DNA of 64,000 nucleotides from Acidobacteriota bacterium (lineage in GTDB: Bacteria > Acidobacteriota > Blastocatellia > Pyrinomonadales > Pyrinomonadaceae). The position numbers and the translations under genes were made by a program. Positions 1 through 64,000 of this stretch are shown here, one piece after another. Where the stretch lies: positions 1 to 64,000 of the forward strand of contig JAFAVK010000113.1 of assembly GCA_019242475.1 (NCBI GenBank), written 5' to 3'. The notes beneath the pieces are model-generated. The model had not been told where the DNA came from. It made no database searches and saw nothing but the letters and a program-made list of their open reading frames with translations. Numbering within the stretch: position 1 is the first letter of the stretch; the number at the start of each line of letters is the position of its first letter.

Positions 1-617
1 CCACGCGCGAGATGAACGCGCAGTACCTGACCGTGATTCAGGAGGGGAAGTACACCGACTGGTACTTGAAGCAGGCGGGCGCGGACGCGCCGAAGTTCAC
101 GGCCGAGGACTTGAAGATAATCTCGTCGCCGCTCGACTTCGTCGGCATCAACGTCTACACGCCGCTCTACGTCCGCGCCGACGATTCGCGCGCCGGCTTC
201 GCGGTCGTGCAGCACCCGCAGTCGTTTCCGCACATGGCTTCGCCTTGGCTGTTCATGGGTCCCGAAGCGCTCTACTGGGGGCCGCGCCACGTCGCCAAGC
301 TCTGGAATGCGAAAGAGATTTACATTACCGAAAACGGCTGCTCGTCGTCGGACATCCCGGCCGCGGACGGGCGCGTCTACGACACGGACCGCGTGATGTA
401 CTTGCGCAACTACCTGACGCAGTTGCAGCGCGCCACCGCCGACGGCGTGCGGGTGCGCGGCTACTTCCTGTGGAGCCTGATGGACAACTTCGAGTGGGCC
501 GACGGCTACACCAACCGCTTCGGCCTCCACTACGTTGACTACAAGACACAGAAGCGCACGCCCAAGCTCAGCGCAGACTTCTACCGCGAAGTCATCGCCC
601 GCAACGCCGTCGTCTAA
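1..617 (+). CDS. GH1 beta-glucosidase, C-terminal part (5' end outside window)
   Basis: The frame is open from the window edge, so this is the last ~205 residues of a longer protein; GH1 enzymes are usually ~450 residues. The end shows the GH1 nucleophile motif I-T-E-N-G (codons near 325-340), then the highly conserved C-terminal block with WSLMDNFEW followed by GYTNRFGLHYVDY. Family knowledge: retaining beta-glycosidase hydrolysing beta-glucosides or related disaccharides. The N-terminal acid/base NEP motif and any signal peptide lie outside the window, so localisation is unknown. It fits the sugar-hydrolase block that continues downstream (GH42, GH29, GH2). The stop is followed by a large compound palindrome starting 15 bp later that probably ends the transcript. 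The ATG at 12 is internal, not the start. Confidence 0.93.
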   Translation, partial: TREMNAQYLTVIQEGKYTDWYLKQAGADAPKFTAEDLKIISSPLDFVGINVYTPLYVRADDSRAGFAVVQHPQSFPHMASPWLFMGPEALYWGPRHVAKLWNAKEIYITENGCSSSDIPAADGRVYDTDRVMYLRNYLTQLQRATADGVRVRGYFLWSLMDNFEWADGYTNRFGLHYVDYKTQKRTPKLSADFYREVIARNAVV

Positions 618-631
618 GCAGCACGGGCAGG

Positions 632-774
632 CCGGGAGCGCGGGCATCCCTGCCCGCCAAAGCGTGCGGAAGCACGCTTAGCAGAGAACCGCCACCACTC
701 AACGCTTGAGTGGTGGCGGTTCTTCGCATTCGCGCTCACGCGCTCATGGCGGGCAGGGATGCCCGCGCTCCCGG
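632..774. repeat. Compound nested inverted repeat (28-bp outer arms, two inner hairpins)
   Basis: Outer arms 632-659 and 747-774 are exact reverse complements (28/28), beginning CCGGGAGCGCGGGCATCC. Inside lie an 8-bp stem with a 4-nt loop (660-679) and an 18-bp perfect stem with a 3-nt loop (685-702/706-723). It separates the GH1 gene from the convergent hypothetical gene, so the inner 18-bp hairpin may act as a bidirectional terminator, although no clear T-tract follows. The outer motif resembles a dispersed GC-rich repeat I recall from environmental genomes; that is memory, not a search result. Confidence 0.85.
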
Positions 775-781
775 CGGCCGC

Positions 782-1279
782 TCAGTCTTGCGCGGTCGGG
801 GGCTCGGTCGGGGGCTCCTCTTCGTCGTCGGCGGCGTGGCGCGGGGCGCGCTCGACGTGGCTGGCGCTCTCCCACGCGGCCAGCTCCGCGGGGTTGTCGG
901 CGTAGATGTTACGGACGATGGCGTCGAACTCGCGCACGGCGGCCAACCCCTTCTCCGCCGCATCCCCGACGCCGGTCGTGGACGCGTTGCGGTCGAACGA
1001 CTCCTTTGCGCGGCCGTCTCGGAACTGTTCGACGGCGAGGATGCGCGCCTTGAGGTCGTCGATGAAGTCGGGCGCCATGCCGCGCCTGACGAACTCTTCG
1101 GCGAGGGGCTCGGCCTCTTCGGCGAAGCCGCGGCCGAAGGCGAGCCACGTCTGCAAGTCCTTGTTGGACGGGAGGCGGAACTTCTCTTCCGACCCCGGCA
1201 CGGCGCGCTCCATGGAGCGCGCCGTGCGGTTGATGCCCTCCATCTTGGTGCGAAAGGCTTTGACGGCCTTCCTCTTCAA
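782..1279 (-). CDS. Conserved hypothetical protein, probably 5'-truncated
   Basis: Encodes 165 residues from a TTG at 1279 that has a GGAG six bases upstream. The protein is soluble, helical and charged, with a core I-N-R-T-A-R-S-M-E, a K-F-R-L-P segment, an [10 protein letters not shown] motif near the C-terminus and an acidic, Pro/Thr-rich tail. It resembles a ~200-residue acidobacterial family of unknown function that, as I recall, normally carries 50-80 more N-terminal residues. Here the frame stays open upstream of the TTG but runs straight into the opposite-strand gene, so the native start seems lost at the ~1280-1310 junction. No enzymatic motif is visible and no function is proposed. 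Confidence 0.6.
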
Positions 1280-1311
1280 CGCCGTCTCCGCTGGGCCACT
1301 ATTTTGACGCG

Positions 1312-1830
1312 TTGTATCTCACCGGCTTTTACTACAAGTTTATCGGCGTGAGCCAGCTGACGGCGGCGCTGCTGTTGCTCATTCCGAGGACGACGTTGCT
1401 GGGAGCAATTCTCTATTTGCCGATCATCCTTAACATTTGTGTGCTGACCTATGCGACCCGCTTTGAAGGCACGCGCATCGCCACGCTCATGTTGCTGGCA
1501 AACTTGTATCTGCTGTGCTGGGACTATGCGCGGTTGAAATACGTTCTGCCTTTCTCCTCGTCGGGCGCCGTCGGCGCGACGCCAAAGCAGACGGCGTCCC
1601 GCAAGTTCCCCTGGGTCTTTTTTGGAGGCGTCGTCGCGGTCGTCGCCGCGGTGATCGTCGTCAACGCCTTTCTGTACGACATCCGCCCCGGCAATTCCCA
1701 GCTGGAGTGCACGAACGGCTGCCGCGATAACGCCCGCCCCGCGGCCTGCGCACGCTTCTGCAATTGCATTTACAACGAGGGCAAGACTTTGGATACCTGC
1801 CTGGAGGAGTACGGAAAAGGGAACGAATGA
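1312..1830 (+). CDS. DoxX-like integral membrane protein, N-terminally truncated
   Basis: A 172-residue frame that can only start at a TTG; it is open further upstream (codons for L-G-H-Y-F-D-A before 1312), so the recognisable protein begins before any plausible start. Three hydrophobic segments cover residues ~10-30, 35-50 and 60-75, then a basic linker, a strong TM helix (~105-125) and a Cys-rich tail with six cysteines. The segment [14 protein letters not shown] resembles the second half of DoxX/DoxD-like membrane proteins. DoxX family members have four TM helices; the first appears missing. With its head-to-head neighbour also 5'-truncated, this is probably a broken gene left by a deletion or inversion. 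A palindromic terminator follows at 1899. Confidence 0.5.
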
Positions 1831-1898
1831 ACCGCAAGGGTGAGTACACCGAACGTTATCTCTCCCAAGTAGACCGGCGCTCAACCGTAACATCAATA

Positions 1899-1945
1899 TA
1901 AAAAGAGCCCGCGTGAATCTCGGGGGATTCGCGGGCTCTTTTTAT
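1899..1945. terminator. Bidirectional rho-independent terminator
   Basis: An A-tract, then the stem AAAAAGAGCCCGCG..GAATC (1900-1919) pairs with GATTCGCGGGCTCTTTTT (1926-1943); a two-base bulge sits in the left arm. A-tract on one side and T-tract on the other make it functional on both strands. It ends transcription from the DoxX-like fragment and originally from the minus-strand receptor whose relic follows. Confidence 0.85.
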
Positions 1946-1963
1946 GTCAGACGCGGGGGCCGG

Positions 1964-1991
1964 TTAGAAGGAGAGGCGGGATTTGCCGGCG
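1964..1991 (-). pseudogene. Relic of a TonB-dependent receptor 3' end (carries direct repeat 1)
   Basis: Minus-strand codons end in R-L-S-F-stop, the same C-terminus as the intact receptor ending at 4241, and share 16 identical bases with it (TAGAAGGAGAGGCGGG at 1965-1980 and 4242-4257). Receptor-like sequence stops after about eight codons, where the lower-GC restriction-modification island begins. The adjacent terminator is also positioned as for a minus-strand receptor gene. RLSF-type ends are typical of outer-membrane beta-barrels. With only eight codons left the identification rests on the shared 16-mer plus context and remains tentative. Confidence 0.4.
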
Positions 1992-2028
1992 AAGCTCCCT
2001 GTTAAACCAAAACACAAATAGCGGCAAC

Positions 2029-2961
2029 TCAAAAAAGAGTCTGCGATGCCGACTTCTCTTTCTTTCGTCGTGTTTCTTTAGGTGGCCGGGCCGGGCAGGA
2101 GATTTCCGCGCCCGGGAACGCGACGAAGTTGGTTATTAATATTTCCTTGTTCAGAACTCGCGTCGTATCATCTTTTTTGACGCGCATCCCGGAAGCCGAC
2201 TGGACTTCATAGGTGTGGCAACCACTAAATAGCTCACGAATCTCTGGCTTGTCATATGAGGAAACTATCCACTTACACTTTGCATCATTCAACCTCTCGG
2301 CGAGCCGCTTATGATCACTCCAATCCCGCATATTATGAAAGTAGTTACAACCATTCTCGGGGTACGGCGGGTCAACGTACATGACGGAGCCTTCCCGGTC
2401 ATATCGCTCGATGCAATCTTCCCACGGTAAATTTTCAATAATGACAGACCGCAGCCGGTTATGAATCGGCTCAAGACGTTGGCGCAGGGTCTTCAACGCC
2501 CCGATTAACCTGTTCCCCCCACCGCCGTCTTTGATGCTCGTCTGGAAGCGCGGGTAGTTCAACTCCCCACCCCACCCCGCCATGATCAGGTAATAGAACC
2601 GGTGCGCCCGCTGTACGTCGGTTAGCTTTGCCGTCTCCAGTTCTGCCAACCGCGTGAATTCGGCCCTCGAAACCAATTCAAATTCAAAGGATTCAATAAG
2701 CTCTTCTGGCTTCTCTCTGACGACCCGAAAGAAGCTAGTCAACTCCTGGTCGAGGTCATTCAGAATCTCGACATCGCTAGGCGGCTTGCCAAACAAGACC
2801 CAGGCAGCCCCGGCAAAAGGCTCGACATAGCAAGAATGTTGAGGCAGAATCGAAATGATTTGCTTGCGTAGGCGAGACTTTCCGCCGACCCACTTGAAGG
2901 GGCTGCTTATCATTTGATAACTGCCGGTCTTCTTGTCTTCGACCTCATTTTCCACCGACAA
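2029..2961 (-). CDS. Type II N6-adenine DNA methyltransferase (D12 class/Dam-like)
   Basis: A 310-residue protein with the D12-class layout: an N-terminal S-P-F-K-W-V-G-G-K-S block, the AdoMet-binding E-P-F-A-G-A-A (motif I) around residues 45-50, N-D-L-D shortly after, and catalytic motif IV as D-P-P-Y around residue 198. It methylates adenine N6 in a short duplex site, which cannot be read from sequence. The start is uncertain: TTG at 2961 lies close behind GGGAG, while an in-frame GTG at 2955 has better spacing. It is transcribed away from the regulator and putative endonuclease genes across a palindrome, the classical layout of controlled type II systems. Base composition is clearly poorer in GC than the flanks, suggesting transfer. 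Confidence 0.93.
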   Translation of the reverse strand: MSVENEVEDKKTGSYQMISSPFKWVGGKSRLRKQIISILPQHSCYVEPFAGAAWVLFGKPPSDVEILNDLDQELTSFFRVVREKPEELIESFEFELVSRAEFTRLAELETAKLTDVQRAHRFYYLIMAGWGGELNYPRFQTSIKDGGGGNRLIGALKTLRQRLEPIHNRLRSVIIENLPWEDCIERYDREGSVMYVDPPYPENGCNYFHNMRDWSDHKRLAERLNDAKCKWIVSSYDKPEIRELFSGCHTYEVQSASGMRVKKDDTTRVLNKEILITNFVAFPGAEISCPARPPKETRRKKEKSASQTLF

Positions 2962-2981
2962 GTTCTCCCGAATTCCAGGAT

Positions 2982-2996
2982 GTCTCTATTAGAGAC
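2982..2996. promoter_or_regulatory. Putative C-protein operator (C-box) in divergent R-M promoter
   Basis: Palindrome GTCTCTATTAGAGAC: six-base arms with a three-base centre. It lies between the divergent methylase and regulator genes, 24 bp before the regulator ATG. Controller proteins of type II systems bind symmetric sites in exactly this location to control both promoters. Assignment is by position and symmetry; the site was not matched to a published C-box. Confidence 0.6.
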
Positions 2997-3020
2997 GGAG
3001 CCTAGCATTGCCCAAAATCC

Positions 3021-3272
3021 ATGTCAAATGCTGTGAACAAACGTCGCAGTATAAAACGATTCGGAGAGAAGTTACGAATTCTTCGCCAGCACAAGGGCTT
3101 GACCCTTCAAGAGCTTGCGACCGCTCTTGGCTACAAGGCTCACGGACACCTCAGCGAGCTGGAGGCAGGGAAGAAGACGCCGACAGTAGACTTCGTTCTG
3201 CTGGTCGCGCGTTTTTTCGAGGTCAGCACCGACGAACTCTTGAAAGACGAGCTAAGCGTAACACCTAAATAA
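3021..3272 (+). CDS. Xre/HTH_3 controller protein of the R-M system
   Basis: 83 residues, nearly all one helix-turn-helix domain: F-G-E-K-L-R-I-L-R opens helix 1, L-T-L-Q-E-L-A-T-A-L-G-Y is the first HTH helix, H-L-S-E-L-E-A-G-K-K-T-P the recognition helix and following turn, and F-F-E-V-S-T-D-E-L the closing helix. This size and layout match C proteins such as those of the PvuII and BamHI systems, dimeric regulators that delay endonuclease expression until DNA is methylated. The palindrome at 2982-2996 immediately upstream is its likely operator. The putative endonuclease gene begins 79 bp downstream on the same strand. Confidence 0.85.
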   Translation: MSNAVNKRRSIKRFGEKLRILRQHKGLTLQELATALGYKAHGHLSELEAGKKTPTVDFVLLVARFFEVSTDELLKDELSVTPK

Positions 3273-3351
3273 ACTGAAGCGTGTGCGTCAAGCGCCGCTC
3301 CGCGGCGGATTTGTGCACAGCCTTCAAATAAACTCACGAAGAGGTGCGCTC

Positions 3352-4146
3352 TTGACTGTCCCTTTCGCTGACCGACCTCCCACCGACAACGAAGTCGAGC
3401 GTCTTCGACTCATCCTCAGCACATACCAAGACGGCACTGGCATGATGGCCGTGGCAGACGGAACGACGCTTCCGGGATGGAGGGACTTCGAGCGTGCCGT
3501 CGCGTCGGCATTTAACGGAATCGCCCAGGAGAGTAAAGCAATCTACGATGTGCACATCCCGGAACCCGAAGTCGCAGACCAATACGTCGGCGTCTCGTGC
3601 AAAATGCGGAGAGAATTAAATCGCATCGCGCGAGACGGCCGGGTCACGCTGGAGCTTTCAAACTCGGCGGGCAAGTTTTGGACTCGTCTCGGAGAGTTGG
3701 GGATAAATCAAACCAATTATAAAACCCGGCCAAAGGAAGTAGGCGGGGAATTATTAGAGCTAGTTGGAAGTTGGCATGAGGTTGTCGGCAAAGGAGGAAA
3801 CGTCGATGCCGAGAGGAGTTTTTACCTGTCGCTTTCATGGAGCCGTGATGCGAGGTATCAGCTTCACCAGTTCCCGATTCAACTGCCAGACCCCGGTTCA
3901 TTGCGCTGGTACTTTGCGGGTCAAGCAGGGGGACTTGGAAGATGTCTCAAGGGAGAGGACGACACGGGGACTATTATAGAGTGGTACAGAGAGTCCGGCG
4001 GACAACTGAAATACTATCCGCTGGCGAGGAATGCCGTGTGGCATTCCGACGTGTTTACTCTTGAGCCACTCACCCCGGGGGAGTACGGTATTGCGAAAAA
4101 AGCGGAAGTGTACTTCCCGGAGAGGTGGAGAGCAGCCAACGAATAA
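3352..4146 (+). CDS. Putative type II restriction endonuclease
   Basis: 264 residues from a TTG at 3352, preferred because GAGGTG lies five bases upstream; the frame extends to a GTG at 3283 without a good ribosome site. I do not recognise the family by overall sequence. An N-terminal block W-R-D-F-E-R-A-V-A-S-A-F is followed by a possible PD-(D/E)xK core: Y-D-V-H-I-P-E-P-E then V-G-V-S-C-K (about residues 63-86), where the lysine would be catalytic. The main support is position: next to a C-type regulator and divergent from a methylase in a lower-GC island. It should cut the site the methylase protects. Alternative: an unrelated accessory protein. Confidence 0.6.
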   Translation: MTVPFADRPPTDNEVERLRLILSTYQDGTGMMAVADGTTLPGWRDFERAVASAFNGIAQESKAIYDVHIPEPEVADQYVGVSCKMRRELNRIARDGRVTLELSNSAGKFWTRLGELGINQTNYKTRPKEVGGELLELVGSWHEVVGKGGNVDAERSFYLSLSWSRDARYQLHQFPIQLPDPGSLRWYFAGQAGGLGRCLKGEDDTGTIIEWYRESGGQLKYYPLARNAVWHSDVFTLEPLTPGEYGIAKKAEVYFPERWRAANE

Positions 4147-4177
4147 TCCACACGTCGTCTATGTGCGCCTTCACGAT

Positions 4178-4227
4178 AAGGCGGCGCCCGCGTGATTCCT
4201 GCGCAGGAATCACGCGGGCGCCGCCTT
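4178..4227 (+). terminator. Perfect 50-nt palindrome with T-tract
   Basis: Arms 4178-4202 and 4203-4227 are exact complements over 25 bp with no spare loop bases (AAGGCGGCGCCCGCGTGATT begins the left arm), followed by a T run ending at 4230. It lies between the converging endonuclease and receptor genes. It can terminate the plus-strand transcript; a T-tract for the minus strand is absent. Confidence 0.85.
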
Positions 4228-4240
4228 TTTGCCGCTCCTA

Positions 4241-7200
4241 CTAGAAGGAGAGGCGGGCGCCGAGTTGGACTTCGCGGCCGGGGGTGGCGGCCTCGGTGAT
4301 GGTGCCGAACTGGGGGGTGTTGACGAAGCGGTTCGGGGTGCCGAGGTTGGTGTGGTTGAGCGCGTTGAAGAGCTCGCCCCGCACCTGAAAGCGCAGCTTC
4401 TCGTTGAGCGCGAACTCGCGGTGCAGCGCCACGTCCAGCGTCTGCATGCCGGGGCCGTAGACGGTGTTGCGCCCGACGCTGCCGAAGGTGAACGCGGCCG
4501 GCGTGGAGAAGGCGGCCGGGTTGAACCAAGCGTCGGCCGTGTGCGTGCCGGGGCCGTAGACGGGTTGGCCCGTGTAGTTGGCCCGGACGGGGTTCTCGCC
4601 GAGCAGAGTCCCCGCGTTCGCCGTGTCGCCGAAGACCGAGATCGTCAGGGGGAAGCCGCTCTGCGCCTGGTAGACGGTGGCGAGCTGCCACCCGCGCGTC
4701 AGGGCGCTGACGAACCCTTTGCGCCCCACCCCCGGCAGGTCGTAGACCATGCTCAAAGAGAAGCGGTGGCGGATGTCGCAGGCCGGCCCCTTCTCCGCGG
4801 AGAGGTTGAGGTTGTTCTGCGGGATCGCCGACTCGAACATCGGCGAGCGGAAGTCGGGCGCGTCGGTCAGGCTCTTGGCAAAGGTGTAGTTGGCGAGGAA
4901 CGTCCAGCCGCGCGAGAAGCGTCGGCGGACGTTGGCGTAGCCCGCGTCGTACCAACTCCGCGCAGAGTTCTCTAAGAGGTTGATGCCGCTCACGGGGAAG
5001 GTCGTGTTGGCGACCGTGATGTTGTCGGGCAGGACTGTGCCCGGCAGGAAGCTCAGGGTCGTGTACGGGCGGCGCGGGCCGATGGCGCCGGGGCCTGCGG
5101 GCGCGTTGTTGATGAGGTGCGAGCGTTGCAAATGCAGGCCGCGCGAGCCGAGGTAGCCGAGCTCCAACGTCGTCGCGGCGCCGAGGCTCTTCTCGACCGA
5201 GAGGCTCCACTGCTCTATGTACTGCGCGGGCGCGTGCGGGTCGAAGGCGGCGAAGCTGACGGTCGTCGTGCCCAGCACCGGCTGGCCGAAGTTGAAGTGC
5301 GTGGCGACGATGCCGGCCGCGGGCGTGAAGTTGTCGCTCTGCTGCGTCTCGGGGAAGACGTAGGGGACGTTGTGGCGCTGGTTGCACCACGTGTTCATGT
5401 CAACCGGCGTGTAGAAGATGCCGAAGGCGCCGTGCAGCACGAGCCCCCAGCCGGGGATGTTGTGCGAGACGCCGAAGCGCGGGGCGAAGTTGAGCTTGTT
5501 CGGGTACATCAACCCTTCGGGGAAGCCCATCTGCCCGCCGACGAAGACGAAGGGCTTGCCGTCCTTGAAGACGAGGTTCGTGTTCGGGTAGCGGATGTCC
5601 GTGAGCGGGCTCATGTACTCGTAGCGCAGGCCGAGCTGGACGGTCGTGTTGCGCGTCAGTTGAAAGCTGTCCTGCACGAAGGCGTCGGCGTACCACTGGC
5701 GCAGCTGCATCTGCGGGATGCCCGCCTGCCGCTGCTTCACGGCCGGCAAGCCTAAGAGGAAACTGGCGAGCGCCGAGCCCGTGCCGTCGTTCGTGGCGGT
5801 GCGCGTCGTGAAGCCGTTAGTGAACTGGTAGTAGCCGCGGTTCTGGAAGAAGCCCCACATCGGCCAGATGAAGTTGCGGTAGCTGCCGCCCATCTTCAGC
5901 GAGTGGCGGCCGACCTGCCAGCTCAAAGTGTCGCGCGCCTCGAGGATGGTGTCCCAGGCGTGCATCGGCGTGGCGATGTAGGTGTCGCCCATCGGCGAGT
6001 AGCCCTGCACGTTGAAGTAGGGCGCGCCGTACGCGCCCTGCCCGCCGAAGCCGACGCCGAGGATGCCGAGTTCCGAGACGATGTCGTTCGCCTCGCTGTT
6101 CTCGGACGAGCGATGCATCGAGAGGCGCGAGGCGGTGACGGTGGCGATGTTGACGACGCGCGGGTTGACGATGCGCGTCCAGCCGACGACGCCGTGCTGC
6201 GAGAAGTTGTCGTGGAGCGCGCCGAAGCCGGGCAGGTTCTGCGGCGTGAAGCCGCGCTCGCCGCTGAAGGAGTAGCGCGCGAAGATTTGGTCGCCGCGCT
6301 TGAACGCCTGGTCGAAGCGGAAGGTCGCCTGGTCGGTCGTGTGGTGCATGTCCCGCACGTCGAGGTAGTTGTTGCAGTCCACCCCCGCGCCCGTCACCTG
6401 CGGCATCCCCATCATCGTCATGTTCATCCCGCACCCGTTCATCCCCATCTCCATGTTCGGGCGCGGCACGTACTTCTCAAGGAACTGGCGCGCCTGCGGG
6501 CTGATGAGCGCGCCCGGAATCTTGTTGTCGGGGAAGGGGTCGCGGATGACCTGCGGGTTCGAGGCGCTGACGGGCCGCGTCGGGTCAAAGCCCGGGTTCG
6601 GGTGCACGCTGAAGGGGTTGTAGATCGTCGTGCCGCTCATCGAGAAGTCGCCGCCGACCTCCTCCATCGTCGGCACGGTCTGCGTCATCGTCATCGCCTG
6701 CGTCAGGCGCAGGCCCTCGTAGTTGACGAAGAAGAAGCTCCGGTTCTTTTTGACGGGGCCGCCGAAGGAGGCGCCGAAGTTGTTCCGGTTGAGGTGCTTC
6801 GACGCCGTGTCCATCTCGTTGAAGGTGCGCGCGTCGAGCGCGTCGTTGCGCATGAACTCGTAGATCGTCCCGTGGAACTCGTTCGTCCCCGTCCGCGTCA
6901 CGATGTTGATTTGACCGCCGCCCGCGCCGCCCATCTCGGCCGAGTAGCTGCCGGTCTGAACCCTGAACTCCTGCACCGCGTCGGGCGAGGGGCTCAGGTT
7001 GAGCGTGTTGAAGGTCGGGTCGGTGTTGGTCGCGCCGTCGAGGAGGAAGTAGTTTGCGTTCGGGCGGTTGCCGCCGATGCTGACGGCCGAGCGCTGGCCG
7101 GGGCGCCAGTAGAGCGGGCTCATGTCGCCGGCCTGCGCGCCGTGGCTCTCGTGCGCGCCGGGCACCGTGAGCACGAGGTCGATGAGCATCCGGCCGTTGA

Positions 7201-7645
7201 GCGGCAGGCTGCGGACGGACTTCGGCTCGACGACCTCGCCGACAGAGGCGTCGGCCGTGCGCAGCACCGCCTCCTCGCCCTTGACCTCGACCGTCGTGGT
7301 CACGTCCGTGATCTTCAGGTCAACGTCGAGCGTCAACTGCTGCCCGACCTCGACGCTCAACGTACGCGTCAGCGCCGCGAAGCCCTTGGCCTCGACCGCC
7401 AGCTCGTACTCGCCCGGCAGGAGCCCCGTCAACTGGAACGCGCCCTGCTCGTTGGTCGTCACCTGCCGCGAGACGCGCGTGCCCGCCGAGGTGACGCGCA
7501 CGGACGCGCCCGGCACGGCCTGCCGCTGCGGGTCGAAGACCGTCCCGCTCAGGGTCGCGTAGTTGCTCTGCGCGCCCGCGTGCGCGGCGAGGCAGAGGAG
7601 AAAGACGACGAGCCCGCACGCGGGCCGGAGGAGACTGTTTTTCAT
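4241..7645 (-). CDS. TonB-dependent outer-membrane receptor, CarboxypepD-regulatory type
   Basis: 1,134 residues. The ATG at 7645 is chosen because a signal peptide follows (M-K-N-S-L-L-R-P then a hydrophobic stretch ending A-H-A-G-A-Q). After it comes a ~85-residue carboxypeptidase-regulatory-like beta-sandwich (A-T-L-S-G-T-V-F-D-P to F-A-A-L), a plug domain with the L-D-G-A-T-N region, and a long beta-barrel ending R-L-S-F. These acidobacterial 'Oar-like' receptors import large ligands, often oligosaccharides, using TonB energy. The neighbours are secreted glycosidases, so a plant glycan fragment is the likely substrate. A three-half-site palindromic region 135-170 bp upstream may control it. 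A Met/Gly-rich loop near residues 400-415 is unusual and could bind metal, though this is speculative. Confidence 0.92.
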   Translation of the reverse strand: MKNSLLRPACGLVVFLLCLAAHAGAQSNYATLSGTVFDPQRQAVPGASVRVTSAGTRVSRQVTTNEQGAFQLTGLLPGEYELAVEAKGFAALTRTLSVEVGQQLTLDVDLKITDVTTTVEVKGEEAVLRTADASVGEVVEPKSVRSLPLNGRMLIDLVLTVPGAHESHGAQAGDMSPLYWRPGQRSAVSIGGNRPNANYFLLDGATNTDPTFNTLNLSPSPDAVQEFRVQTGSYSAEMGGAGGGQINIVTRTGTNEFHGTIYEFMRNDALDARTFNEMDTASKHLNRNNFGASFGGPVKKNRSFFFVNYEGLRLTQAMTMTQTVPTMEEVGGDFSMSGTTIYNPFSVHPNPGFDPTRPVSASNPQVIRDPFPDNKIPGALISPQARQFLEKYVPRPNMEMGMNGCGMNMTMMGMPQVTGAGVDCNNYLDVRDMHHTTDQATFRFDQAFKRGDQIFARYSFSGERGFTPQNLPGFGALHDNFSQHGVVGWTRIVNPRVVNIATVTASRLSMHRSSENSEANDIVSELGILGVGFGGQGAYGAPYFNVQGYSPMGDTYIATPMHAWDTILEARDTLSWQVGRHSLKMGGSYRNFIWPMWGFFQNRGYYQFTNGFTTRTATNDGTGSALASFLLGLPAVKQRQAGIPQMQLRQWYADAFVQDSFQLTRNTTVQLGLRYEYMSPLTDIRYPNTNLVFKDGKPFVFVGGQMGFPEGLMYPNKLNFAPRFGVSHNIPGWGLVLHGAFGIFYTPVDMNTWCNQRHNVPYVFPETQQSDNFTPAAGIVATHFNFGQPVLGTTTVSFAAFDPHAPAQYIEQWSLSVEKSLGAATTLELGYLGSRGLHLQRSHLINNAPAGPGAIGPRRPYTTLSFLPGTVLPDNITVANTTFPVSGINLLENSARSWYDAGYANVRRRFSRGWTFLANYTFAKSLTDAPDFRSPMFESAIPQNNLNLSAEKGPACDIRHRFSLSMVYDLPGVGRKGFVSALTRGWQLATVYQAQSGFPLTISVFGDTANAGTLLGENPVRANYTGQPVYGPGTHTADAWFNPAAFSTPAAFTFGSVGRNTVYGPGMQTLDVALHREFALNEKLRFQVRGELFNALNHTNLGTPNRFVNTPQFGTITEAATPGREVQLGARLSF
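4242..4257. repeat. 16-bp direct repeat, copy 2 (island boundary)
   Basis: Exact second copy of TAGAAGGAGAGGCGGG found at 1965-1980; here it is the last codons and stop of the intact TonB receptor. The two copies bracket the ~2.2-kb R-M island plus the 50-nt palindrome. They may be a recombination or insertion footprint, or only shared receptor coding sequence. Confidence 0.7.
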
Positions 7646-7779
7646 CGCTTTAAGCTGAAGGAGTCGGGCCGCGCGGTTCCGACCTGATGGACGCGCCGCG
7701 CACGGCCGGGAAGTCTGTCGCAGTGTTCCGAATTGCGGTAAGGAAGCTATCACGCGGCGTTTCGCTTTGGCATGGAGAC

Positions 7780-7816
7780 TTAGTTTGACGGCCGGGTCAA
7801 ACTTTAGTTTGACCCG
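7780..7816. promoter_or_regulatory. Operator-like cluster of three GTTTGAC half-sites
   Basis: CGGGTCAAAC at 7793-7802 and GTTTGACCCG at 7807-7816 form a perfect 10-bp inverted repeat with a four-base centre. An extra half-site, TTAGTTTGAC, lies at 7780-7789 and repeats the right-hand copy at a 24-bp distance. It sits downstream of the GH42 stop and upstream of the receptor start. No T-tract follows on the minus strand, so an operator for the receptor is preferred over a terminator. Confidence 0.55.
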
Positions 7817-7849
7817 CGCCGCAGCTATGGCCGGCGCACGGCCTTTCAA

Positions 7850-9967
7850 TCATCTCCACAGGTGGACGGCCGTCTGCCGCGGGCCGAGTGAGAGGGCGGC
7901 GTTGCCGTTCGTGGGGGTTGAATCGCCCCAGAGGAGTTGCGGGGTGAGTCCCGGCGGGCGGCGTAGGCGGCATTGAAGCGGCTCGGCCGTGCCGTTGGCG
8001 ACGACCGTGACGTAGGCGTTGCCGTTTTGCAGGACGCGTAGGAGGCAGCCGGGCTGTCGGCCTTCGAAACGGAACGGCATCTCCTGCGCGAAGGGCGCGG
8101 TTAAATCCGCGAGCAGTCCCGCGAGCGGCGCGCCGTCGCCGAACCATGCGCCCATGCCGACGGGCGAAGGTATCCAGACGGCCTCGCCGCGGCCAGCGCG
8201 CTTGCGGACGGCCGTCACGCGTTCGCCCTGCCGGGCGGCGACTTCGGCCGAGTCGTTCTCGATCTCGCCGAGCCACAGAAGGCTCGGGAGCGTGAGCGCA
8301 GGGCGCGACCAGACGACCTCCGCGTTACCCGCCGGCGTCTGCACCTCCTTCGGGCGCGCGCCGAGCAGGTCTGCCAGCGGCCAACGCTCGGACGGGAGGA
8401 ACCGCGCCTCGTTGTCGTAGAAGCCTGTGAGCCCCGTGACGAGCAGTGTGTTGCCGCCGCGGACGAACGTTTCTATGTTGCGCGCCTGCGCCGCCGTGAG
8501 TGCGGTGACGTGCGGCAGGATGACGAGCCGCGGGGGTTGTGAAGCGTCGCGCCAGTCGAAGTCGTCGATGTGTTTGAGGCGTGCGGGTATGCCGACCTCG
8601 TTCAGGGCTTGATAGAGGCCGAGCGCTTCGAGGACGTGCGCGTCGCGTCCGCGCGCGGGCGAATCGTTCGAGGCGAAACGCTCTTGCAGCGTCATCGTCT
8701 CAAGGCTGAGGATGACCGTGACGGGAGATTCGACGGGGCGCGCCCTTTCGAAGAAGGACGCGTTACGTTCGAGCACGCGCGCGATGTCGCTCGCGGCGTC
8801 GAAACGGTCGCTCGCGCGACCCCGGAAGTCGAGCAGAGACCACTCGCCCGCCTCCGACCCCTGCGCGCGCGCGTTCAAAAGCCAGAAGATGACGCGGTCG
8901 GCGCCCGCGCCGACGCCCGTCCAGACCCACTGCGCAATGTCTTCGCGCGTCGGGCTCATGGGGCGCACAGAGCTGTAGAGGTTGGGGCCGCCCTGTAGCT
9001 CCGTGACCCAGAAAGGGTGCGGCTCGCTCGCGCCGCGGACGAGGTCGCAGACGTAAGAGACGCCGAGCGCGAACTGCTCGCGCTTTAAAAGTCCGAAGTG
9101 CCAAGAGGGGTGTATCGACGCGCCGAGCGAGTCGAGGAAACTGCGCCACTCGGGCAGGTCGAACGAGTTCGACGCGAGGTTGCCGACGAGCGCGTGCGGG
9201 TTGACGTGGACGTGGTGCGTGGGGTCTGCCCTCCGCACCTCCGCGGCGACCTCGCCGAGATACCATGCGAGGTGTGCGCGCCAGAACGTCTGCCAGTCCG
9301 TGAAGGCCGCGGGCGCCGTGAAGTCGAAGCCGGCGGCCGTCCAGCGCGGGTCGCTCGGTATCGAGGTGAAGGAGGCGAAGTCGGTCATCCAAGCCTCGTT
9401 GAGCTTCGCGACCGTCCCGTACTTTTTAGCGAGCCACAGCCTGTATCTTTGCAGCGCGAGCCGGTCGGGCGCGGGGCGCTGCCCCGGCTCGTTCATCAAC
9501 ATCCACGAGTCGAGCGCGGGGCTCGTCCTGTAACGCGCGACGACGCGCCCGACGTATTCGAGCGCCTCCGCGAGACGCGTCTCGGTGTCGTTGATGGGGC
9601 CGCCCTGCGAGGCGTAGAGGTAGCCGCGGTGCGCCGGCCCCCAGTTGGGCGTGAGCGTGGCGACGACGCGGACGTGGTATTTCTCGGCCGCGCGGAACGC
9701 CTGGTCGTAGAGCGCGAAGTCCCAGACGCCGGGCTCGCGCTCCATGTAGTTCCACATCAGGAAGAGGCGCGCGACGGGCATGCGGCCGTCGGCGAGCGTC
9801 TTGAACCAGCGCTCCACGTCTTCGGGCCTTTGCCCCGGCTCGATCCAGATTTGCGCGCCGAGGAGGGGGCGCGCGGTCTGAGTCTGCGCGGCCGCGCCCG
9901 CGCCGGCCGCAAGGATGACGAGCAGGGAGAAGGCGAGCGCGCGGGCGCCCGCGCCAAATTGTTTCAA
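7850..9967 (-). CDS. Secreted GH42-like beta-galactosidase
   Basis: 705 residues from a TTG start with AAGGA nine bases upstream and a clear signal peptide (hydrophobic core L-L-V-I-L-A-A-G-A-G, cleavage after A-A-A-Q). The N-terminal TIM barrel has GH42 features: I-W-I-E-P-G, a W-N-Y-M-E-R-E-P-G-V-W-D-F strand, acid/base Glu160 in L-M-N-E-P-G and likely nucleophile Glu323 in W-V-T-E-L-Q-G. A trimerisation/Rossmann-like domain (~430-600) and small C-terminal beta domain follow. GH42 enzymes release galactose from beta-galactosides. It is divergent from the fucosidase-galactosidase pair and upstream of the TonB receptor on the same strand, 204 bp apart. Confidence 0.85.
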   Translation of the reverse strand: MKQFGAGARALAFSLLVILAAGAGAAAQTQTARPLLGAQIWIEPGQRPEDVERWFKTLADGRMPVARLFLMWNYMEREPGVWDFALYDQAFRAAEKYHVRVVATLTPNWGPAHRGYLYASQGGPINDTETRLAEALEYVGRVVARYRTSPALDSWMLMNEPGQRPAPDRLALQRYRLWLAKKYGTVAKLNEAWMTDFASFTSIPSDPRWTAAGFDFTAPAAFTDWQTFWRAHLAWYLGEVAAEVRRADPTHHVHVNPHALVGNLASNSFDLPEWRSFLDSLGASIHPSWHFGLLKREQFALGVSYVCDLVRGASEPHPFWVTELQGGPNLYSSVRPMSPTREDIAQWVWTGVGAGADRVIFWLLNARAQGSEAGEWSLLDFRGRASDRFDAASDIARVLERNASFFERARPVESPVTVILSLETMTLQERFASNDSPARGRDAHVLEALGLYQALNEVGIPARLKHIDDFDWRDASQPPRLVILPHVTALTAAQARNIETFVRGGNTLLVTGLTGFYDNEARFLPSERWPLADLLGARPKEVQTPAGNAEVVWSRPALTLPSLLWLGEIENDSAEVAARQGERVTAVRKRAGRGEAVWIPSPVGMGAWFGDGAPLAGLLADLTAPFAQEMPFRFEGRQPGCLLRVLQNGNAYVTVVANGTAEPLQCRLRRPPGLTPQLLWGDSTPTNGNAALSLGPRQTAVHLWR

Positions 9968-10120
9968 GTTGCGCCGTCCTTCGTTTAAGATGGGTGCCCG
10001 GCCGAAAGAATATACAACACTTGAAAGACGAGTTGGGGCGGACGCGTCGGAGACTTGCGCCGCCGTGACGCGCGCCGTTCGGCGCCGCCCCGCCGCGCGA
10101 CGTTGCAGGAAAGTAAGACC

Positions 10121-11437
10121 GTGCTCAAACCATTTCGCAAACGGTTACGTGTCGCTTTGGCGCTGGCCGCGCTGCTGTCGCCGGTGCCGACGCTCCGCGC
10201 GCAGGACGGCTACCGCCCCGCGCCTTCGAACCTCGCCGCCCGGCGCTGGTTCCGCGACGCGAAGTTCGGCCTCTTCATCCACTGGGGCATCTACAGCGTG
10301 CTCGGCCAGGGCGAGTGGGTGATGAACAACAAGGGGATTCCGGTCGCCGCATACGAGCCGCTCGCCCTGCGCTTCAACCCGACGAAGTTCGACGCCGCGG
10401 CGTGGGTCGCGCTGGCGAAGGCCGCCGGGATGCGGTACATCACCGTCACCTCCAAGCACCACGACGGCTTCGCCATGTTCGACTCAAAGCTCACCGACTG
10501 GGACGTGGCGGATCGCACGCCGTACCGGCGCGACGTGCTGAAGCAGCTGGCCGAAGAGTGTCACAGGCAGGGGCTCGGGCTCTTCTTCTACTACTCGCAG
10601 CTCGACTGGCACCACCCGGACTACTTCCCGCGCGGCTCGACGGGGAAGACCGCGGGCCGGCCGGAGGCGGGCGTGTGGGAGCGCTACCTCGACTTCATGG
10701 ACGGGCAGCTGCGCGAGCTGCTGACGAACTACGGGCGCGTCTCGGGCGTCTGGTTCGACGGCATGTGGGACAGGCCCGACGCGGAGTGGCGGCTCGGCCG
10801 CACCTACGCGCTGATTCACGAGTTACAGCCGCAGGCGCTCGTCGGCTCGAATCACCACCGGCGGCCGTTCCCCGGCGAAGACTTCCAGATGTTCGAGAAG
10901 GACTTGCCGGGCCGCAACACGGCCGGCTTCAACCAGACGGAGGTGAGCGCGCTCCCCCTAGAGACGTGCGAGACGATGAACGACTCGTGGGGCTACAACG
11001 CGGGCGACAAGAAGTTCAAGTCCACGCGCCAGCTCGTCCACTACCTCGTGCGCGCGGCGGGCAACGACGCGAACTTCCTGCTCAACGTCGGGCCGCGGCC
11101 CGACGGGACGATTCAGCCCGAGTTCGTCGAACGGCTGCAAGAGGTGGGCGCGTGGCTGCGGCGCAACGGCGAGTCGGTCTACGGCACGCGCGGCGGGCCT
11201 GTGCCGCCGCAGGCTTGGGGGGTGACGACCGTCAAGGGCGATAAGGTTTACGTCCACGTCCTCGAACGTCCGCCGGGCGAGCTGACCCTGCCGCGCCTGC
11301 CCCGCCGCGTCGCCTCGGCGCGCGTGCTCGGCGGCGAGCGCGTGAGATTTGAGGAGACGGCCGCGGGCTTAGTGCTTCATCTGCCCGAGCGCGCGGCGGA
11401 CGAGTACGACACCGTTATTGTGCTCAAGCTTCGTTGA
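10121..11437 (+). CDS. Secreted GH29 alpha-L-fucosidase
   Basis: 438 residues from a GTG at 10121, chosen because AGGAAAG precedes it and it gives a clean signal peptide (K-R-L-R-V-A-L-A-L-A-A-L-L then cleavage near R-A-Q). GH29 marks: F-G-L-F-I-H-W-G-I-Y-S-V near the N-terminus, the S-K-H-H-D-G-F strand, and the nucleophile Asp213 in V-W-F-D-G-M-W. A Gly-rich N-F-L-L-N-V-G-P block and a C-terminal beta-sandwich complete the family layout and usual length. It removes terminal alpha-linked L-fucose in the periplasm or outside. Followed after 16 bp by a GH2 beta-galactosidase, implying stepwise removal of Fuc-Gal side chains as in xyloglucan. Confidence 0.95.
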   Translation: MLKPFRKRLRVALALAALLSPVPTLRAQDGYRPAPSNLAARRWFRDAKFGLFIHWGIYSVLGQGEWVMNNKGIPVAAYEPLALRFNPTKFDAAAWVALAKAAGMRYITVTSKHHDGFAMFDSKLTDWDVADRTPYRRDVLKQLAEECHRQGLGLFFYYSQLDWHHPDYFPRGSTGKTAGRPEAGVWERYLDFMDGQLRELLTNYGRVSGVWFDGMWDRPDAEWRLGRTYALIHELQPQALVGSNHHRRPFPGEDFQMFEKDLPGRNTAGFNQTEVSALPLETCETMNDSWGYNAGDKKFKSTRQLVHYLVRAAGNDANFLLNVGPRPDGTIQPEFVERLQEVGAWLRRNGESVYGTRGGPVPPQAWGVTTVKGDKVYVHVLERPPGELTLPRLPRRVASARVLGGERVRFEETAAGLVLHLPERAADEYDTVIVLKLR

Positions 11438-11453
11438 AATAGAGGAGCCGTTG

Positions 11454-13865
11454 ATGCCCATTCGTAAACTGTTGGCGGCGGCGTTCGCGCTGCTCGTACT
11501 TCTGTCCGTCGCGCGGGCTCAAGGCGGCGTGAGGGGCGTCGCGCTGTTCGACGACGGGTGGCTCTTCCACCGCGGCGGGGCGCAGGGGGCCGAGGCCGCG
11601 GACTTCGACGACTCCGGTTGGCGGCGGCTCGATTTGCCGCACGACTGGAGCATCGAAGACCTGCCGGGGAAGGGGACGCCCTTCGACCCCTCGGCCGTCA
11701 GCCAGGTGCAGGGCGGCTACACCGTGGGCGGCACCGGCTGGTATCGAAAGACCTTCGACGTGCCCGCGTCGCAGAAGGGCAGGCGGGTCGTCATCCAGTT
11801 CGACGGCGTCTACATGAACGCGGAGGTCTGGCTGAACGGCAGGCGCGTGGGCGAGCACCCGTACGGCTACACGAGCTTCTGGTTCGACCTGACCGACAAG
11901 GTCAACTTCGGCGGCGCGAACGTGCTCGCCGTCAAGGTGAAGAACGAGGGCGAGAACTCGCGCTGGTACTCCGGCTCCGGAATCTACCGCCACGTCTGGC
12001 TGAAGACGCTCGACCCCGTCCACGTCGCGCAGTGGGGGACTTACGTCATCACGCCCGAGGCGAGCTCCGCGTCCGCCCACGTGAGGGCGAAGACGACGGT
12101 GCAGAACGAGACCGAGCGGCCCGTGCTCGTCACGCTCGTCACGCGCATCCTCGACGCCGCGGGCGGTGAGGCGGCCCGCGTCGAGTCCGACCACGCGGTC
12201 GGGGCCGGAAGCTCTTACGAGTTCGAGCAGGACGTGAGCGTCAAGGCGCCCGCGCTCTGGTCGCCCGACTCGCCCACGCTCTACACGGCCGTCACGGAAG
12301 TGCAGAGGGACGGGCGGCCGTCCGACCGCGCCGAGACGAAGTTCGGCATCCGCACCATCTCCTTCGACGTGCTGCACGGTTTCCGCCTCAACGGCCAGAC
12401 CCTGAAGCTCAAGGGCGGCTGTCTTCATCACGACAACGGCCCGCTCGGCGCGCGCGCCTACGACCGCGCGGAGGAGCGGCGGGTCGAGCTTTTGAAGGCC
12501 GCCGGCTACAACGCCCTGCGCATGGCGCACAACCCGCCGTCGCCCGCCTTCCTCGAAGCCTGCGACCGCCTCGGGATGCTCGTCCTCGACGAAGCCTTCG
12601 ACCACTGGCGCGAGGGGAAGAACCCGCACGACTACCACCTCTTCTTCGAAGAGTGGTGGCAGCGCGACGTGGAGAGCATGGTCTTGCGCGACCGCAACCA
12701 CCCCTCGGTCGTCCTCTGGAGCATCGGCAACGAAATCCCGAGCCGCGCCAAGCCCGAGACGGTGGCGACGGCGAAGGCACTTGCGGACTACGTGAGAAAA
12801 CTCGACCCGACGCGCCCCGTCACGTCGGCCGTCAACGACATGGGCGAGGACAAAGACCCTTACTTCTCGACGCTCGACGTGGCCGGCTACAACTACATGG
12901 TGGGCAAGTACGAGGCCGACCACGCGCGTGTCGGGAAGCGCCTCATGGTCGCGACCGAGTCCTTTCCGCTCGAAGCGTTCGACTACTGGATGGCCGTCCT
13001 CGATCACCAGTATGTAATTGGCGACTTCGTCTGGACGGCCTTCGACTACATCGGCGAGGCGAGCATCGGCTGGCGCGGCTACTGGCAGGAGTCGAACTTC
13101 TACCCCTGGAACCTCGCCTACTGCGGCGACATCGACATCTGCGGCTGGAAGCGGCCGCAAAGCTTCTACCGCGACGCGCTCTGGAAGCAGAACCAGCTCT
13201 CGCTCTTCGTCCGCGCGCCGCGCCCGACGTTCGAGCCGAACCCGAAGCGGCAGCCGTGGTCGAAGTGGCACTGGCACGACGTGCTGGCCGACTGGAACTG
13301 GAAGGGCTACGAAGGCAAGCCGCTCGACGTTGACGTCTACTCTTCGTGCGCGGAGGTCGAGCTGTTCTTAAATAACAGGTCGCTCGGGCGGAAAGCCACG
13401 AACCGCTCGAACCAGTTCACGGCGACGTGGCAGGTGCCCTACCAGCCGGGCACCCTGAAGGCCGTCGGCTACCCAGACCCGCCGCGCGTGGCCGCGGCCA
13501 CGGCCGAGCTGAGCACGGCCGGCGCTCCCGCGCGCCTCAAGCTCACGGCCGACCGCACGAAGATCAAAGCCGACGGGCAGGACTTGAGCTACGTCACGTT
13601 GGAGGTCTTGGACGCGCGCGGCGTCAGACACCCTAAGGCGGAGAACCTCGTCAGGTTCAGCGTCGAAGGCCCGGGCACCATCGCCGGCGTCGGGAACGCG
13701 AACCCCGTCAGCACGGAGAGCTACCAGCAGCCGCAGCGGAAAGCTTGGCAGGGGCGGGCGCTGGTCGTCGTCAAGTCGGGCAAGCAGCCCGGCAGGATAA
13801 CCCTGCGCGCGACCTCGCAGGGTCTGCCCCCGGCGACAATAGTTATCGACTCGGGCGGGCAGTAG
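11454..13865 (+). CDS. Secreted GH2 beta-galactosidase
   Basis: 803 residues; ATG at 11454 has AGGAG eight bases upstream and a signal peptide (I-R-K-L-L-A-A-A-F-A-L-L to A-R-A-Q). Order: sugar-binding jelly roll (~30-190) with G-G-T-G-W-Y-R-K-T-F, Ig-like domain (~195-300), TIM barrel (~305-600) with acid/base Glu427 in S-I-G-N-E-I-P and nucleophile Glu502 in V-A-T-E-S-F, then two C-terminal beta domains, the first with the D-V-Y-S-S-C-A-E-V-E-L-F-L-N pattern of the DUF4982-type module. Probably hydrolyses beta-galactosides exposed by the upstream fucosidase; the two genes overlap functionally and are 16 bp apart. Exact linkage specificity is not readable. Confidence 0.93.
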   Translation: MPIRKLLAAAFALLVLLSVARAQGGVRGVALFDDGWLFHRGGAQGAEAADFDDSGWRRLDLPHDWSIEDLPGKGTPFDPSAVSQVQGGYTVGGTGWYRKTFDVPASQKGRRVVIQFDGVYMNAEVWLNGRRVGEHPYGYTSFWFDLTDKVNFGGANVLAVKVKNEGENSRWYSGSGIYRHVWLKTLDPVHVAQWGTYVITPEASSASAHVRAKTTVQNETERPVLVTLVTRILDAAGGEAARVESDHAVGAGSSYEFEQDVSVKAPALWSPDSPTLYTAVTEVQRDGRPSDRAETKFGIRTISFDVLHGFRLNGQTLKLKGGCLHHDNGPLGARAYDRAEERRVELLKAAGYNALRMAHNPPSPAFLEACDRLGMLVLDEAFDHWREGKNPHDYHLFFEEWWQRDVESMVLRDRNHPSVVLWSIGNEIPSRAKPETVATAKALADYVRKLDPTRPVTSAVNDMGEDKDPYFSTLDVAGYNYMVGKYEADHARVGKRLMVATESFPLEAFDYWMAVLDHQYVIGDFVWTAFDYIGEASIGWRGYWQESNFYPWNLAYCGDIDICGWKRPQSFYRDALWKQNQLSLFVRAPRPTFEPNPKRQPWSKWHWHDVLADWNWKGYEGKPLDVDVYSSCAEVELFLNNRSLGRKATNRSNQFTATWQVPYQPGTLKAVGYPDPPRVAAATAELSTAGAPARLKLTADRTKIKADGQDLSYVTLEVLDARGVRHPKAENLVRFSVEGPGTIAGVGNANPVSTESYQQPQRKAWQGRALVVVKSGKQPGRITLRATSQGLPPATIVIDSGGQ

Positions 13866-13894
13866 TTATACTGTGCGGGAAGGGAGGAGAAGTG

Positions 13895-14827
13895 ATGACC
13901 AAACTCACCCGGCGGAAGTTCATCGGGACGGTGGCGGCGGGCGCGGCCCTGGTGGGCGGGGCCGTCCTGCGCGGCGGGGAGAGTGAGGCCGCGACGCTCG
14001 GCCCGGTTGACCCGGGCGTCAAGAGCCCGACCGACCGCGTCGCGTTGGGAAGGAGCGGGCTGAAGGTCTCGCTCGTCGGAATTGGGACGGGCAGCATCGG
14101 CTACGCGCGCCGCTCGAACCAGACGCAGTTGGGGCAGCCCGCCTTCACGAAGCTGATGCGCCACGCCTTCGACCGCGGCGTCAACTTCTTCGACCTCGCC
14201 GACGCCTACGGCTCGCACCCCTTCTTCCGCGAGGCGATGCGCGGCGTCGAGCGGAGCCGCTTCGTCGTCCAGACCAAGACCGACAGCCGCGACCCGCAGG
14301 CGGCGGCCGCCGACGTTGACCGCTTCCTGAAGGAGCTGGACACGGACTACCTCGACTCGCTCATCATCCACTGCGTCGCCGACGGCGAGTGGACGACGAA
14401 CCTGCGCGGCGTGATGGACGTCTTCTCCGAGGCGAAGCGCAAGGGGAAGGTGCGCGCCGTCGGCGTCACCTGCCACAGCTTCGAGGCGCTCGAAGCCGCG
14501 GCCGCGAGCCCCTGGGTCGAGATCAACCAGGTGCGCTGGAACCCGCGCGCCGCGCACATGGACGCGGGCGTCGAGACGGCGCGCACGCTCTTCCGCGGCA
14601 TGCGCGCGAAGGGGCAGGGGATGGTCGGGATGAAGGTGGTCGGCCAGGGCGACATCGTCCGCGGCGGCGCGCTCACCCCCGCCGACTGCTTCCGCTTCCA
14701 GGTCGAGTCGGGCGTCGTGGACGCCTTCGTCGTCGGCGTCGAGAGCACGGGGCAGATCGACGAGCTGCTCTCCGGCACACAACTCGCGCTCAACGAACTC
14801 GGCTATCGCTCCGCCCCCGCGGCTTAG
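13895..14827 (+). CDS. Tat-exported aldo/keto reductase
   Basis: 310 residues with GGGAGGAG before the ATG. The N-terminus carries a twin-arginine signal (T-R-R-K-F-I-G-T-V-A-A-G-A-A-L), so the folded, cofactor-loaded protein should cross the membrane. The AKR barrel follows: V-A-L-G-R-S-G-L-K-V-S, F-F-D-L-A-D-A-Y-G with catalytic Asp and Tyr, K-T-D with Lys, and L-I-I-H-C-V with His, giving the complete D-Y-K-H tetrad. It lies 29 bp after the GH2 gene and may share its transcript; a periplasmic role in oxidising or reducing released sugars is an inference from position. A hairpin repeat closes the unit. Confidence 0.9.
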   Translation: MTKLTRRKFIGTVAAGAALVGGAVLRGGESEAATLGPVDPGVKSPTDRVALGRSGLKVSLVGIGTGSIGYARRSNQTQLGQPAFTKLMRHAFDRGVNFFDLADAYGSHPFFREAMRGVERSRFVVQTKTDSRDPQAAAADVDRFLKELDTDYLDSLIIHCVADGEWTTNLRGVMDVFSEAKRKGKVRAVGVTCHSFEALEAAAASPWVEINQVRWNPRAAHMDAGVETARTLFRGMRAKGQGMVGMKVVGQGDIVRGGALTPADCFRFQVESGVVDAFVVGVESTGQIDELLSGTQLALNELGYRSAPAA

Positions 14828-14849
14828 GGCAGGCCCTCGTGTGAAATAA

Positions 14850-14922
14850 TTTCACCACAGAGACACAGAGACACGGCTCAAACCTTAAAGCTGTGTTCTT
14901 AAGCTGTGTCTCTGTGGTGAAA
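14850..14922. repeat. Family D hairpin repeat, copy 1 (CCACAGAGACACAG type)
   Basis: Perfect 19-bp arms, 14850-14868 (TTTCACCACAGAGACACAG) and 14904-14922. It stands between the aldo-keto reductase stop and the TetR promoter and probably ends the upstream transcript. A related element with CCACAGAGGC arms is at 41614-41702. Confidence 0.85.
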
Positions 14923-14938
14923 ATCTCTCTTCCCCAAA

Positions 14939-14950
14939 ACGAACGTTCGT
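14939..14950. promoter_or_regulatory. Palindromic operator next to TetR-family promoter
   Basis: ACGAACGTTCGT is a perfect 12-bp palindrome directly followed by a TATATT -10-like box (14953-14958), with the TetR start at 14967. The site would overlap the core promoter, fitting autorepression by the TetR protein. The -10 box is so close to the ATG that the mRNA may be leaderless. Confidence 0.65.
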
Positions 14951-14966
14951 GCTATATTGCGCGGCG

Positions 14967-15683
14967 ATGACGGTTCCGGCCAAAGGTGAGGGGCGGGCGG
15001 CGGCGCGGGCGCGCAGGGCGCACGGCGAGCGCACGCGGCGGGCCATCCTGGAGGCCGCCGTGCATATCGCGTCGGAGGAGGGGCTCGAAGGGTTGACCAT
15101 CGGGCGCCTCGCCGCGGAGCTGTCGCTGAGCAAGAGCGGGCTCTTCGCGCACTTCGGCTCGAAGGAGGAGTTGCAACTCGCCACCGTGGAGGCGGCGCGC
15201 GACATCTTCGTCCGCGAAGTCATCCGCCCGGCCTTCGAGGCGCCGAAGGGTCTCGCGCGGCTGTGGGGGCTGTGCGACGTGTGGCTCGAATACGTCAGGC
15301 GCGAGGTCTTCCGTGGCGGCTGCTTCTTTGCGGCGGCGGCGGCCGAGTTCGACGGGCGGCCCGGCGCCGTGCGCGACCGCGTCGCCGCGATCATGAAGGA
15401 GTGGCTGGCGGTGCTCGGCCGCTCGGTCGCGGAGGCGCAGGGCGAGGGGCAGCTCGACCCCTCGGCCGACCCCGCGCAGCTCGCCTTCGAGCTGAACGCC
15501 CTTGAGATGGGCGCGAACTGGGCCTTCCAGCTCCACGGCGACCGCCGGGCTTTCGCGCGCGCGCGCGAGGGCGTGCTGGAGCGCCTGCGCCGCCTCGCCA
15601 CGGCGGAAGGTCTGCCGCACCTGCCCTCGCCCGAACGGAAGAAGGGGGCGCGTCGCGCGCCGCGAGGTAAGAGAAGATCATGA
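14967..15683 (+). CDS. TetR/AcrR-family transcriptional regulator
   Basis: 238 residues. ATG at 14967 begins the protein just before the basic R-A-A-A-R-A-R-R stretch; no ribosome-binding site is seen and the -10-like box lies only eight bases upstream. The N-terminal HTH covers residues ~20-70 with I-L-E-A-A-V-H-I-A-S-E-E-G-L, L-A-A-E-L-S-L-S-K-S-G-L-F-A-H-F-G-S-K-E-E-L. The C-terminal ligand domain contains G-G-C-F-F-A-A-A-A-A-E-F-D-G, like regulators of the YcdC/TetR_C_6 kind; the basic tail is low complexity. It overlaps the following AraC gene by four bases (ATGA). The 12-bp palindrome upstream is the likely own operator; targets are unknown. Confidence 0.88.
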   Translation: MTVPAKGEGRAAARARRAHGERTRRAILEAAVHIASEEGLEGLTIGRLAAELSLSKSGLFAHFGSKEELQLATVEAARDIFVREVIRPAFEAPKGLARLWGLCDVWLEYVRREVFRGGCFFAAAAAEFDGRPGAVRDRVAAIMKEWLAVLGRSVAEAQGEGQLDPSADPAQLAFELNALEMGANWAFQLHGDRRAFARAREGVLERLRRLATAEGLPHLPSPERKKGARRAPRGKRRS

Positions 15684-16540
15684 GCACAAGCGAAGTTCAC
15701 CTCCCGCCGGTCTTCGTCGAGAAGCGCGGCGCCGCGTGGGGGCCTGTGCGCGTCGAGCACTACCGCCTGCGCGCGGGCGAGCTGCCGGAGCACGAGCACA
15801 GGGAGCACCTTCTGCTGCTCTCTTTGAGCGGGTGCCGCGGCGAGATGCGGACGGCGGGCGGCTTCAGCGCGTCGGCGCAGGCGCGGGGCGGCGTCTGCCT
15901 CATCCCGTCGGGCGAGCCCTTCTCGACGCGCGTCGGGGGCGACACGGAGTGCCTGGGCATTTACCTTGACCCGGCCCTGGTCGAACGCGCGGCGCGCGAC
16001 GCAGACCCTTCGGGGCGCTTCGAGGTCGTCGCGCGCAGCAACCCGCGCGACCCGTTGGTGAATCGCGTCGGGATGGCGCTGCTGGGCGAGATGGATTCGG
16101 AGGCGCCCGGCGCGCGGCTCTACGCTGAGTCTCTGGCGAACGTCCTCGCCGTACACGTCCTGCGGAACTACGCGGCCGCGGGCGCCCCGCGGCAGGAGTT
16201 CAAGGGCGGGCTCTCGGGCGTGCGGCTGCGCCGCGTGCTCTCCTACATCGAGGAGAACCACGAGCGCGACCTGACGCTCGAAGACCTGGCCGGCGAGGCG
16301 GCGATGAGCACCTTCCACTTCGCGCGCGAGTTCAAGCGCGCGACCGGCACGACCCCGCACCAGCACCTCATCAAGTTCCGTGTCGAGCGCGCCAAGGCGC
16401 TGCTTGCCGAGAGCCGCCTGCCGCTCGCAGAGGTCGGCCTCCGCACGGGCTTCAGCCACCAGAGCCACTTCACGCGACTCTTCCGGCGCCTGACGGGCAC
16501 GACGCCGCAGTCGTACCGGGTATCGATGTCCCGCGCCTGA
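15680..16540 (+). CDS. AraC-family transcriptional regulator
   Basis: 286 residues. Residues ~15-130 form a cupin-like sensing domain (H-E-H-R-E-H-L-L-L-L-S, then I-P-S-G-E-P-F), and residues ~180-280 hold two HTH motifs: L-E-D-L-A-G-E-A-A-M-S-T-F-H-F-A-R-E-F-K and A-E-V-G-L-R-T-G-F-S-H-Q-S-H-F-T-R-L-F-R, ending in the usual F-R-R-L-T-G-T-T-P-Q-S-Y-R. The start overlaps the TetR stop (ATGA), so both are translationally coupled; two unrelated regulators in one transcript suggest a small regulatory cascade. The ligand cannot be predicted. Confidence 0.93.
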   Translation: MSTSEVHLPPVFVEKRGAAWGPVRVEHYRLRAGELPEHEHREHLLLLSLSGCRGEMRTAGGFSASAQARGGVCLIPSGEPFSTRVGGDTECLGIYLDPALVERAARDADPSGRFEVVARSNPRDPLVNRVGMALLGEMDSEAPGARLYAESLANVLAVHVLRNYAAAGAPRQEFKGGLSGVRLRRVLSYIEENHERDLTLEDLAGEAAMSTFHFAREFKRATGTTPHQHLIKFRVERAKALLAESRLPLAEVGLRTGFSHQSHFTRLFRRLTGTTPQSYRVSMSRA

Positions 16541-16650
16541 AAGCGGTAGCAAGTTTGTGCAAGGCTCAGCAATAACGGGAAAGACCCGCCGCCCCTTCGA
16601 GGCTTAATCTCGCCCCGTCAGTCAATCCGACGGGGAGGAGATTTGAAGCG

Positions 16651-17358
16651 ATGAAGAGGATGTTGAAGGGGCTTTTCCCGGCGCTGCTGCTTCTGACTCT
16701 GACTTGCGCGACCGCGGCGGCGCAGGAGCGCGCGCAGGAGATGATCGCGCGCGGCAACGAGCGCTACGCGCGCGGCGAGTACAGGTCGGCCGTCGCGGAG
16801 TACGAGCGCGTGACCCGCGCGGAAGGCGAGACCTACGCGCAGGCGCTCTACAACATCGGCGTCTGCCGCTTCGAGCTGTGGCAGACGGAGGAGGCCGCGC
16901 GCGCGTACCGCCGGGCGATTGAGGCGCGCGGGGGCCGCTACCCGAAGGCTTCGTATGCGCTCGGCGTCGCGCTCGAAGAGCTGAAGCGTGAGCCGGAGGC
17001 GAAGGCGGCTTACGAGCAGGCCGCGCAGTCCGGATACGCGCCGGCGCACTACAAGCTCGGGATGCTCGCGGCGCGCGCGGGCGACGAGGGGCGGGCGGCC
17101 GAATACTTCCGCGAGGCCATCAGGCGCTCGAAAGATAAATTCCCGGCGAGCCACAACAACCTCGGGGTGATGCTGGCGCGCGCGGGGCGCCTTGCGGAGG
17201 CCGAGCGCGAGTTCGAGGCCGCCGTGCGACAGTCGGACGTGCCCTTCGAGGAGGCCGCGGGCAATCTACGGCTCTGCCGGAAGCTTCTGGCCGGGCCGTC
17301 GCAGGGCGGCGCCGCGTCCTTGAAGGTCGCGTCGGCGGCCGACGGGTTCAACAGATAG
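16651..17358 (+). CDS. Exported TPR-repeat protein
   Basis: 235 residues with GGGGAGGAG upstream and a signal peptide (G-L-F-P-A-L-L-L-L-T-L-T-C-A-T-A-A-A-Q). The mature part is about five tetratricopeptide repeats (G-N-E-R-Y-A-R-G-E-Y-R-S-A-V-A-E-Y; A-L-Y-N-I-G-V-C-R-F; S-Y-A-L-G-V-A-L-E-E-L; H-Y-K-L-G-M-L-A-A-R-A-G-D; H-N-N-L-G-V-M-L-A-R-A-G). Such proteins are periplasmic scaffolds; no partner is indicated. The next gene starts 15 bp after the stop, and the two probably share a transcript. Confidence 0.85.
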   Translation: MKRMLKGLFPALLLLTLTCATAAAQERAQEMIARGNERYARGEYRSAVAEYERVTRAEGETYAQALYNIGVCRFELWQTEEAARAYRRAIEARGGRYPKASYALGVALEELKREPEAKAAYEQAAQSGYAPAHYKLGMLAARAGDEGRAAEYFREAIRRSKDKFPASHNNLGVMLARAGRLAEAEREFEAAVRQSDVPFEEAAGNLRLCRKLLAGPSQGGAASLKVASAADGFNR

Positions 17359-17373
17359 GGAGGAGGAAGGCGC

Positions 17374-17814
17374 ATGGAGACGAAGCCTTTGGACGTGCTG
17401 GCGATCCTGAAGCTGTACGAGCTGAGGGGCGAGGCGCTGATGCGCGAGGCGCGCGCGTGGTTCTTCACGGAGTTCGCGCCGCGTTCGGGCAAAGAGATCG
17501 TGCGGCTGATGCTGAGCGGGCAGAAGCAGAGCGCCTTCTACCGCATGGTCGCGTCGCACTGGGACGTGGCGGCCGCCTTCGTCAATAACGGCGGCATCGA
17601 CGAGCGCCTCTTCCAAGCAGGCAACACCGAGCACGTCGTCGTCTACGCCAAGCTCCAACCCTTCCTCGCCGAGGTGCGCGAGACCGTCGGCGAGCCTGAC
17701 TACCTCGGCAACCTCGAACGGCTGGTCTTAAAGATTCCAGACATCGACAAGAAGCTTGAGAACCGCCGCCGCCTCCTCGAAAGCTGGTCGCAGGCACAAC
17801 GAAGTGATGAATGA
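17374..17814 (+). CDS. Conserved hypothetical protein with repeat-derived C-terminus
   Basis: 146 residues, GGAGGAGG upstream of the ATG. I do not recognise the family. The protein is amphipathic-helical, opens with P-L-D-V-L-A-I-L-K-L-Y-E-L-R-G and carries A-R-A-W-F-F-T-E-F-A-P-R and H-W-D-V-A-A-A-F-V-N-N-G. No signal peptide, TM helix or metal-binding cluster is visible. It follows the TPR gene by 15 bp. Its final residues R-S-D-E and the TGA stop are encoded by the GTGATGA hairpin repeat that begins at 17801, so the native end was probably slightly different. Confidence 0.75.
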   Translation: METKPLDVLAILKLYELRGEALMREARAWFFTEFAPRSGKEIVRLMLSGQKQSAFYRMVASHWDVAAAFVNNGGIDERLFQAGNTEHVVVYAKLQPFLAEVRETVGEPDYLGNLERLVLKIPDIDKKLENRRRLLESWSQAQRSDE

Positions 17815-17870
17815 TGAGTGATGAATGATGAATATCCCGACACGGCGATATTCATCATTCATCACTTCTC
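17801..17870. repeat. Family A hairpin repeat (GTGATGA-type), copy 1
   Basis: A degenerate tandem of GTGATGA/ATGATGA units; AGTGATGAATGATGAATATC (17817-17836) pairs perfectly over 20 bp with 17847-17866, with a 10-nt loop. It lies between convergent genes and contains the stop codon of the upstream hypothetical gene. Probably works as a bidirectional terminator or mRNA 3'-end stabiliser. Confidence 0.9.
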
Positions 17871-17873
17871 TTC

Positions 17874-18602
17874 TCAGCGTCTTGTCCTCAACTCCGGCGA
17901 GTTGAGGTGCGGGACGGCGTTGAAGGTGAAGAGGAGCGTCTCTTCCTCCCGCAGGCGGAGGACGGTGTAGGAGGTGTTGAGCAGGACGGCCGCGAGGCGC
18001 GGGATGTGTTCGTTCGATGCTTCGAGCGCGCGCGCCGTCCAGACGGCCGTCGGCACGGCCGAGGTGAAGACGGCGACGTTCTCGCGCGGCCGGGCGTCCG
18101 TCCCTTGCAGGCGGCAGGCCGCGACGCGCGCGATGAACTGTTCCCAGGACTCGCCCGCGTACGGGTAGCGCCCTTCCACCCATGCGTCCATGACCTTCGT
18201 GTCCGAGGCGCGCCAGACCCTGTGCACGTCCGCCGCGTGGTCGTCGGCGTGCTTACTCGCCTCGGCCAACATCTCCTCGTGCGCGCGCCGGAACTCCTCG
18301 TCGTCCGCGCACATCAGCGGCGCGATCTCGCGGTAGACGTGGTGGAAGTCGAACTCGTCCCAGCCCGCGTCGATGGAGAGGTCTGGGAAGCCGAGCCCGG
18401 CCTCTTTGTAGGCGGCCGCGACCTCCGCGGCCGTCTGCTGCTGTCGCGAGAGCCCGCCCGCGTAGGCGGCGGCGAACTCGACGCCCTGTGAGACGAGATA
18501 CTCGCCGAGCAGGCGCGCCTGCCGCCTGCCCAGTTCGGAGAGCGAGTCGTACTCTTCGCGCGTGCCCGCCTGCCCGTGTCGTATGAAATAGACGTTGCTC
18601 AA
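17874..18602 (-). CDS. Histidine phosphatase (phosphoglycerate mutase-like)
   Basis: 242 residues from a TTG at 18602 with GAGGGG upstream; this start overlaps the P450 stop as TTGA, which decides the start. The catalytic R-H-G motif is at residues 8-10 (Y-F-I-R-H-G-Q-A), followed by [16 protein letters not shown] and, late in the protein, T-S-A-V-P-T-A in the place of the second catalytic His region, where the canonical H is not obvious. Typical members dephosphorylate small metabolites or proteins. It is translationally coupled to P450 and downstream of an acyl-CoA dehydrogenase, so a lipid-derived phosphate substrate is possible but unproven. Confidence 0.82.
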
Positions 18603-19978
18603 ACCTGCCCCTCGACGTTCAGACTGCAACTGACCTCCCTGCGTTCGGCCGTCATCAGCACGCCGCGCCGCGGGCGGAGTGTGACCATCGGCCGCGGCTC
18701 GACGCGCTGTCCCGGCACGAGCCGCAGCCGCCAACGCTGCGCGAGCGCGGCGACGACGAGGACACCCTCCATCCAGGCGAAGCCCTCGCCGATACAACGG
18801 CGCGGGCCGCCGCCGAAGGGGAAGTAGGAGAACTGCGGCCGCGAAGCCTTCGCTTCCGGCGTGAAGCGTTCGGGGTCGAACCGTTCGGGCTCCGGCCAGA
18901 AGCGCGGGTCGCGGTGCATGATGTAAGGGCTCAGGATGACGAGCGCGCCGCGCGGAATCGAGTAGCCGCCGACCTCGTAGTCTTCGAGCGCGCGGCGGCC
19001 GAGTATCCAGGCCGGCGGGTAGAGGCGCATCGACTCGGCAAAGACCATCTCCGTGTAGCGCAGCCGCGGCAGGTCTTCGGCCGTCGGCGGGCGGCCCGAC
19101 AAGACTTCTGTAAGCTCCGCGTGCAGGCGCGCTTCAACTTCCGGGTTTTGAGAAAGCAGGTACCAAGTCCATGCGAGGGCGTTGGCGGTCGTCTCGTGAC
19201 CCGCGAGGAAGATGGTCATCGCCTCGTCGCGCAGCTGCTCGTCGGTCATCATGCCGCCGTCGCCCTCCTCGTCCTGCGCCTTGAGGAGCATGGAGAGGAG
19301 GTCGCCGCGGTCTTCGCCGGAGGCGCGCCGCTCCTCGATGATGCGGTAGATGATGCGGTCGAGCCGCGCGCGCGACTGCTCGAAGCGCTTGTTGGCGGGG
19401 AGGGGCAGGCGGCTCAGGAGTTCGGCGAAGGGCAGCATGAAGCGCCCGAACGAGGCCATCGAAGCCGACAGCGCGTCACGCACCTCCTCGGCCTCGGCCT
19501 CGGTCTCCGTGCCGAAGAGAGTGCGGCCGACGATGGCGAGCGTCAGGCGCATCATCTCCTGCGCCACGTCGAGCGTGCGTCCGTCCCGCCAGCGCTCCCG
19601 CTCAAGTTTCAAAGCGTCATTGACCATCAGCGAGGCGTAAGCGTTGATGCGCTGTTTATGAAAAGCAGGCTGCGCCAGGCGACGCTGGCGCCGGTGGAGC
19701 GGCGGCTCGCTCGTGAGCAGACCTTCGCCGAGCAGGCGCTTCGCACGTTGAAGCCCGCGCCCCTTCATGAAGCTCGCGTTGCGCGTGACGAGCACGTCCT
19801 TGATGTAGTCGGGGTGGTTGAGCAGGTAGAAGTCGTCCGGCATCCCGCCGAAGTAGGCCACGTCGCCGTACCCGCGCGCCACGCCCGTCAGGAAGCCGAG
19901 CGGGTCGCGCGTGAACGAGAGGAACTGCAAGCCGGGCAGCACCCCCTTCGGCCCCGGCGGGTAAGTTCGGGAAGGCAT
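18599..19978 (-). CDS. Cytochrome P450
   Basis: 459 residues with all P450 marks: I-helix A-G-H-E-T-T-A-N-A with acid/threonine, K-helix E-S-M-R, and heme loop [12 protein letters not shown] with the cysteine ligand. The N-terminus is Pro-rich (Y-P-P-G-P-K-G) without a membrane anchor, so it is soluble and needs a separate ferredoxin/reductase, none of which is encoded nearby. The [10 protein letters not shown] helix and overall length resemble fatty-acid-hydroxylating bacterial P450s. It starts 12 bp after an acyl-CoA dehydrogenase and overlaps a phosphatase, so a lipid substrate is likely. Hydroxylated fatty acids from this enzyme could feed the kinase/ACAD10-11 pair at 35.6-38.9 kb (inference). 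Confidence 0.95.
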
Positions 19979-19990
19979 GCGTCTCTTATA

Positions 19991-21766
19991 TCAGAGATGA
20001 TAGCGGCCCGCGCGGACGACCACGTCGGCTATGCGGCGCCTGGCGGCGACGGTGTTGGGCGGCGTGTGCCGCGTGAGCCTGCGCACCCCTTCGAGGAGGT
20101 CGTGTGCGTCTCCGTCGTCGGAGAGCGCGGCCACGACCTGCCTGGCCGAATGCTCCATGCGGTCGGCGGCGTCCGAAGCGTAGACGCGCGTGATGTCGAG
20201 CTGGACGGAGGCGGCCGCCTCGCCGCGCGCGGCGAAGAGCTTTTCGGTGCGCAGCAGCGCGCTCTCAAGCGCGTAAGTCTCGGCGGCGATGTCCGCGACG
20301 TGGCCGAGGACTTCCTGCTCTTCGGCGAGACCATCGCCGTATTTCTCTTTCGAGAGCCCGAGCGTGAAGACGACCAGCCGTTTGGCGCGCGCGAGCAGTT
20401 CGCGCTCGGCCGGGAGGGGCGTGGATGAGGGTGCTGCTGTTTGAACGTCCGCCCCTTCGAGCGCGCGGCGGGCGGCGCCCTTGTCGAAGAGGTCGCGCGT
20501 GGCCTCGTGCTTCAAAAGTCTGTTGGGGATGATGAGGCGGTTGATCTCGTTCGTACCCTCGTAGATGCGCGTGATGCGCGCGTCGCGGTAGGCGCGCTCG
20601 GCCGGGTACTCCTTCGAGTAGCCGTAGCCGCCGTAGGTCTGCAAAGCCTCGTCCACCACGTAGGCCAGCGCCTCGCTCGTCCAGACCTTGTTTATTGAAC
20701 ACTCGACGGCGAAGCTCTCGATGACTTTCAGCGCGCGGTCTGAATCCTCCGCGGGCACGGCTTCGAGCGCGCGGTCAACGTCGCCGAGCGTGCGGTAGAC
20801 GATTGAGTCGCCGACGTAGCAGCGGACGGCCATCTCGCCGAGCTTCTGCTTGATCATCCCGAACTCCGCGATTGCGCGGCCGAACTGCTTTCTCTCGACC
20901 GCATAGTTTATCGCGCGCGTTAAAGCCTGCTTCGCCCCGCCGACGTTGCGCGTGCCGAGCTTGAGCCGGCCGAGGTTGAGGATGTTGAAGGCGACGCGGT
21001 GCCCCTCGCCGACTCTGCCCAGGACGTTCCCGGCCGGCACGCGCACGTTCTCAAGGATGAGCGCCGTCGTCGAAGAGCCGTCGAGCCCGAGCTTCGGCTC
21101 CTCGCGCCCGCTCAAGACGCCCATCCGGCGCTCGACGACGAAGGCCGTGAACTTGTCGCCGTCCACCTGCGCGAAGATGGTGAAGAGGTCGGCGAAGCCG
21201 CCGTTCGTGATCCACATCTTCTGGCCGTTGAGGAGGTAGTGCGTGCCGTCCGTGTCGAGCGTCGCCTTCGTCCGCGCGGCGCGCGCGTCCGACCCCGAGC
21301 CCGGCTCGGTCAGGGCGTAGGCCGCGACCCACTCGCCGGACGCGAGCCGCGGCAGGTAGCGCGCCTTCTGCTCCTCTGTGCCGAAGTAGACGAGCGGCAG
21401 CGTCCCGATGCCTGTGTGCGCGCCGAGCGAGCCGGCGAAGGAGGGCACGACGCCGATCTTCTCGCCGACGTAGGCCGAGCTGACCTTGTCGAGCCCGAGG
21501 CCGCCGTAAGCCTCCGGGATGTCCACGCGCAGGAGGTCGAGGTCGGCGGCCTTAAGCAAAAGCTCGCGCGTCAGCGCCCAGTCCTTCGCGTGAATCAACG
21601 CGTCGCGCGGGACGACCTCCGTGCGCATGAACTCTTCGGCGATGCGGCCGAACATCTGCTGCGCGGGGGAGAGGTCTTCGCGCGTGAACACGTCCTCCGG
21701 CGCCGCGTCGGCGGAGAGGAAAGCGGCGCCCGCGCCCGGCGCGCGCGCGTCCGTCTGTGTTGACAT
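19991..21766 (-). CDS. Acyl-CoA dehydrogenase, long (VLCAD/ACAD9-like) form
   Basis: 591 residues from the ATG at 21766, preceded by AAAGGAAG. The ACAD core spans residues ~35-440: A-L-T-E-P-G-S-G-S-D flavin contact, W-I-T-N-G-G, R-K-Q-F-G, and the catalytic Glu403 in I-Y-E-G-T-N-E-I. A ~140-residue C-terminal helical extension follows, as in VLCAD/ACAD9. It should oxidise long acyl-CoA to 2-enoyl-CoA with electrons to ETF, encoded by the divergent operon. The perfect 20-bp palindrome at 21841-21860 lies in its promoter, so the TetR protein across the divide probably controls it. The P450 and phosphatase genes follow on the same transcript. Confidence 0.93.
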   Translation of the reverse strand: MSTQTDARAPGAGAAFLSADAAPEDVFTREDLSPAQQMFGRIAEEFMRTEVVPRDALIHAKDWALTRELLLKAADLDLLRVDIPEAYGGLGLDKVSSAYVGEKIGVVPSFAGSLGAHTGIGTLPLVYFGTEEQKARYLPRLASGEWVAAYALTEPGSGSDARAARTKATLDTDGTHYLLNGQKMWITNGGFADLFTIFAQVDGDKFTAFVVERRMGVLSGREEPKLGLDGSSTTALILENVRVPAGNVLGRVGEGHRVAFNILNLGRLKLGTRNVGGAKQALTRAINYAVERKQFGRAIAEFGMIKQKLGEMAVRCYVGDSIVYRTLGDVDRALEAVPAEDSDRALKVIESFAVECSINKVWTSEALAYVVDEALQTYGGYGYSKEYPAERAYRDARITRIYEGTNEINRLIIPNRLLKHEATRDLFDKGAARRALEGADVQTAAPSSTPLPAERELLARAKRLVVFTLGLSKEKYGDGLAEEQEVLGHVADIAAETYALESALLRTEKLFAARGEAAASVQLDITRVYASDAADRMEHSARQVVAALSDDGDAHDLLEGVRRLTRHTPPNTVAARRRIADVVVRAGRYHL

Positions 21767-21840
21767 GGGGCTTCCTTTCGGCGGAGTCCCGGCGCCCGGC
21801 GGCGTGACTGTTGACGCCCCGGCGGGGTTCAAGGTATAAC

Positions 21841-21860
21841 TACCGACCGGCCGGTCGGTA
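21841..21860. promoter_or_regulatory. Perfect 20-bp TetR operator in divergent fad promoter
   Basis: TACCGACCGGCCGGTCGGTA is fully self-complementary. It lies 75 bp before the acyl-CoA dehydrogenase start and 61 bp before the divergent TetR start, the usual place for a site controlling both. A related site with TACCGA/TCGGTA ends is upstream of the TonB receptor at 44912. Its acyl-CoA responsiveness is inferred from the neighbours. Confidence 0.75.
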
Positions 21861-21920
21861 AAATAACACCCAAACCTTCGGCGCACAAGCTCGACCCCGG
21901 AACCCGCGCCCTCCAAGCCG

Positions 21921-22562
21921 ATGAGAGCACAGAAAAAGTCCGCCCCGAACAACGAGCGCCTGGCGGAAATCTACCGCACCGCCGCGCAGATCATCCTCCG
22001 CAAGGGCTACGACGCGACCTCGGTCAACGACATCGCCAACGCCCTGGGGATGACGAAGGCCGGGCTCTACCACTACATCAACGGCAAGAAGGAGCTGCTC
22101 TTCGACATCATGAACTTCGGGCTGTGGGAGCTGGACGAGGAGGTCGCCGCGCCCGCCCGCGCGATCAGTGACCCGGCCGCGCGGCTGCGCTTCCTCGTCG
22201 GCGCCCACGCCCGCCTCGTCACGCGCGGCCAGGGCGCCATCACCATCCTGGTGGACGAGGTGACGGCGCTCACGCCCGCGCAGCAGCGCAAGATCACGCA
22301 GCGCAAGCGGAAGTATTTTGATTTTCTCCGCGGCACGCTCGACGAGCTGAAGGCCGCGGGGAAGATGCAGGACGTGCACACGACGGCCGCCGCCTTCAGC
22401 CTGCTCGGGATGATCAACTGGCTCTCGCGCTGGTTCCAGCAGGGCGGCGCGCTCGACGAGGAGCAGGCGGCCGAGCAGATCGTCAGGATCGCGCTGCACG
22501 GACTGCTCAAGCCGGCAAAGCTCAAAGCAGTAGGCAGTAGGCAGACGGCAGTAGGCAGTTAA
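21921..22562 (+). CDS. TetR-family regulator of fatty-acid degradation (FadR-like)
   Basis: 213 residues. HTH at residues ~13-60 with I-Y-R-T-A-A-Q-I-I-L-R-K-G-Y-D-A-T-S-V, I-A-N-A-L-G-M-T-K-A-G-L-Y-H-Y-I-N-G-K-K-E-L-L, closely the KstR/FadR-like consensus, followed by an all-helical ligand domain with W-L-S-R-W-F. It sits between divergent acyl-CoA dehydrogenase and ETF-led operons, with a perfect palindrome upstream, so acyl-CoA-released repression of both is the simplest model. Its last 12 residues (A-V-G-S-R-Q-T-A-V-G-S) and the stop are encoded by the left arm of a GTAGGCA repeat, an unusual tail unlikely to be native to the family. Confidence 0.9.
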   Translation: MRAQKKSAPNNERLAEIYRTAAQIILRKGYDATSVNDIANALGMTKAGLYHYINGKKELLFDIMNFGLWELDEEVAAPARAISDPAARLRFLVGAHARLVTRGQGAITILVDEVTALTPAQQRKITQRKRKYFDFLRGTLDELKAAGKMQDVHTTAAAFSLLGMINWLSRWFQQGGALDEEQAAEQIVRIALHGLLKPAKLKAVGSRQTAVGS

Positions 22563-22649
22563 GAACGTCGCTGCCGGAGCCTCTACATTAATCTTTCAAC
22601 TTCCGTCACGCGGAGCGAACTGCCTACTGCCGTCTGCCTACTGCCTACT
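22529..22649. repeat. Family B heptamer hairpin (GTAGGCA), 32-bp perfect arms
   Basis: Units GTAGGCA-GTAGGCA-GACGGCA-GTAGGCA make the left arm (22529-22560); the right arm (22618-22649) is its exact complement over 32 bp, with a 57-nt loop. It contains the TetR stop and ends five bases before the EtfB ATG, leaving no room for a normal ribosome-binding site there. The third unit deviates in both arms. A lone right-arm copy lies at 59114-59134. Confidence 0.92.
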
Positions 22650-22654
22650 TTCTT

Positions 22655-23452
22655 ATGAACATCCTCGTCTGTCTCAAACAGATTCTCGACCCGGAGGTGC
22701 CCGCGCGCGACTTCCGGGTGGACGCCGCGCAGCGCGAGGCCGAGCAGGGCGCGGCGAATCTCGTCACGAACATCTTCTGCGAGAACGCGCTGGAGACGGC
22801 GCTGCAACTGCGCGAGCGCGCGGGCGGCGGGAAGATCACCGCGCTCTCGTACGGGCGGCCGACCGCGGAGGACTCTCTGCGCAAAGCGCTGGCGATGAAG
22901 GCCGACGCCGCGGCGCTCGTCTTGCACGAGGGCGGGGAGGCGCCCGACCCGCTCGCGTCGGCGCGCGTGCTGGCGGCCGCGGTTAAAAGGCTCGGCGCGT
23001 TCGACCTCATCATGACGGGGCGCGAGGCGGGCGACTGGGGCGCGGGGCAGACGGGCGCGCTGCTCGCGGAGGAGCTGGGGCTCCCCTGCGTCTCCTTCGT
23101 CGATAGCATCGAAGTTACCGGCGGCAACCTGCGCCTGAAGCGGCAGACGGACACGGGCTGGGAGGTCTTCGAGGCGGCGCCGCCCGTCGTCGTCACCGTC
23201 ACGAACGACGAGCACAACGTCCCGCGCATCCCCAAGGTGCGCGACGTGATGATGTCCTACCGCCAGCCGCTGACGAAGTTCACGCTCGCAGACCTCGGCC
23301 TCGCGGCCGGCGCCGACAACGACTACTACGAGGTGGCCGAGCTCTTCGTCCCGCAGAAGGAGACGCGTTGCGACTTCGTCAACGGCGACACGCTCGATGA
23401 AAAGGTCGAAGCCTTTGCCCGCTACCTCATTGCCGTGACCCGAAGCATGTAA
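22655..23452 (+). CDS. etfB: Electron transfer flavoprotein beta subunit
   Basis: 265 residues, family length. N-terminus M-N-I-L-V-C-L-K-Q-I-L-D-P-E-V-P, an internal A-L-S-Y-G-R-P block, the M-T-G-R-E-A-G-D-W-G-A-G-Q-T-G AMP/FAD-contact region around residues 122-138, and late P-R-I-P-K-V-R-D-V-M. With EtfA it carries electrons from acyl-CoA dehydrogenases (four are in this window) to the membrane quinone reductase encoded two genes on. The ATG directly follows a GTAGGCA hairpin arm and lacks a Shine-Dalgarno sequence, so translation may depend on coupling or on opening of the hairpin. The stop overlaps the EtfA start (TAATG). Confidence 0.95.
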   Translation: MNILVCLKQILDPEVPARDFRVDAAQREAEQGAANLVTNIFCENALETALQLRERAGGGKITALSYGRPTAEDSLRKALAMKADAAALVLHEGGEAPDPLASARVLAAAVKRLGAFDLIMTGREAGDWGAGQTGALLAEELGLPCVSFVDSIEVTGGNLRLKRQTDTGWEVFEAAPPVVVTVTNDEHNVPRIPKVRDVMMSYRQPLTKFTLADLGLAAGADNDYYEVAELFVPQKETRCDFVNGDTLDEKVEAFARYLIAVTRSM

Positions 23453-24438
23453 TGCATCTTATGAACGATGTCTTAATCATTCTCTTCGCCGCGAACGGAT
23501 TCGATAAGGGCGCGCAGGGCTTGGCGGGCGCGGGGCGGCGTCTGGCGGACGAGCTGGGCGGGAGTTTGCGCGCGGTGGTGTTGGGCGAAGGCGCGGAGGC
23601 GGTTGCGGGTGAGGCGGCGCGCGTCGCGGACGCCGTGTTAATCGCGGAACAGGCGGAGCTGCGCGAGTACCAGCCGGAGACTTATCTGGCGGCGCTCGCG
23701 AAGCTCTGCGGCGAGTCGAGGCCGCGCGCGGTGCTGCTGGCGAATGACACGTACAGCCAGGAGCTTGCGCCGCGGATTGCACACCGGCTCGGCGGGAGTG
23801 CGGCGGGCGACTGCGTCGAGCTGCGCGTCGAAGGGGACGCCGTGCGCGTCGGCCGGCAGGTCTACGGCGGCAAGGCGCATGCGGTTCTCGAATTGAAGAG
23901 GAGCCCCGCGGTCGTGTGGCTGCGCGCGCGCTCGTTCACGCCCGCGGCCCCGCGCGCAGCGGCGGGCGAGGTGACGCGCGCGACTCTTAACATTCAGGCG
24001 GACACGCGCACGCGCCTCGTCGAGCGCAGGCGCGAGGCGGGCGGCGAGTCGAGGCTCGAAGAGGCGCGCGTCATCGTCTCGGGCGGGCGCGGCATCGGCG
24101 GCCCCGAGCCTTTCGAGACCGAGCTGCGCCCGCTCGCGGAACTGCTCGGCGCGCAGCTCGCGGCCTCGCGCGCAGCGTGTGACGCCGGCTGGGTGCCGCC
24201 CACCTGGCAGGTCGGCCAGACCGGCAAGAAGGTGACGCCGGAACTCTACCTCGCCATCGCCATCACCGGCGCCAGCCAGCACATGGCCGGCATCTCCGAG
24301 GCCAAGACCATCGCCGCCGTCAACACAGACCCCGACGCCCCGATCTTCAAACACTGCCGCTTCGGCATCGTCGAAGACTACCGCAAGGTCGTCCCGCTGC
24401 TGCGGGAGAAGCTAAAGCAAGTGATGAGTGATGAGTGA
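23452..24438 (+). CDS. etfA: Electron transfer flavoprotein alpha subunit
   Basis: 328 residues; ATG at 23452 overlaps the EtfB stop (TAATG), with a second ATG at 23461 as alternative start. The C-terminal FAD domain is typical: V-S-G-G-R-G-I-G-G near residue 210, then the signature [23 protein letters not shown] and N-T-D-P-D-A-P-I-F around 263-305. Forms the ETF heterodimer that collects electrons from beta-oxidation. The last residues V-M-S-D-E and the TGA lie within four perfect GTGATGA repeats at 24421-24448, so the native C-terminus has been replaced or extended. Confidence 0.95.
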
Positions 24439-24490
24439 TGAGTGATGAATATGACCGCGTAGCAACATTCAACATTCATCACTCATCACT
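24421..24490. repeat. Family A hairpin repeat (GTGATGA), copy 2
   Basis: Four perfect tandem GTGATGA units (24421-24448) whose end pairs with ATTCATCACTCATCAC (24475-24490); the loop is about 24 nt. The EtfA stop is in the left arm and the next gene's ATG (24499) follows the right arm with no ribosome-binding site. It separates two genes that should be co-expressed, so it may tune rather than stop transcription. Confidence 0.9.
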
Positions 24491-24498
24491 TCATCATC

Positions 24499-26565
<2,067 letters not shown>

Positions 26566-26572
26566 GGTCGAT

Positions 26573-27751
26573 ATGGATTTAAATTTAACTCCGAGCGAGC
26601 GAGAGTTCCGCGACGAGTTCCGCGCGTGGCTGGGCGAGAACGTGCCGGCGGAGTGGGCGGGCGGAGGCGGCGGGTCGGAAGACCGCGCCGAGTACATCGA
26701 GTATTTGCGCGCGTGGCAGCGCAAGCTCTACGACGGCGGGTGGGCGGGCATCTCCTGGCCGAAGGAGTTCGGCGGGCGCGGCGCGACGCTGTTGGAGCAG
26801 GCCATCTTCCAGGAGGAGCTGGCGCGCGCGAACGCCCCGCAGCTGGTCGGAACCATCGGCCTCTCGCTCGTCGGCCCGACCATCATCGCGCTCGGCACGG
26901 AGGGGCAGAAGGCGCGCCACCTGCCGCAGATTCTCTCGGGCGACGAAATCTGGTGCCAGGGTTTTTCGGAGCCGAACGCCGGCAGCGACCTCGCCGCGCT
27001 CGGGACGAAGGCCGCGCGCGACGGCGAAGACTTTATTATCAACGGCCAGAAAATCTGGACGAGCTTCGCGCAGATGGCCGACTGGTGCCTGCTCCTCGTG
27101 CGCACGGACGCGGAGGCGCCGAAGCACAAAGGCATCACCTGCCTGCTCGCGGACATGCACGCCGCGGGCGTCACGGTGCGCCCCTTAAGGCAGATGTCGG
27201 GCGACTCGGGCTTCAACGAGGTCTTCTTCTCGGACGTGCGCATCGGCCCGTCGCAAGTCCTGGGCGAAGTGAACAAGGGCTGGACGACGGCCATCACCGC
27301 GCTCATGAACGAGCGCGCCAACCTGGGGACGGGGATTCAGGTCGTCTTCAAACGCCAGCTCGAAGCGCTCATCGCGCGCTCTAAAACTGTGGAGCGCGAC
27401 GGCCGGCCCGCAAGCGAAGACCCGCTCGTCCGCCAGAAGCTCGCGCAGGCTTATCTCGAACTGGAGATACTGCGGCTCAACACCAACCGCGCCTTAACGT
27501 CTTTGAGCAAGGCGGGCGCCCCCGGCGCCGAGGGCTCGATTCAAAAACTCTACTGGAGCGAGATGAACCAGCGCACGCAGCAGTACGCGCAGGAGATACT
27601 CGGCCCCTACGGCCAGCTCAAAGAGTTCGACAAGGGAGCCTGGGAGTACGCCTACCTCCGCACGCGCGGCAACACCATCGAGGCAGGCACCAGCGAAATC
27701 CAACGCAACATCATCGCCGAGCGCGTTCTTGGGCTTCCCAAAAGTTATTGA
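26573..27751 (+). CDS. Acyl-CoA dehydrogenase (FadE-type, ~390 aa)
   Basis: 392 residues, normal ACAD length. Features: L-T-P-S-E-R-E-F-R-D-E-F-R at the N-terminus, G-F-S-E-P-N-A-G-S-D-L-A flavin loop, I-W-T-S-F-A-Q, and the C-terminal G-N-T-I-E-A-G-T-S-E-I-Q-R-N-I-I-A-E-R-V-L-G-L-P. This type often works as a heterodimer with a diverged partner ACAD encoded next door, which is the case here (27764). Oxidises acyl-CoA (possibly branched or steroid/side-chain type) to enoyl-CoA, feeding ETF. Eight bp after the EMO stop, AGGT upstream; clearly in the operon. Confidence 0.93.
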   Translation: MDLNLTPSEREFRDEFRAWLGENVPAEWAGGGGGSEDRAEYIEYLRAWQRKLYDGGWAGISWPKEFGGRGATLLEQAIFQEELARANAPQLVGTIGLSLVGPTIIALGTEGQKARHLPQILSGDEIWCQGFSEPNAGSDLAALGTKAARDGEDFIINGQKIWTSFAQMADWCLLLVRTDAEAPKHKGITCLLADMHAAGVTVRPLRQMSGDSGFNEVFFSDVRIGPSQVLGEVNKGWTTAITALMNERANLGTGIQVVFKRQLEALIARSKTVERDGRPASEDPLVRQKLAQAYLELEILRLNTNRALTSLSKAGAPGAEGSIQKLYWSEMNQRTQQYAQEILGPYGQLKEFDKGAWEYAYLRTRGNTIEAGTSEIQRNIIAERVLGLPKSY

Positions 27752-27763
27752 GAACCTCTCATC

Positions 27764-28888
27764 ATGGACTTTGACCTGAGTAAGCCGCAGAAGCTTTTGA
27801 AGGAGTCGGCGCGCGCTCTGCTCGCGCGGGAGTGCGGGGCGGGGCGCGTGCGCGAGTTGATGGAGACGGAGACGGCGCACGACGAGGGGCTTTGGCGGGC
27901 GTTGGCCGAACAGGGTTGGACGGGGCTCCTGGTGCCGGAGGCGCAGGGCGGGCTCGGGTTGGGTCTGGTCGAGATGGCGGCCGTGGCCGAGGAGATGGGG
28001 CGCGCGTGTCTGCCGGGCGCGTTCCTCTCGACGCTGTTCGCGGCCGCGCTCGTCGAGCGCGCGGGCTCGGCCGAGCAGCGCGCGAAGTATCTCGAACCGA
28101 TTGCGGCCGGGGAGTTGAAGGCGACGGTCGCGCTGCTCGAAGAGAGCGCGAGCTGGGACGCGGACGCCTTGAAGTTGGAGGCGTCGCGCGGCGGAGGCGG
28201 GTTCAATTTAAAAGGTCGAAAGCTGTTCGTGCCGGACGCGGGCGTCGCGGACGTTCTTGTCTGCGTGGCGCGCGACGGCGACTCGCTCGTGCTGTTGCCC
28301 GTGGCGCGCGGGGCAGAAGGTGTCACAGTTAAGCCGATGCCTTCGATGGACGCGACGCGGAAGCTCTACGAGGTCAGGTTCGAGGGCGTGAGCGTGGCCG
28401 AGTCGTACGTGCTCGGGGCGGACGGCGACGCGCGAGGGGCTTTGCAGGGCGCGTCGGAGGTGGCGACGGCCGTGCTGTGCGCGGAGATGGTCGGCGGGAT
28501 GCAGTGGGTCTTGGACACGACGGTCGAGTACGCGAAGACGCGGCAGCAGTTCGGCCGCCCCGTCGGCTCGTTCCAGGCCGTGCAGCACATGTGCGCCGAC
28601 ATGCTCTTGATGACGGAGAGCGCGCGCTCGGCCGCGTACTACGCCGCGTGGGCTCTGACCGAGAGAGACCCGTCGGCGCGCGCGGCCGTCTCCGTCGCGA
28701 AGGCTTACTGCTCCGACGCCTACCGCGAGGTCGCCAACCGCGGCGTGCAGGTGCACGGCGGCATCGGGTTCACCTGGGAGCACGACCTGCAACTCTATTA
28801 CAAGCGCAGCAAGTCGTCCGAGACGCTCTTCGGCGACGCGACTTTCCACCGCGAGCGCATCGCGAGGTTAGTGATGAGTGATGAGTGA
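27764..28888 (+). CDS. Acyl-CoA dehydrogenase, diverged partner subunit
   Basis: 374 residues. ACAD fold with G-L-L-V-P-E-A-Q-G-G-L-G-L, weakly conserved middle domain, R-Q-Q-F-G-R-P-V-G-S-F-Q-A-V-Q-H and V-H-G-G-I-G-F-T-W-E-H. The usual flavin T-E-P-x-x-G-S-D loop is replaced by a poorly conserved stretch (L-E-E-S-A-S-W-D), as in FadE partners of heteromeric ACADs. It starts 12 bp after the preceding ACAD and probably forms an alpha2beta2 complex with it. The C-terminal V-M-S-D-E and stop are encoded by three GTGATGA units, the same tail as EtfA. Confidence 0.92.
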   Translation: MDFDLSKPQKLLKESARALLARECGAGRVRELMETETAHDEGLWRALAEQGWTGLLVPEAQGGLGLGLVEMAAVAEEMGRACLPGAFLSTLFAAALVERAGSAEQRAKYLEPIAAGELKATVALLEESASWDADALKLEASRGGGGFNLKGRKLFVPDAGVADVLVCVARDGDSLVLLPVARGAEGVTVKPMPSMDATRKLYEVRFEGVSVAESYVLGADGDARGALQGASEVATAVLCAEMVGGMQWVLDTTVEYAKTRQQFGRPVGSFQAVQHMCADMLLMTESARSAAYYAAWALTERDPSARAAVSVAKAYCSDAYREVANRGVQVHGGIGFTWEHDLQLYYKRSKSSETLFGDATFHRERIARLVMSDE

Positions 28889-28942
28889 TGAATATCGCCG
28901 TGTTGTGGTATTCATCATTCATCATTCATCACTCATCACTTC
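28871..28942. repeat. Family A hairpin repeat (GTGATGA), copy 3
   Basis: Three perfect GTGATGA units (28871-28891), a GC-rich loop, then TTCATCATTCATCA-type units to 28942. The ACAD stop is in the left arm; the next gene has an AAGGAG three bases beyond the right arm. Same architecture as copies at 17801 and 24421 but with a different loop. Confidence 0.9.
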
Positions 28943-28955
28943 TTAAGGAGCAAGA

Positions 28956-30635
<1,680 letters not shown>

Positions 30636-30653
<18 letters not shown>

Positions 30654-30720
30654 CGGGTGGGCCTTTGCTAATCGAACGTTTCATTTTGCAAAGGCCCACC
30701 CGCTACCGCGGGCGGTTCTG
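30636..30720. repeat. Family F cruciform repeat (CCACCCGCggtaGCGGGTGG)
   Basis: Arms 30636-30668 and 30688-30720 match at 32 of 33 positions with a 19-nt loop. Each arm contains its own palindrome, CCACCCGC-GGTA-GCGGGTGG, so cruciform or REP-like structures are possible. The stop of the acyl-CoA synthetase lies inside the left arm; the next gene starts 16 bp after the right arm. Confidence 0.92.
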
Positions 30721-30736
30721 ACCGCTATAGAATGAG

Positions 30737-31480
30737 ATGACCATGACAGACCACGAATCGATCAAGTTCGACATCTGCTGCGCGGCGCGCCTGCTCTACC
30801 GGCAGGGCTTGAGCGTCGCCAACGCCGGCCATTTGAGCGTCGCCGTCGGGCCGGACGAGATGCTCGTCAACCACTTCGGCCCTTCGTTCGCCACGCTGCG
30901 CCCCGAGAACGTCGTGCGCGTCAACTTCGCGGGCAAGGTGCTGGACGGCGGCGCCTACGTCAACGACACGATACGGCTGCACGGCATCATCCACCGCGAG
31001 AACCCGCGCGCGGTCGCCGTCGCGCACACGCACCCGCCGGCCGTCGTCACGCTGAGCGCGCTGCGCGTCGTGCCGGAAGTCTACGACCAGGAGAGCTGTC
31101 TGCTGGCCGACGACGTGGGCGTGGTCGAAGAGGACTACGAGGGCATCGCGTCGGAAGAGGAGCGCGTGATGCCGGTCGCAGACGCCTTGCGCGAGAGGCC
31201 GGTCGTCATCCTGCCCAACCACGGCGCCATCACCACCGGCGACAACATACAGGCCGCCTTCATGCGCATGGTCTTGCTCGAAGGCATGGCGCGGCGCAAC
31301 CTCTCGGTGGCGCAGGCCGCGCGCGACCTCGGGCGCGAGCCGGTCGCCATCGCCCCCGCGGCGGCGCGGCGCGCGAAGGCCGAGATCGGGCGCATGCCCG
31401 TGCTGCCGCTCCTCTGGCAAGATTTCCTCAAGCAGCTCCGCCAGTCAGACCCCGACCTGTTCGAAGGGCGTGAGAACTAG
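30737..31480 (+). CDS. Class II aldolase/adducin-family protein
   Basis: 247 residues. The family fold is recognisable from A-A-R-L-L-Y-R-Q-G-L-S-V-A-N-A-G-H-L-S, the metal-binding H-T-H-P-P around residue 95 and a later P-N-H-G-A-I-T-T-G with the third His. Members are zinc aldolases or epimerases acting on phosphorylated sugars or hydroxy-acids; some lack activity. Its place between acyl-CoA synthetase and FadB suggests a lipid-related retro-aldol or hydroxy-acyl step rather than sugar metabolism; no substrate can be read. The FadB-like gene starts at the base after its stop, so they are translationally coupled. Confidence 0.85.
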   Translation: MTMTDHESIKFDICCAARLLYRQGLSVANAGHLSVAVGPDEMLVNHFGPSFATLRPENVVRVNFAGKVLDGGAYVNDTIRLHGIIHRENPRAVAVAHTHPPAVVTLSALRVVPEVYDQESCLLADDVGVVEEDYEGIASEEERVMPVADALRERPVVILPNHGAITTGDNIQAAFMRMVLLEGMARRNLSVAQAARDLGREPVAIAPAAARRAKAEIGRMPVLPLLWQDFLKQLRQSDPDLFEGREN

Positions 31481-33892
<2,412 letters not shown>

Positions 33893-33907
33893 ACTGAGGG
33901 GAGTTGA

Positions 33908-34393
33908 ATGACGCGCACGGCCGAAGACGAAAAGCATGAAAGCGGGGCGGGGGAGCGGCGCGCCTTGAGCGGGCTCGAATACATGCGCCAGCTCTTGACG
34001 GGCGAGCGCGAGCCCTCGGGGATGGCGCGGCTGATGAACATGCGCCTGGTCGAGATCGAGGAGGGGCGCGCCGTCTTCGCCGTCGAGCCGGACGAGCGCC
34101 ACTACAACGGCCTCGGCATCGCGCACGGGGGCCTGGCGGCGACGCTGCTCGACTCGGCTCTGGGCTGCGCCATCAACACGGTGATGCCGGCGGGGCGCGT
34201 CTTCACGACCCTTGAGATGAAAATCAACTACGTCCGGCCGTTGCGGCGCGAGACGGGCGAGGTGCGCTGCGAGGCCGAGGTGCTCCACGCCGGCTCGCGC
34301 GTCGCCACGGCCGAGGGGCGCATCACGGACGCCTCGGGGAAACTCTACGCGCACGGGACGGCGACGTGCATGCTGTTTAAGAGCAAGTGGTAA
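33908..34393 (+). CDS. PaaI-family acyl-CoA thioesterase (paralogue 1)
   Basis: 161 residues, hotdog fold. [20 protein letters not shown] carries the conserved H-G-G and catalytic Asp, then [13 protein letters not shown] as the second conserved strand. GGGGAG precedes the ATG. A close paralogue is encoded at 37332; both share a D-A-S-G-K-L-Y-A-H segment that is nearly identical even in DNA. Likely releases CoA from dead-end acyl-CoA intermediates during beta-oxidation. Confidence 0.9.
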
Positions 34394-34406
34394 GGAAAGG
34401 TTTTTA

Positions 34407-35591
34407 ATGAGAGAAGCAGTGATTGTGGCTGGGGTTCGGACGGCGGTGGGGAAGGCGCCGCGGGGGAGTCTGCGGACGGTGAGGCCGGACGACATGGCGG
34501 CGGCCGTCATCGAGGAGTTGTTAAGGCGCGTGCCCGAGCTGCCGCCGGAGGCGATTGACGACGTGATACTGGGTTGCGCGACGCCCGAAGGCGAGTCGGG
34601 GACGAACGTGGCGCGCATCGCGGCGCTGCGCGCGGGGCTGCCGCACGAGGTGCCGGCCGTGACCGTGAACCGCTTCTGCTCGTCGGGGTCGCAGACCATC
34701 GCGATGGCGGCGCAGTCAATCATGTCGGGCATGGCCGAGTGCGTCGTCGCGGGCGGCACGGAGTCGATGTCGATGCTGCGCGGCAACACGAAGTTCAGGC
34801 CGAACCCGTACCTCGTCGAGCACCGCCCGGGCGTCTACCTCTCGATGGGCCTGACGGCCGAGAACGTCGCGCGCCAGTACAACGTCACGCGCGAGGAGGC
34901 CGACGCCTTCTCCTACCGCAGCCACCGGCGCGCGCTCGCGGCGATTGAGGAGGGGAGGCTGAAGGACGACGGCATCGTCCCGCTCGAAGTCGAGGTGAGG
35001 GAGGTGGGCGGGGACGGCCGTTTGAAAGAGAGGCGCGTCACGTTCGAGACGGACGAGGGGCCGCGGCCCGACACGACGCCGGAGGGGCTGGCGAAACTGA
35101 AGCCCGTCTTCCACGCGAAGGGGGCGGTGACGGCCGGCAACTCCAGCCAGACTTCGGACGGCGCGGCCGGCGTCGTCGTCATGTCGCGCGAACGGGCCGA
35201 AGAGTTGGGTTTGAAGCCGCTGGTGCGCTTCGTCTCGTACGCGGTCGGCGGCGTGCCGCCGGAGATCATGGGGATGGGGCCGGTCGTGGCCGTGCCGAAG
35301 GCCCTGAAGCTCGCGGGGCTCAAGCTCGAAGAGATCGACCTCGTCGAACTCAACGAGGCGTTCGCCTGCCAGGCGATTGCGGTGATGAGGGAACTCGGGA
35401 TGGACGACGAGCGCGTGAACGTCAACGGCGGCGCGGTCGCGCTCGGCCACCCGCTCGGCGCGTCGGGCGCGAAGCTGACCGTGCAGTTGATGGGCGAGAT
35501 GCGCCGGCGCCGTTCGCGCTACGGGCTGGTGACGATGTGCGTCGGCGGCGGGCAGGGCGCGGCGACCGTCTTCGAGAATCTGCAAACCTGA
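34407..35591 (+). CDS. 3-ketoacyl-CoA thiolase (FadA-type)
   Basis: 394 residues. Nucleophile Cys in [10 protein letters not shown] near residue 90, H-E-N-type region as [17 protein letters not shown] with catalytic His, and terminal C-V-G-G-G-Q-G-A with the second Cys. Cleaves 3-ketoacyl-CoA to acetyl-CoA and shortened acyl-CoA, partnering the FadB-type protein. The TGA stop is the first triplet of an AT-rich TGATTTGAAATTTC repeat. GGAAAGG precedes the ATG. Confidence 0.96.
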
Positions 35592-35615
35592 TTTGAAATT
35601 TCAACTTTGAAATTG
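35589..35615. repeat. Family E AT-rich repeat, copy 1
   Basis: Begins TGATTTGAAATTTCAAC and matches the copy at 37830-37856 at 24 of 27 positions, both starting with the stop codon of the gene before. Strongly AT-rich in GC-rich surroundings; partly palindromic (GAAATTTC). A third, longer palindrome of the kind is nested at 41649-41672. Confidence 0.85.
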
Positions 35616-35629
35616 CTTGAGGAGCTTCG

Positions 35630-36871
35630 ATGAGCGTTGAAGACCCCTACGCCGGCTTTCAGGTCTCGCCGCGCGCGAGGGAGATTTACGGGAGGCTGCA
35701 AGCCTTCATGGAGGCGCACGTCTACCCGAACGAGGGGGAGTTTCAAAGGCAGGCGGAGGCGGGCGGGCGCTGGCAGCCCGTCGCGTTGTTGGAGGAGCTG
35801 AAGGCGGGGGCGCGGGCCGAGGGGCTTTGGAACCTGTTCCTGCCGGAGAGCGAGTACGGCGCGGGGCTGTCGAACCTTGAGTACGCGCCGATGGCGGAGC
35901 TGATGGGGCGCTCGGTGGACTTCGCGCCGGAGGTTTTCAATTGCAGCGCGCCGGACACGGGCAACATGGAGGTGCTCGTCCGCTACGGCTCGGAGGAGCA
36001 GAAGGCGCGTTGGCTGCGTCCGCTGCTCGCGGGCGAGATGCGCTCGTGCTTCGCGATGACCGAGCCCGAGGTCGCCTCGTCCGACGCGACGAACATCCGG
36101 GCGAGCATCAGGCGCGAGGGTGACGAGTACGTCGTCAACGGCCGGAAGTGGTGGACGAGCGGGGCGGGCGACCCGCGCTGCAAGGTCGCCATCTTCATGG
36201 GCAAGACCGACCCCGGCGCGCCGAAGCACCGGCAGCAGTCGATGATTCTCGTGCCGTTGGACGCCGAGGGCGTGCGCGTGAAGCGGATGCTGACGGTCTA
36301 CGGCTACGACCACGCGCCGCACGGGCACGCGGAGGTGACGTTTGAGAATGTTCGGGTGCCCGCGTCGAACATCCTCCTCGGCGAGGGGCGCGGCTTCGAG
36401 ATCGCGCAGGGGCGCCTGGGGCCTGGGCGCATCCACCACTGCATGAGACTCATCGGGATGGCCGAGCGCGCGCTCGAACTGACGTGCCGGCGTGTTAGCG
36501 AACGGGTCGCCTTCGGCAAGCCCTTATCGGCGCAGGGCACCGTCCGCGCAGAGATCGCGAGGTCGAGGATGGAGATCGAGCAGGCGCGGCTGCTGACTTT
36601 GAAGGCCGCGCTGATGATGGACACGGTCGGCAACAAGGCGGCGCGGCGCGAGATCGCGATGATCAAGGTCGTGGCGCCGAACGTCGCGCTCGCCGTCCTC
36701 GACCGCGCCGTGCAGGCGCACGGCGGCGCGGGCGTTTCCGCAGACTTCCCGCTCGCCGCGATGTGGGCCAACGCGCGGACGCTCCGCCTCGCCGACGGCC
36801 CCGACGAAGTCCACACGGAAGCAATCGCGCGGATGGAATTGGAGAAGTATGAAGGGGCCGCCCATGACTGA
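35630..36871 (+). CDS. ACAD10/ACAD11-type acyl-CoA dehydrogenase
   Basis: 413 residues with features of the ACAD10/11 branch: [48 protein letters not shown] and [10 protein letters not shown]. In animals this domain is fused to an APH-type kinase; in the Pseudomonas putida levulinate pathway the pair is LvaC + LvaA. There the dehydrogenase removes phosphate from a 4-phospho-acyl-CoA, so a 4-hydroxyacyl-CoA becomes an ordinary beta-oxidation intermediate. The kinase partner is at 37871 in the same run, supporting this role. AGGAG precedes the ATG; overlaps the next gene by eight bases. Confidence 0.9.
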
Positions 36872-37319
36872 AGTCGAGAGCGTCGGAAGTCTGAGCGAGT
36901 TCGTCGGACGCGAGGTCGCGTTGAGCGAGTGGCTGGATGTTCCGCAGGAGAGGATCGACCGGTTCGCGGAGGCGACCGAAGACCGGCAGTGGATTCACGT
37001 TGACGCGGAACGCGCGGCGCGCGAGTCGCCGTTCGGGGGAACCATCGCGCACGGCTTTCTGACGCTGTCGCTCCTGAGCGAGTTGATGCGGCTGGCCGTG
37101 TCGGTCGGCGGCGTGCGGATGGGAGTCAACTACGGGCTGAACCGCGTGCGCTTCGTCTCGTCCGTGCCGGCGGGCGCGCGCGTCCGCGGGCGGTTCACGC
37201 TGGCCGCGCTCAAAGAGATTAAGGTCGGCGTGCAGGCCACCTGGAAGGTGTCGGTCGAGCGCGAGGGCGGCGACAAGCCCTGCTGCGTCGCCGAGTGGCT
37301 GGTGCGTTACTACGTCTGA
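36864..37319 (+). CDS. MaoC-like (R)-specific enoyl-CoA hydratase
   Basis: 151 residues from ATG 36864 (overlap ATGACTGA with the preceding gene); an upstream in-frame ATG at 36849 with GGAG nearby is an equal alternative. Hot-dog hydratase with the catalytic pair: [14 protein letters not shown] (Asp/His) and [13 protein letters not shown]. Hydrates 2-enoyl-CoA, giving the R-3-hydroxy isomer in most members, the opposite hand to the FadB crotonase domain. It might epimerise or handle products of the ACAD10/11 reaction. Confidence 0.9.
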
Positions 37320-37331
37320 ACAAGGGAAACG

Positions 37332-37832
37332 ATGAGCGACGAAAACGCGGGGCGGACGCGCACGGTCAGTTGGGAAGACCCGAGGGCTCTGGCCGAGGCG
37401 GCGCGGGGGCTGACGGGTCTGGAGTTTCTGCGGAAGGTCGTCTCGGGCGAGCTGCCGCGGCCGCCGATCAGCGCGCTCATGAACTTCGGGCTGGCCGAGC
37501 TGGAAGAGGGGCGCGCGGTCTTCACGGTCGAGCCGGCCGAGTATCATTACAACCCCATCGGCGTCGTGCACGGCGGGCTGGCGGCGACACTGCTCGACTC
37601 GGCGATGGGGTGCGCGGTGCATTCCGTGCTGCCGGCCGGGGCGGGCTACACGACTTTGGAGATCAAGGTCAACTTCGTCCGCGCGCTGACGGCCGAGACG
37701 GGCGAGGTGCGCTGCGAGGCGCGCGTCATACACGTCGGCGGACGCACCGCGACGGCCGAGGGCAAGGTGCTCGACGCCTCGGGGAAACTCTACGCGCACG
37801 CCACGACGACCTGCATCATCTTCCGGGGCTGA
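37332..37832 (+). CDS. PaaI-family acyl-CoA thioesterase (paralogue 2)
   Basis: 166 residues, AAGGGA before the ATG. Hotdog motif [23 protein letters not shown], with T-T-L-E-I-K-V-N-F-V-R downstream. About the same length and pattern as the gene at 33908, from which it looks like a within-operon duplicate; both sit directly before or after thiolase/ACAD genes. The TGA stop begins a family E repeat. Confidence 0.9.
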   Translation: MSDENAGRTRTVSWEDPRALAEAARGLTGLEFLRKVVSGELPRPPISALMNFGLAELEEGRAVFTVEPAEYHYNPIGVVHGGLAATLLDSAMGCAVHSVLPAGAGYTTLEIKVNFVRALTAETGEVRCEARVIHVGGRTATAEGKVLDASGKLYAHATTTCIIFRG

Positions 37833-37856
37833 TTTGCAATTTCGAATTTGAAATTG
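37830..37856. repeat. Family E AT-rich repeat, copy 2
   Basis: TGATTTGCAATTTCGAA... to 37856; 24 of 27 positions equal the copy at 35589-35615, again beginning with the stop codon of the upstream gene and standing 15 bp before the next start. Confidence 0.85.
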
Positions 37857-37870
37857 TGATTGATGAGCCG

Positions 37871-38950
37871 ATGACCCGACCGTCCGAGACGAGGCCGGTG
37901 CGCGCGAGCGAGCAGCTCGACTGGGAGTCGCTCGCGGGTTACCTGCGCGCGCGTCTGCCGGAAGTCGTCGGGGAAGGGTTCGACGCGGCGGGGCCTTTGA
38001 CGGTCGAGCAGTTCCCGGGCGGACACTCGAACCTGACCTACCTTTTGCATTTCGGCGGGCGCGAGTTCGTGATGCGGCGTCCGCCCTTCGGCCCCGTCGC
38101 GCCGAAGGCGCACGACATGGCGCGCGAGTTCCGCATCCTCGAAGCGCTCCACCCGGTCTTCCCGCTCGCGCCGCGCCCCTTTCTGCTGTGTGAAGAGACG
38201 GAGGTCGTCGGCTCGGTCTTCTATTTGATGGAGCGTCGGCGCGGGCTCGTGGTGCGCGCGGAGGAGCCGCCCGAGCTGGAAGGCAGGCCGGCGGAACGTC
38301 GTCGCGCGAGCGCGGCGCTGGCGGACGCGCTCGCGGATTTGCACGCGGTGGACGTGCGCGCGCACGGGCTCGACTCTCTGGGGAAGCCCGCGGGGTTCGT
38401 CGAGCGGCAGGCGCGCGGGTGGGCCGAGCGCTGGCGCCGCTCGCAGACGGACGAACTGGCAGAGATGGACGCGCTCGTCCCTTGGCTCTCGGAGCGTCTG
38501 CCGCCAGACCCGACGCGGCCGACGCTCGTCCACGGCGACTACAAGCTCGACAACGTGATGCTCGACGCGGGGGATGTGGGGCGCGTCGTCGGCGTTTTCG
38601 ATTGGGAGATGAGCGCGGTCGGCGACCCCCTGGTTGACCTGGGGATTCTGCTCGGCTACTGGGTGCACACCGCGACGGGCGACCGCCGTGACACGGTCTC
38701 GGCGGTGACGAACCGCGAAGGCTGGTACACGCGCGAGGAGCTGCTCGAACGCTACGGGGCGCGCACGGGACGGGACTTGTCGAACGTCGGCTTCTACGAG
38801 GTCTTCGCCGTCTTCAAGCTGGCGGTCGTCCTCCAACAAATCTTCTTCCGCTACCGGCGCGGCCAGACCGACGACCCGCGCTTCGCGGGCTTGGGCGAGC
38901 GCGTCTCGTGGCTTGCACACATCGCGGCGGAACTTGCCGAGAAGACTTAA
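37871..38950 (+). CDS. APH-type kinase, ACAD10/11 kinase-domain or LvaA-like
   Basis: 359 residues from the ATG at 37871; longer readings start inside the previous gene. Kinase marks: G-G-H-S-N-L-T-Y nucleotide loop near residue 55, V-M-R-R-P-P with the ATP lysine replaced in the usual APH way, Brenner motif H-G-D-Y-K-L-D-N-V at 221-229, and metal-binding F-D-W-E-M-S-A-V-G-D-P with Asp244. This is the family fused to ACAD in animal ACAD10/11 and called LvaA in levulinate catabolism, where it phosphorylates the 4-hydroxyl of an acyl-CoA. The ACAD10/11 partner is in the same operon at 35630. An aminoglycoside-resistance role is unlikely in this context. Confidence 0.9.
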   Translation: MTRPSETRPVRASEQLDWESLAGYLRARLPEVVGEGFDAAGPLTVEQFPGGHSNLTYLLHFGGREFVMRRPPFGPVAPKAHDMAREFRILEALHPVFPLAPRPFLLCEETEVVGSVFYLMERRRGLVVRAEEPPELEGRPAERRRASAALADALADLHAVDVRAHGLDSLGKPAGFVERQARGWAERWRRSQTDELAEMDALVPWLSERLPPDPTRPTLVHGDYKLDNVMLDAGDVGRVVGVFDWEMSAVGDPLVDLGILLGYWVHTATGDRRDTVSAVTNREGWYTREELLERYGARTGRDLSNVGFYEVFAVFKLAVVLQQIFFRYRRGQTDDPRFAGLGERVSWLAHIAAELAEKT

Positions 38951-38963
38951 AGATTCATTACCG

Positions 38964-40067
38964 ATGAACACGAACGCGGCAATCTTGTGGGAGCAGGGCG
39001 CGCCCCTGTCGGTCGAGGCGGCGGAGTTGGGCGGGCCGCGCGCGGGCGAGGTGCTGGTCGAGTTGAAGGCCGCGGGCGTGTGCCACAGCGACCTGCACCC
39101 GGCCCGCGGCGAGTGGCCCGTGCGGACGCCGCTCGTGCTCGGGCACGAGGGCGCGGGGGTGGTGCGCGAGGTCGGCGAGGGCGTGAAGAACGTCAGGCCG
39201 GGCGACCACGTCGTCTTCTGCTGGGCGCCGCCGTGCGGCGTGTGCCCGCCGTGCAGGGAGGGGCGCCCCGTGCTGTGTGACCGCTTGGAGCGGACGACGT
39301 ACCGGAACCGCCTGCCCGCGGGCGACACGCTCTTGAGCGCGCGCGGGCAAAGGCTGGCGCACTACAACGGCACGGCCTGCTTCGCGGACTTCGCGGTGGT
39401 GGCCGAGGAGGGCGTGATTGCCGTCCCCGAAGACGTGCCGTTCGAGGCTCTGGCGACGCTCGGGTGCGCGGTCGTGACGGGCGTCGGCGCTGTTCTGAAC
39501 GCGGCGCGACCGGAGGCGGGCGCGAAGGTCGCGGTCATCGGCGTGGGCGGCGTCGGCCTCAACGTCGTGCAGGGCGCGAGGCTCGCGGGCTGCGCGGCGA
39601 TAGTCGCGCTCGACACGCGGAATGAGCCGCTCCGCCTCGCGCGCGAGTTCGGCGCGACCGACACGGTCGAAGCGTCGGGGGAGAAAGTGACCGAACGGGT
39701 GAGGGGGCTGACCGGCGGGCGCGGCGCCGACTACGTCTTCGACACGGTGGGCTCGCCCGCCACGCTCGCGCAGGCGCTCGGGCTCGCGCGCAAGGGCGGG
39801 ACGGTCGTCGTCACGGGGCTCGCACGTTTGGACGCGCTCGCCTCCTTCCCGCTCTTCCCCTTCGTCATGCAGGAGAAGCGCCTCGTCGGCTCGGTCTACG
39901 GCTCGGGCCGGCCGTCCAGAGACGTGCCGCGCCTCGTCGAACTCTACCGCGAAGGGAAGCTCAAGCTCGCCGAACTCGTCACGCGCACTTATCAGCTTGA
40001 AGAGGTCAACGACGCGCTCGACGCGCTCGCCGGGGGCGAAGGCGCGCGGGGGATTATCCGTTGGTGA
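38964..40067 (+). CDS. Zinc-dependent alcohol dehydrogenase, class III-like
   Basis: 367 residues. G-V-C-H-S-D-L-H with zinc Cys, G-H-E-G-A-G-V-V, structural-zinc cysteines in C-G-V-C-P-P-C-R-E-G-R-P-V-L-C, and Rossmann G-V-G-G-V-G-L-N-V. Resembles NAD(H)- or cofactor-dependent Zn-ADHs of the FrmA/AdhD kind. Last gene of the lipid run, 13 bp after the kinase; it could oxidise an alcohol or hydroxy-fatty acid, e.g. a P450 product. Ends before a hairpin repeat shared with the convergent gene. Confidence 0.92.
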   Translation: MNTNAAILWEQGAPLSVEAAELGGPRAGEVLVELKAAGVCHSDLHPARGEWPVRTPLVLGHEGAGVVREVGEGVKNVRPGDHVVFCWAPPCGVCPPCREGRPVLCDRLERTTYRNRLPAGDTLLSARGQRLAHYNGTACFADFAVVAEEGVIAVPEDVPFEALATLGCAVVTGVGAVLNAARPEAGAKVAVIGVGGVGLNVVQGARLAGCAAIVALDTRNEPLRLAREFGATDTVEASGEKVTERVRGLTGGRGADYVFDTVGSPATLAQALGLARKGGTVVVTGLARLDALASFPLFPFVMQEKRLVGSVYGSGRPSRDVPRLVELYREGKLKLAELVTRTYQLEEVNDALDALAGGEGARGIIRW

Positions 40068-40074
40068 TAAGGAA

Positions 40075-40180
40075 TGACGGGGAGAGTGGGAGACGGGGGA
40101 CGGGGTGAGAAGGCAAATGCTTTCACCCCGTCTCCCACTCTCCCCGTCACCCCGTCTCCCACTCTCCCACTCTCCCCGTC
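40075..40180. repeat. Family C octamer repeat between convergent genes
   Basis: TGACGGGGAGAGTGGGAGAC.. (40075-40098) pairs perfectly over 24 bp with 40126-40149, followed by more CGTCTCCCACTC units to 40180. It fills the gap between two convergent stops and overlaps the stop of the minus-strand gene by two bases. Acts as a bidirectional terminator by position. Related copy inside the EMO gene. Confidence 0.9.
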
Positions 40181-41159
40181 ATCCGACGAGCAGCACCTTG
40201 CCACTGCGGCCGGGGCGCTCGGAGTGTTCGACGGCGGCGAGGATTTCGGAGAGCGGGTATTCGGCCTCGACGGGCGGGACGATCTCTTGCGTCGCCATCG
40301 CGCGGAGCATCTCGCCGGTGACGGCCTGCTGGCGCTCGGGCGGGGCCGCGCGCATCCATTCGCCGAGCCAGAAGCCGCGCACCGTCGAGGAGGTGAAGAT
40401 CATGCGGCCGCCGTCAACCGGCATCGGCTCGCCCGAGAGCCGCCCGTAGACGAGCATCACGCCGCCGCGCCCGAGCGCGTCCACGACCGCCGCGCCGGTC
40501 TCGCCGCCGACCGCCTCGATGGCCTTCTGCAAACCTTCCCTGCCCGTAATCTCCCTGACGCGCTCGGGGATGTCTTCTTCGTCCGTACAGATGACTTCGT
40601 CGGCGCCGAGCGTCTTCAACTCCTCCGCCTGTTGGCGGCGGCGCACGACGTTGATGGTCTTGAAGCCGCGCTGCTTCGCGATCTGCAAGACGACGCGGCC
40701 GAGCGTGGAGCCGGCGGCGGTTTGCAACAACCACTCGCCCGGCTGCACGGCGAGTTCTTCGACGGTCATGAGCCACGCCGTCAGGGGGTTGACGACGAAC
40801 TGCGCGGCCGTCTGGTCGCTGACCGGGTCGGGCACGGGGATGAGCCGCGCGGCCGGCGCGACGACGTACTCGGCCCACGTGCCCGACACGCCGAGCGGGA
40901 TGACGCGCTGGCCCGCGCGCAGGTGTTTGACGCCCTCGCCGAGTTCGGCGACCTCGCCCATGCCTTCGAGCCCGGGCGTCGCGGGCAGCTCGGGCAGCGA
41001 GCCGTAGATGCCCTGCACCGTGAGCAGGTCGGACGGGTTGATGGGCCGCGCGCGCAGCTTCACCAAGACCTGCCCCGCGCCCGCCGAGGGCTTTTCAACC
41101 TCCTCCACGCGCAGAACCTCGGCCGGGCTGCCGAACTCTTGAAACCTGACGCTTTGCAT
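40179..41159 (-). CDS. Zinc-independent MDR, 2-enoyl thioester/quinone reductase-like
   Basis: 326 residues; the ATG at 41159 has AAGGAGG six bases upstream. MDR fold without zinc cysteines: I-N-P-S-D-L, P-G-L-E-G-M-G-E-V near the start and the NADPH-binding A-A-G-S-T-L-G-R-V-V region (residue ~147). Resembles mitochondrial trans-2-enoyl-CoA reductase (MECR/ETR) and quinone oxidoreductases. It may reduce 2-enoyl-CoA or a quinone with NADPH. It follows a thioesterase gene on the minus strand and converges on the lipid run. Confidence 0.88.
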   Translation of the reverse strand: MQSVRFQEFGSPAEVLRVEEVEKPSAGAGQVLVKLRARPINPSDLLTVQGIYGSLPELPATPGLEGMGEVAELGEGVKHLRAGQRVIPLGVSGTWAEYVVAPAARLIPVPDPVSDQTAAQFVVNPLTAWLMTVEELAVQPGEWLLQTAAGSTLGRVVLQIAKQRGFKTINVVRRRQQAEELKTLGADEVICTDEEDIPERVREITGREGLQKAIEAVGGETGAAVVDALGRGGVMLVYGRLSGEPMPVDGGRMIFTSSTVRGFWLGEWMRAAPPERQQAVTGEMLRAMATQEIVPPVEAEYPLSEILAAVEHSERPGRSGKVLLVG

Positions 41160-41182
41160 CGGATGCCTCCTTGATTCGGGCT

Positions 41183-41587
41183 TCATTGCGCCTCGCCGGC
41201 GAGCGCGGCGCGCAGGGCCGTGGGTATCTCGACGGGGCTGCCGTTTTGCATGACGACGACGGTCATCGTGCCTTCGACGGCGAGTTCTTCAGAGGCGTCG
41301 AAGACCCTGTAGTCGTAACGTATCGAGGTGCGGCCGAGCCGGCCGACCGTGAAGACGAGGCGGAAGGGCGCGTCGAGCGCGAGGATGCGTTTGAACTGAC
41401 ACTCGACGTGGACGCGCGGGAAGTCGTAGGTGCGCTCGCGCAGGTCGAGCGGCCGGCCCAAGTCCCGCAGCAGCTCGCCCTCGGCCTCCTCGACGATCTC
41501 GAAGATGCGCGGGAAGTGCAGGCGGCCGGCCGCGTCCGCGTCGGCCCAGCGGAGGCGGCGTCTGAACTCTACCGAGGGTGGCGGCAT
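41183..41587 (-). CDS. 4HBT/YbgC-like acyl-CoA thioesterase
   Basis: 134 residues, hotdog fold of the FadM/YbgC kind: R-L-R-W-A-D-A-D-A-A-G-R-L-H-F-P-R-I-F with the catalytic Asp, then a central helix F-E-I-V-E-E-A-E. Hydrolyses acyl- or hydroxyacyl-CoA. It precedes the enoyl reductase gene by 23 bp on the same strand, so the two form a small unit. Upstream lies a hairpin repeat. Confidence 0.88.
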   Translation of the reverse strand: MPPPSVEFRRRLRWADADAAGRLHFPRIFEIVEEAEGELLRDLGRPLDLRERTYDFPRVHVECQFKRILALDAPFRLVFTVGRLGRTSIRYDYRVFDASEELAVEGTMTVVVMQNGSPVEIPTALRAALAGEAQ

Positions 41588-41613
41588 GTACGTTGAGTGT
41601 AGCAGAGAATAGA

Positions 41614-41702
41614 TTAACCACAGAGGCGCAGAGGCTTAAGAAGTTGAGATTTCAAATTTGAAATTTGAAATTGTTCTTAAGCCTCTGTGCCTCTGTGGCT
41701 AA
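41614..41702. repeat. Family D hairpin with family E palindrome nested in its loop
   Basis: Arms 41614-41642 (TTAACCACAGAGGCGCAGAG..) and 41674-41702 match at 27 of 29 positions. The loop holds ATTTCAAATTTGAAAT (41649-41664, perfect palindrome) plus another TTGAAATT, a family E element. It lies between the thioesterase start and the receptor stop on the minus strand. The receptor transcript may end here; the thioesterase promoter must be squeezed into the rest. Confidence 0.88.
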
Positions 41703-41711
41703 TGCCCTGAC

Positions 41712-44700
41712 TCAGAAGTTGAAGCGGACGCCGAACTGCAACTGCCGCGGGTTGGCGGCCGAGGTGAAGCCGAGCGGCTGGGTCGGCGCGGCGTTGCGGT
41801 CGCCGCGCGCGCGCGCGGAGGCGAGCGCCGCCAGTTGCGCCGGCGGCAGGCCGCCGACCACGTTGTTGATGCCCAAGAGGTTCGTCCGGTTGAAGAGGTT
41901 GAAGCCCTCGAAGGTCAGCTCCAGGAACTTGTCCTCGTCGAAGTGGAAGCGGCGCGCGAGCCGCGCGTCGAAGCTGTAGAAGGGCTCGCCGAGGCCCGTG
42001 TTGCGGCCGACGGTGAACGGGCGGTCGGACTGCGAGCGGCCGTCGTTGTTGGCGTCGAAGCCGAGCAGGAGATTGAACGGCCGGCCCGAGCCCGCGATGA
42101 AGATCGGCGAGAAGACCCAGTCGCCGAAGACTTTGTCCGCGGCCGAGTCGCCTTCGAAGGGGCTCGCGAAGACGCCGCTGAAGACCGCGCGGTGGCGCTG
42201 GTCGAAGGCCGAGACCGCGCGGTCGGCGCGCACGTTCAAGGGATTCTCGGCCGACCAGTCGCTGTTGAAGTCCGTCACCTCGTCGATGGACTTGGCGAAG
42301 GTGTAGTGCGCGTTGAGGCTGAAGTGGTTGGCGAAGCGGCGCTGCACCGAGACGGTGAACGCGTGGTAGAAGGAGTTGGCCGACGACTCGTAGACGTTAT
42401 CCTGGAGCCGCAGCGGGTTGATGAAATCCGAAGAGGTCGCCGTCCCCGTGCAGGTCGCGGGGTTGGCGCCGAGGCGGAAGAAGCAGGGCTCGTTCGTCCC
42501 CGCCACCACGAGCGAAGCCTTGTACTGGTTGATGTCGCGGTTGCGCGTCAGGTGCAGCCCGCGCGTGAAGAGGTAGCTCAGCTCCAGAGAGATGCCGCGC
42601 CCCACGTCCTGCTGGACGCCCGTGCTCGCCTGGTAGGTGGTCGGCGTCTCGTAGTGCGGCTCGACGCGGAAGCGGACTTCGAGCGGCGCGTTCGGGCGGG
42701 GCGTGATGCCGAACTGCGTGAGGTCTGCGGCGGTGATGGTGCGGTTGCCGATGACGCCCTGCGCGAGCAGCGTCCCGTAGATGGTGAAAGAGGTGGGCAC
42801 GCCGAGCGGCGCCGAGGTGGCGGTGGCGAGCACGATGTTGATGGGGTCGCCGGGCAGGCCGCTCAGGGTCTTCGTGACGTTCGGCACGGAGTAGATGGTG
42901 TAGCCCGAGAAGATGCCCGCCCCGCCGCGGACGACCGTCTTGCCGCCGGCGAAGGGCGACCAGGAGAAGCCCGCGCGCGGCTGGATGTCGTTCTTGTCGA
43001 GCGGCATGTAGAACGGCTCGTCGCTGATCGAGTAGCGCAGGCCGTAGTTGAGCGTCAGGTTCGGCCGCACCTTCCAGGTGTCCTGCCCGAAGAGCCCGTA
43101 GCGGTAGGTGAACGAGTTGACCTCCGGCGTGCCGAAGCCCTGCTGGTAGACGATGGGCAGGTTGAGGTTGAAAGCCTGCAAGGCGTTAATCGGCGTCGCC
43201 AGATTAGCGAGAAGCGCCGGGTTGTTCGCCGTCAAAAACGCGCGCAGGGAAGTGAGCGTCGCGGCCGGGATGATGTTGGCGAGCGGGATGTTCGGGCCGA
43301 AGTTGAAGCGCCCGCCGAAGAAGGTCTCGTTGCCGGAAGACACGTCCGAAGCCTGGAACGAGCCGCCGAACTTGAAGGTGTGGCCGCCCGTGACGTGCGA
43401 GACGTTGTCGATGATGTCGTAGTCGCGCTGGAGCGTGTGCGAGGCGAGGAAGATGTCGCGGTTGAAGAAGCCGAAGCCCTCGATGTTGAACTCCGGGCCG
43501 ACGAGGTCGTTCGGGATTACGTCGAAGTCGAGGTAGCGCCACTGGAGCTTCAGCTCGTTGAAGGTGTTGGCGCCGAACTGGTGGTTCTCGGAGAAGAGCA
43601 CGCCGCCGTTGAGGGTGTCGAGCGTGCGGCCGCGCGAGACGGCCGTCAGGGCGCCGGCCGCCTGGTTCTCGAAGCTGGAGTCGTTGAGGCTGAAGCGCAG
43701 GTAGGCCGTGTCGCGCTGGCTGAAGTTCTGGTCGAGGCGCGCGCCGAAGGTGGTCTGGCTCGACTGGAAGGGGAACTGCCCCGAGGCGTTCGTGAAGAGG
43801 TTGACGGTGCGCGGGAAGTTGGCCGAGGTCGTCGTCAGAGTGGCGCGAAGGGAGGTGGCGAGCGCCGCGAAGGGCGTGCCCGTCAGGCCGTTGAAGAACT
43901 GCTCCTGCGAGGCCGTCGTCTGGAAGATGCGGTTCGTGTTGAGGAGGTTGACGAACGAAGTCTCGTCCTGCGTGAAGCGTTCGAGCGAGGTGAAGAAGAA
44001 GGTCTTGTCGGACTTAATCGGGCCGCCCAAAGAGCCGCCGTACTGCTGCCGGCTGAAGGGCGACTTGCTCTGCGGGTTGAAGTCGAAGGCGTAGCGCGCG
44101 TCGAAGCGCTCGTCGCGGAAGAGGCCGAAGAGGCTGCCGTGGTAGCGGTTCGAGCCGGACTTCGAGACGATGTTGACGATGCCGCCGGAGGAGCCGCCGA
44201 ACTCCGCGTTGTAGCTGTTGCGCAAGACCTGGAACTCCTGCACGCCCTCCTGCGCGATGGTCGCCTCGACGCCGCCCGAGACGGTGTTGGTGCTGCCGCC
44301 GTCCACGGCGACGAGGTTGCCGCGGCCGTTGTTGCCGCCGAAGGAGAGGCCCGAGTTGGGTGTCTGCGCGACGCGGAAGTCAGAGGCGTCGGCGATGTTG
44401 TCGGCGTCACTCACGCCCGGCGTGAGCAGCGCGTAGTCGAGGTAGTTGCGGCGGCTGATGGGGAGGTTGGTGATCTGGTTGACGCCGATGACGGAGGACT
44501 GCTGCGTGCGGTCGGTGTCCACGACCTCGCCGCCGGCCACGACCTCGACGGCCTCCTGGAAGCCCTTGGCGCCGAGCTGCATCGGGATGTTGGCCTGCTG
44601 CCCGACCGTCAGCTCGACGCGCGTCGAGCCGGGCGCGAACCCGCCCGACGCGGCCGCGACCTTCAGCTCGTAGGAGCTGGGGAGCAGGTTAAGGAAGACG

Positions 44701-44912
44701 TAGTTGCCCTCCCCGTCGGTCTGCGTCGTGCGACCGGTGCCCTTCGCGAGGTCGGTGATGGTGACGGTCGCGCCTGCGACGGCGGCGCCCGCCGAGTCCG
44801 TGACCTGCCCGCGCAGCTCCGCGGTCGAGCTGGACGCCTGCGAGAGAGCTGTGGAGACTCCGAAGGCGAGCAGGAGGAAGGCCGCCAGGCAGAACCGAGT
44901 CAGGCTTCTCAT
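41712..44912 (-). CDS. TonB-dependent outer-membrane receptor, CarboxypepD-regulatory type
   Basis: 1,066 residues; the ATG at 44912 has AAGGAG seven bases upstream and a signal peptide ([16 protein letters not shown]). A regulatory-like beta domain ([13 protein letters not shown]) leads into the plug and barrel, ending R-F-N-F, a classic aromatic barrel terminus. Related in layout to the receptor at 4241 but only distantly by sequence. Neighbours are lipid and alcohol dehydrogenase genes rather than glycosidases, and its promoter has a TACCGA/TCGGTA palindrome like that of the FadR-like regulator, hinting at import of a hydrophobic substrate. Confidence 0.92.
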
Positions 44913-45040
44913 AGCAGTTCTCCTTAAAGCGAAGTGTTGACGGTCGGGCAGCCGAGGCCACGGGCGCGGGGTTGCGAGGGTGACGAGCCGGAAGAGACCT
45001 AAAGGGAATTGACCTTGTGCCCGAGAGTTGGGCGATTGGC

Positions 45041-45056
45041 TACCGAACGGTCGGTA
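45041..45056. promoter_or_regulatory. TACCGA/TCGGTA palindrome upstream of TonB receptor
   Basis: TACCGAACGGTCGGTA is a 16-bp near-palindrome, one base off TACCGACCGGTCGGTA, 129 bp before the receptor start. Its half-sites equal those of the 20-bp operator at 21841 but the spacing is four bases shorter. It may bind the same or a related TetR protein. Confidence 0.5.
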
Positions 45057-45177
45057 AAGTATCACCGGGTCTGGTAAACGTCAACGTTTTTGTTGCCGGC
45101 GGGCGGGCGTGTTTGTTGGCGGGTCGAACAATCCCCGCCGCCGGACTTTCTTTAAAAGAGGCGTGGCGGGCTCTTTG

Positions 45178-46275
45178 TCAGGCGCGCGGGTCGATGAGCG
45201 CCTTGACGACGCGCGCCGAGGCGACGGCCGCGAGCGCCTCGCCCGCGCGCGCGAGCGGGTAGGTTTCGAGTTCGAGCCGCGCCCAGGGCTCGGAGCGCGC
45301 CGCGTCGGCCATGAGCCGCGCCCCGCGGTAGAAGTGTGAGAAGTCGGAGCCCCAGCAGCCGCGCACGTCGAGGTGTTTGCGGTTGAGGTCTCGGTGCGGG
45401 TTGAAACTGACCTCGCCGTGATCCGTGTACTGCCCGACGACGACCACCGTGCCCGCGTCGCGCGCGTAGCGCATCGCCTCGACGACCGCGGCGGGCGAAC
45501 CCGTCGCCTCGATGCAAACGTCGGCGCCGCGCCCGCCCGTCTCGTCCAAGACCCACGCGGCGCGCTCTTCGGGTGCGTGCGCGGTCACGTCGAGCGTGGC
45601 CGCGGCGCCCATGTCGCGCGCGGCTTTCAACCTTAAGTCCGGGGCGCCCGTGCAGAGGACGCGCGAGGCGCCGCGCATCAAAGAGAGCGCGACGGCCGAG
45701 AGCCCGACGGGGCCGGAGCCGAGGACGAGCACAGTTGCGCCGAAGGGAACGTCCGCGCGCTCGACTGCGTGGAGCGCGGTCGGCAGCGCACAGCCGCCGG
45801 CCATGAAGCGCGCGGCGTCCACGCCTTCGAGCGAGATGCAGCGCGTGCCGGGCTTCAAATAGACCTTCTCGGCCCAGCCGCCGGCGAGCGTGTCGGCGAG
45901 CCCGTAGGTGATGCCGTAGACCTTGCGCGCGGGGCAGCGCGTCGAAGCCTTGGCGACCAGGCAGTGCCAGCAGGCGTGGCAGGTGCGGTGCACGTCGAGG
46001 AAGGTGACGCGGTCGCCCTCGCGGAACTCGCGGCCGTCTACGTCGAGGAGCCGGCCGCGAATCTTTTCGAGCCGCCCGACCGAGACGTGGCCGGGGACGA
46101 GCGGGTACGGCACGCCCGCGAGCCGTCCCTGCTGCAAATGCACGTCCGTCCCGCAGACCTCGCTCAACTCGACGGCGAGCATCGCCGAGTCCGGCTCCAA
46201 CTCCGGCTCCGCGACCTCGCGCAACTCGACCGGCTCGCCCGGCCCCGGCACCAAAGCCACACGCACCACGCTCAT
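45178..46275 (-). CDS. Zinc-dependent alcohol/threonine dehydrogenase-like protein
   Basis: 365 residues from ATG 46275. Zinc marks: E-V-C-G-T-D-V-H-L with Cys, G-H-V-S-V-G (the usual GHE Glu is replaced by Val), H-A-C-W-H-C-L-V-A for the structural zinc, and Rossmann G-S-G-P-V-G-L-S-A-V. Resembles Tdh/sorbitol dehydrogenase-type MDRs acting on secondary alcohols. No Shine-Dalgarno sequence; a TAATAAT box lies only a few bases before the ATG, so the mRNA may be leaderless. It is on the same strand as the receptor but 266 bp upstream of it. Substrate unknown. Confidence 0.88.
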   Translation of the reverse strand: MSVVRVALVPGPGEPVELREVAEPELEPDSAMLAVELSEVCGTDVHLQQGRLAGVPYPLVPGHVSVGRLEKIRGRLLDVDGREFREGDRVTFLDVHRTCHACWHCLVAKASTRCPARKVYGITYGLADTLAGGWAEKVYLKPGTRCISLEGVDAARFMAGGCALPTALHAVERADVPFGATVLVLGSGPVGLSAVALSLMRGASRVLCTGAPDLRLKAARDMGAAATLDVTAHAPEERAAWVLDETGGRGADVCIEATGSPAAVVEAMRYARDAGTVVVVGQYTDHGEVSFNPHRDLNRKHLDVRGCWGSDFSHFYRGARLMADAARSEPWARLELETYPLARAGEALAAVASARVVKALIDPRA

Positions 46276-46369
46276 GCGCACATTATTAACACGGACGGGG
46301 CGCGCCGCGGGAACGAAGCGCCCGCCGCCTCCCTTTGAAATTTCGTCCGGCGGCATCTAACTTGGGGGA

Positions 46370-46438
46370 ATGTTGAAAGGGTCTCCGAAATGTGTAGTTG
46401 TAACGGGGAGGCCCGGTTCCGGTAAGACGAGCTTGTAG
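46370..46438 (+). pseudogene. Relic of a P-loop ATPase/kinase gene (22 codons)
   Basis: A 22-codon frame after a GGGGGA: M-L-K-G-S-P-K then a hydrophobic strand C-V-V-V-T and a perfect Walker A loop G-R-P-G-S-G-K-T-S-L followed directly by TAG. A strand plus Walker A at the very N-terminus is how AAA_33/zeta-like kinases begin. Past the stop, a one-base shift would read V-E-K-I-R-L-Q-K before another stop, so the gene looks frameshifted and then deleted. No continuation is found before the next gene. A chance match over ten motif residues is unlikely but possible. Confidence 0.55.
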
Positions 46439-46572
46439 AAAAGATTCGTCTGCAAAAGGAAGCTTCAATTAGAAACTCCCGCCTGTAACCCGCCGCCTCG
46501 CGCCGGCGTCATTCATTTCACACGGCGTCAACAGAACTGCGGGGCGTCAATTCTCCGCCAGAGGCTTTCCCC

Positions 46573-48147
46573 ATGTCCGAAGTAGTACAGCCGTCACGGC
46601 TGAGGGTGTACGCCCGGCGCGCGGCCGCGGCCGCCCTGTGCGCCGCCGCGGCCTTCGCGCTCGGGTTCGCCGCGGCGCGGTACGAGCGCGGGCACCGCCC
46701 CGCCAGCCCGCGCGGTTCGGTCTTCACGGACTTCCGCGTGCCGCTTCCGGAGGGCGAGACCGTCGTCAACATCTCCGACCCCTCCGCGGGCGGCGAGACG
46801 CTCGCGCGCCTCGCGGTCGTGCGCCGCGGGGCGGAGGTGGAGGGCGTGCCGCAGACCGTCAGGCGCTTCGAGCCGCGCGCCCCCCTGAGCGCCGGGGACG
46901 CGGACTTCTTCCGGCGCGAACTCGCCGGAGTCTTCTCGCCGTCGGACTCCGCGTGGACGAAGGCGAACAAGATACGCGAGTGGCTGACGAAGCTCAGCGG
47001 CAACCGCGCGATGCCGGGGCTGGCGACGCGCGTCCCGCGCGAGGCTTATGAGGAGATGCGCGCGGGCCGCCCCGTGCTGTGCGGGAACCTGGCGCAGATC
47101 TACGCGGCGCTGTGCGAGGCGGCCGGCCTCACCGCGCGCCCCGTCGGCTTCGACCTGCTCGTCCGCGACGGCCGCTTCGGCGGCGACGCGCACGCCGGCG
47201 CGGAGGTCTGGGTGGAGGAACTGGGCGGCTGGGTCTACCAAGACCCCACCTTCGACTGCTACTGGGAGGTCGGGGGCCGCCCCGCCTCCGCGCTCGCCTT
47301 GCACGACGCGCTGATGGACGGCCGCGGGATCGAACTCGGCGAGGGGTGCGCGGGCGAGTCTGCCTCGCGCAACTATGTAGACCCGCGGCTCTACTTCAGG
47401 CACCTCTCCTACGAGTACAGGCCGGGCGGCGACCTCCTCTACTACGCCGACGAGCGAGTCGGCCCCATCAACTTCCGGGATCGGAACTGGGCGCAGACCG
47501 ACGACCGCTCCGCCGTCGAGCGGATCGACTCGGACGGCAACTCCTTCACGGAGCGGCGCGGCGAAGTCTCGCCCGGCGTCTTCGTCCAGGTCATCGGCCG
47601 CAGCCTCTTCATCCGCGACCGCCGGGACGGCGTCGAGCAGGGCTTGCGCGTGAGGTCTTCGAGCGGGGCGGTGGAGCTGCCGGCCTACGAGCAGCGGCGG
47701 GCCGAGGAGCTCGGGCTCTTCACGGGCGAGAACCTCGTCCGCAACGGCTCGTTCCGGCTGAGCGGCGCGTCCGACACCGTCGCCAGAGACTGGGCGGTGA
47801 GCGGCCCCGTCGAGGGCGTCACCCTCCTCGGCGGGCAGGGCATGGCGGCCTCGGCCGGCGGCGTGCTGCGCCAGCAGGTGCGGGTCACGCCGGGCCGGTA
47901 CTACCTGCTCTACGCGAAGCTGCTGGTGTCGAGGGGCGAGGTGGTCTGGTCGGTCGGCGACGCGGCGCCCGGCCCGGCCTCCGCGGGCGGCGCCGAGCCG
48001 GGGCGCGTCAGCGAGGTCGTCTCCGACGTGGTGCCCAGCCGGAGCGGCTACCTGAACGTCTCTTTCGAGGCGCGCTCGGACGCGGCCTTCCGCGTCATGG
48101 ACGTGGTCGTGGTCGAAGTCCCGACCTTCAGGCGGCTGGCCGACTAG
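46573..48147 (+). CDS. Membrane-anchored transglutaminase-like protein
   Basis: 524 residues. One N-terminal TM/signal anchor (R-A-A-A-A-A-L-C-A-A-A-A-F-A-L-G-F), then a transglutaminase-like core (~120-230) with catalytic Cys in V-L-C-G-N-L-A-Q-I-Y, His in D-A-H-A-G-A-E-V-W-V, and Asp in Y-Q-D-P-T-F-D. The C-terminal third (~370-524) is a beta-rich carbohydrate-binding-like domain starting N-L-V-R-N-G-S-F-R. Acts in the periplasm or outside, as a protein cross-linker or amidase; related proteins occur in exopolysaccharide loci. It precedes a giant surface protein on the same strand, which could be its substrate (inference). Confidence 0.82.
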   Translation: MSEVVQPSRLRVYARRAAAAALCAAAAFALGFAAARYERGHRPASPRGSVFTDFRVPLPEGETVVNISDPSAGGETLARLAVVRRGAEVEGVPQTVRRFEPRAPLSAGDADFFRRELAGVFSPSDSAWTKANKIREWLTKLSGNRAMPGLATRVPREAYEEMRAGRPVLCGNLAQIYAALCEAAGLTARPVGFDLLVRDGRFGGDAHAGAEVWVEELGGWVYQDPTFDCYWEVGGRPASALALHDALMDGRGIELGEGCAGESASRNYVDPRLYFRHLSYEYRPGGDLLYYADERVGPINFRDRNWAQTDDRSAVERIDSDGNSFTERRGEVSPGVFVQVIGRSLFIRDRRDGVEQGLRVRSSSGAVELPAYEQRRAEELGLFTGENLVRNGSFRLSGASDTVARDWAVSGPVEGVTLLGGQGMAASAGGVLRQQVRVTPGRYYLLYAKLLVSRGEVVWSVGDAAPGPASAGGAEPGRVSEVVSDVVPSRSGYLNVSFEARSDAAFRVMDVVVVEVPTFRRLAD

Positions 48148-48199
48148 GTATGATCTCTCCGGCGCGAGCCGGGTGAACGGAACAAAAGATTGGTCGTGT

Positions 48200-48228
48200 T
48201 TGACACGCCGCCGTCGGGCAACTATTCT
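48200..48228 (+). promoter_or_regulatory. Sigma70-type promoter
   Basis: TTGACA (48200-48205), 17-bp spacer, TATTCT (48223-48228): near-consensus. It lies about 210 bp before the start of the giant surface protein, implying a long 5' untranslated leader with AAGGAG before the GTG. Confidence 0.7.
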
Positions 48229-48441
48229 TTTCCGTAGATAGAAGGGCGCGCCGGTTAGATAAGTCCGGCGGTTCCACACAGTTGGTGCACTGCCACTGAC
48301 CTGTTTTATCCCCTCTCTGTATTACGAATACACGCGACTCATTCCGCGCGGTAGTTGAACTCCTCAGTCCGATCATGTTCGGCGAGGGATACGTCTGCCC
48401 CGCGGTGTGCGTCTATAACTTTGAAGAAGGAGCTGTCCCCT

Positions 48442-51400
48442 GTGCCACTTCGTCGCCCCCAAACGAGGCGTGCGCTGCCCTACGCGGCGCTGTTCATCTT
48501 AACCGCTGCCATACTTACCACTCTCGCCCTCCGCACGACCCGGAGGGTGAACGACGCCGCCGCGAAGAGTCCCACGCCCGCGCCCGCGCGACAGGCCGCG
48601 CCGGAGCCCGCGTCCGCGAGCACACGGCCCGCGGACGAGCCGGAACACAAGCAGGAAGCCCGACGGGCCGCGACGCCCGGGGTGAAGCCCGAGGCGAGGT
48701 CTGAGAAGAAGGCGGCGGGCGAGACGCGCCGCGCGAAGCAGGGCGCCGCGGGCGAAATCGAATTTGCCAGCATCCCTACTCTGGAGGGAGAAGAGACGGA
48801 GAGGGAAGGGCGTTCCGGCGACCCGGATCGGCCCATGAGAAGAACGGCGCCGGTCTCCACCTCGCGCGCCGCGCTTGAGGGCGGCGCTGGCCGCGGCAAT
48901 CCCTCGAAGGAGAATGTCCGACAGCAGGAGGAGGCCGCGCAGACCGCCGGGGGCGTGGGCAGGGTGAAGTCCGGGCCGAAGGAAGAGCGTCTGCACCGTG
49001 CGAAGGCTTTCAACGGCGACCTCCGTAACCTCCCGCACCGCAGGCCGGAGAGGTTCGAGCGCCCCGAGCGCGAGGAGCCGCTGCCCAGGCCCACCGTCCG
49101 CCAGGGGGCGGTGCCCGCGCCCAAAGAACGGGCGGATTCCGCACAGACCGAGGCGGTCGTGCCGAGCTTACCAGCGCCCCTGCCGTCGGCCAGCTTCGAC
49201 GGGCTCGACTTCGCGAACTGGGGCGCCGGCCACCCGCCCGACACGGTCGGCGACGTCGGCCCGACTTACTACATCCAGTCCATCAACAGCTCGGTCGGCA
49301 TCTTCCGGAAGAGCGATGGCGTGCGCGTGGCCGCCTTCACCCTCAACACCTTCATGAGCCAGGGCAACTTCGGGAACCTGTGCGACACGAATAACTTCGG
49401 CGACCCCGTCGTGCTCTACGACACGTTCGAAGACCGCTGGGTCATCACCGACTTCGCCTTCAAGCTCGACGTCGGCAACAACGTCGTCAACCCGCCGGGC
49501 GCCTTCCAGTGCTTCGCCGTCTCGAAGTCGGGCGACCCCGTCTCCGGCGGCTGGAACTTCTACTCGATCAACACGGCGGGCGGACTGGGCGACTACCCGA
49601 AGTTCGGCATCTGGCCCGACGGCCTGTACATGACGGCGAGCATCTTCGGCTACCCGAACGGCGCGCCGTTCCAGAACCCGCGCGCCTACGCCTTCAACAA
49701 GGCGCAGATGTACGCCGGGACGCCCACCGTGCAGGTCGTCTCCTTTGACCTGCCCGCCAACGACTTCACCGTCCTCCCGAGCAACGCGCGCCTCCAGACG
49801 GGCACGCCGCCGACCGGCACGCCCAACTACTACGTCTCGACGTGGCAGTTCACGAACGCGCTCTCCGTCTACAAGTTCCACGTGGACTGGGACAGAATCT
49901 CGCTCTCGACCTTCAGCAGCCCGGAGACCCCCCTCTCCCCCACGAGCTGGCCGAATCAGAGCGTCGCCAACGCGCCGTCGCTGGGCGGCAACAACCTGGA
50001 CGTTCTGCAAATCCGCGCGATGATGCAGAACCAGTACACCAACCTCGGCGGCGTCGAGTCGCTCTGGGACACGCACACCGTCCGCAGGAGCAGCGGAGGC
50101 TTCGCCGCCCCGCGCTGGTACCAATTGAACGTCACCGGCGGGACGGTGGCCGCCAACACTGCGCAGGCGGCGACCTTCGACCCGGACGGCGCCAACGTCA
50201 TCCACCGCTTCATGCCGAGCCTCGCCGTTGACCGCATGGGCGACATGGCGCTCGGCTACAGCACTTCGAGCAGCACGACCAAGCCCGCCATCAAGTACGC
50301 GGGGCGCCTCGCCGCAGACCCCGTCAACACCTTCAGCCAGACCGAGCAGCTCTTGATACAGGGCACGGGCACGCAGACCGGCAACTGCGGCAGCGGGCCG
50401 TGCATGCGCTGGGGCGACTACAGCGCGATGTCACTCGACCCCGACGGCTGCACCTTCTGGTACACGAACGAGTATTACGCCGTGGACGGCCTCAACCACC
50501 AGACGCGCATCGGCGCGTTCTCCTTCCCCGGCTGCGTCTCGGTCGGGGCGGGCGGCACCGTGTCCGGCACCGTGACCGACGGCACGAACCCCATCGTCGG
50601 CGCGACCGTCGCCCTGGGGAGTCGCACGGCGACGACGGACGCGAGCGGCGTCTATTCCTTCACCGGCATCCCGGCCGGCACCTACCCGAGCATCACCGCC
50701 AGCCGCGCCGGCTTCGGCTCAAGCACGGCGACGAACGTCTCCGTGGCCGACGCCGCGACGACGACGCAGAACTTCACGCTGACGGCCGCGCCCGCCAACT
50801 CTTGCCCCACGGACACGACGCAGGCCGACTTCCAGCTCGGCGTGGGGACGGGCGTCGAGCTGCTCACCAGCCCCGGCGACGTGAAGCTCTCGAACTCCTC
50901 ATCCGAGGTGACCGATCAGGTTTACAACCCGTCGAGCCTGTCCATCGCCGGCAACCTGACCGCGACCAACTGGGTCGGTCAGACCTTCCGCGCCGGCGTC
51001 ACCGGCAACCTGACGAAGTTCAGCACACTCCTCGGACTCACCCGCGGCACGTCGGGCACGATCACCGTCGAGATTCGCGACCTGAACGGGGCGAACCCCG
51101 GCAACACCGTCCTGGCTACGGGGACGCTCGGGCCGGTCACGAACGTCGGCACCGCGGCGCCTTACACCGTGACCTTCGCGACCCCGGCGGCGGTGGTCGC
51201 CGGTAACGACTACTCCGTCGTGCTCAGGACGAGCGTGGGCAACACGGTCTTCGGCGTCCGCGGCTCGGGGAACGGTTACGCCAACGGCGCGCTCTTCACC
51301 ACCACGACGAGCGGCGGCGCGTGGACGGCCACCACGAACGACCTCTACTTCACGACCTACGTGACGACGCCGTTCGCCTACTTCGCGTCCGGCAACCTCG

Positions 51401-53832
51401 TCTCGGGCACGAAGGACGCCAACCCCGCGCCCGGCCGCGTGACCAACTGGACGACGCTCTCGTGGACGGCCAACACTCCCGCGAACACGTCGGTCAGCTT
51501 CCAGGTCGCGGCCAGCAACAACGTCAACGGCCCGTTCGACTTTGTCGGCCCCGACGGAACGGCCGCCACCTTCTTCACGACCAGCGGCGCTTCGCTCGCG
51601 CAGTTCAAGGGCTTCCGCTATATGAAGTACAAGGCCATCCTGACGACGAGCGACAACCAGGTCACGCCGCTCGTGAACGACGTCACGGTCTGCTTCGTTG
51701 ACAAGCAGACCCAGACCATCAGCTTCGGCGCCATCGCCGACAAGGCGTTCGGCGAGGACTTCCAACTGACCGCCACGGCCACCTCGGGCCTTACCGTCAG
51801 CTACTCGGCCTCGGGCGACTGCACGGTGACGGGCGACCAGGTTCACCTCACCGGCCCGGGCTCCTGCACGATCACCGCCTCGCAGGCGGGCAACGGCTCT
51901 TACGAACCGGCGCCGAACGTTGTCCAGTCCTTCAACATCACGAAGGGTGGGACGACGACCGTGCTCGCCTCCGACGTTAACCCTTCCAACACGGGCCAGC
52001 AGGTGACGCTCACCGCCACGGTCAGCGATTCGGCCGCGTCGGCCAACGCGACCGGCACGGTCAACTTCGTCGATACCTCGAACGGGAACGCCGTGCTGTG
52101 CGGCAGCGTGTCGCTCACTTCGGGGCAGGCCCAGTGCCAGACCTCGACGCTGACGGCCGGCACGCACGACATCCAGGCCGTCTACTCAGGCGACGGGAAC
52201 TTCCTGACCTCGACCAGCAACACGCTCCAGCAGGCGGTCAACCCCGTGCTCAGGGTGCTCGACGCGAAGGTCGCGGAGCCCGCGTCGGGGACTTCGCAGA
52301 TGCTCTTCACCTTCGTGCTCTCGGCGCCGGCCGGGTCGGGCGGGGTCACCGTGACCTACGCGACCGCCGACGACACGGGCGGCGCGAACCCCGCGACCGC
52401 CGGGACGGACTACACGCCGGTCGCGGCGACCCAACTCAACTTCGCGCCGGGCGAGATCGTCAAGGTCGTCGGGGTGCCCGTCCTGCACGACGCCGACGCG
52501 GGCGAGCCGGACGAGACCTTCCTGCTCACGCTCACGAACCCGTCGGGCGCGACCATCGGGCGGGCCGTCGCAAAGGGTCTCATCACGCAGGTCGAGGCGC
52601 CCGGCTCGCTTATCATCTCCGAGTTGCGCACGCGCGGCCCGGGCGGCGACGAAGACGACTTCGTCGAGCTTTACAACAACGGCGACTCGCCCCTGACGGT
52701 GAGCGACCCGTCGGGCGGCTACGGGCTCTACAAGCTCGGCGCCGGCTGTGACGCCGCCCCGGTGCTCGTCGGCGTCATCCCCAACGGCACGGTCATCCCG
52801 GCCCGCGGCCACTACCTGCTCGTCGGCGCCGGCTACGGCCTCGGCTCCTACGCGGCCGGCAACCAGACGCTGACCTCGGACATCGAGGACGACCGCAGCG
52901 TCGCCCTCTTCTCGACGGCCAACGTGTCGGACGTCTCTTCGGCCGACAGGCTCGACGCGGTCGGCTTCGTGCAGGGCGCGGGCACGAGCGCGCCCGCGGG
53001 CGCGCCCGCGAGCGGCGGGGCTTCGGCTCTGCAAAAGTTCCGCGGGCGCATCTCGATCCTCAGCAGCTCCGGCGGCATGTGCAACCTCTTTAAAGAGGGG
53101 ACGGAGCTGCCGGGCGTGGCGGGGACGATCAAGGAGCACTCGTTCTTCCGCAAGGAGTGCGACTACGTGGGCGGCGTGGGCTGCGCCGCGCACGGCAACC
53201 CGAAGGACACGGGCGACAACGCGGCCGACTTCCAGTACGCCGACACGAACCCGGACATGAGCGGCACGCAGAAGCTCGGCGCGCCCGGGCCGGAGAACCT
53301 TAGCTCCCCGATCCGGCGCGACGCCACGATGAGCGTGGTGCTGCTCGACCGCACGCAGTCCAACGCGGCGCCGCCGAACCGCGTGCGCACCTTCAGCGAC
53401 CCAGACCCCAACTCGACCTTCGGCGCGCTCTCGATCCGCCGCAGGGTGCAGAACAACACGGGCGGGGACGTGACGCGGCTGCGTTTCCGCGTCGTCGAGC
53501 TGACGACCTTCCCGAGCCCGCCGGGGACGGCCGACCTGCGGGTGCGGAGCGCGTCGGACGCGTCGGCCTTTAACGTTCACGACACGACGACCTGCGTTGA
53601 CCGCACGTCGGGCACCGCGTCTGACTGCACGGTGAGTGTGAAGGGGACGCTGCTCGAAGAGCCGCCGAACCAGACCTCGGGCGGCGGCTACAACTCGACC
53701 CTCGCGGTAGACCTGTCGGGGCTGCCGGGCGGGAAGCTGGCGGCGGGGCAGAGCGTCGAGGTGCATTTCCTGCTCGGCATCCAGCAGACCGGCACCTTCC
53801 GCTTCTACATCATCGTCGAAGCGCTCCCGTAA
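48442..53832 (+). CDS. Giant mosaic surface protein (CarboxypepD-reg, Ig-like, Calx-beta, lamin-tail domains)
   Basis: 1,796 residues from a GTG at 48442 with AAGGAG nine bases upstream; the frame is open further but earlier starts give no signal. A TM/signal segment (Y-A-A-L-F-I-L-T-A-A-I-L-T-T-L-A-L) is followed by ~200 residues of disordered Pro/Glu/Arg-rich sequence. Then a beta-propeller-like region opening F-A-N-W-G-A-G-H-P-P-D-T-V-G-D-V-G-P (~250-690), a regulatory-like domain (G-T-V-S-G-T-V-T-D-G), a beta-sandwich stretch, an MBG/Ig-like block (D-K-A-F-G-E-D-F), an Ig-like repeat (T-T-T-V-L-A-S-D-V), a Calx-beta (D-E-T-F-L-L-T-L-T-N), and a lamin-tail domain (I-I-S-E-L-R-T-R-G, D-D-F-V-E-L-Y-N). 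Probably surface-exposed, in adhesion or binding; no catalytic motif seen. Confidence 0.85.
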   Translation: MPLRRPQTRRALPYAALFILTAAILTTLALRTTRRVNDAAAKSPTPAPARQAAPEPASASTRPADEPEHKQEARRAATPGVKPEARSEKKAAGETRRAKQGAAGEIEFASIPTLEGEETEREGRSGDPDRPMRRTAPVSTSRAALEGGAGRGNPSKENVRQQEEAAQTAGGVGRVKSGPKEERLHRAKAFNGDLRNLPHRRPERFERPEREEPLPRPTVRQGAVPAPKERADSAQTEAVVPSLPAPLPSASFDGLDFANWGAGHPPDTVGDVGPTYYIQSINSSVGIFRKSDGVRVAAFTLNTFMSQGNFGNLCDTNNFGDPVVLYDTFEDRWVITDFAFKLDVGNNVVNPPGAFQCFAVSKSGDPVSGGWNFYSINTAGGLGDYPKFGIWPDGLYMTASIFGYPNGAPFQNPRAYAFNKAQMYAGTPTVQVVSFDLPANDFTVLPSNARLQTGTPPTGTPNYYVSTWQFTNALSVYKFHVDWDRISLSTFSSPETPLSPTSWPNQSVANAPSLGGNNLDVLQIRAMMQNQYTNLGGVESLWDTHTVRRSSGGFAAPRWYQLNVTGGTVAANTAQAATFDPDGANVIHRFMPSLAVDRMGDMALGYSTSSSTTKPAIKYAGRLAADPVNTFSQTEQLLIQGTGTQTGNCGSGPCMRWGDYSAMSLDPDGCTFWYTNEYYAVDGLNHQTRIGAFSFPGCVSVGAGGTVSGTVTDGTNPIVGATVALGSRTATTDASGVYSFTGIPAGTYPSITASRAGFGSSTATNVSVADAATTTQNFTLTAAPANSCPTDTTQADFQLGVGTGVELLTSPGDVKLSNSSSEVTDQVYNPSSLSIAGNLTATNWVGQTFRAGVTGNLTKFSTLLGLTRGTSGTITVEIRDLNGANPGNTVLATGTLGPVTNVGTAAPYTVTFATPAAVVAGNDYSVVLRTSVGNTVFGVRGSGNGYANGALFTTTTSGGAWTATTNDLYFTTYVTTPFAYFASGNLVSGTKDANPAPGRVTNWTTLSWTANTPANTSVSFQVAASNNVNGPFDFVGPDGTAATFFTTSGASLAQFKGFRYMKYKAILTTSDNQVTPLVNDVTVCFVDKQTQTISFGAIADKAFGEDFQLTATATSGLTVSYSASGDCTVTGDQVHLTGPGSCTITASQAGNGSYEPAPNVVQSFNITKGGTTTVLASDVNPSNTGQQVTLTATVSDSAASANATGTVNFVDTSNGNAVLCGSVSLTSGQAQCQTSTLTAGTHDIQAVYSGDGNFLTSTSNTLQQAVNPVLRVLDAKVAEPASGTSQMLFTFVLSAPAGSGGVTVTYATADDTGGANPATAGTDYTPVAATQLNFAPGEIVKVVGVPVLHDADAGEPDETFLLTLTNPSGATIGRAVAKGLITQVEAPGSLIISELRTRGPGGDEDDFVELYNNGDSPLTVSDPSGGYGLYKLGAGCDAAPVLVGVIPNGTVIPARGHYLLVGAGYGLGSYAAGNQTLTSDIEDDRSVALFSTANVSDVSSADRLDAVGFVQGAGTSAPAGAPASGGASALQKFRGRISILSSSGGMCNLFKEGTELPGVAGTIKEHSFFRKECDYVGGVGCAAHGNPKDTGDNAADFQYADTNPDMSGTQKLGAPGPENLSSPIRRDATMSVVLLDRTQSNAAPPNRVRTFSDPDPNSTFGALSIRRRVQNNTGGDVTRLRFRVVELTTFPSPPGTADLRVRSASDASAFNVHDTTTCVDRTSGTASDCTVSVKGTLLEEPPNQTSGGGYNSTLAVDLSGLPGGKLAAGQSVEVHFLLGIQQTGTFRFYIIVEALP

Positions 53833-53861
53833 AACCCGCCCGGCCGGGTTCGGGAAGGAGA

Positions 53862-53902
53862 GGGGGGCACGCCGCGCCGAACGCGGCGTGCCCCCTTTCT
53901 TT
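53862..53902 (+). terminator. Rho-independent terminator of the surface-protein gene
   Basis: GGGGGCACGCCGCG pairs with CGCGGCGTGCCCCC over 14 bp with a short loop, then TTTCTTT. It lies ~30 bp after the stop. Confidence 0.93.
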
Positions 53903-53989
53903 CGTCGGCCGCCGTGATGGGTTGTTGGGGCGGCGTAAAAAACATATGATGCGGCGTCCCTACCTTGAGCCCCGGGAGGTGCTTTTAAG

Positions 53990-54685
53990 ATGCCGCCGCA
54001 CGGCGTGGTCTTCCTCTTCGACGTGGACAACACCCTGCTCGACAACGACAGGGTCACCGGCGACCTCCGCCGCTACCTGGAGCGGGAGGTCGGCCGCGAG
54101 CGCAGCGACCGCTACTGGGCGATCTTCGAAGGGCTGCGCTCCGAGCTGGGCTACGCCGACTACCTCGGCGCCCTGCAACGCTACCGCGTCGAGTGCCCCT
54201 ACGACACGCACCTGCTCGCGGTCTCGACCTACCTCGTCAACTACCCCTTCGCGAACCGCCTCTTCCCGAACTCGCTCGACGTGATCGAGCACTGCGGGCG
54301 CTGGGGGCCGGTCGCCATCCTCTCGGACGGGGACGTGGTCTTCCAGCCGCGCAAGGTCGAGCGCTCGGGCCTCTTCGAGGCCGTCGCGGGCAACATCCTC
54401 ATCTACATTCACAAGGAGCTGGAGCTGGCCGACGTGGAGCGCCGCTACCCGGCCGAGCACTACGTGATGGTGGACGACAAGCTCCGCATCCTGACGGCGA
54501 TGAAGAAGGTCTGGGGCGCGCGCCTCACGACCGTCTTCCCGCGGCAGGGCCACTACGCGCTCGACACGGCCGAGACCTCGAAGTACCCGCCGGCCGACGT
54601 CACCCTCGGGCGCGTCGGCGAGCTTTTAGACTACGACCTGCCCGCGCTGCGCGAGGCCGCGCGGCCGGGGGACGGGCTCAACTAA
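53990..54685 (+). CDS. HAD-superfamily hydrolase
   Basis: 231 residues, GGGAGGTG upstream of the ATG. HAD motif I F-D-V-D-N-T-L-L-D-N-D at residues 10-20 (nucleophile Asp, general acid Asp), motif II S-D-G-D near 106, a Lys in the K-V-E-R region and motif IV V-D-D-K. Helical C1 cap between motifs I and II. A phosphatase of unknown small substrate. It is 20 bp before a patatin-like lipase gene; the pair may share a transcript. Confidence 0.88.
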   Translation: MPPHGVVFLFDVDNTLLDNDRVTGDLRRYLEREVGRERSDRYWAIFEGLRSELGYADYLGALQRYRVECPYDTHLLAVSTYLVNYPFANRLFPNSLDVIEHCGRWGPVAILSDGDVVFQPRKVERSGLFEAVAGNILIYIHKELELADVERRYPAEHYVMVDDKLRILTAMKKVWGARLTTVFPRQGHYALDTAETSKYPPADVTLGRVGELLDYDLPALREAARPGDGLN

Positions 54686-54705
54686 CCCCGGGAGGAGGCG
54701 GACAC

Positions 54706-55662
54706 ATGTCAACCGGCTATTACCCCTACAAGAATCTCGTGTTCGAAGGCGGCGGCGTCAAGGGCGTCGCCTACGGCGGGGCGCTGGAGATACTCGAACA
54801 GTCGCAGATCACGCCGCAGATCGAGCGGGTCGCCGGCACCTCCGCCGGGGCGATCACGGCCACTCTGGTCAGCCTCGGCTACACCGCGGCCGAATTCATC
54901 GACATCATGATGAGCATCGACTTCAAGAAGTTCGAGGACGGGAGCGACCTCGGCGGCCCCGTCCGGCTCATCGAGCACTACGGCTGGTTCAAGGGCGACT
55001 ACTTCCTCAACCTGATGGAGTCCTACATCCAGCAGAAGGCGGGGGACGGGCGCGCGACCTTCCGCGACCTGGCGGCGCGGGGCGGCTTCAAAGAGCTGCA
55101 CGTCTTCGGCACAGACCTGTCGCAGCAGGCCGTGCAGCAGTTCTCCGAGCAGACGACGCCCGACGTGGCGGTGGCCGACGCGGTGCGCATCTCGATGTCC
55201 ATCCCCTTCTTCTTCGAGGCGCGGGACTACGCGAACGGCGCCTACTGCGACGGCGGCGTGCTGAACAACTACCCCATCTCGGCCTTCGACGAGCAGTACA
55301 CGGCCGAAGACCCCGAGACGGGCCACACGATGCTCCACCGGACGCCGAACGCGGAGACGCTCGGCTTCCACCTCGACAACTTTGACCAGCCCAAGTCGCG
55401 CCCCATTGACGACCTGTCGAGGTTCGCCGGGAGCGTCTTCGACGCCCTGCTCGACATCCAGGACATCCTGCTCAAGACGAACCCGGGCGACGAGCGGCGT
55501 TCGGTCTTCATCAACGACCTCGGCGTCAAGACCACGGACTTCGGCCTCTCCGACCAGTTGAAGCAGGAGCTGATCGCGCAGGGGCGCGTCGCCACGTCGA
55601 AGTACCTGAGCCAACCCCGGCAGCCGCTGCCGGAGGTGAAGCGCCTCCTGCGGCGCGCCTAG
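54706..55662 (+). CDS. Patatin-like phospholipase
   Basis: 318 residues. Oxyanion loop G-G-G-V-K-G-V-A-Y (16-24), nucleophile elbow G-T-S-A-G near residue 46, and the catalytic Asp in C-D-G-G-V-L-N-N-Y-P around residue 184; the Ser-Asp dyad is complete. No signal peptide, so a cytoplasmic lipid acyl hydrolase acting on membrane phospholipids. GGGAGGAGG precedes the ATG. Typical family length; substrate uncertain. Confidence 0.92.
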   Translation: MSTGYYPYKNLVFEGGGVKGVAYGGALEILEQSQITPQIERVAGTSAGAITATLVSLGYTAAEFIDIMMSIDFKKFEDGSDLGGPVRLIEHYGWFKGDYFLNLMESYIQQKAGDGRATFRDLAARGGFKELHVFGTDLSQQAVQQFSEQTTPDVAVADAVRISMSIPFFFEARDYANGAYCDGGVLNNYPISAFDEQYTAEDPETGHTMLHRTPNAETLGFHLDNFDQPKSRPIDDLSRFAGSVFDALLDIQDILLKTNPGDERRSVFINDLGVKTTDFGLSDQLKQELIAQGRVATSKYLSQPRQPLPEVKRLLRRA

Positions 55663-55716
55663 CCGCCCGCCCCGCCGCTTTTTTTCACGAACTTTCTCGC
55701 CGCCGGGTCGTAAAGA

Positions 55717-55769
55717 TATACCTTGTGCTTCTACATGTGCCGGTGTTATATGTAGAAGCAGGAGGTATA
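55717..55769 (+). promoter_or_regulatory. Long interrupted palindrome overlapping promoter and ribosome site of padR
   Basis: TGCTTCTACAT (55726-55736) and ATGTAGAAGCA (55750-55760) are exact complements; after a three-base interruption, TATACC (55717-55722) and GGTATA (55764-55769) also pair. The right half covers AGGAGG of the PadR gene. As DNA it could be the PadR operator; as RNA it would form a hairpin hiding the ribosome site, but only if transcription starts before ~55726. Confidence 0.7.
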
Positions 55770-55773
55770 GTAG

Positions 55774-56112
55774 ATGACTCAGACGAAGTCCGACCTGCCG
55801 CAGGGCACGCTCGACCTTTTGATTCTGAAGGTGGTCGCGCTCGGGCCGGTGCACGGGTACGCGATTGCGCAGCGCCTCGACCAGGCTTCGCGCGGGGTGG
55901 TGCAGGTGCCGCAGGGCTCGCTCTACCCGGCGCTGCACCGGATGGAGAACCGCGGGCTGCTGGCGGCCGACTGGAAGGCGACCGAGACCGGGCGCGAGGC
56001 CAAGTTCTACCGCCTGACGCGCAAGGGCAAGTCGCAGCTCGAAACCGAGGCCGCCGGCTGGCAGCGTCTGGCCGAGGCCGTCACCCTCATCCTCAACCTG
56101 TCCGAAGCCTGA
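55774..56112 (+). CDS. PadR-family transcriptional regulator
   Basis: 112 residues, standard short PadR. Winged HTH: L-P-Q-G-T-L-D-L-L-I-L-K, H-G-Y-A-I-A-Q-R-L, then the signature Q-G-S-L-Y-P-A-L-H-R-M-E-N-R-G-L and wing Y-R-L-T-R-K-G-K. In Acidobacteriota such genes regularly stand directly before ADOP-type ABC permeases and are thought to repress them. AGGAGG lies eight bases before the ATG, within the palindrome at 55717-55769, the likely autoregulatory site. Confidence 0.95.
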   Translation: MTQTKSDLPQGTLDLLILKVVALGPVHGYAIAQRLDQASRGVVQVPQGSLYPALHRMENRGLLAADWKATETGREAKFYRLTRKGKSQLETEAAGWQRLAEAVTLILNLSEA

Positions 56113-56144
56113 CCCCAAACCCTTTCGAAGGAGAAACCCCCTCC

Positions 56145-58835
56145 ATGAACTGGTGGCAACGCCTGTTTCGCCGAAGGAAGCTCGACGAGGAACTCGAAAA
56201 GGAGTTGAGCTTCCACCTTGAGCAGCACACGAGCGACCTGATCGAGCAGGGCTACAGCCCTGGGGAGGCGCGGCGGCGCGCGCGCATCGCCCTCGGCGGC
56301 CCCGAGCAGGTGAAGGAGCTGTGCCGCGACGCGCGCGGGACGCGCTGGCTGTACGACCTGCTGCGCGACCTGCGCTACGCCGTGCGCATCCTGGCGAAGC
56401 AGCCCGGCTTCACTTTGGTCGCCGTGCTGACGCTGGGGCTCGGGATCGGCGTCAACACGGCCATCCTGAGCGCGTTGAACGGCTTCATCCTGCGCCCGCT
56501 CTCGGCCGACAGGCCGGAGGAGCTGCTGGCGCCGTACTGGGGGAGGAAGGCCGACGCGCAGGTCTGGGACGCCTTCTCCTACGCGAACTACGTTGACGTG
56601 CGCGAGCAGAACAAGAGCTTCACAGACCTCTGCGCGTTCACCTGGGCCGCGGCGGGGATGAGCGCGGGCGAGAACCACAACGCCGTCGAAGGCTCCCGCG
56701 CCGAGGTCGTCTGGGGCGAGCTGGTCAGCGGCAACTACTTCGACGTGATGGGCGTCAAGCCGATCCTCGGGCGCGGCTTCCTGCCCGAGGAAGACCGCAC
56801 GCCGAACACGCACCCGGTCGTCGTGCTGAGCCACTACTCGTGGCAGAAGCGCTTTGGCGCCGACCCGGCCATCGTGGGCAAGAGCGTCTACCTCAACGGC
56901 ACGGCCTTCACGGTGGTCGGCGTCGCGCCGGAGACTTTCCTCGGCTCGGTCTTCTACTTCCGGCAGGGCTACTGGGTGCCGTTGATGATGGCGCAGAAGT
57001 TCAGCCGCCGCCCGGAGTGGAAGACCGACCGCGCCTACAAGACGGTCAACGTCTACGGCCGCCTGAAGCCGGGCGTGACGACGGGGCAGGCCGAGGCCGA
57101 CTTGAACCTGGTGGCGGAGAACCTCGCAAAGCTCTACCCGAAGGAGAACGGCGACACCAAAATTCAACTGAGGACGGAGTTGGACGGGCGGTACGAGGGC
57201 GCGACGAGGGTGATGCGGTACGGCGGGATGCTGGCCCTGTGCGTCTCCGGGCTCGTGCTGCTTCTGGCCTGCGCCAACGTGGCGAACCTGATGCTGGCGC
57301 GTGCGGCCACGCGCGCGCGGGAGATCGGGATTCGTCTGGCGATAGGCGCGAGCCGCGGGCGCGTCGTGCGGCAACTGCTGACGGAGAGCCTGCTGCTGGC
57401 GCTCGTGGGCGGGCTGCTGGGTTGGGCGTTCGCGTACGCGGGGGCGGGGTGGGCGCAGGCTTCGTTCCCGCCCGTCCCGTACCCGGCCAACTTCGACCTC
57501 GCGCCGGACGCGTACGTGCTGAAGTGGATGCTGGCGGTCTCGACGTTGACGGGCGTCGTGTTCGGGCTGGCGCCGGCGCTGCTGGCCTCGCGGACTGACC
57601 TCGTCAGCGTCATCAAAGGGGGCGCGGCGAGACCCTCTTACGGCCGCCGCCGCTGGAACCTGCGCGGCGTGCTGGTGGTGGCGCAGGTCACGATCTCGCT
57701 CGTCGTGCTCATCTGCGCGGGGCTCTTCATCCGAAGTCTGGGTATGGTGCGGCAGACCGACCCGGGCTTCCGGAGCGAGAACCTCGTCACGATGATGATC
57801 AACCTCGACCTGCTGGCCTACGACCAGCAGTCCACGCTGCGCTTCTTCCCCGAATTGCAACGCCGCGTCGAAGCCCTGCCCGGCGTGCGCTCGGCCGCGC
57901 TCGCCAGCGAGATGCCGCTCATGGACAGCCGGCAGTCGCGCGGCCCCGTCGTGAAGGAGGGCGAGATCGACCCGCCGCCCAACCAGGGCGTCATCTCCGA
58001 GTGCAGCCTCGTCACGCCGAAGTATTTCGACACGCTGCGCATGCCCCTCGTGCGCGGGCGCGACTTCACAGACCGTGACGACCTGAACGCGCCGCGCGTC
58101 GTCATCGTCAACCAGGCGTTCGCGCGCCGCTTCTACGGCGGCGAGGAGGAGGCGTTGGGCAAGCGCTTCCGCTTCCAGCAGGGCACGCCGCTGATGGAGA
58201 TCGTCGGCATCACACGGGACGGGCACTACGACAACCTCTACACTGAGCACCAGATTTACATGTTCCTGCCCGTCTACCAGAACCCGCGCGCGCGGATGAC
58301 GCTGCTGGTCGGCGCGCAGTCGGCCGGCGACCTGCAAGGTCTCGTGGAGCGCGCGCGCGGCGAGGTCGCGCAGATGGACGCGCGGCTGCCGGTCTTCGGC
58401 GTGATGCTGGCGGAGCAGAACTTGTCGCTCGCCTACTGGGCGCCGCGCGTGGCGGCGGGGATGGCCTCGACGTTCGGGGTGCTGGCGCTGGTGCTGGCGA
58501 CGATGGGGCTCTACAGCGTGATGACGTACACCGTCAGCCAGCGCACGCACGAGATCGGCATCCGGATGGCGCTGGGCGCCGCGATCCGCGACGTGGTGCG
58601 GCTGGTCGTGGGGCAGGGGATGAGGCTGGCCCTGTTGGGCGTCGGGCTGGGGCTGGCGGGCGCGTTCCTGCTGACGCGCGCTCTGGCGAGCCTGTTGCTC
58701 GGGATCGAGCCGACCGACCCCGTCACCTTCGTCGGCGTGCCCCTGCTGCTCGCCGCCGTCGCGCTGCTGGCCTGCTACATCCCCGCGCGCCGCGCGGCCC
58801 GCGTCAACCCTTTGATCGCCCTGCGCCACGACTGA
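56145..58835 (+). CDS. ABC transporter permease (MacB/FtsX-like, 'ADOP' type)
   Basis: 896 residues. N-terminal cytoplasmic segment with the ADOP signature (L-D-E-E-L-E-K-E-L-S-F-H-L-E), then TM1 (T-L-V-A-V-L-T-L-G-L-G-I-G-V-N-T-A-I), a MacB-like periplasmic domain (~100-380), an FtsX block of three TM helices (~380-540), a second MacB-like domain and a final three-helix FtsX block ending P-A-R-R-A-A-R-V-N-P. No ATPase is encoded nearby; a separate one must be supplied. Such proteins carry out mechanotransmission or efflux, e.g. of peptides or lipoproteins. AAGGAG is 12-13 bases before the ATG; 32 bp after PadR. Confidence 0.93.
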   Translation: MNWWQRLFRRRKLDEELEKELSFHLEQHTSDLIEQGYSPGEARRRARIALGGPEQVKELCRDARGTRWLYDLLRDLRYAVRILAKQPGFTLVAVLTLGLGIGVNTAILSALNGFILRPLSADRPEELLAPYWGRKADAQVWDAFSYANYVDVREQNKSFTDLCAFTWAAAGMSAGENHNAVEGSRAEVVWGELVSGNYFDVMGVKPILGRGFLPEEDRTPNTHPVVVLSHYSWQKRFGADPAIVGKSVYLNGTAFTVVGVAPETFLGSVFYFRQGYWVPLMMAQKFSRRPEWKTDRAYKTVNVYGRLKPGVTTGQAEADLNLVAENLAKLYPKENGDTKIQLRTELDGRYEGATRVMRYGGMLALCVSGLVLLLACANVANLMLARAATRAREIGIRLAIGASRGRVVRQLLTESLLLALVGGLLGWAFAYAGAGWAQASFPPVPYPANFDLAPDAYVLKWMLAVSTLTGVVFGLAPALLASRTDLVSVIKGGAARPSYGRRRWNLRGVLVVAQVTISLVVLICAGLFIRSLGMVRQTDPGFRSENLVTMMINLDLLAYDQQSTLRFFPELQRRVEALPGVRSAALASEMPLMDSRQSRGPVVKEGEIDPPPNQGVISECSLVTPKYFDTLRMPLVRGRDFTDRDDLNAPRVVIVNQAFARRFYGGEEEALGKRFRFQQGTPLMEIVGITRDGHYDNLYTEHQIYMFLPVYQNPRARMTLLVGAQSAGDLQGLVERARGEVAQMDARLPVFGVMLAEQNLSLAYWAPRVAAGMASTFGVLALVLATMGLYSVMTYTVSQRTHEIGIRMALGAAIRDVVRLVVGQGMRLALLGVGLGLAGAFLLTRALASLLLGIEPTDPVTFVGVPLLLAAVALLACYIPARRAARVNPLIALRHD

Positions 58836-59113
58836 GCCGAGTGCCGCGCCGTTGCAGGGCGTGACGCGGCACGCGTCCACGCGCGAAGGGGATGAAGAAC
58901 TCTCGTTGTTGGGCCTCCCCTGCCGAGCCGGCGAGGGAGTGCCCAACGGGTCGCCCGGCCTTCCGGCGACGCTGGGGCTGCTCTTCCTGGGGTCAGCCCC
59001 CGCGCCGTGCGGGCCGTGCGCGCCGGACGCGGCGGCCACGTACCCGGCCGCCGCGTCCCTCCTCAAGATACAAACCAGGTACTCTTATTCAAGCGACGCT
59101 CCGCGGCGATCTT

Positions 59114-59134
59114 AACTGCCTACTGCCATCTGCC
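59114..59134. repeat. Solo right arm of family B repeat
   Basis: AACTGCCTACTGCCATCTGCC matches the right arm of the 22529-22649 hairpin at 20 of 21 positions; no left arm is present within the intergenic region. The deviating base lies in the unit that is also irregular in the hairpin copy. Confidence 0.75.
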
Positions 59135-59173
59135 CAATGCTGAGAGCTTACCACGCGGCGAAAGAAAACCGCT

Positions 59174-59203
59174 TTACTTCTGTGTGGCCGGTGGCTGTAC
59201 AAT
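59174..59203 (+). promoter_or_regulatory. Promoter for the GH2-like gene
   Basis: TTTACT/TTACTT around 59174-59179 and TACAAT at 59198-59203, spacer about 18 bp. The start codon at 59213 lies only nine bases after the -10 box, so the transcript would be leaderless or nearly so. Confidence 0.5.
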
Positions 59204-59212
59204 GGCGGCACA

Positions 59213-62200
59213 ATGAAAGACAGGAAGGGTTTTCCGGCCGGGCTGCTGCTCCTGGCCGCCGCGCTCGTCTGGCCCGTGCAGGTGCGCGCGCGCGAATCGC
59301 TGCCGCTCGCGGGCGTGTGGCACTTCGCGCTCGACCGCGCCGACGCCGGAGTGCGTGAGCGCTGGTTCGAGCGCGACTTGGCCGACAAGATAAATCTCCC
59401 CGGGGTGCTCCAGGCGCAGGGGTACGGCGACGAGATAAGCACGCAGACGCCGTGGGTGCTCTCGCTCTACGACCACTTCTGGTACCTGCGCGAGGAGTAC
59501 AAGGCTTACACGCGGCCGGGCGCGGTCAAGGTGCCCTTCCTCTCGCAGCCGCCGCGCCACTACGTCGGCGTCGCCTGGTACCAGCGCGACATCGAAGTTC
59601 CCGAGACGTGGCGCGGGCGCCGGGTCGTGCTCTTCATGGAGCGCCCGCGCTGGGAATCGACCGTGTGGGTTGACGACCGCCGGGTCGGGTCGAACGACAG
59701 CCTCGTCGCGCCGCACGAGTTCGACCTCGGCGGGCTCGCGCCCGGCAGACACCGCCTGACCGTGCGCGTGGACTCCTCGATGATTCTGCCCTACCGGCCG
59801 GACGCGCACAGCGTCTCGGACTCGCTCGCCGGGAGCTGGAACGGCATCGTCGGGAGGATCGAGTTGAACTCGACCGGCCCGGTGTGGATAGACGAAGCGC
59901 GCGTCTTCCCGAACGTTCAGACGAAGACCGCCGTGATAAGAGTCCGCGTCGGCAACGCGACGGGGCGCGCGGGGCGCGGGACGCTTGCGGCGGGCGGTGT
60001 GAACGCACCGGTCGAGTGGGACGAGAAGGGCGGCGCCGCGCAGTTGGAGGTGCCGCTCGGGCGCGACGCGAAGACCTGGGACGAGTTCGGCCCCAACCTG
60101 CAAAGGCTGACGCTCCGTCTGACGGGAGAGGGCGTCGAAGAGAATCGAGAACTCGTGTTCGGCCTGCGCGAGTTCAAGACCGAAGGCACCGACTTCGTCG
60201 TCAACGGCCGCAAGACATACCTGCGCGGCACGCACCACGGCGGAGACTTTCCCCTAACCGGCTACCCTCCCACCGATGTCGAGTACTGGCGCCGCATCCT
60301 CCGCATCAACAAGGAGTGGGGCATCAACCACATCCGCTTCCACTCCTTCTGCCCGCCTGAAGCCGCCTTCAACGCCGCGGACGAGGTGGGCGTCTACCTC
60401 CAGCCCGAGCCAGGCACTTGGAACGAGTTGAGCCCGGGCACGCCCTTGGAGAAGATGCTCTACGAAGAGACCGAGCGGATGCTGCGCGCCTACGGCAACC
60501 ACCCCTCGTTCGTCATGCTCTCGGCGAGCAACGAGCCGAAGGGGCGCTGGAAGCAGTCGCTCCCCGCGTGGGCCGAACACTTCCGGCAGGCAGACCCGCG
60601 CGTCCTCTACACGACGGGGACGGGCCACACCGACCGCGAGATTCCAGACCCGGAGGAGGGCGCCGACTACCTCGTCGTCCAACGCCTCGGCGAGAAGATG
60701 CTGCGCGGCCAGTCCGCGTGGTTCGGGCGCGACTACCGCGACTCCCTCGCGGGGATAAAGATTCCCGTCCTCGCGCACGAGCTGGGCCAGTGGGTCGCCT
60801 ACCCCGACTACTCGATCATCGACAAGTTCAAAGGCTACATGCGCCCCGGCAACTACGAAATCTTCCGCGACTCAATGCGTGCTCACGGGCTGCTTGCAAA
60901 GGACAAACAGTTCGCGTGGGCGTCGGGGCGTTATCAACTCGAATGCTACAAGGAGGAGATCGAGGCCAACCTGCGGACGCCCGGCCTCGCGGGCTTCCAG
61001 CTCTTAGACCTGCACGACTACGTCGGGCAGGGCACGGCGCTCGTCGGCCTGCTCGACACCTTCTGGGAGCCGAAGGGCTACGCCACCCCTTCGGAGTTCC
61101 GCCGCTTCAACTCCGAGACCGTCCCGCTCGCGCGTCTGACCAAACGCGTCTTCACCGGCGACGAGACGCTTGAGGCGGAGGTCGAGGTAGCGCACTACGG
61201 CGCGGCGCCTTTGCACAACGCGGCCCCGTCGTGGAAGGTGATTGATGAACGCGGGAGGGTCTTGGCGTCGGGACGCTGGCCCGCGCGAGACATTCCCGTC
61301 GGCAAGAACACTTCGCTCGGCCGCGTCTCCGTTGACCTCTCGAAGCTCGCCGCGCCGCGCCGGTACAAGCTCGTCGTCGGCCTGAAGGGCACGGCGGCCG
61401 AGAACGACTGGAACTTCTGGCTCTACCCTTCCGAGGTTGAGACGGAAGCGCCGCGCGACGTTTTGGTCACGAGGACTTGGGACGAGGCCGAGGCGAAATT
61501 GAAAGAGGGCGGCAAGGTGCTTTATCTCCCGCGCCGCGCAGACCTCGACTGGACGAGCCCGCCGCTCGACGACGTGCCCGTCTTCTGGAACCGCCTGATG
61601 GGGCCTGCATGGAGCCGCATGCTCGGCCTGCTGAGCGACACGCGCCACCCCGCGCTCGCGCAGTTCCCGACGGAGGCGAACTTCGACTGGCAATGGTCTG
61701 ACATCGTCCGCGGCGCGCGCGCCGTCAACCTCGACCGCCTGCCGCCCGCACTCGAACCAATCGTCTGGGCCATCGACGACTGGAACCGCAACTACAAGCT
61801 CGGCCTCGTCTTCGAATGTCGCGTCGGCCGCGGGCGCCTCGTGGTGAGCGGCGCCGACCTCTCGACGGGGCTCGACGCGCGACCCGCCGCGCGGCAACTG
61901 CGACAGTCGCTCCTCGCATACATGTCTTCGCCGCGCTTCCGCCCGCCGGTCGAGGTGCGTGCGGAAGAGCTGCGCGGCCTGCTCTTCGACACGCGCGTCA
62001 TGCACAAGCTCGGCGCCGCGGCCGAGGGCGAGTCGCTGCCCACGAATCCCGCCTCGAACGCCGTGGACGGCGACCCGAACACCTTCTGGCTCGCCGGCGA
62101 TTTGAAGAAGGGAGTCAGGCACCCGCACGCGCTCGCCGTCACTTTCCCCGCGCCCGTCGCCGTCTCCGGGCTCGTCCTCATGCCGCGGCAGAACCACCGC

Positions 62201-62548
62201 GAGCACGAGGGCGACATCCGCGGCTACGTCGTCGAGGCGAGTGAGGACGGAACCGTCTGGCGCGAGGTCGCGCGCGGCGAGCTGGTCTCGACCTTCGAGC
62301 CGCAGCGCGTCAACTTCAAAGAGACGTTGACGACCCGCCGCCTGCGTCTCACCGCGCTCAGCGGCTTCGGCACCGACGTGACGGCCGCGCTCGCCGAGCT
62401 GGCCGTCGTCTACGCAGGCCCCCGGCTCCCCGCAGAGCCCGACGACGCGCCCGAGTACAAGCGCACACGCACCGCCACCCCCGACATCGACGAAGGCACA
62501 CCCGCCCCGCGGCCGACCCCGACGCCGCAACGAAGAAGGCGGCCTTAA
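59213..62548 (+). CDS. Secreted GH2-family glycosidase with F5/8-type C-terminal domain
   Basis: 1,111 residues with a signal peptide (F-P-A-G-L-L-L-L-A-A-A-L-V-W-P-V-Q-V-R-A). GH2 order: sugar-binding domain (~30-225, V-A-W-Y-Q-R-D-I-E-V-P), Ig-like domain (~230-330), TIM barrel (~335-640) with acid/base Glu441 in S-A-S-N-E-P-K-G and probable nucleophile Glu523 in L-A-H-E-L-G-Q-W. A ~250-residue region of unknown fold and a discoidin/F5-8C-like carbohydrate-binding domain (~930-1070, N-A-V-D-G-D-P-N-T-F-W) follow. The exact activity is open (galactosidase, glucuronidase or other). It precedes a GH115 gene by five bases, implying joint action on glucuronoxylan or similar. No Shine-Dalgarno sequence. 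Confidence 0.85.
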   Translation: MKDRKGFPAGLLLLAAALVWPVQVRARESLPLAGVWHFALDRADAGVRERWFERDLADKINLPGVLQAQGYGDEISTQTPWVLSLYDHFWYLREEYKAYTRPGAVKVPFLSQPPRHYVGVAWYQRDIEVPETWRGRRVVLFMERPRWESTVWVDDRRVGSNDSLVAPHEFDLGGLAPGRHRLTVRVDSSMILPYRPDAHSVSDSLAGSWNGIVGRIELNSTGPVWIDEARVFPNVQTKTAVIRVRVGNATGRAGRGTLAAGGVNAPVEWDEKGGAAQLEVPLGRDAKTWDEFGPNLQRLTLRLTGEGVEENRELVFGLREFKTEGTDFVVNGRKTYLRGTHHGGDFPLTGYPPTDVEYWRRILRINKEWGINHIRFHSFCPPEAAFNAADEVGVYLQPEPGTWNELSPGTPLEKMLYEETERMLRAYGNHPSFVMLSASNEPKGRWKQSLPAWAEHFRQADPRVLYTTGTGHTDREIPDPEEGADYLVVQRLGEKMLRGQSAWFGRDYRDSLAGIKIPVLAHELGQWVAYPDYSIIDKFKGYMRPGNYEIFRDSMRAHGLLAKDKQFAWASGRYQLECYKEEIEANLRTPGLAGFQLLDLHDYVGQGTALVGLLDTFWEPKGYATPSEFRRFNSETVPLARLTKRVFTGDETLEAEVEVAHYGAAPLHNAAPSWKVIDERGRVLASGRWPARDIPVGKNTSLGRVSVDLSKLAAPRRYKLVVGLKGTAAENDWNFWLYPSEVETEAPRDVLVTRTWDEAEAKLKEGGKVLYLPRRADLDWTSPPLDDVPVFWNRLMGPAWSRMLGLLSDTRHPALAQFPTEANFDWQWSDIVRGARAVNLDRLPPALEPIVWAIDDWNRNYKLGLVFECRVGRGRLVVSGADLSTGLDARPAARQLRQSLLAYMSSPRFRPPVEVRAEELRGLLFDTRVMHKLGAAAEGESLPTNPASNAVDGDPNTFWLAGDLKKGVRHPHALAVTFPAPVAVSGLVLMPRQNHREHEGDIRGYVVEASEDGTVWREVARGELVSTFEPQRVNFKETLTTRRLRLTALSGFGTDVTAALAELAVVYAGPRLPAEPDDAPEYKRTRTATPDIDEGTPAPRPTPTPQRRRRP

Positions 62549-62553
62549 GAGGC

Positions 62554-64000
62554 ATGAGGAACGTCGTCGCAGAGATCGCCGCGCCTCTCGTCGCGCTTCT
62601 GTTCGCGCTCGGCTGTGCGTGCGCGCGGCCGGCCGTCGCGCAGGAGTCAGGTTGGGTGAGGGAGACAGGGCGCGCGGGCGACTTCGAGCTTGTGCGCGGC
62701 GGGCGCGCGGCCGACGTGCTCGTCTCGGCCGAGGACTTCAAGGTCGTGCGCATCGCGGCCGGAGACCTGGCGTCGGATGTCGAACGCGTGACGGGCGTGC
62801 GCCCGGCCGTGCGCACGGAGGCGGCGGGCCTCTCAAGTCACGCCGTCCTCGTCGGGACGCTCGGCAAGAGCGCTTTCATCGACGGGCTCGCGAAGCAAGG
62901 GAAGATTGACGCGAAGAGCCTGAGCGGCAAGTGGGAGAGCTTTCTCGTCACCACGGTCAAAGACCCTCTGCCCGGCGTGCGGGTGGGATTGGTCGTGGCG
63001 GGGAGCGACCGGCGCGGGACGGCCTACGGCGTCTACGAGCTTTCGCAGGCCGCGGGCGTCTCGCCCTGGTACTGGTGGGCGGACGTCGTGCCCGAACACC
63101 GGAGCCAGCTCTTCGTCGCGGCCGGCACGAGGCGCGCGGGGCCGCCGTCGGTCAAGTACCGCGGCGTCTTCCTCAACGACGAGGACTGGGGCCTGCACCC
63201 CTGGGCGGCGAAGACGTACGAGCCCGAGTACGGCGACGCCGGGCCGAAGACCTACGCGCGCCTCTTCGAGCTGATGTTGCGGCTCAAGGCCAACACGATC
63301 TGGCCCGCGATGCACGAGGTGACGCGCGCCTTCAACGCCGACCCGCGCAACGCGGCCCTCGCCGACGACTACGCCATCGTCATGGGCTCCTCGCACGCCG
63401 AGCCGATGCTGCGCAACAACGTCTCGGAGTGGAAGGCGAAGCCCGAGGAGTACAACTACCTCACCAACCCCGAAGGCGTGCGCCGCTACTGGGAGGAGCG
63501 CGTCCGCGAGAACGGCCGCTACGAGAACCTCTACACGCTCGGCATGCGCGGCATCCACGACAGCCCCATCCAGGGGCCGAAGACCTCCGAAGCGCGCGTC
63601 AAGCTTCTTGAACAAATCTTCGCCGACCAGCGCGCCATGCTCGCACGCCACGTCAACCCCGACGTGACGCAGGTGCCGCAGCTCTTCATCCCGTACAAGG
63701 AAGTCCTCACGGACTACCGGCGGGGCTTGAAGGTGCCCGAAGACGTGACCGTCGTCTACACCGACGACAACTTCGGCTACATACGCTCCTTCCCCACGGC
63801 GGCAGAGCGCCGGCGGCCGGGCGGCTTCGGCGTCTACTACCACGTCTCTTACCTCGGCCGCCCGCTCTCCTACCTCTGGCTTGAGACGACGCCGCCCGCG
63901 CTCGTCTGGGAGGAGATGTCGAAGGCTTACACGAACGGCGCGCGACAGTTCTGGGTGCTTAACGTCGGCGACCTCAAGCCCGCCGAGGCCGTCACCGAGT
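62554..64000 (+). CDS. GH115 alpha-glucuronidase, N-terminal part (3' end outside window)
   Basis: 482 codons to the window edge, frame open; GH115 enzymes are ~800-1,000 residues. Signal peptide from M-R-N-V-V-A-E then A-L-L-F-A-L-G-C-A-C-A. Family marks: N-D-E-D-W-G-L-H-P-W near 210, K-A-N-T-I-W-P-A-M-H-E near 247-257, M-G-S-S-H-A-E-P-M-L-R-N-N, G-M-R-G-I-H-D-S-P and V-Y-T-D-D-N-F-G-Y. Removes (4-O-methyl)-glucuronic acid from xylan. It lies five bases after the GH2-like gene and is surely co-transcribed with it. Confidence 0.92.
   Translation, partial: MRNVVAEIAAPLVALLFALGCACARPAVAQESGWVRETGRAGDFELVRGGRAADVLVSAEDFKVVRIAAGDLASDVERVTGVRPAVRTEAAGLSSHAVLVGTLGKSAFIDGLAKQGKIDAKSLSGKWESFLVTTVKDPLPGVRVGLVVAGSDRRGTAYGVYELSQAAGVSPWYWWADVVPEHRSQLFVAAGTRRAGPPSVKYRGVFLNDEDWGLHPWAAKTYEPEYGDAGPKTYARLFELMLRLKANTIWPAMHEVTRAFNADPRNAALADDYAIVMGSSHAEPMLRNNVSEWKAKPEEYNYLTNPEGVRRYWEERVRENGRYENLYTLGMRGIHDSPIQGPKTSEARVKLLEQIFADQRAMLARHVNPDVTQVPQLFIPYKEVLTDYRRGLKVPEDVTVVYTDDNFGYIRSFPTAAERRRPGGFGVYYHVSYLGRPLSYLWLETTPPALVWEEMSKAYTNGARQFWVLNVGDLKPAEAVTE

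Follow-up and report, generated by a model that had tools for sequence, protein, structure and literature searches.

A REPIN-like hairpin family of Acidobacteriota, probably mobile, found mostly behind genes

REPINs are reportedly inverted REP doublets that are mobilised by RAYTs. GTAG-tagged REPs lie behind genes, are often found as head-to-head dimers and often give the flanking open reading frame its TAG stop, as described in part of a published source (PMC3733652). The same part of that source describes CGTC-1 REPs as having an 8-bp stem and a 4-nt loop, occurring mainly as head-to-head dimers and being without a transposase; it lists CGTC repeats in five phyla, Acidobacteria not among them, and reports that REP families without a transposase of their own are known (PMC3733652). 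How REPs can exist with no transposase has long been puzzling, and the example in print is that of the CGTC REPs. Here we consider an element in the draft genome of an Acidobacteriota bacterium (G000), located within a 64,000-nt stretch of contig JAFAVK010000113.1 (the window, meaning the whole of the DNA analysed). It belongs to a hairpin family of Acidobacteriota that is probably mobile.

The initial annotation described a cruciform repeat of two internally palindromic arms at 30636-30720. The inverted repeat is confirmed as real, but its boundaries lie further out: the unit is an inverted doublet of 91 nt at 30633-30723. The inner palindromes also held up, whereas the two-hairpin form is disfavoured: the minimum-energy fold is one long, near-perfect hairpin, which covariation favours too. 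The left arm (GGCCAGAACCACCCGCGGTAGCGGGTGGGCCTTTGC; 30633-30668, forward strand) and the right arm, its inverted copy (30688-30723, reverse strand), match at 34 of 36 positions, and the 32/33 match proposed for arms of 33 nt was found as stated, with one mismatch. Between them lies a variable loop (30669-30687). Each arm is palindromic around GGTA, as had been noted; the left inner palindrome, CCACCCGC-GGTA-GCGGGTGG, is exact (30641-30660, forward) and the right one has a single mismatch (30696-30715, reverse). An inverted-repeat search gave 44-nt arms at 30633-30676 and 30680-30723 that are 89% complementary. The element is bordered by the pentamers AGACA (30628-30632), which corresponds to the family motif A-W-A-N-N preceding GGTCAG, and GCTAT (30724-30728), the same motif inverted. 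Both arms contain the core CCRCCCGC-GGTA-GCGGGTGG, and when the window was shuffled 100 times with its dinucleotides preserved, two such cores never occurred. The predicted RNA fold has an energy of -76.5 kcal/mol (z = -11.8) and the DNA fold a z of -13.3, neither being equalled in 200 shuffles. Searches with the core and with a covariance model revealed no second copy within the 64,000 nt, and no Rfam family matched the window at its gathering score. The window also holds inverted repeats of near-simple sequence, at 631-775, 17801-17884, 22529-22649, 24419-24501, 28862-28944, 40066-40158 and 41613-41703, which represent several unrelated families (AGTAGGCAG, TGATGAATGATGAA, CCACAGAGGCGCAGAGGC and others).

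The element enters the end of an acyl-CoA synthetase (AMP-binding) gene (28956-30653, forward strand; PF00501, PF13193), as first annotated from its N-H-P-R-stop ending. The frame terminates in E-T-G-Q-N-H-P-R-stop, the last six codons (GQNHPR) and the TAG stop at 30651-30653 of the left arm being given by the element. Downstream, a class II aldolase family gene (30737-31480, forward strand; PF00596) starts 13 nt past the element. The C-terminus is not kept in relatives: the G003 enzyme ends in ESGQNHPL-stop, reading through that genome's own copy of the element, while the G002 enzyme, without an element, ends in EEQAQG-stop. In G002 and G003 the acyl-CoA synthetase is followed by a short-chain dehydrogenase-like gene (L179, L180; frame read by eye), which is absent from the window, where the aldolase is next; the point of loss coincides with the right edge of the element (window 30724-30740). 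Deletion of this gene by recombination between two elements was considered and rejected, as the model detects a single element in each of L063 and L149 but none in either L175 or L180, and no second element was seen.

Reading the site as a REP-like repeat depended on further copies in the genome, and these were found. Allowing up to 2 mismatches, the core has 27 matches in the 6.14-Mb draft genome of G000, compared with 0 for a reversed control pattern. At least 11 full copies are present in G000, and a covariance model built on 18 diverse copies recognises about 16 loci (32 strand matches) there and at least 36 strand matches in the congener G003 (both genomes are drafts, 91% and 94% complete respectively). 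Of the 119 genomes in the bacterial family, 88 have some match to the model, and these belong to 23 of the 29 genera. With no more than 36 candidates scored in each genome, the counts are lower bounds; in G005, 91 were found. Related arms are also present in other acidobacterial records; some non-acidobacterial records contain a single exact core with no partner arm in the flanks shown, and these lone cores are taken as chance. For comparison we used 43 doublets, 11 from G000 and 32 from G003, having dropped single arms, mini-palindromes and the G003 loci L069 and L081, which are identical to L001 and L015 of G000. Copies are paired in inverted orientation at near-fixed spacing, 37 of the 43 doublets being exactly 91 nt long, like the one in the window, although 36-nt palindromes corresponding to the element minus its inside also occur. 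The BIME-like organisation initially proposed is thus borne out by dispersed inverted pairs with near-fixed spacing that are intergenic and mostly at gene 3' ends. Clustered or tandem copies occur in another genus (G015:C12:474281-474500 and G015:C21:163078-168606), and in G001 and G002 there is a variant with CGAGCGGTAGCGAGCG-type arms (L278, L284-L288), in which the hairpin plan is unchanged and the pairs are altered. The 700 + 700 nt flanks of L001 (G000:C5) and L069 (JAFAZX010000063.1) are 100% identical, as are those of L015 (G000:C79) and L081 (JAFAZX010000005.1), while other matching gene ends between the two genomes are mostly 87-95% identical; the identical flanks reflect shared contigs, mis-binning or recent transfer.

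When the long hairpin is imposed on an alignment of 37 copies (the 6 doublets of other lengths being left out), 92.4% of cells are paired, compared with 34-46% for slid versions. Fourteen of its pairs have changed on both sides, a number reached in 0 of 500 shuffles (6.3 +/- 1.7); the shuffles ignore the relatedness of the copies, for which the slid controls account. Two small hairpins per element give 97% pairing but 2 double-changed pairs (366 of 500 shuffles as high), and pair 66/81 fails in 11 of 37 copies. Although the covariation score and the count of double-changed cells exceed all 500 shuffles for this form as well, the alignment suggests that it is disfavoured relative to one long hairpin. 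Between copies we take to be orthologous (L003 and L063, in matching orientation) there is a compensatory change from G-C to C-G at pair 29/63. Within a genome the arms are 92-95% identical among copies and the loop columns 54-58% (9 copies in G000, 28 in G003).

Outside GGTCAG/CTGACC, the flanking positions lean towards A-W-A from -5 to -3: A is found at -5 on 67 of 86 sides (25 of 29 gene-end sides and 42 of 57 other sides), A or T at -4 on 70 and A at -3 on 49, against a background of 16% A across loci. Among 42 incoming gene ends, with genes called from codon-position G+C only, the stop falls at -3 to +1 in 18 and at +21, where the arm has the TAG that also ends the window gene, in 7 (one of these genes, L009, has merely 64 codons). 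Past +1, and apart from the +21 stops, a single gene reads into the element (stop at +56). At L085, L099 and L121 some sides rely on frames of atypical composition, and a raw scan gives long incoming frames there; the 'divergent' arrangement (7 of 43) is probably overcounted. The 18 edge stops comprise 11 TAA, 6 TAG and 1 TGA (L070), and 25 element-free partners of 13 of these loci have 13 TGA, 6 TAG and 6 TAA. This comparison covered 15 of the 18 edge loci with partners (L085, L121 and L130 left out) and the stop of L124, and 31 of 32 partners were matched, one of which (L179) carries the element. At L086, L089 and L104 the stop seems to predate the insertion, because 8 of 9 orthologues likewise end in TAA or TAG; the element is thus not the source of the stop codon in every case. 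At L068, L123 and the window gene, on the other hand, GQNHPR-stop stands where the relatives have their own final codons and stop. There are 7 cases of GQNHPR or GQNHPL tails derived from the element, so annotators should be aware that the recurrence of such protein tails here is due to a repeat. Provision of a TAG stop by a repeat is not new, as the consulted part of the source on GTAG REPs already describes it (PMC3733652).

To follow the history of individual sites, all four genomes of the genus were searched with 20 anchors, two of which mark one and the same site in different genomes, and the 38 stretches that matched were read. At six sites the element is found only in G003 (L066, L086, L089, L104, L123, L130) and is absent from the congener stretches, and at two it is found only in G000 (L017, L021), the matching stretches of the three congeners being without it. 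A model search of the 38 stretches detected the element in a single one, L179, which in G003 corresponds to the window site; an extra match in L207 (E = 0.84) was taken as chance. The window copy is common to G003 (L063; flanking gene 90.5% identical) and absent from G002. By parsimony, the single-genome elements point to gains that postdate the divergence of G000 from G003, on the assumption that these are the closest pair, as judged from search identities rather than a tree. The orthologues are best search matches and unproven as such: the partner of L098 is probably a paralogue, the match of L183 is short, and the anchors L121 and L130 are unclear gene ends. No exact empty-site boundaries were seen in the congener stretches, and target duplication or clean excision is unreadable because the flanks and intergenic sequence are too diverged. 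In 13 of 37 gene flanks an exact inverted repeat of at least 12 nt lies behind the gene, one being the studied element; nine of the remaining 12 have arms of at least 16 nt, and the corresponding figure for upstream control stretches within the same flanks is 0 of 36. Judged against these controls, several unrelated hairpin families seem to share gene ends as landing sites. Dyads of AGTAGGCAG in other genomes of the genus sit at sites matching those of the studied element (L185, L215).

We consider it likely that the element is a small non-autonomous copy of REPIN type, with two inverted arms forming one long hairpin, which has spread over time and been kept behind genes. An enzyme acting in trans would recognise the arms, since these are conserved and the loops are not, and the AT-rich edge would belong either to the unit or to its target. 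Insertions elsewhere in genes would be purged by selection, while gene-end insertions may be tolerated, since a stop codon is available there, be it an edge TAR or the arm's TAG at +21. Once transcribed, the hairpin would fold at the 3' end of the mRNA. Arms of conserved sequence with varied loops also fit hairpins that are kept in place by selection.

As to the mobiliser, a possible, if doubtful, explanation is a true REPIN family moved by a RAYT (Y1 transposase) that has been lost from these drafts or left unassembled. The architecture equals that of REP doublets, G000 and G003 are 91% and 94% complete, and transposase genes are often lost into draft-assembly gaps. The initial annotation had suggested looking for a Y1/REP-associated transposase, but PF01797 has 0 matches in G000, where at 91% completeness absence is not absolute, while 6 of 14 control genomes were positive. 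G001 and G003 likewise have 0 matches, which counts against a RAYT given the seemingly separate gains in G000 and G003, and so does the lack of matches in the element-rich G033 (71% complete) and G009 (89% complete); five element-carrying genomes, three of them within the genus, are without a detected Y1. G002 has 2 Y1 matches, one of which (L139) resembles an IS200-type transposase by eye. Across the family, Y1 genes are present in 106 of 119 genomes, in favour of a RAYT, and are positively associated with the element (83 of 88 carriers versus 23 of 31 non-carriers, Fisher p = 0.005; Spearman 0.30, p = 0.001), in statistics uncorrected for phylogeny or completeness; a Y1 mobiliser outside this genus would fit this association. 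An arm with up to 3 mismatches lies within ~1.5 kb of Y1, however, at only 2 of 40 loci (L147, L239) and on one side only, the weaker resemblances at L141 and L142 being excluded and the 40 loci, two of which overlap, being part of the Y1 matches listed. In G005, G032 and G015, 4 of 36 Y1 genes lie within 5 kb of a listed element (82 listed elements of 231 strand matches), compared with 2.1-2.9 expected, so the closeness of Y1 genes to elements in the family does not clearly exceed what chance would give. A RAYT flanked by the element was rejected on these counts. Other inverted repeats of at least 22 nt surround the Y1 gene at 15 of 40 loci, again against the family being moved by it. At 10 of 40 (L140, L143, L144, L217, L219, L222, L224, L229, L243, L244) it is enclosed by other exact inverted repeats, 25-45 nt long; such genes perhaps resemble acidobacterial TIRYT genes (PMC3733652). 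That REP families without a transposase are known, as the same part reports, leaves room for a RAYT lost from these genomes (PMC3733652). On balance, a resident Y1 (HUH) transposase is unlikely to be the mobiliser in this genus. We would propose only tentatively that a non-Y1/RAYT enzyme spreads the elements in this genus and aims at gene ends, where insertion would take over the stop (often TGA in relatives, nearly always TAA or TAG at the element) and so be near-harmless, with several unrelated hairpin families competing for those sites.

A hairpin selected for its RNA role, as a two-way transcription end or a stabiliser of mRNA 3' ends, and spread by duplication or recombination without a transposase, seems unlikely. 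Its location directly behind stop codons, very stable RNA fold and covariation, including the compensatory change at pair 29/63, would suit such a role, but template switching inside palindromes could also yield compensatory changes; moreover, the set of copies is lineage-specific and the stem has no T-run. An intrinsic terminator was rejected for the latter reason, despite the G+C-rich hairpin; of 2 terminator-like sites in 30400-30900 (0.7 expected), the one overlapping the element is a 6-pair stem on the other strand. It is rather improbable that the element is a MITE, that is, a short derivative of a DDE-transposase insertion sequence with the arms as terminal repeats. Inverted ends, near-constant length and intergenic location are as expected of one, yet none of the loci read showed a longer form in which the arms enclose a gene, direct duplication at the edges is not visible by eye, and the loops of recent copies should presumably match as well as the arms, which they do not. 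Facing arms 150-5000 nt apart occur at 4 of 76 loci. At L083 exact arms stand 0.9 kb apart within another GGATGAGG-type repeat, with no transposase-like frame, and an autonomous element bounded by distant arms was rejected; the facing arms of L107 (207 nt) are an extra arm beside a doublet, and those of L078 and L117 rely on arms with 4-6 mismatches. In G000, none of the single arms is accompanied by a distant partner within ~1.5 kb. A chance palindrome or an assembly artefact, for which high G+C content alone could speak, is refuted for practical purposes by the shuffles (0/100) and by the copies in many other assemblies. The mover of these repeats is testable by comparison of close strains, because the family, present in 23 of 29 genera, includes five Y1-less carriers and gains seemingly made after the split of two of them.

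Compared with the described systems, the element has the features of REPs and BIMEs in general, being a short palindrome with many copies, mostly extragenic and in alternating orientation. It also shares the architecture reported for REPINs, in which two inverted arms with a variable spacer form a single hairpin in dispersed extragenic copies, but its arms are 29-36 nt long and end in GTCAG rather than GTAG, no Y1/RAYT was detected in G000 or the copy-rich congener G003, and no element flanks Y1 on both sides at the 40 Y1 loci examined. Like the GTAG-tagged REPs, in so far as the consulted part of PMC3733652 describes them, it lies behind open reading frames, 7 of 42 incoming genes ending at the TAG of the arm; its GTAG, however, sits midway along each arm, where the inner palindrome has its loop, and is base-paired to the opposite arm instead of forming an unpaired end tag. 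Set by eye against the text descriptions of CGTC-tagged REPs in the same part (PMC3733652), it shares the 8-bp stem and 4-nt loop, and the arm starts with NGTC, but the tag does not adjoin the stem, which opens with two C-G pairs rather than the A-T start of the 8-9 bp CGTC stem, and no CCA-like tail was seen. Acidobacterial TIRYT genes have TIRs that are likewise dispersed inverted repeats of Acidobacteria (PMC3733652), but the arms of the element were not found as pairs flanking Y1 genes. No description of the family was found in openly licensed PMC literature on acidobacterial palindromes, MITEs, REPs or stop-codon stalling, and as far as searched this is an apparently undescribed, REPIN-like family of Acidobacteriota. 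Unusual mainly in missing the expected transposase, the element is ordinary in kind and works like a REPIN.
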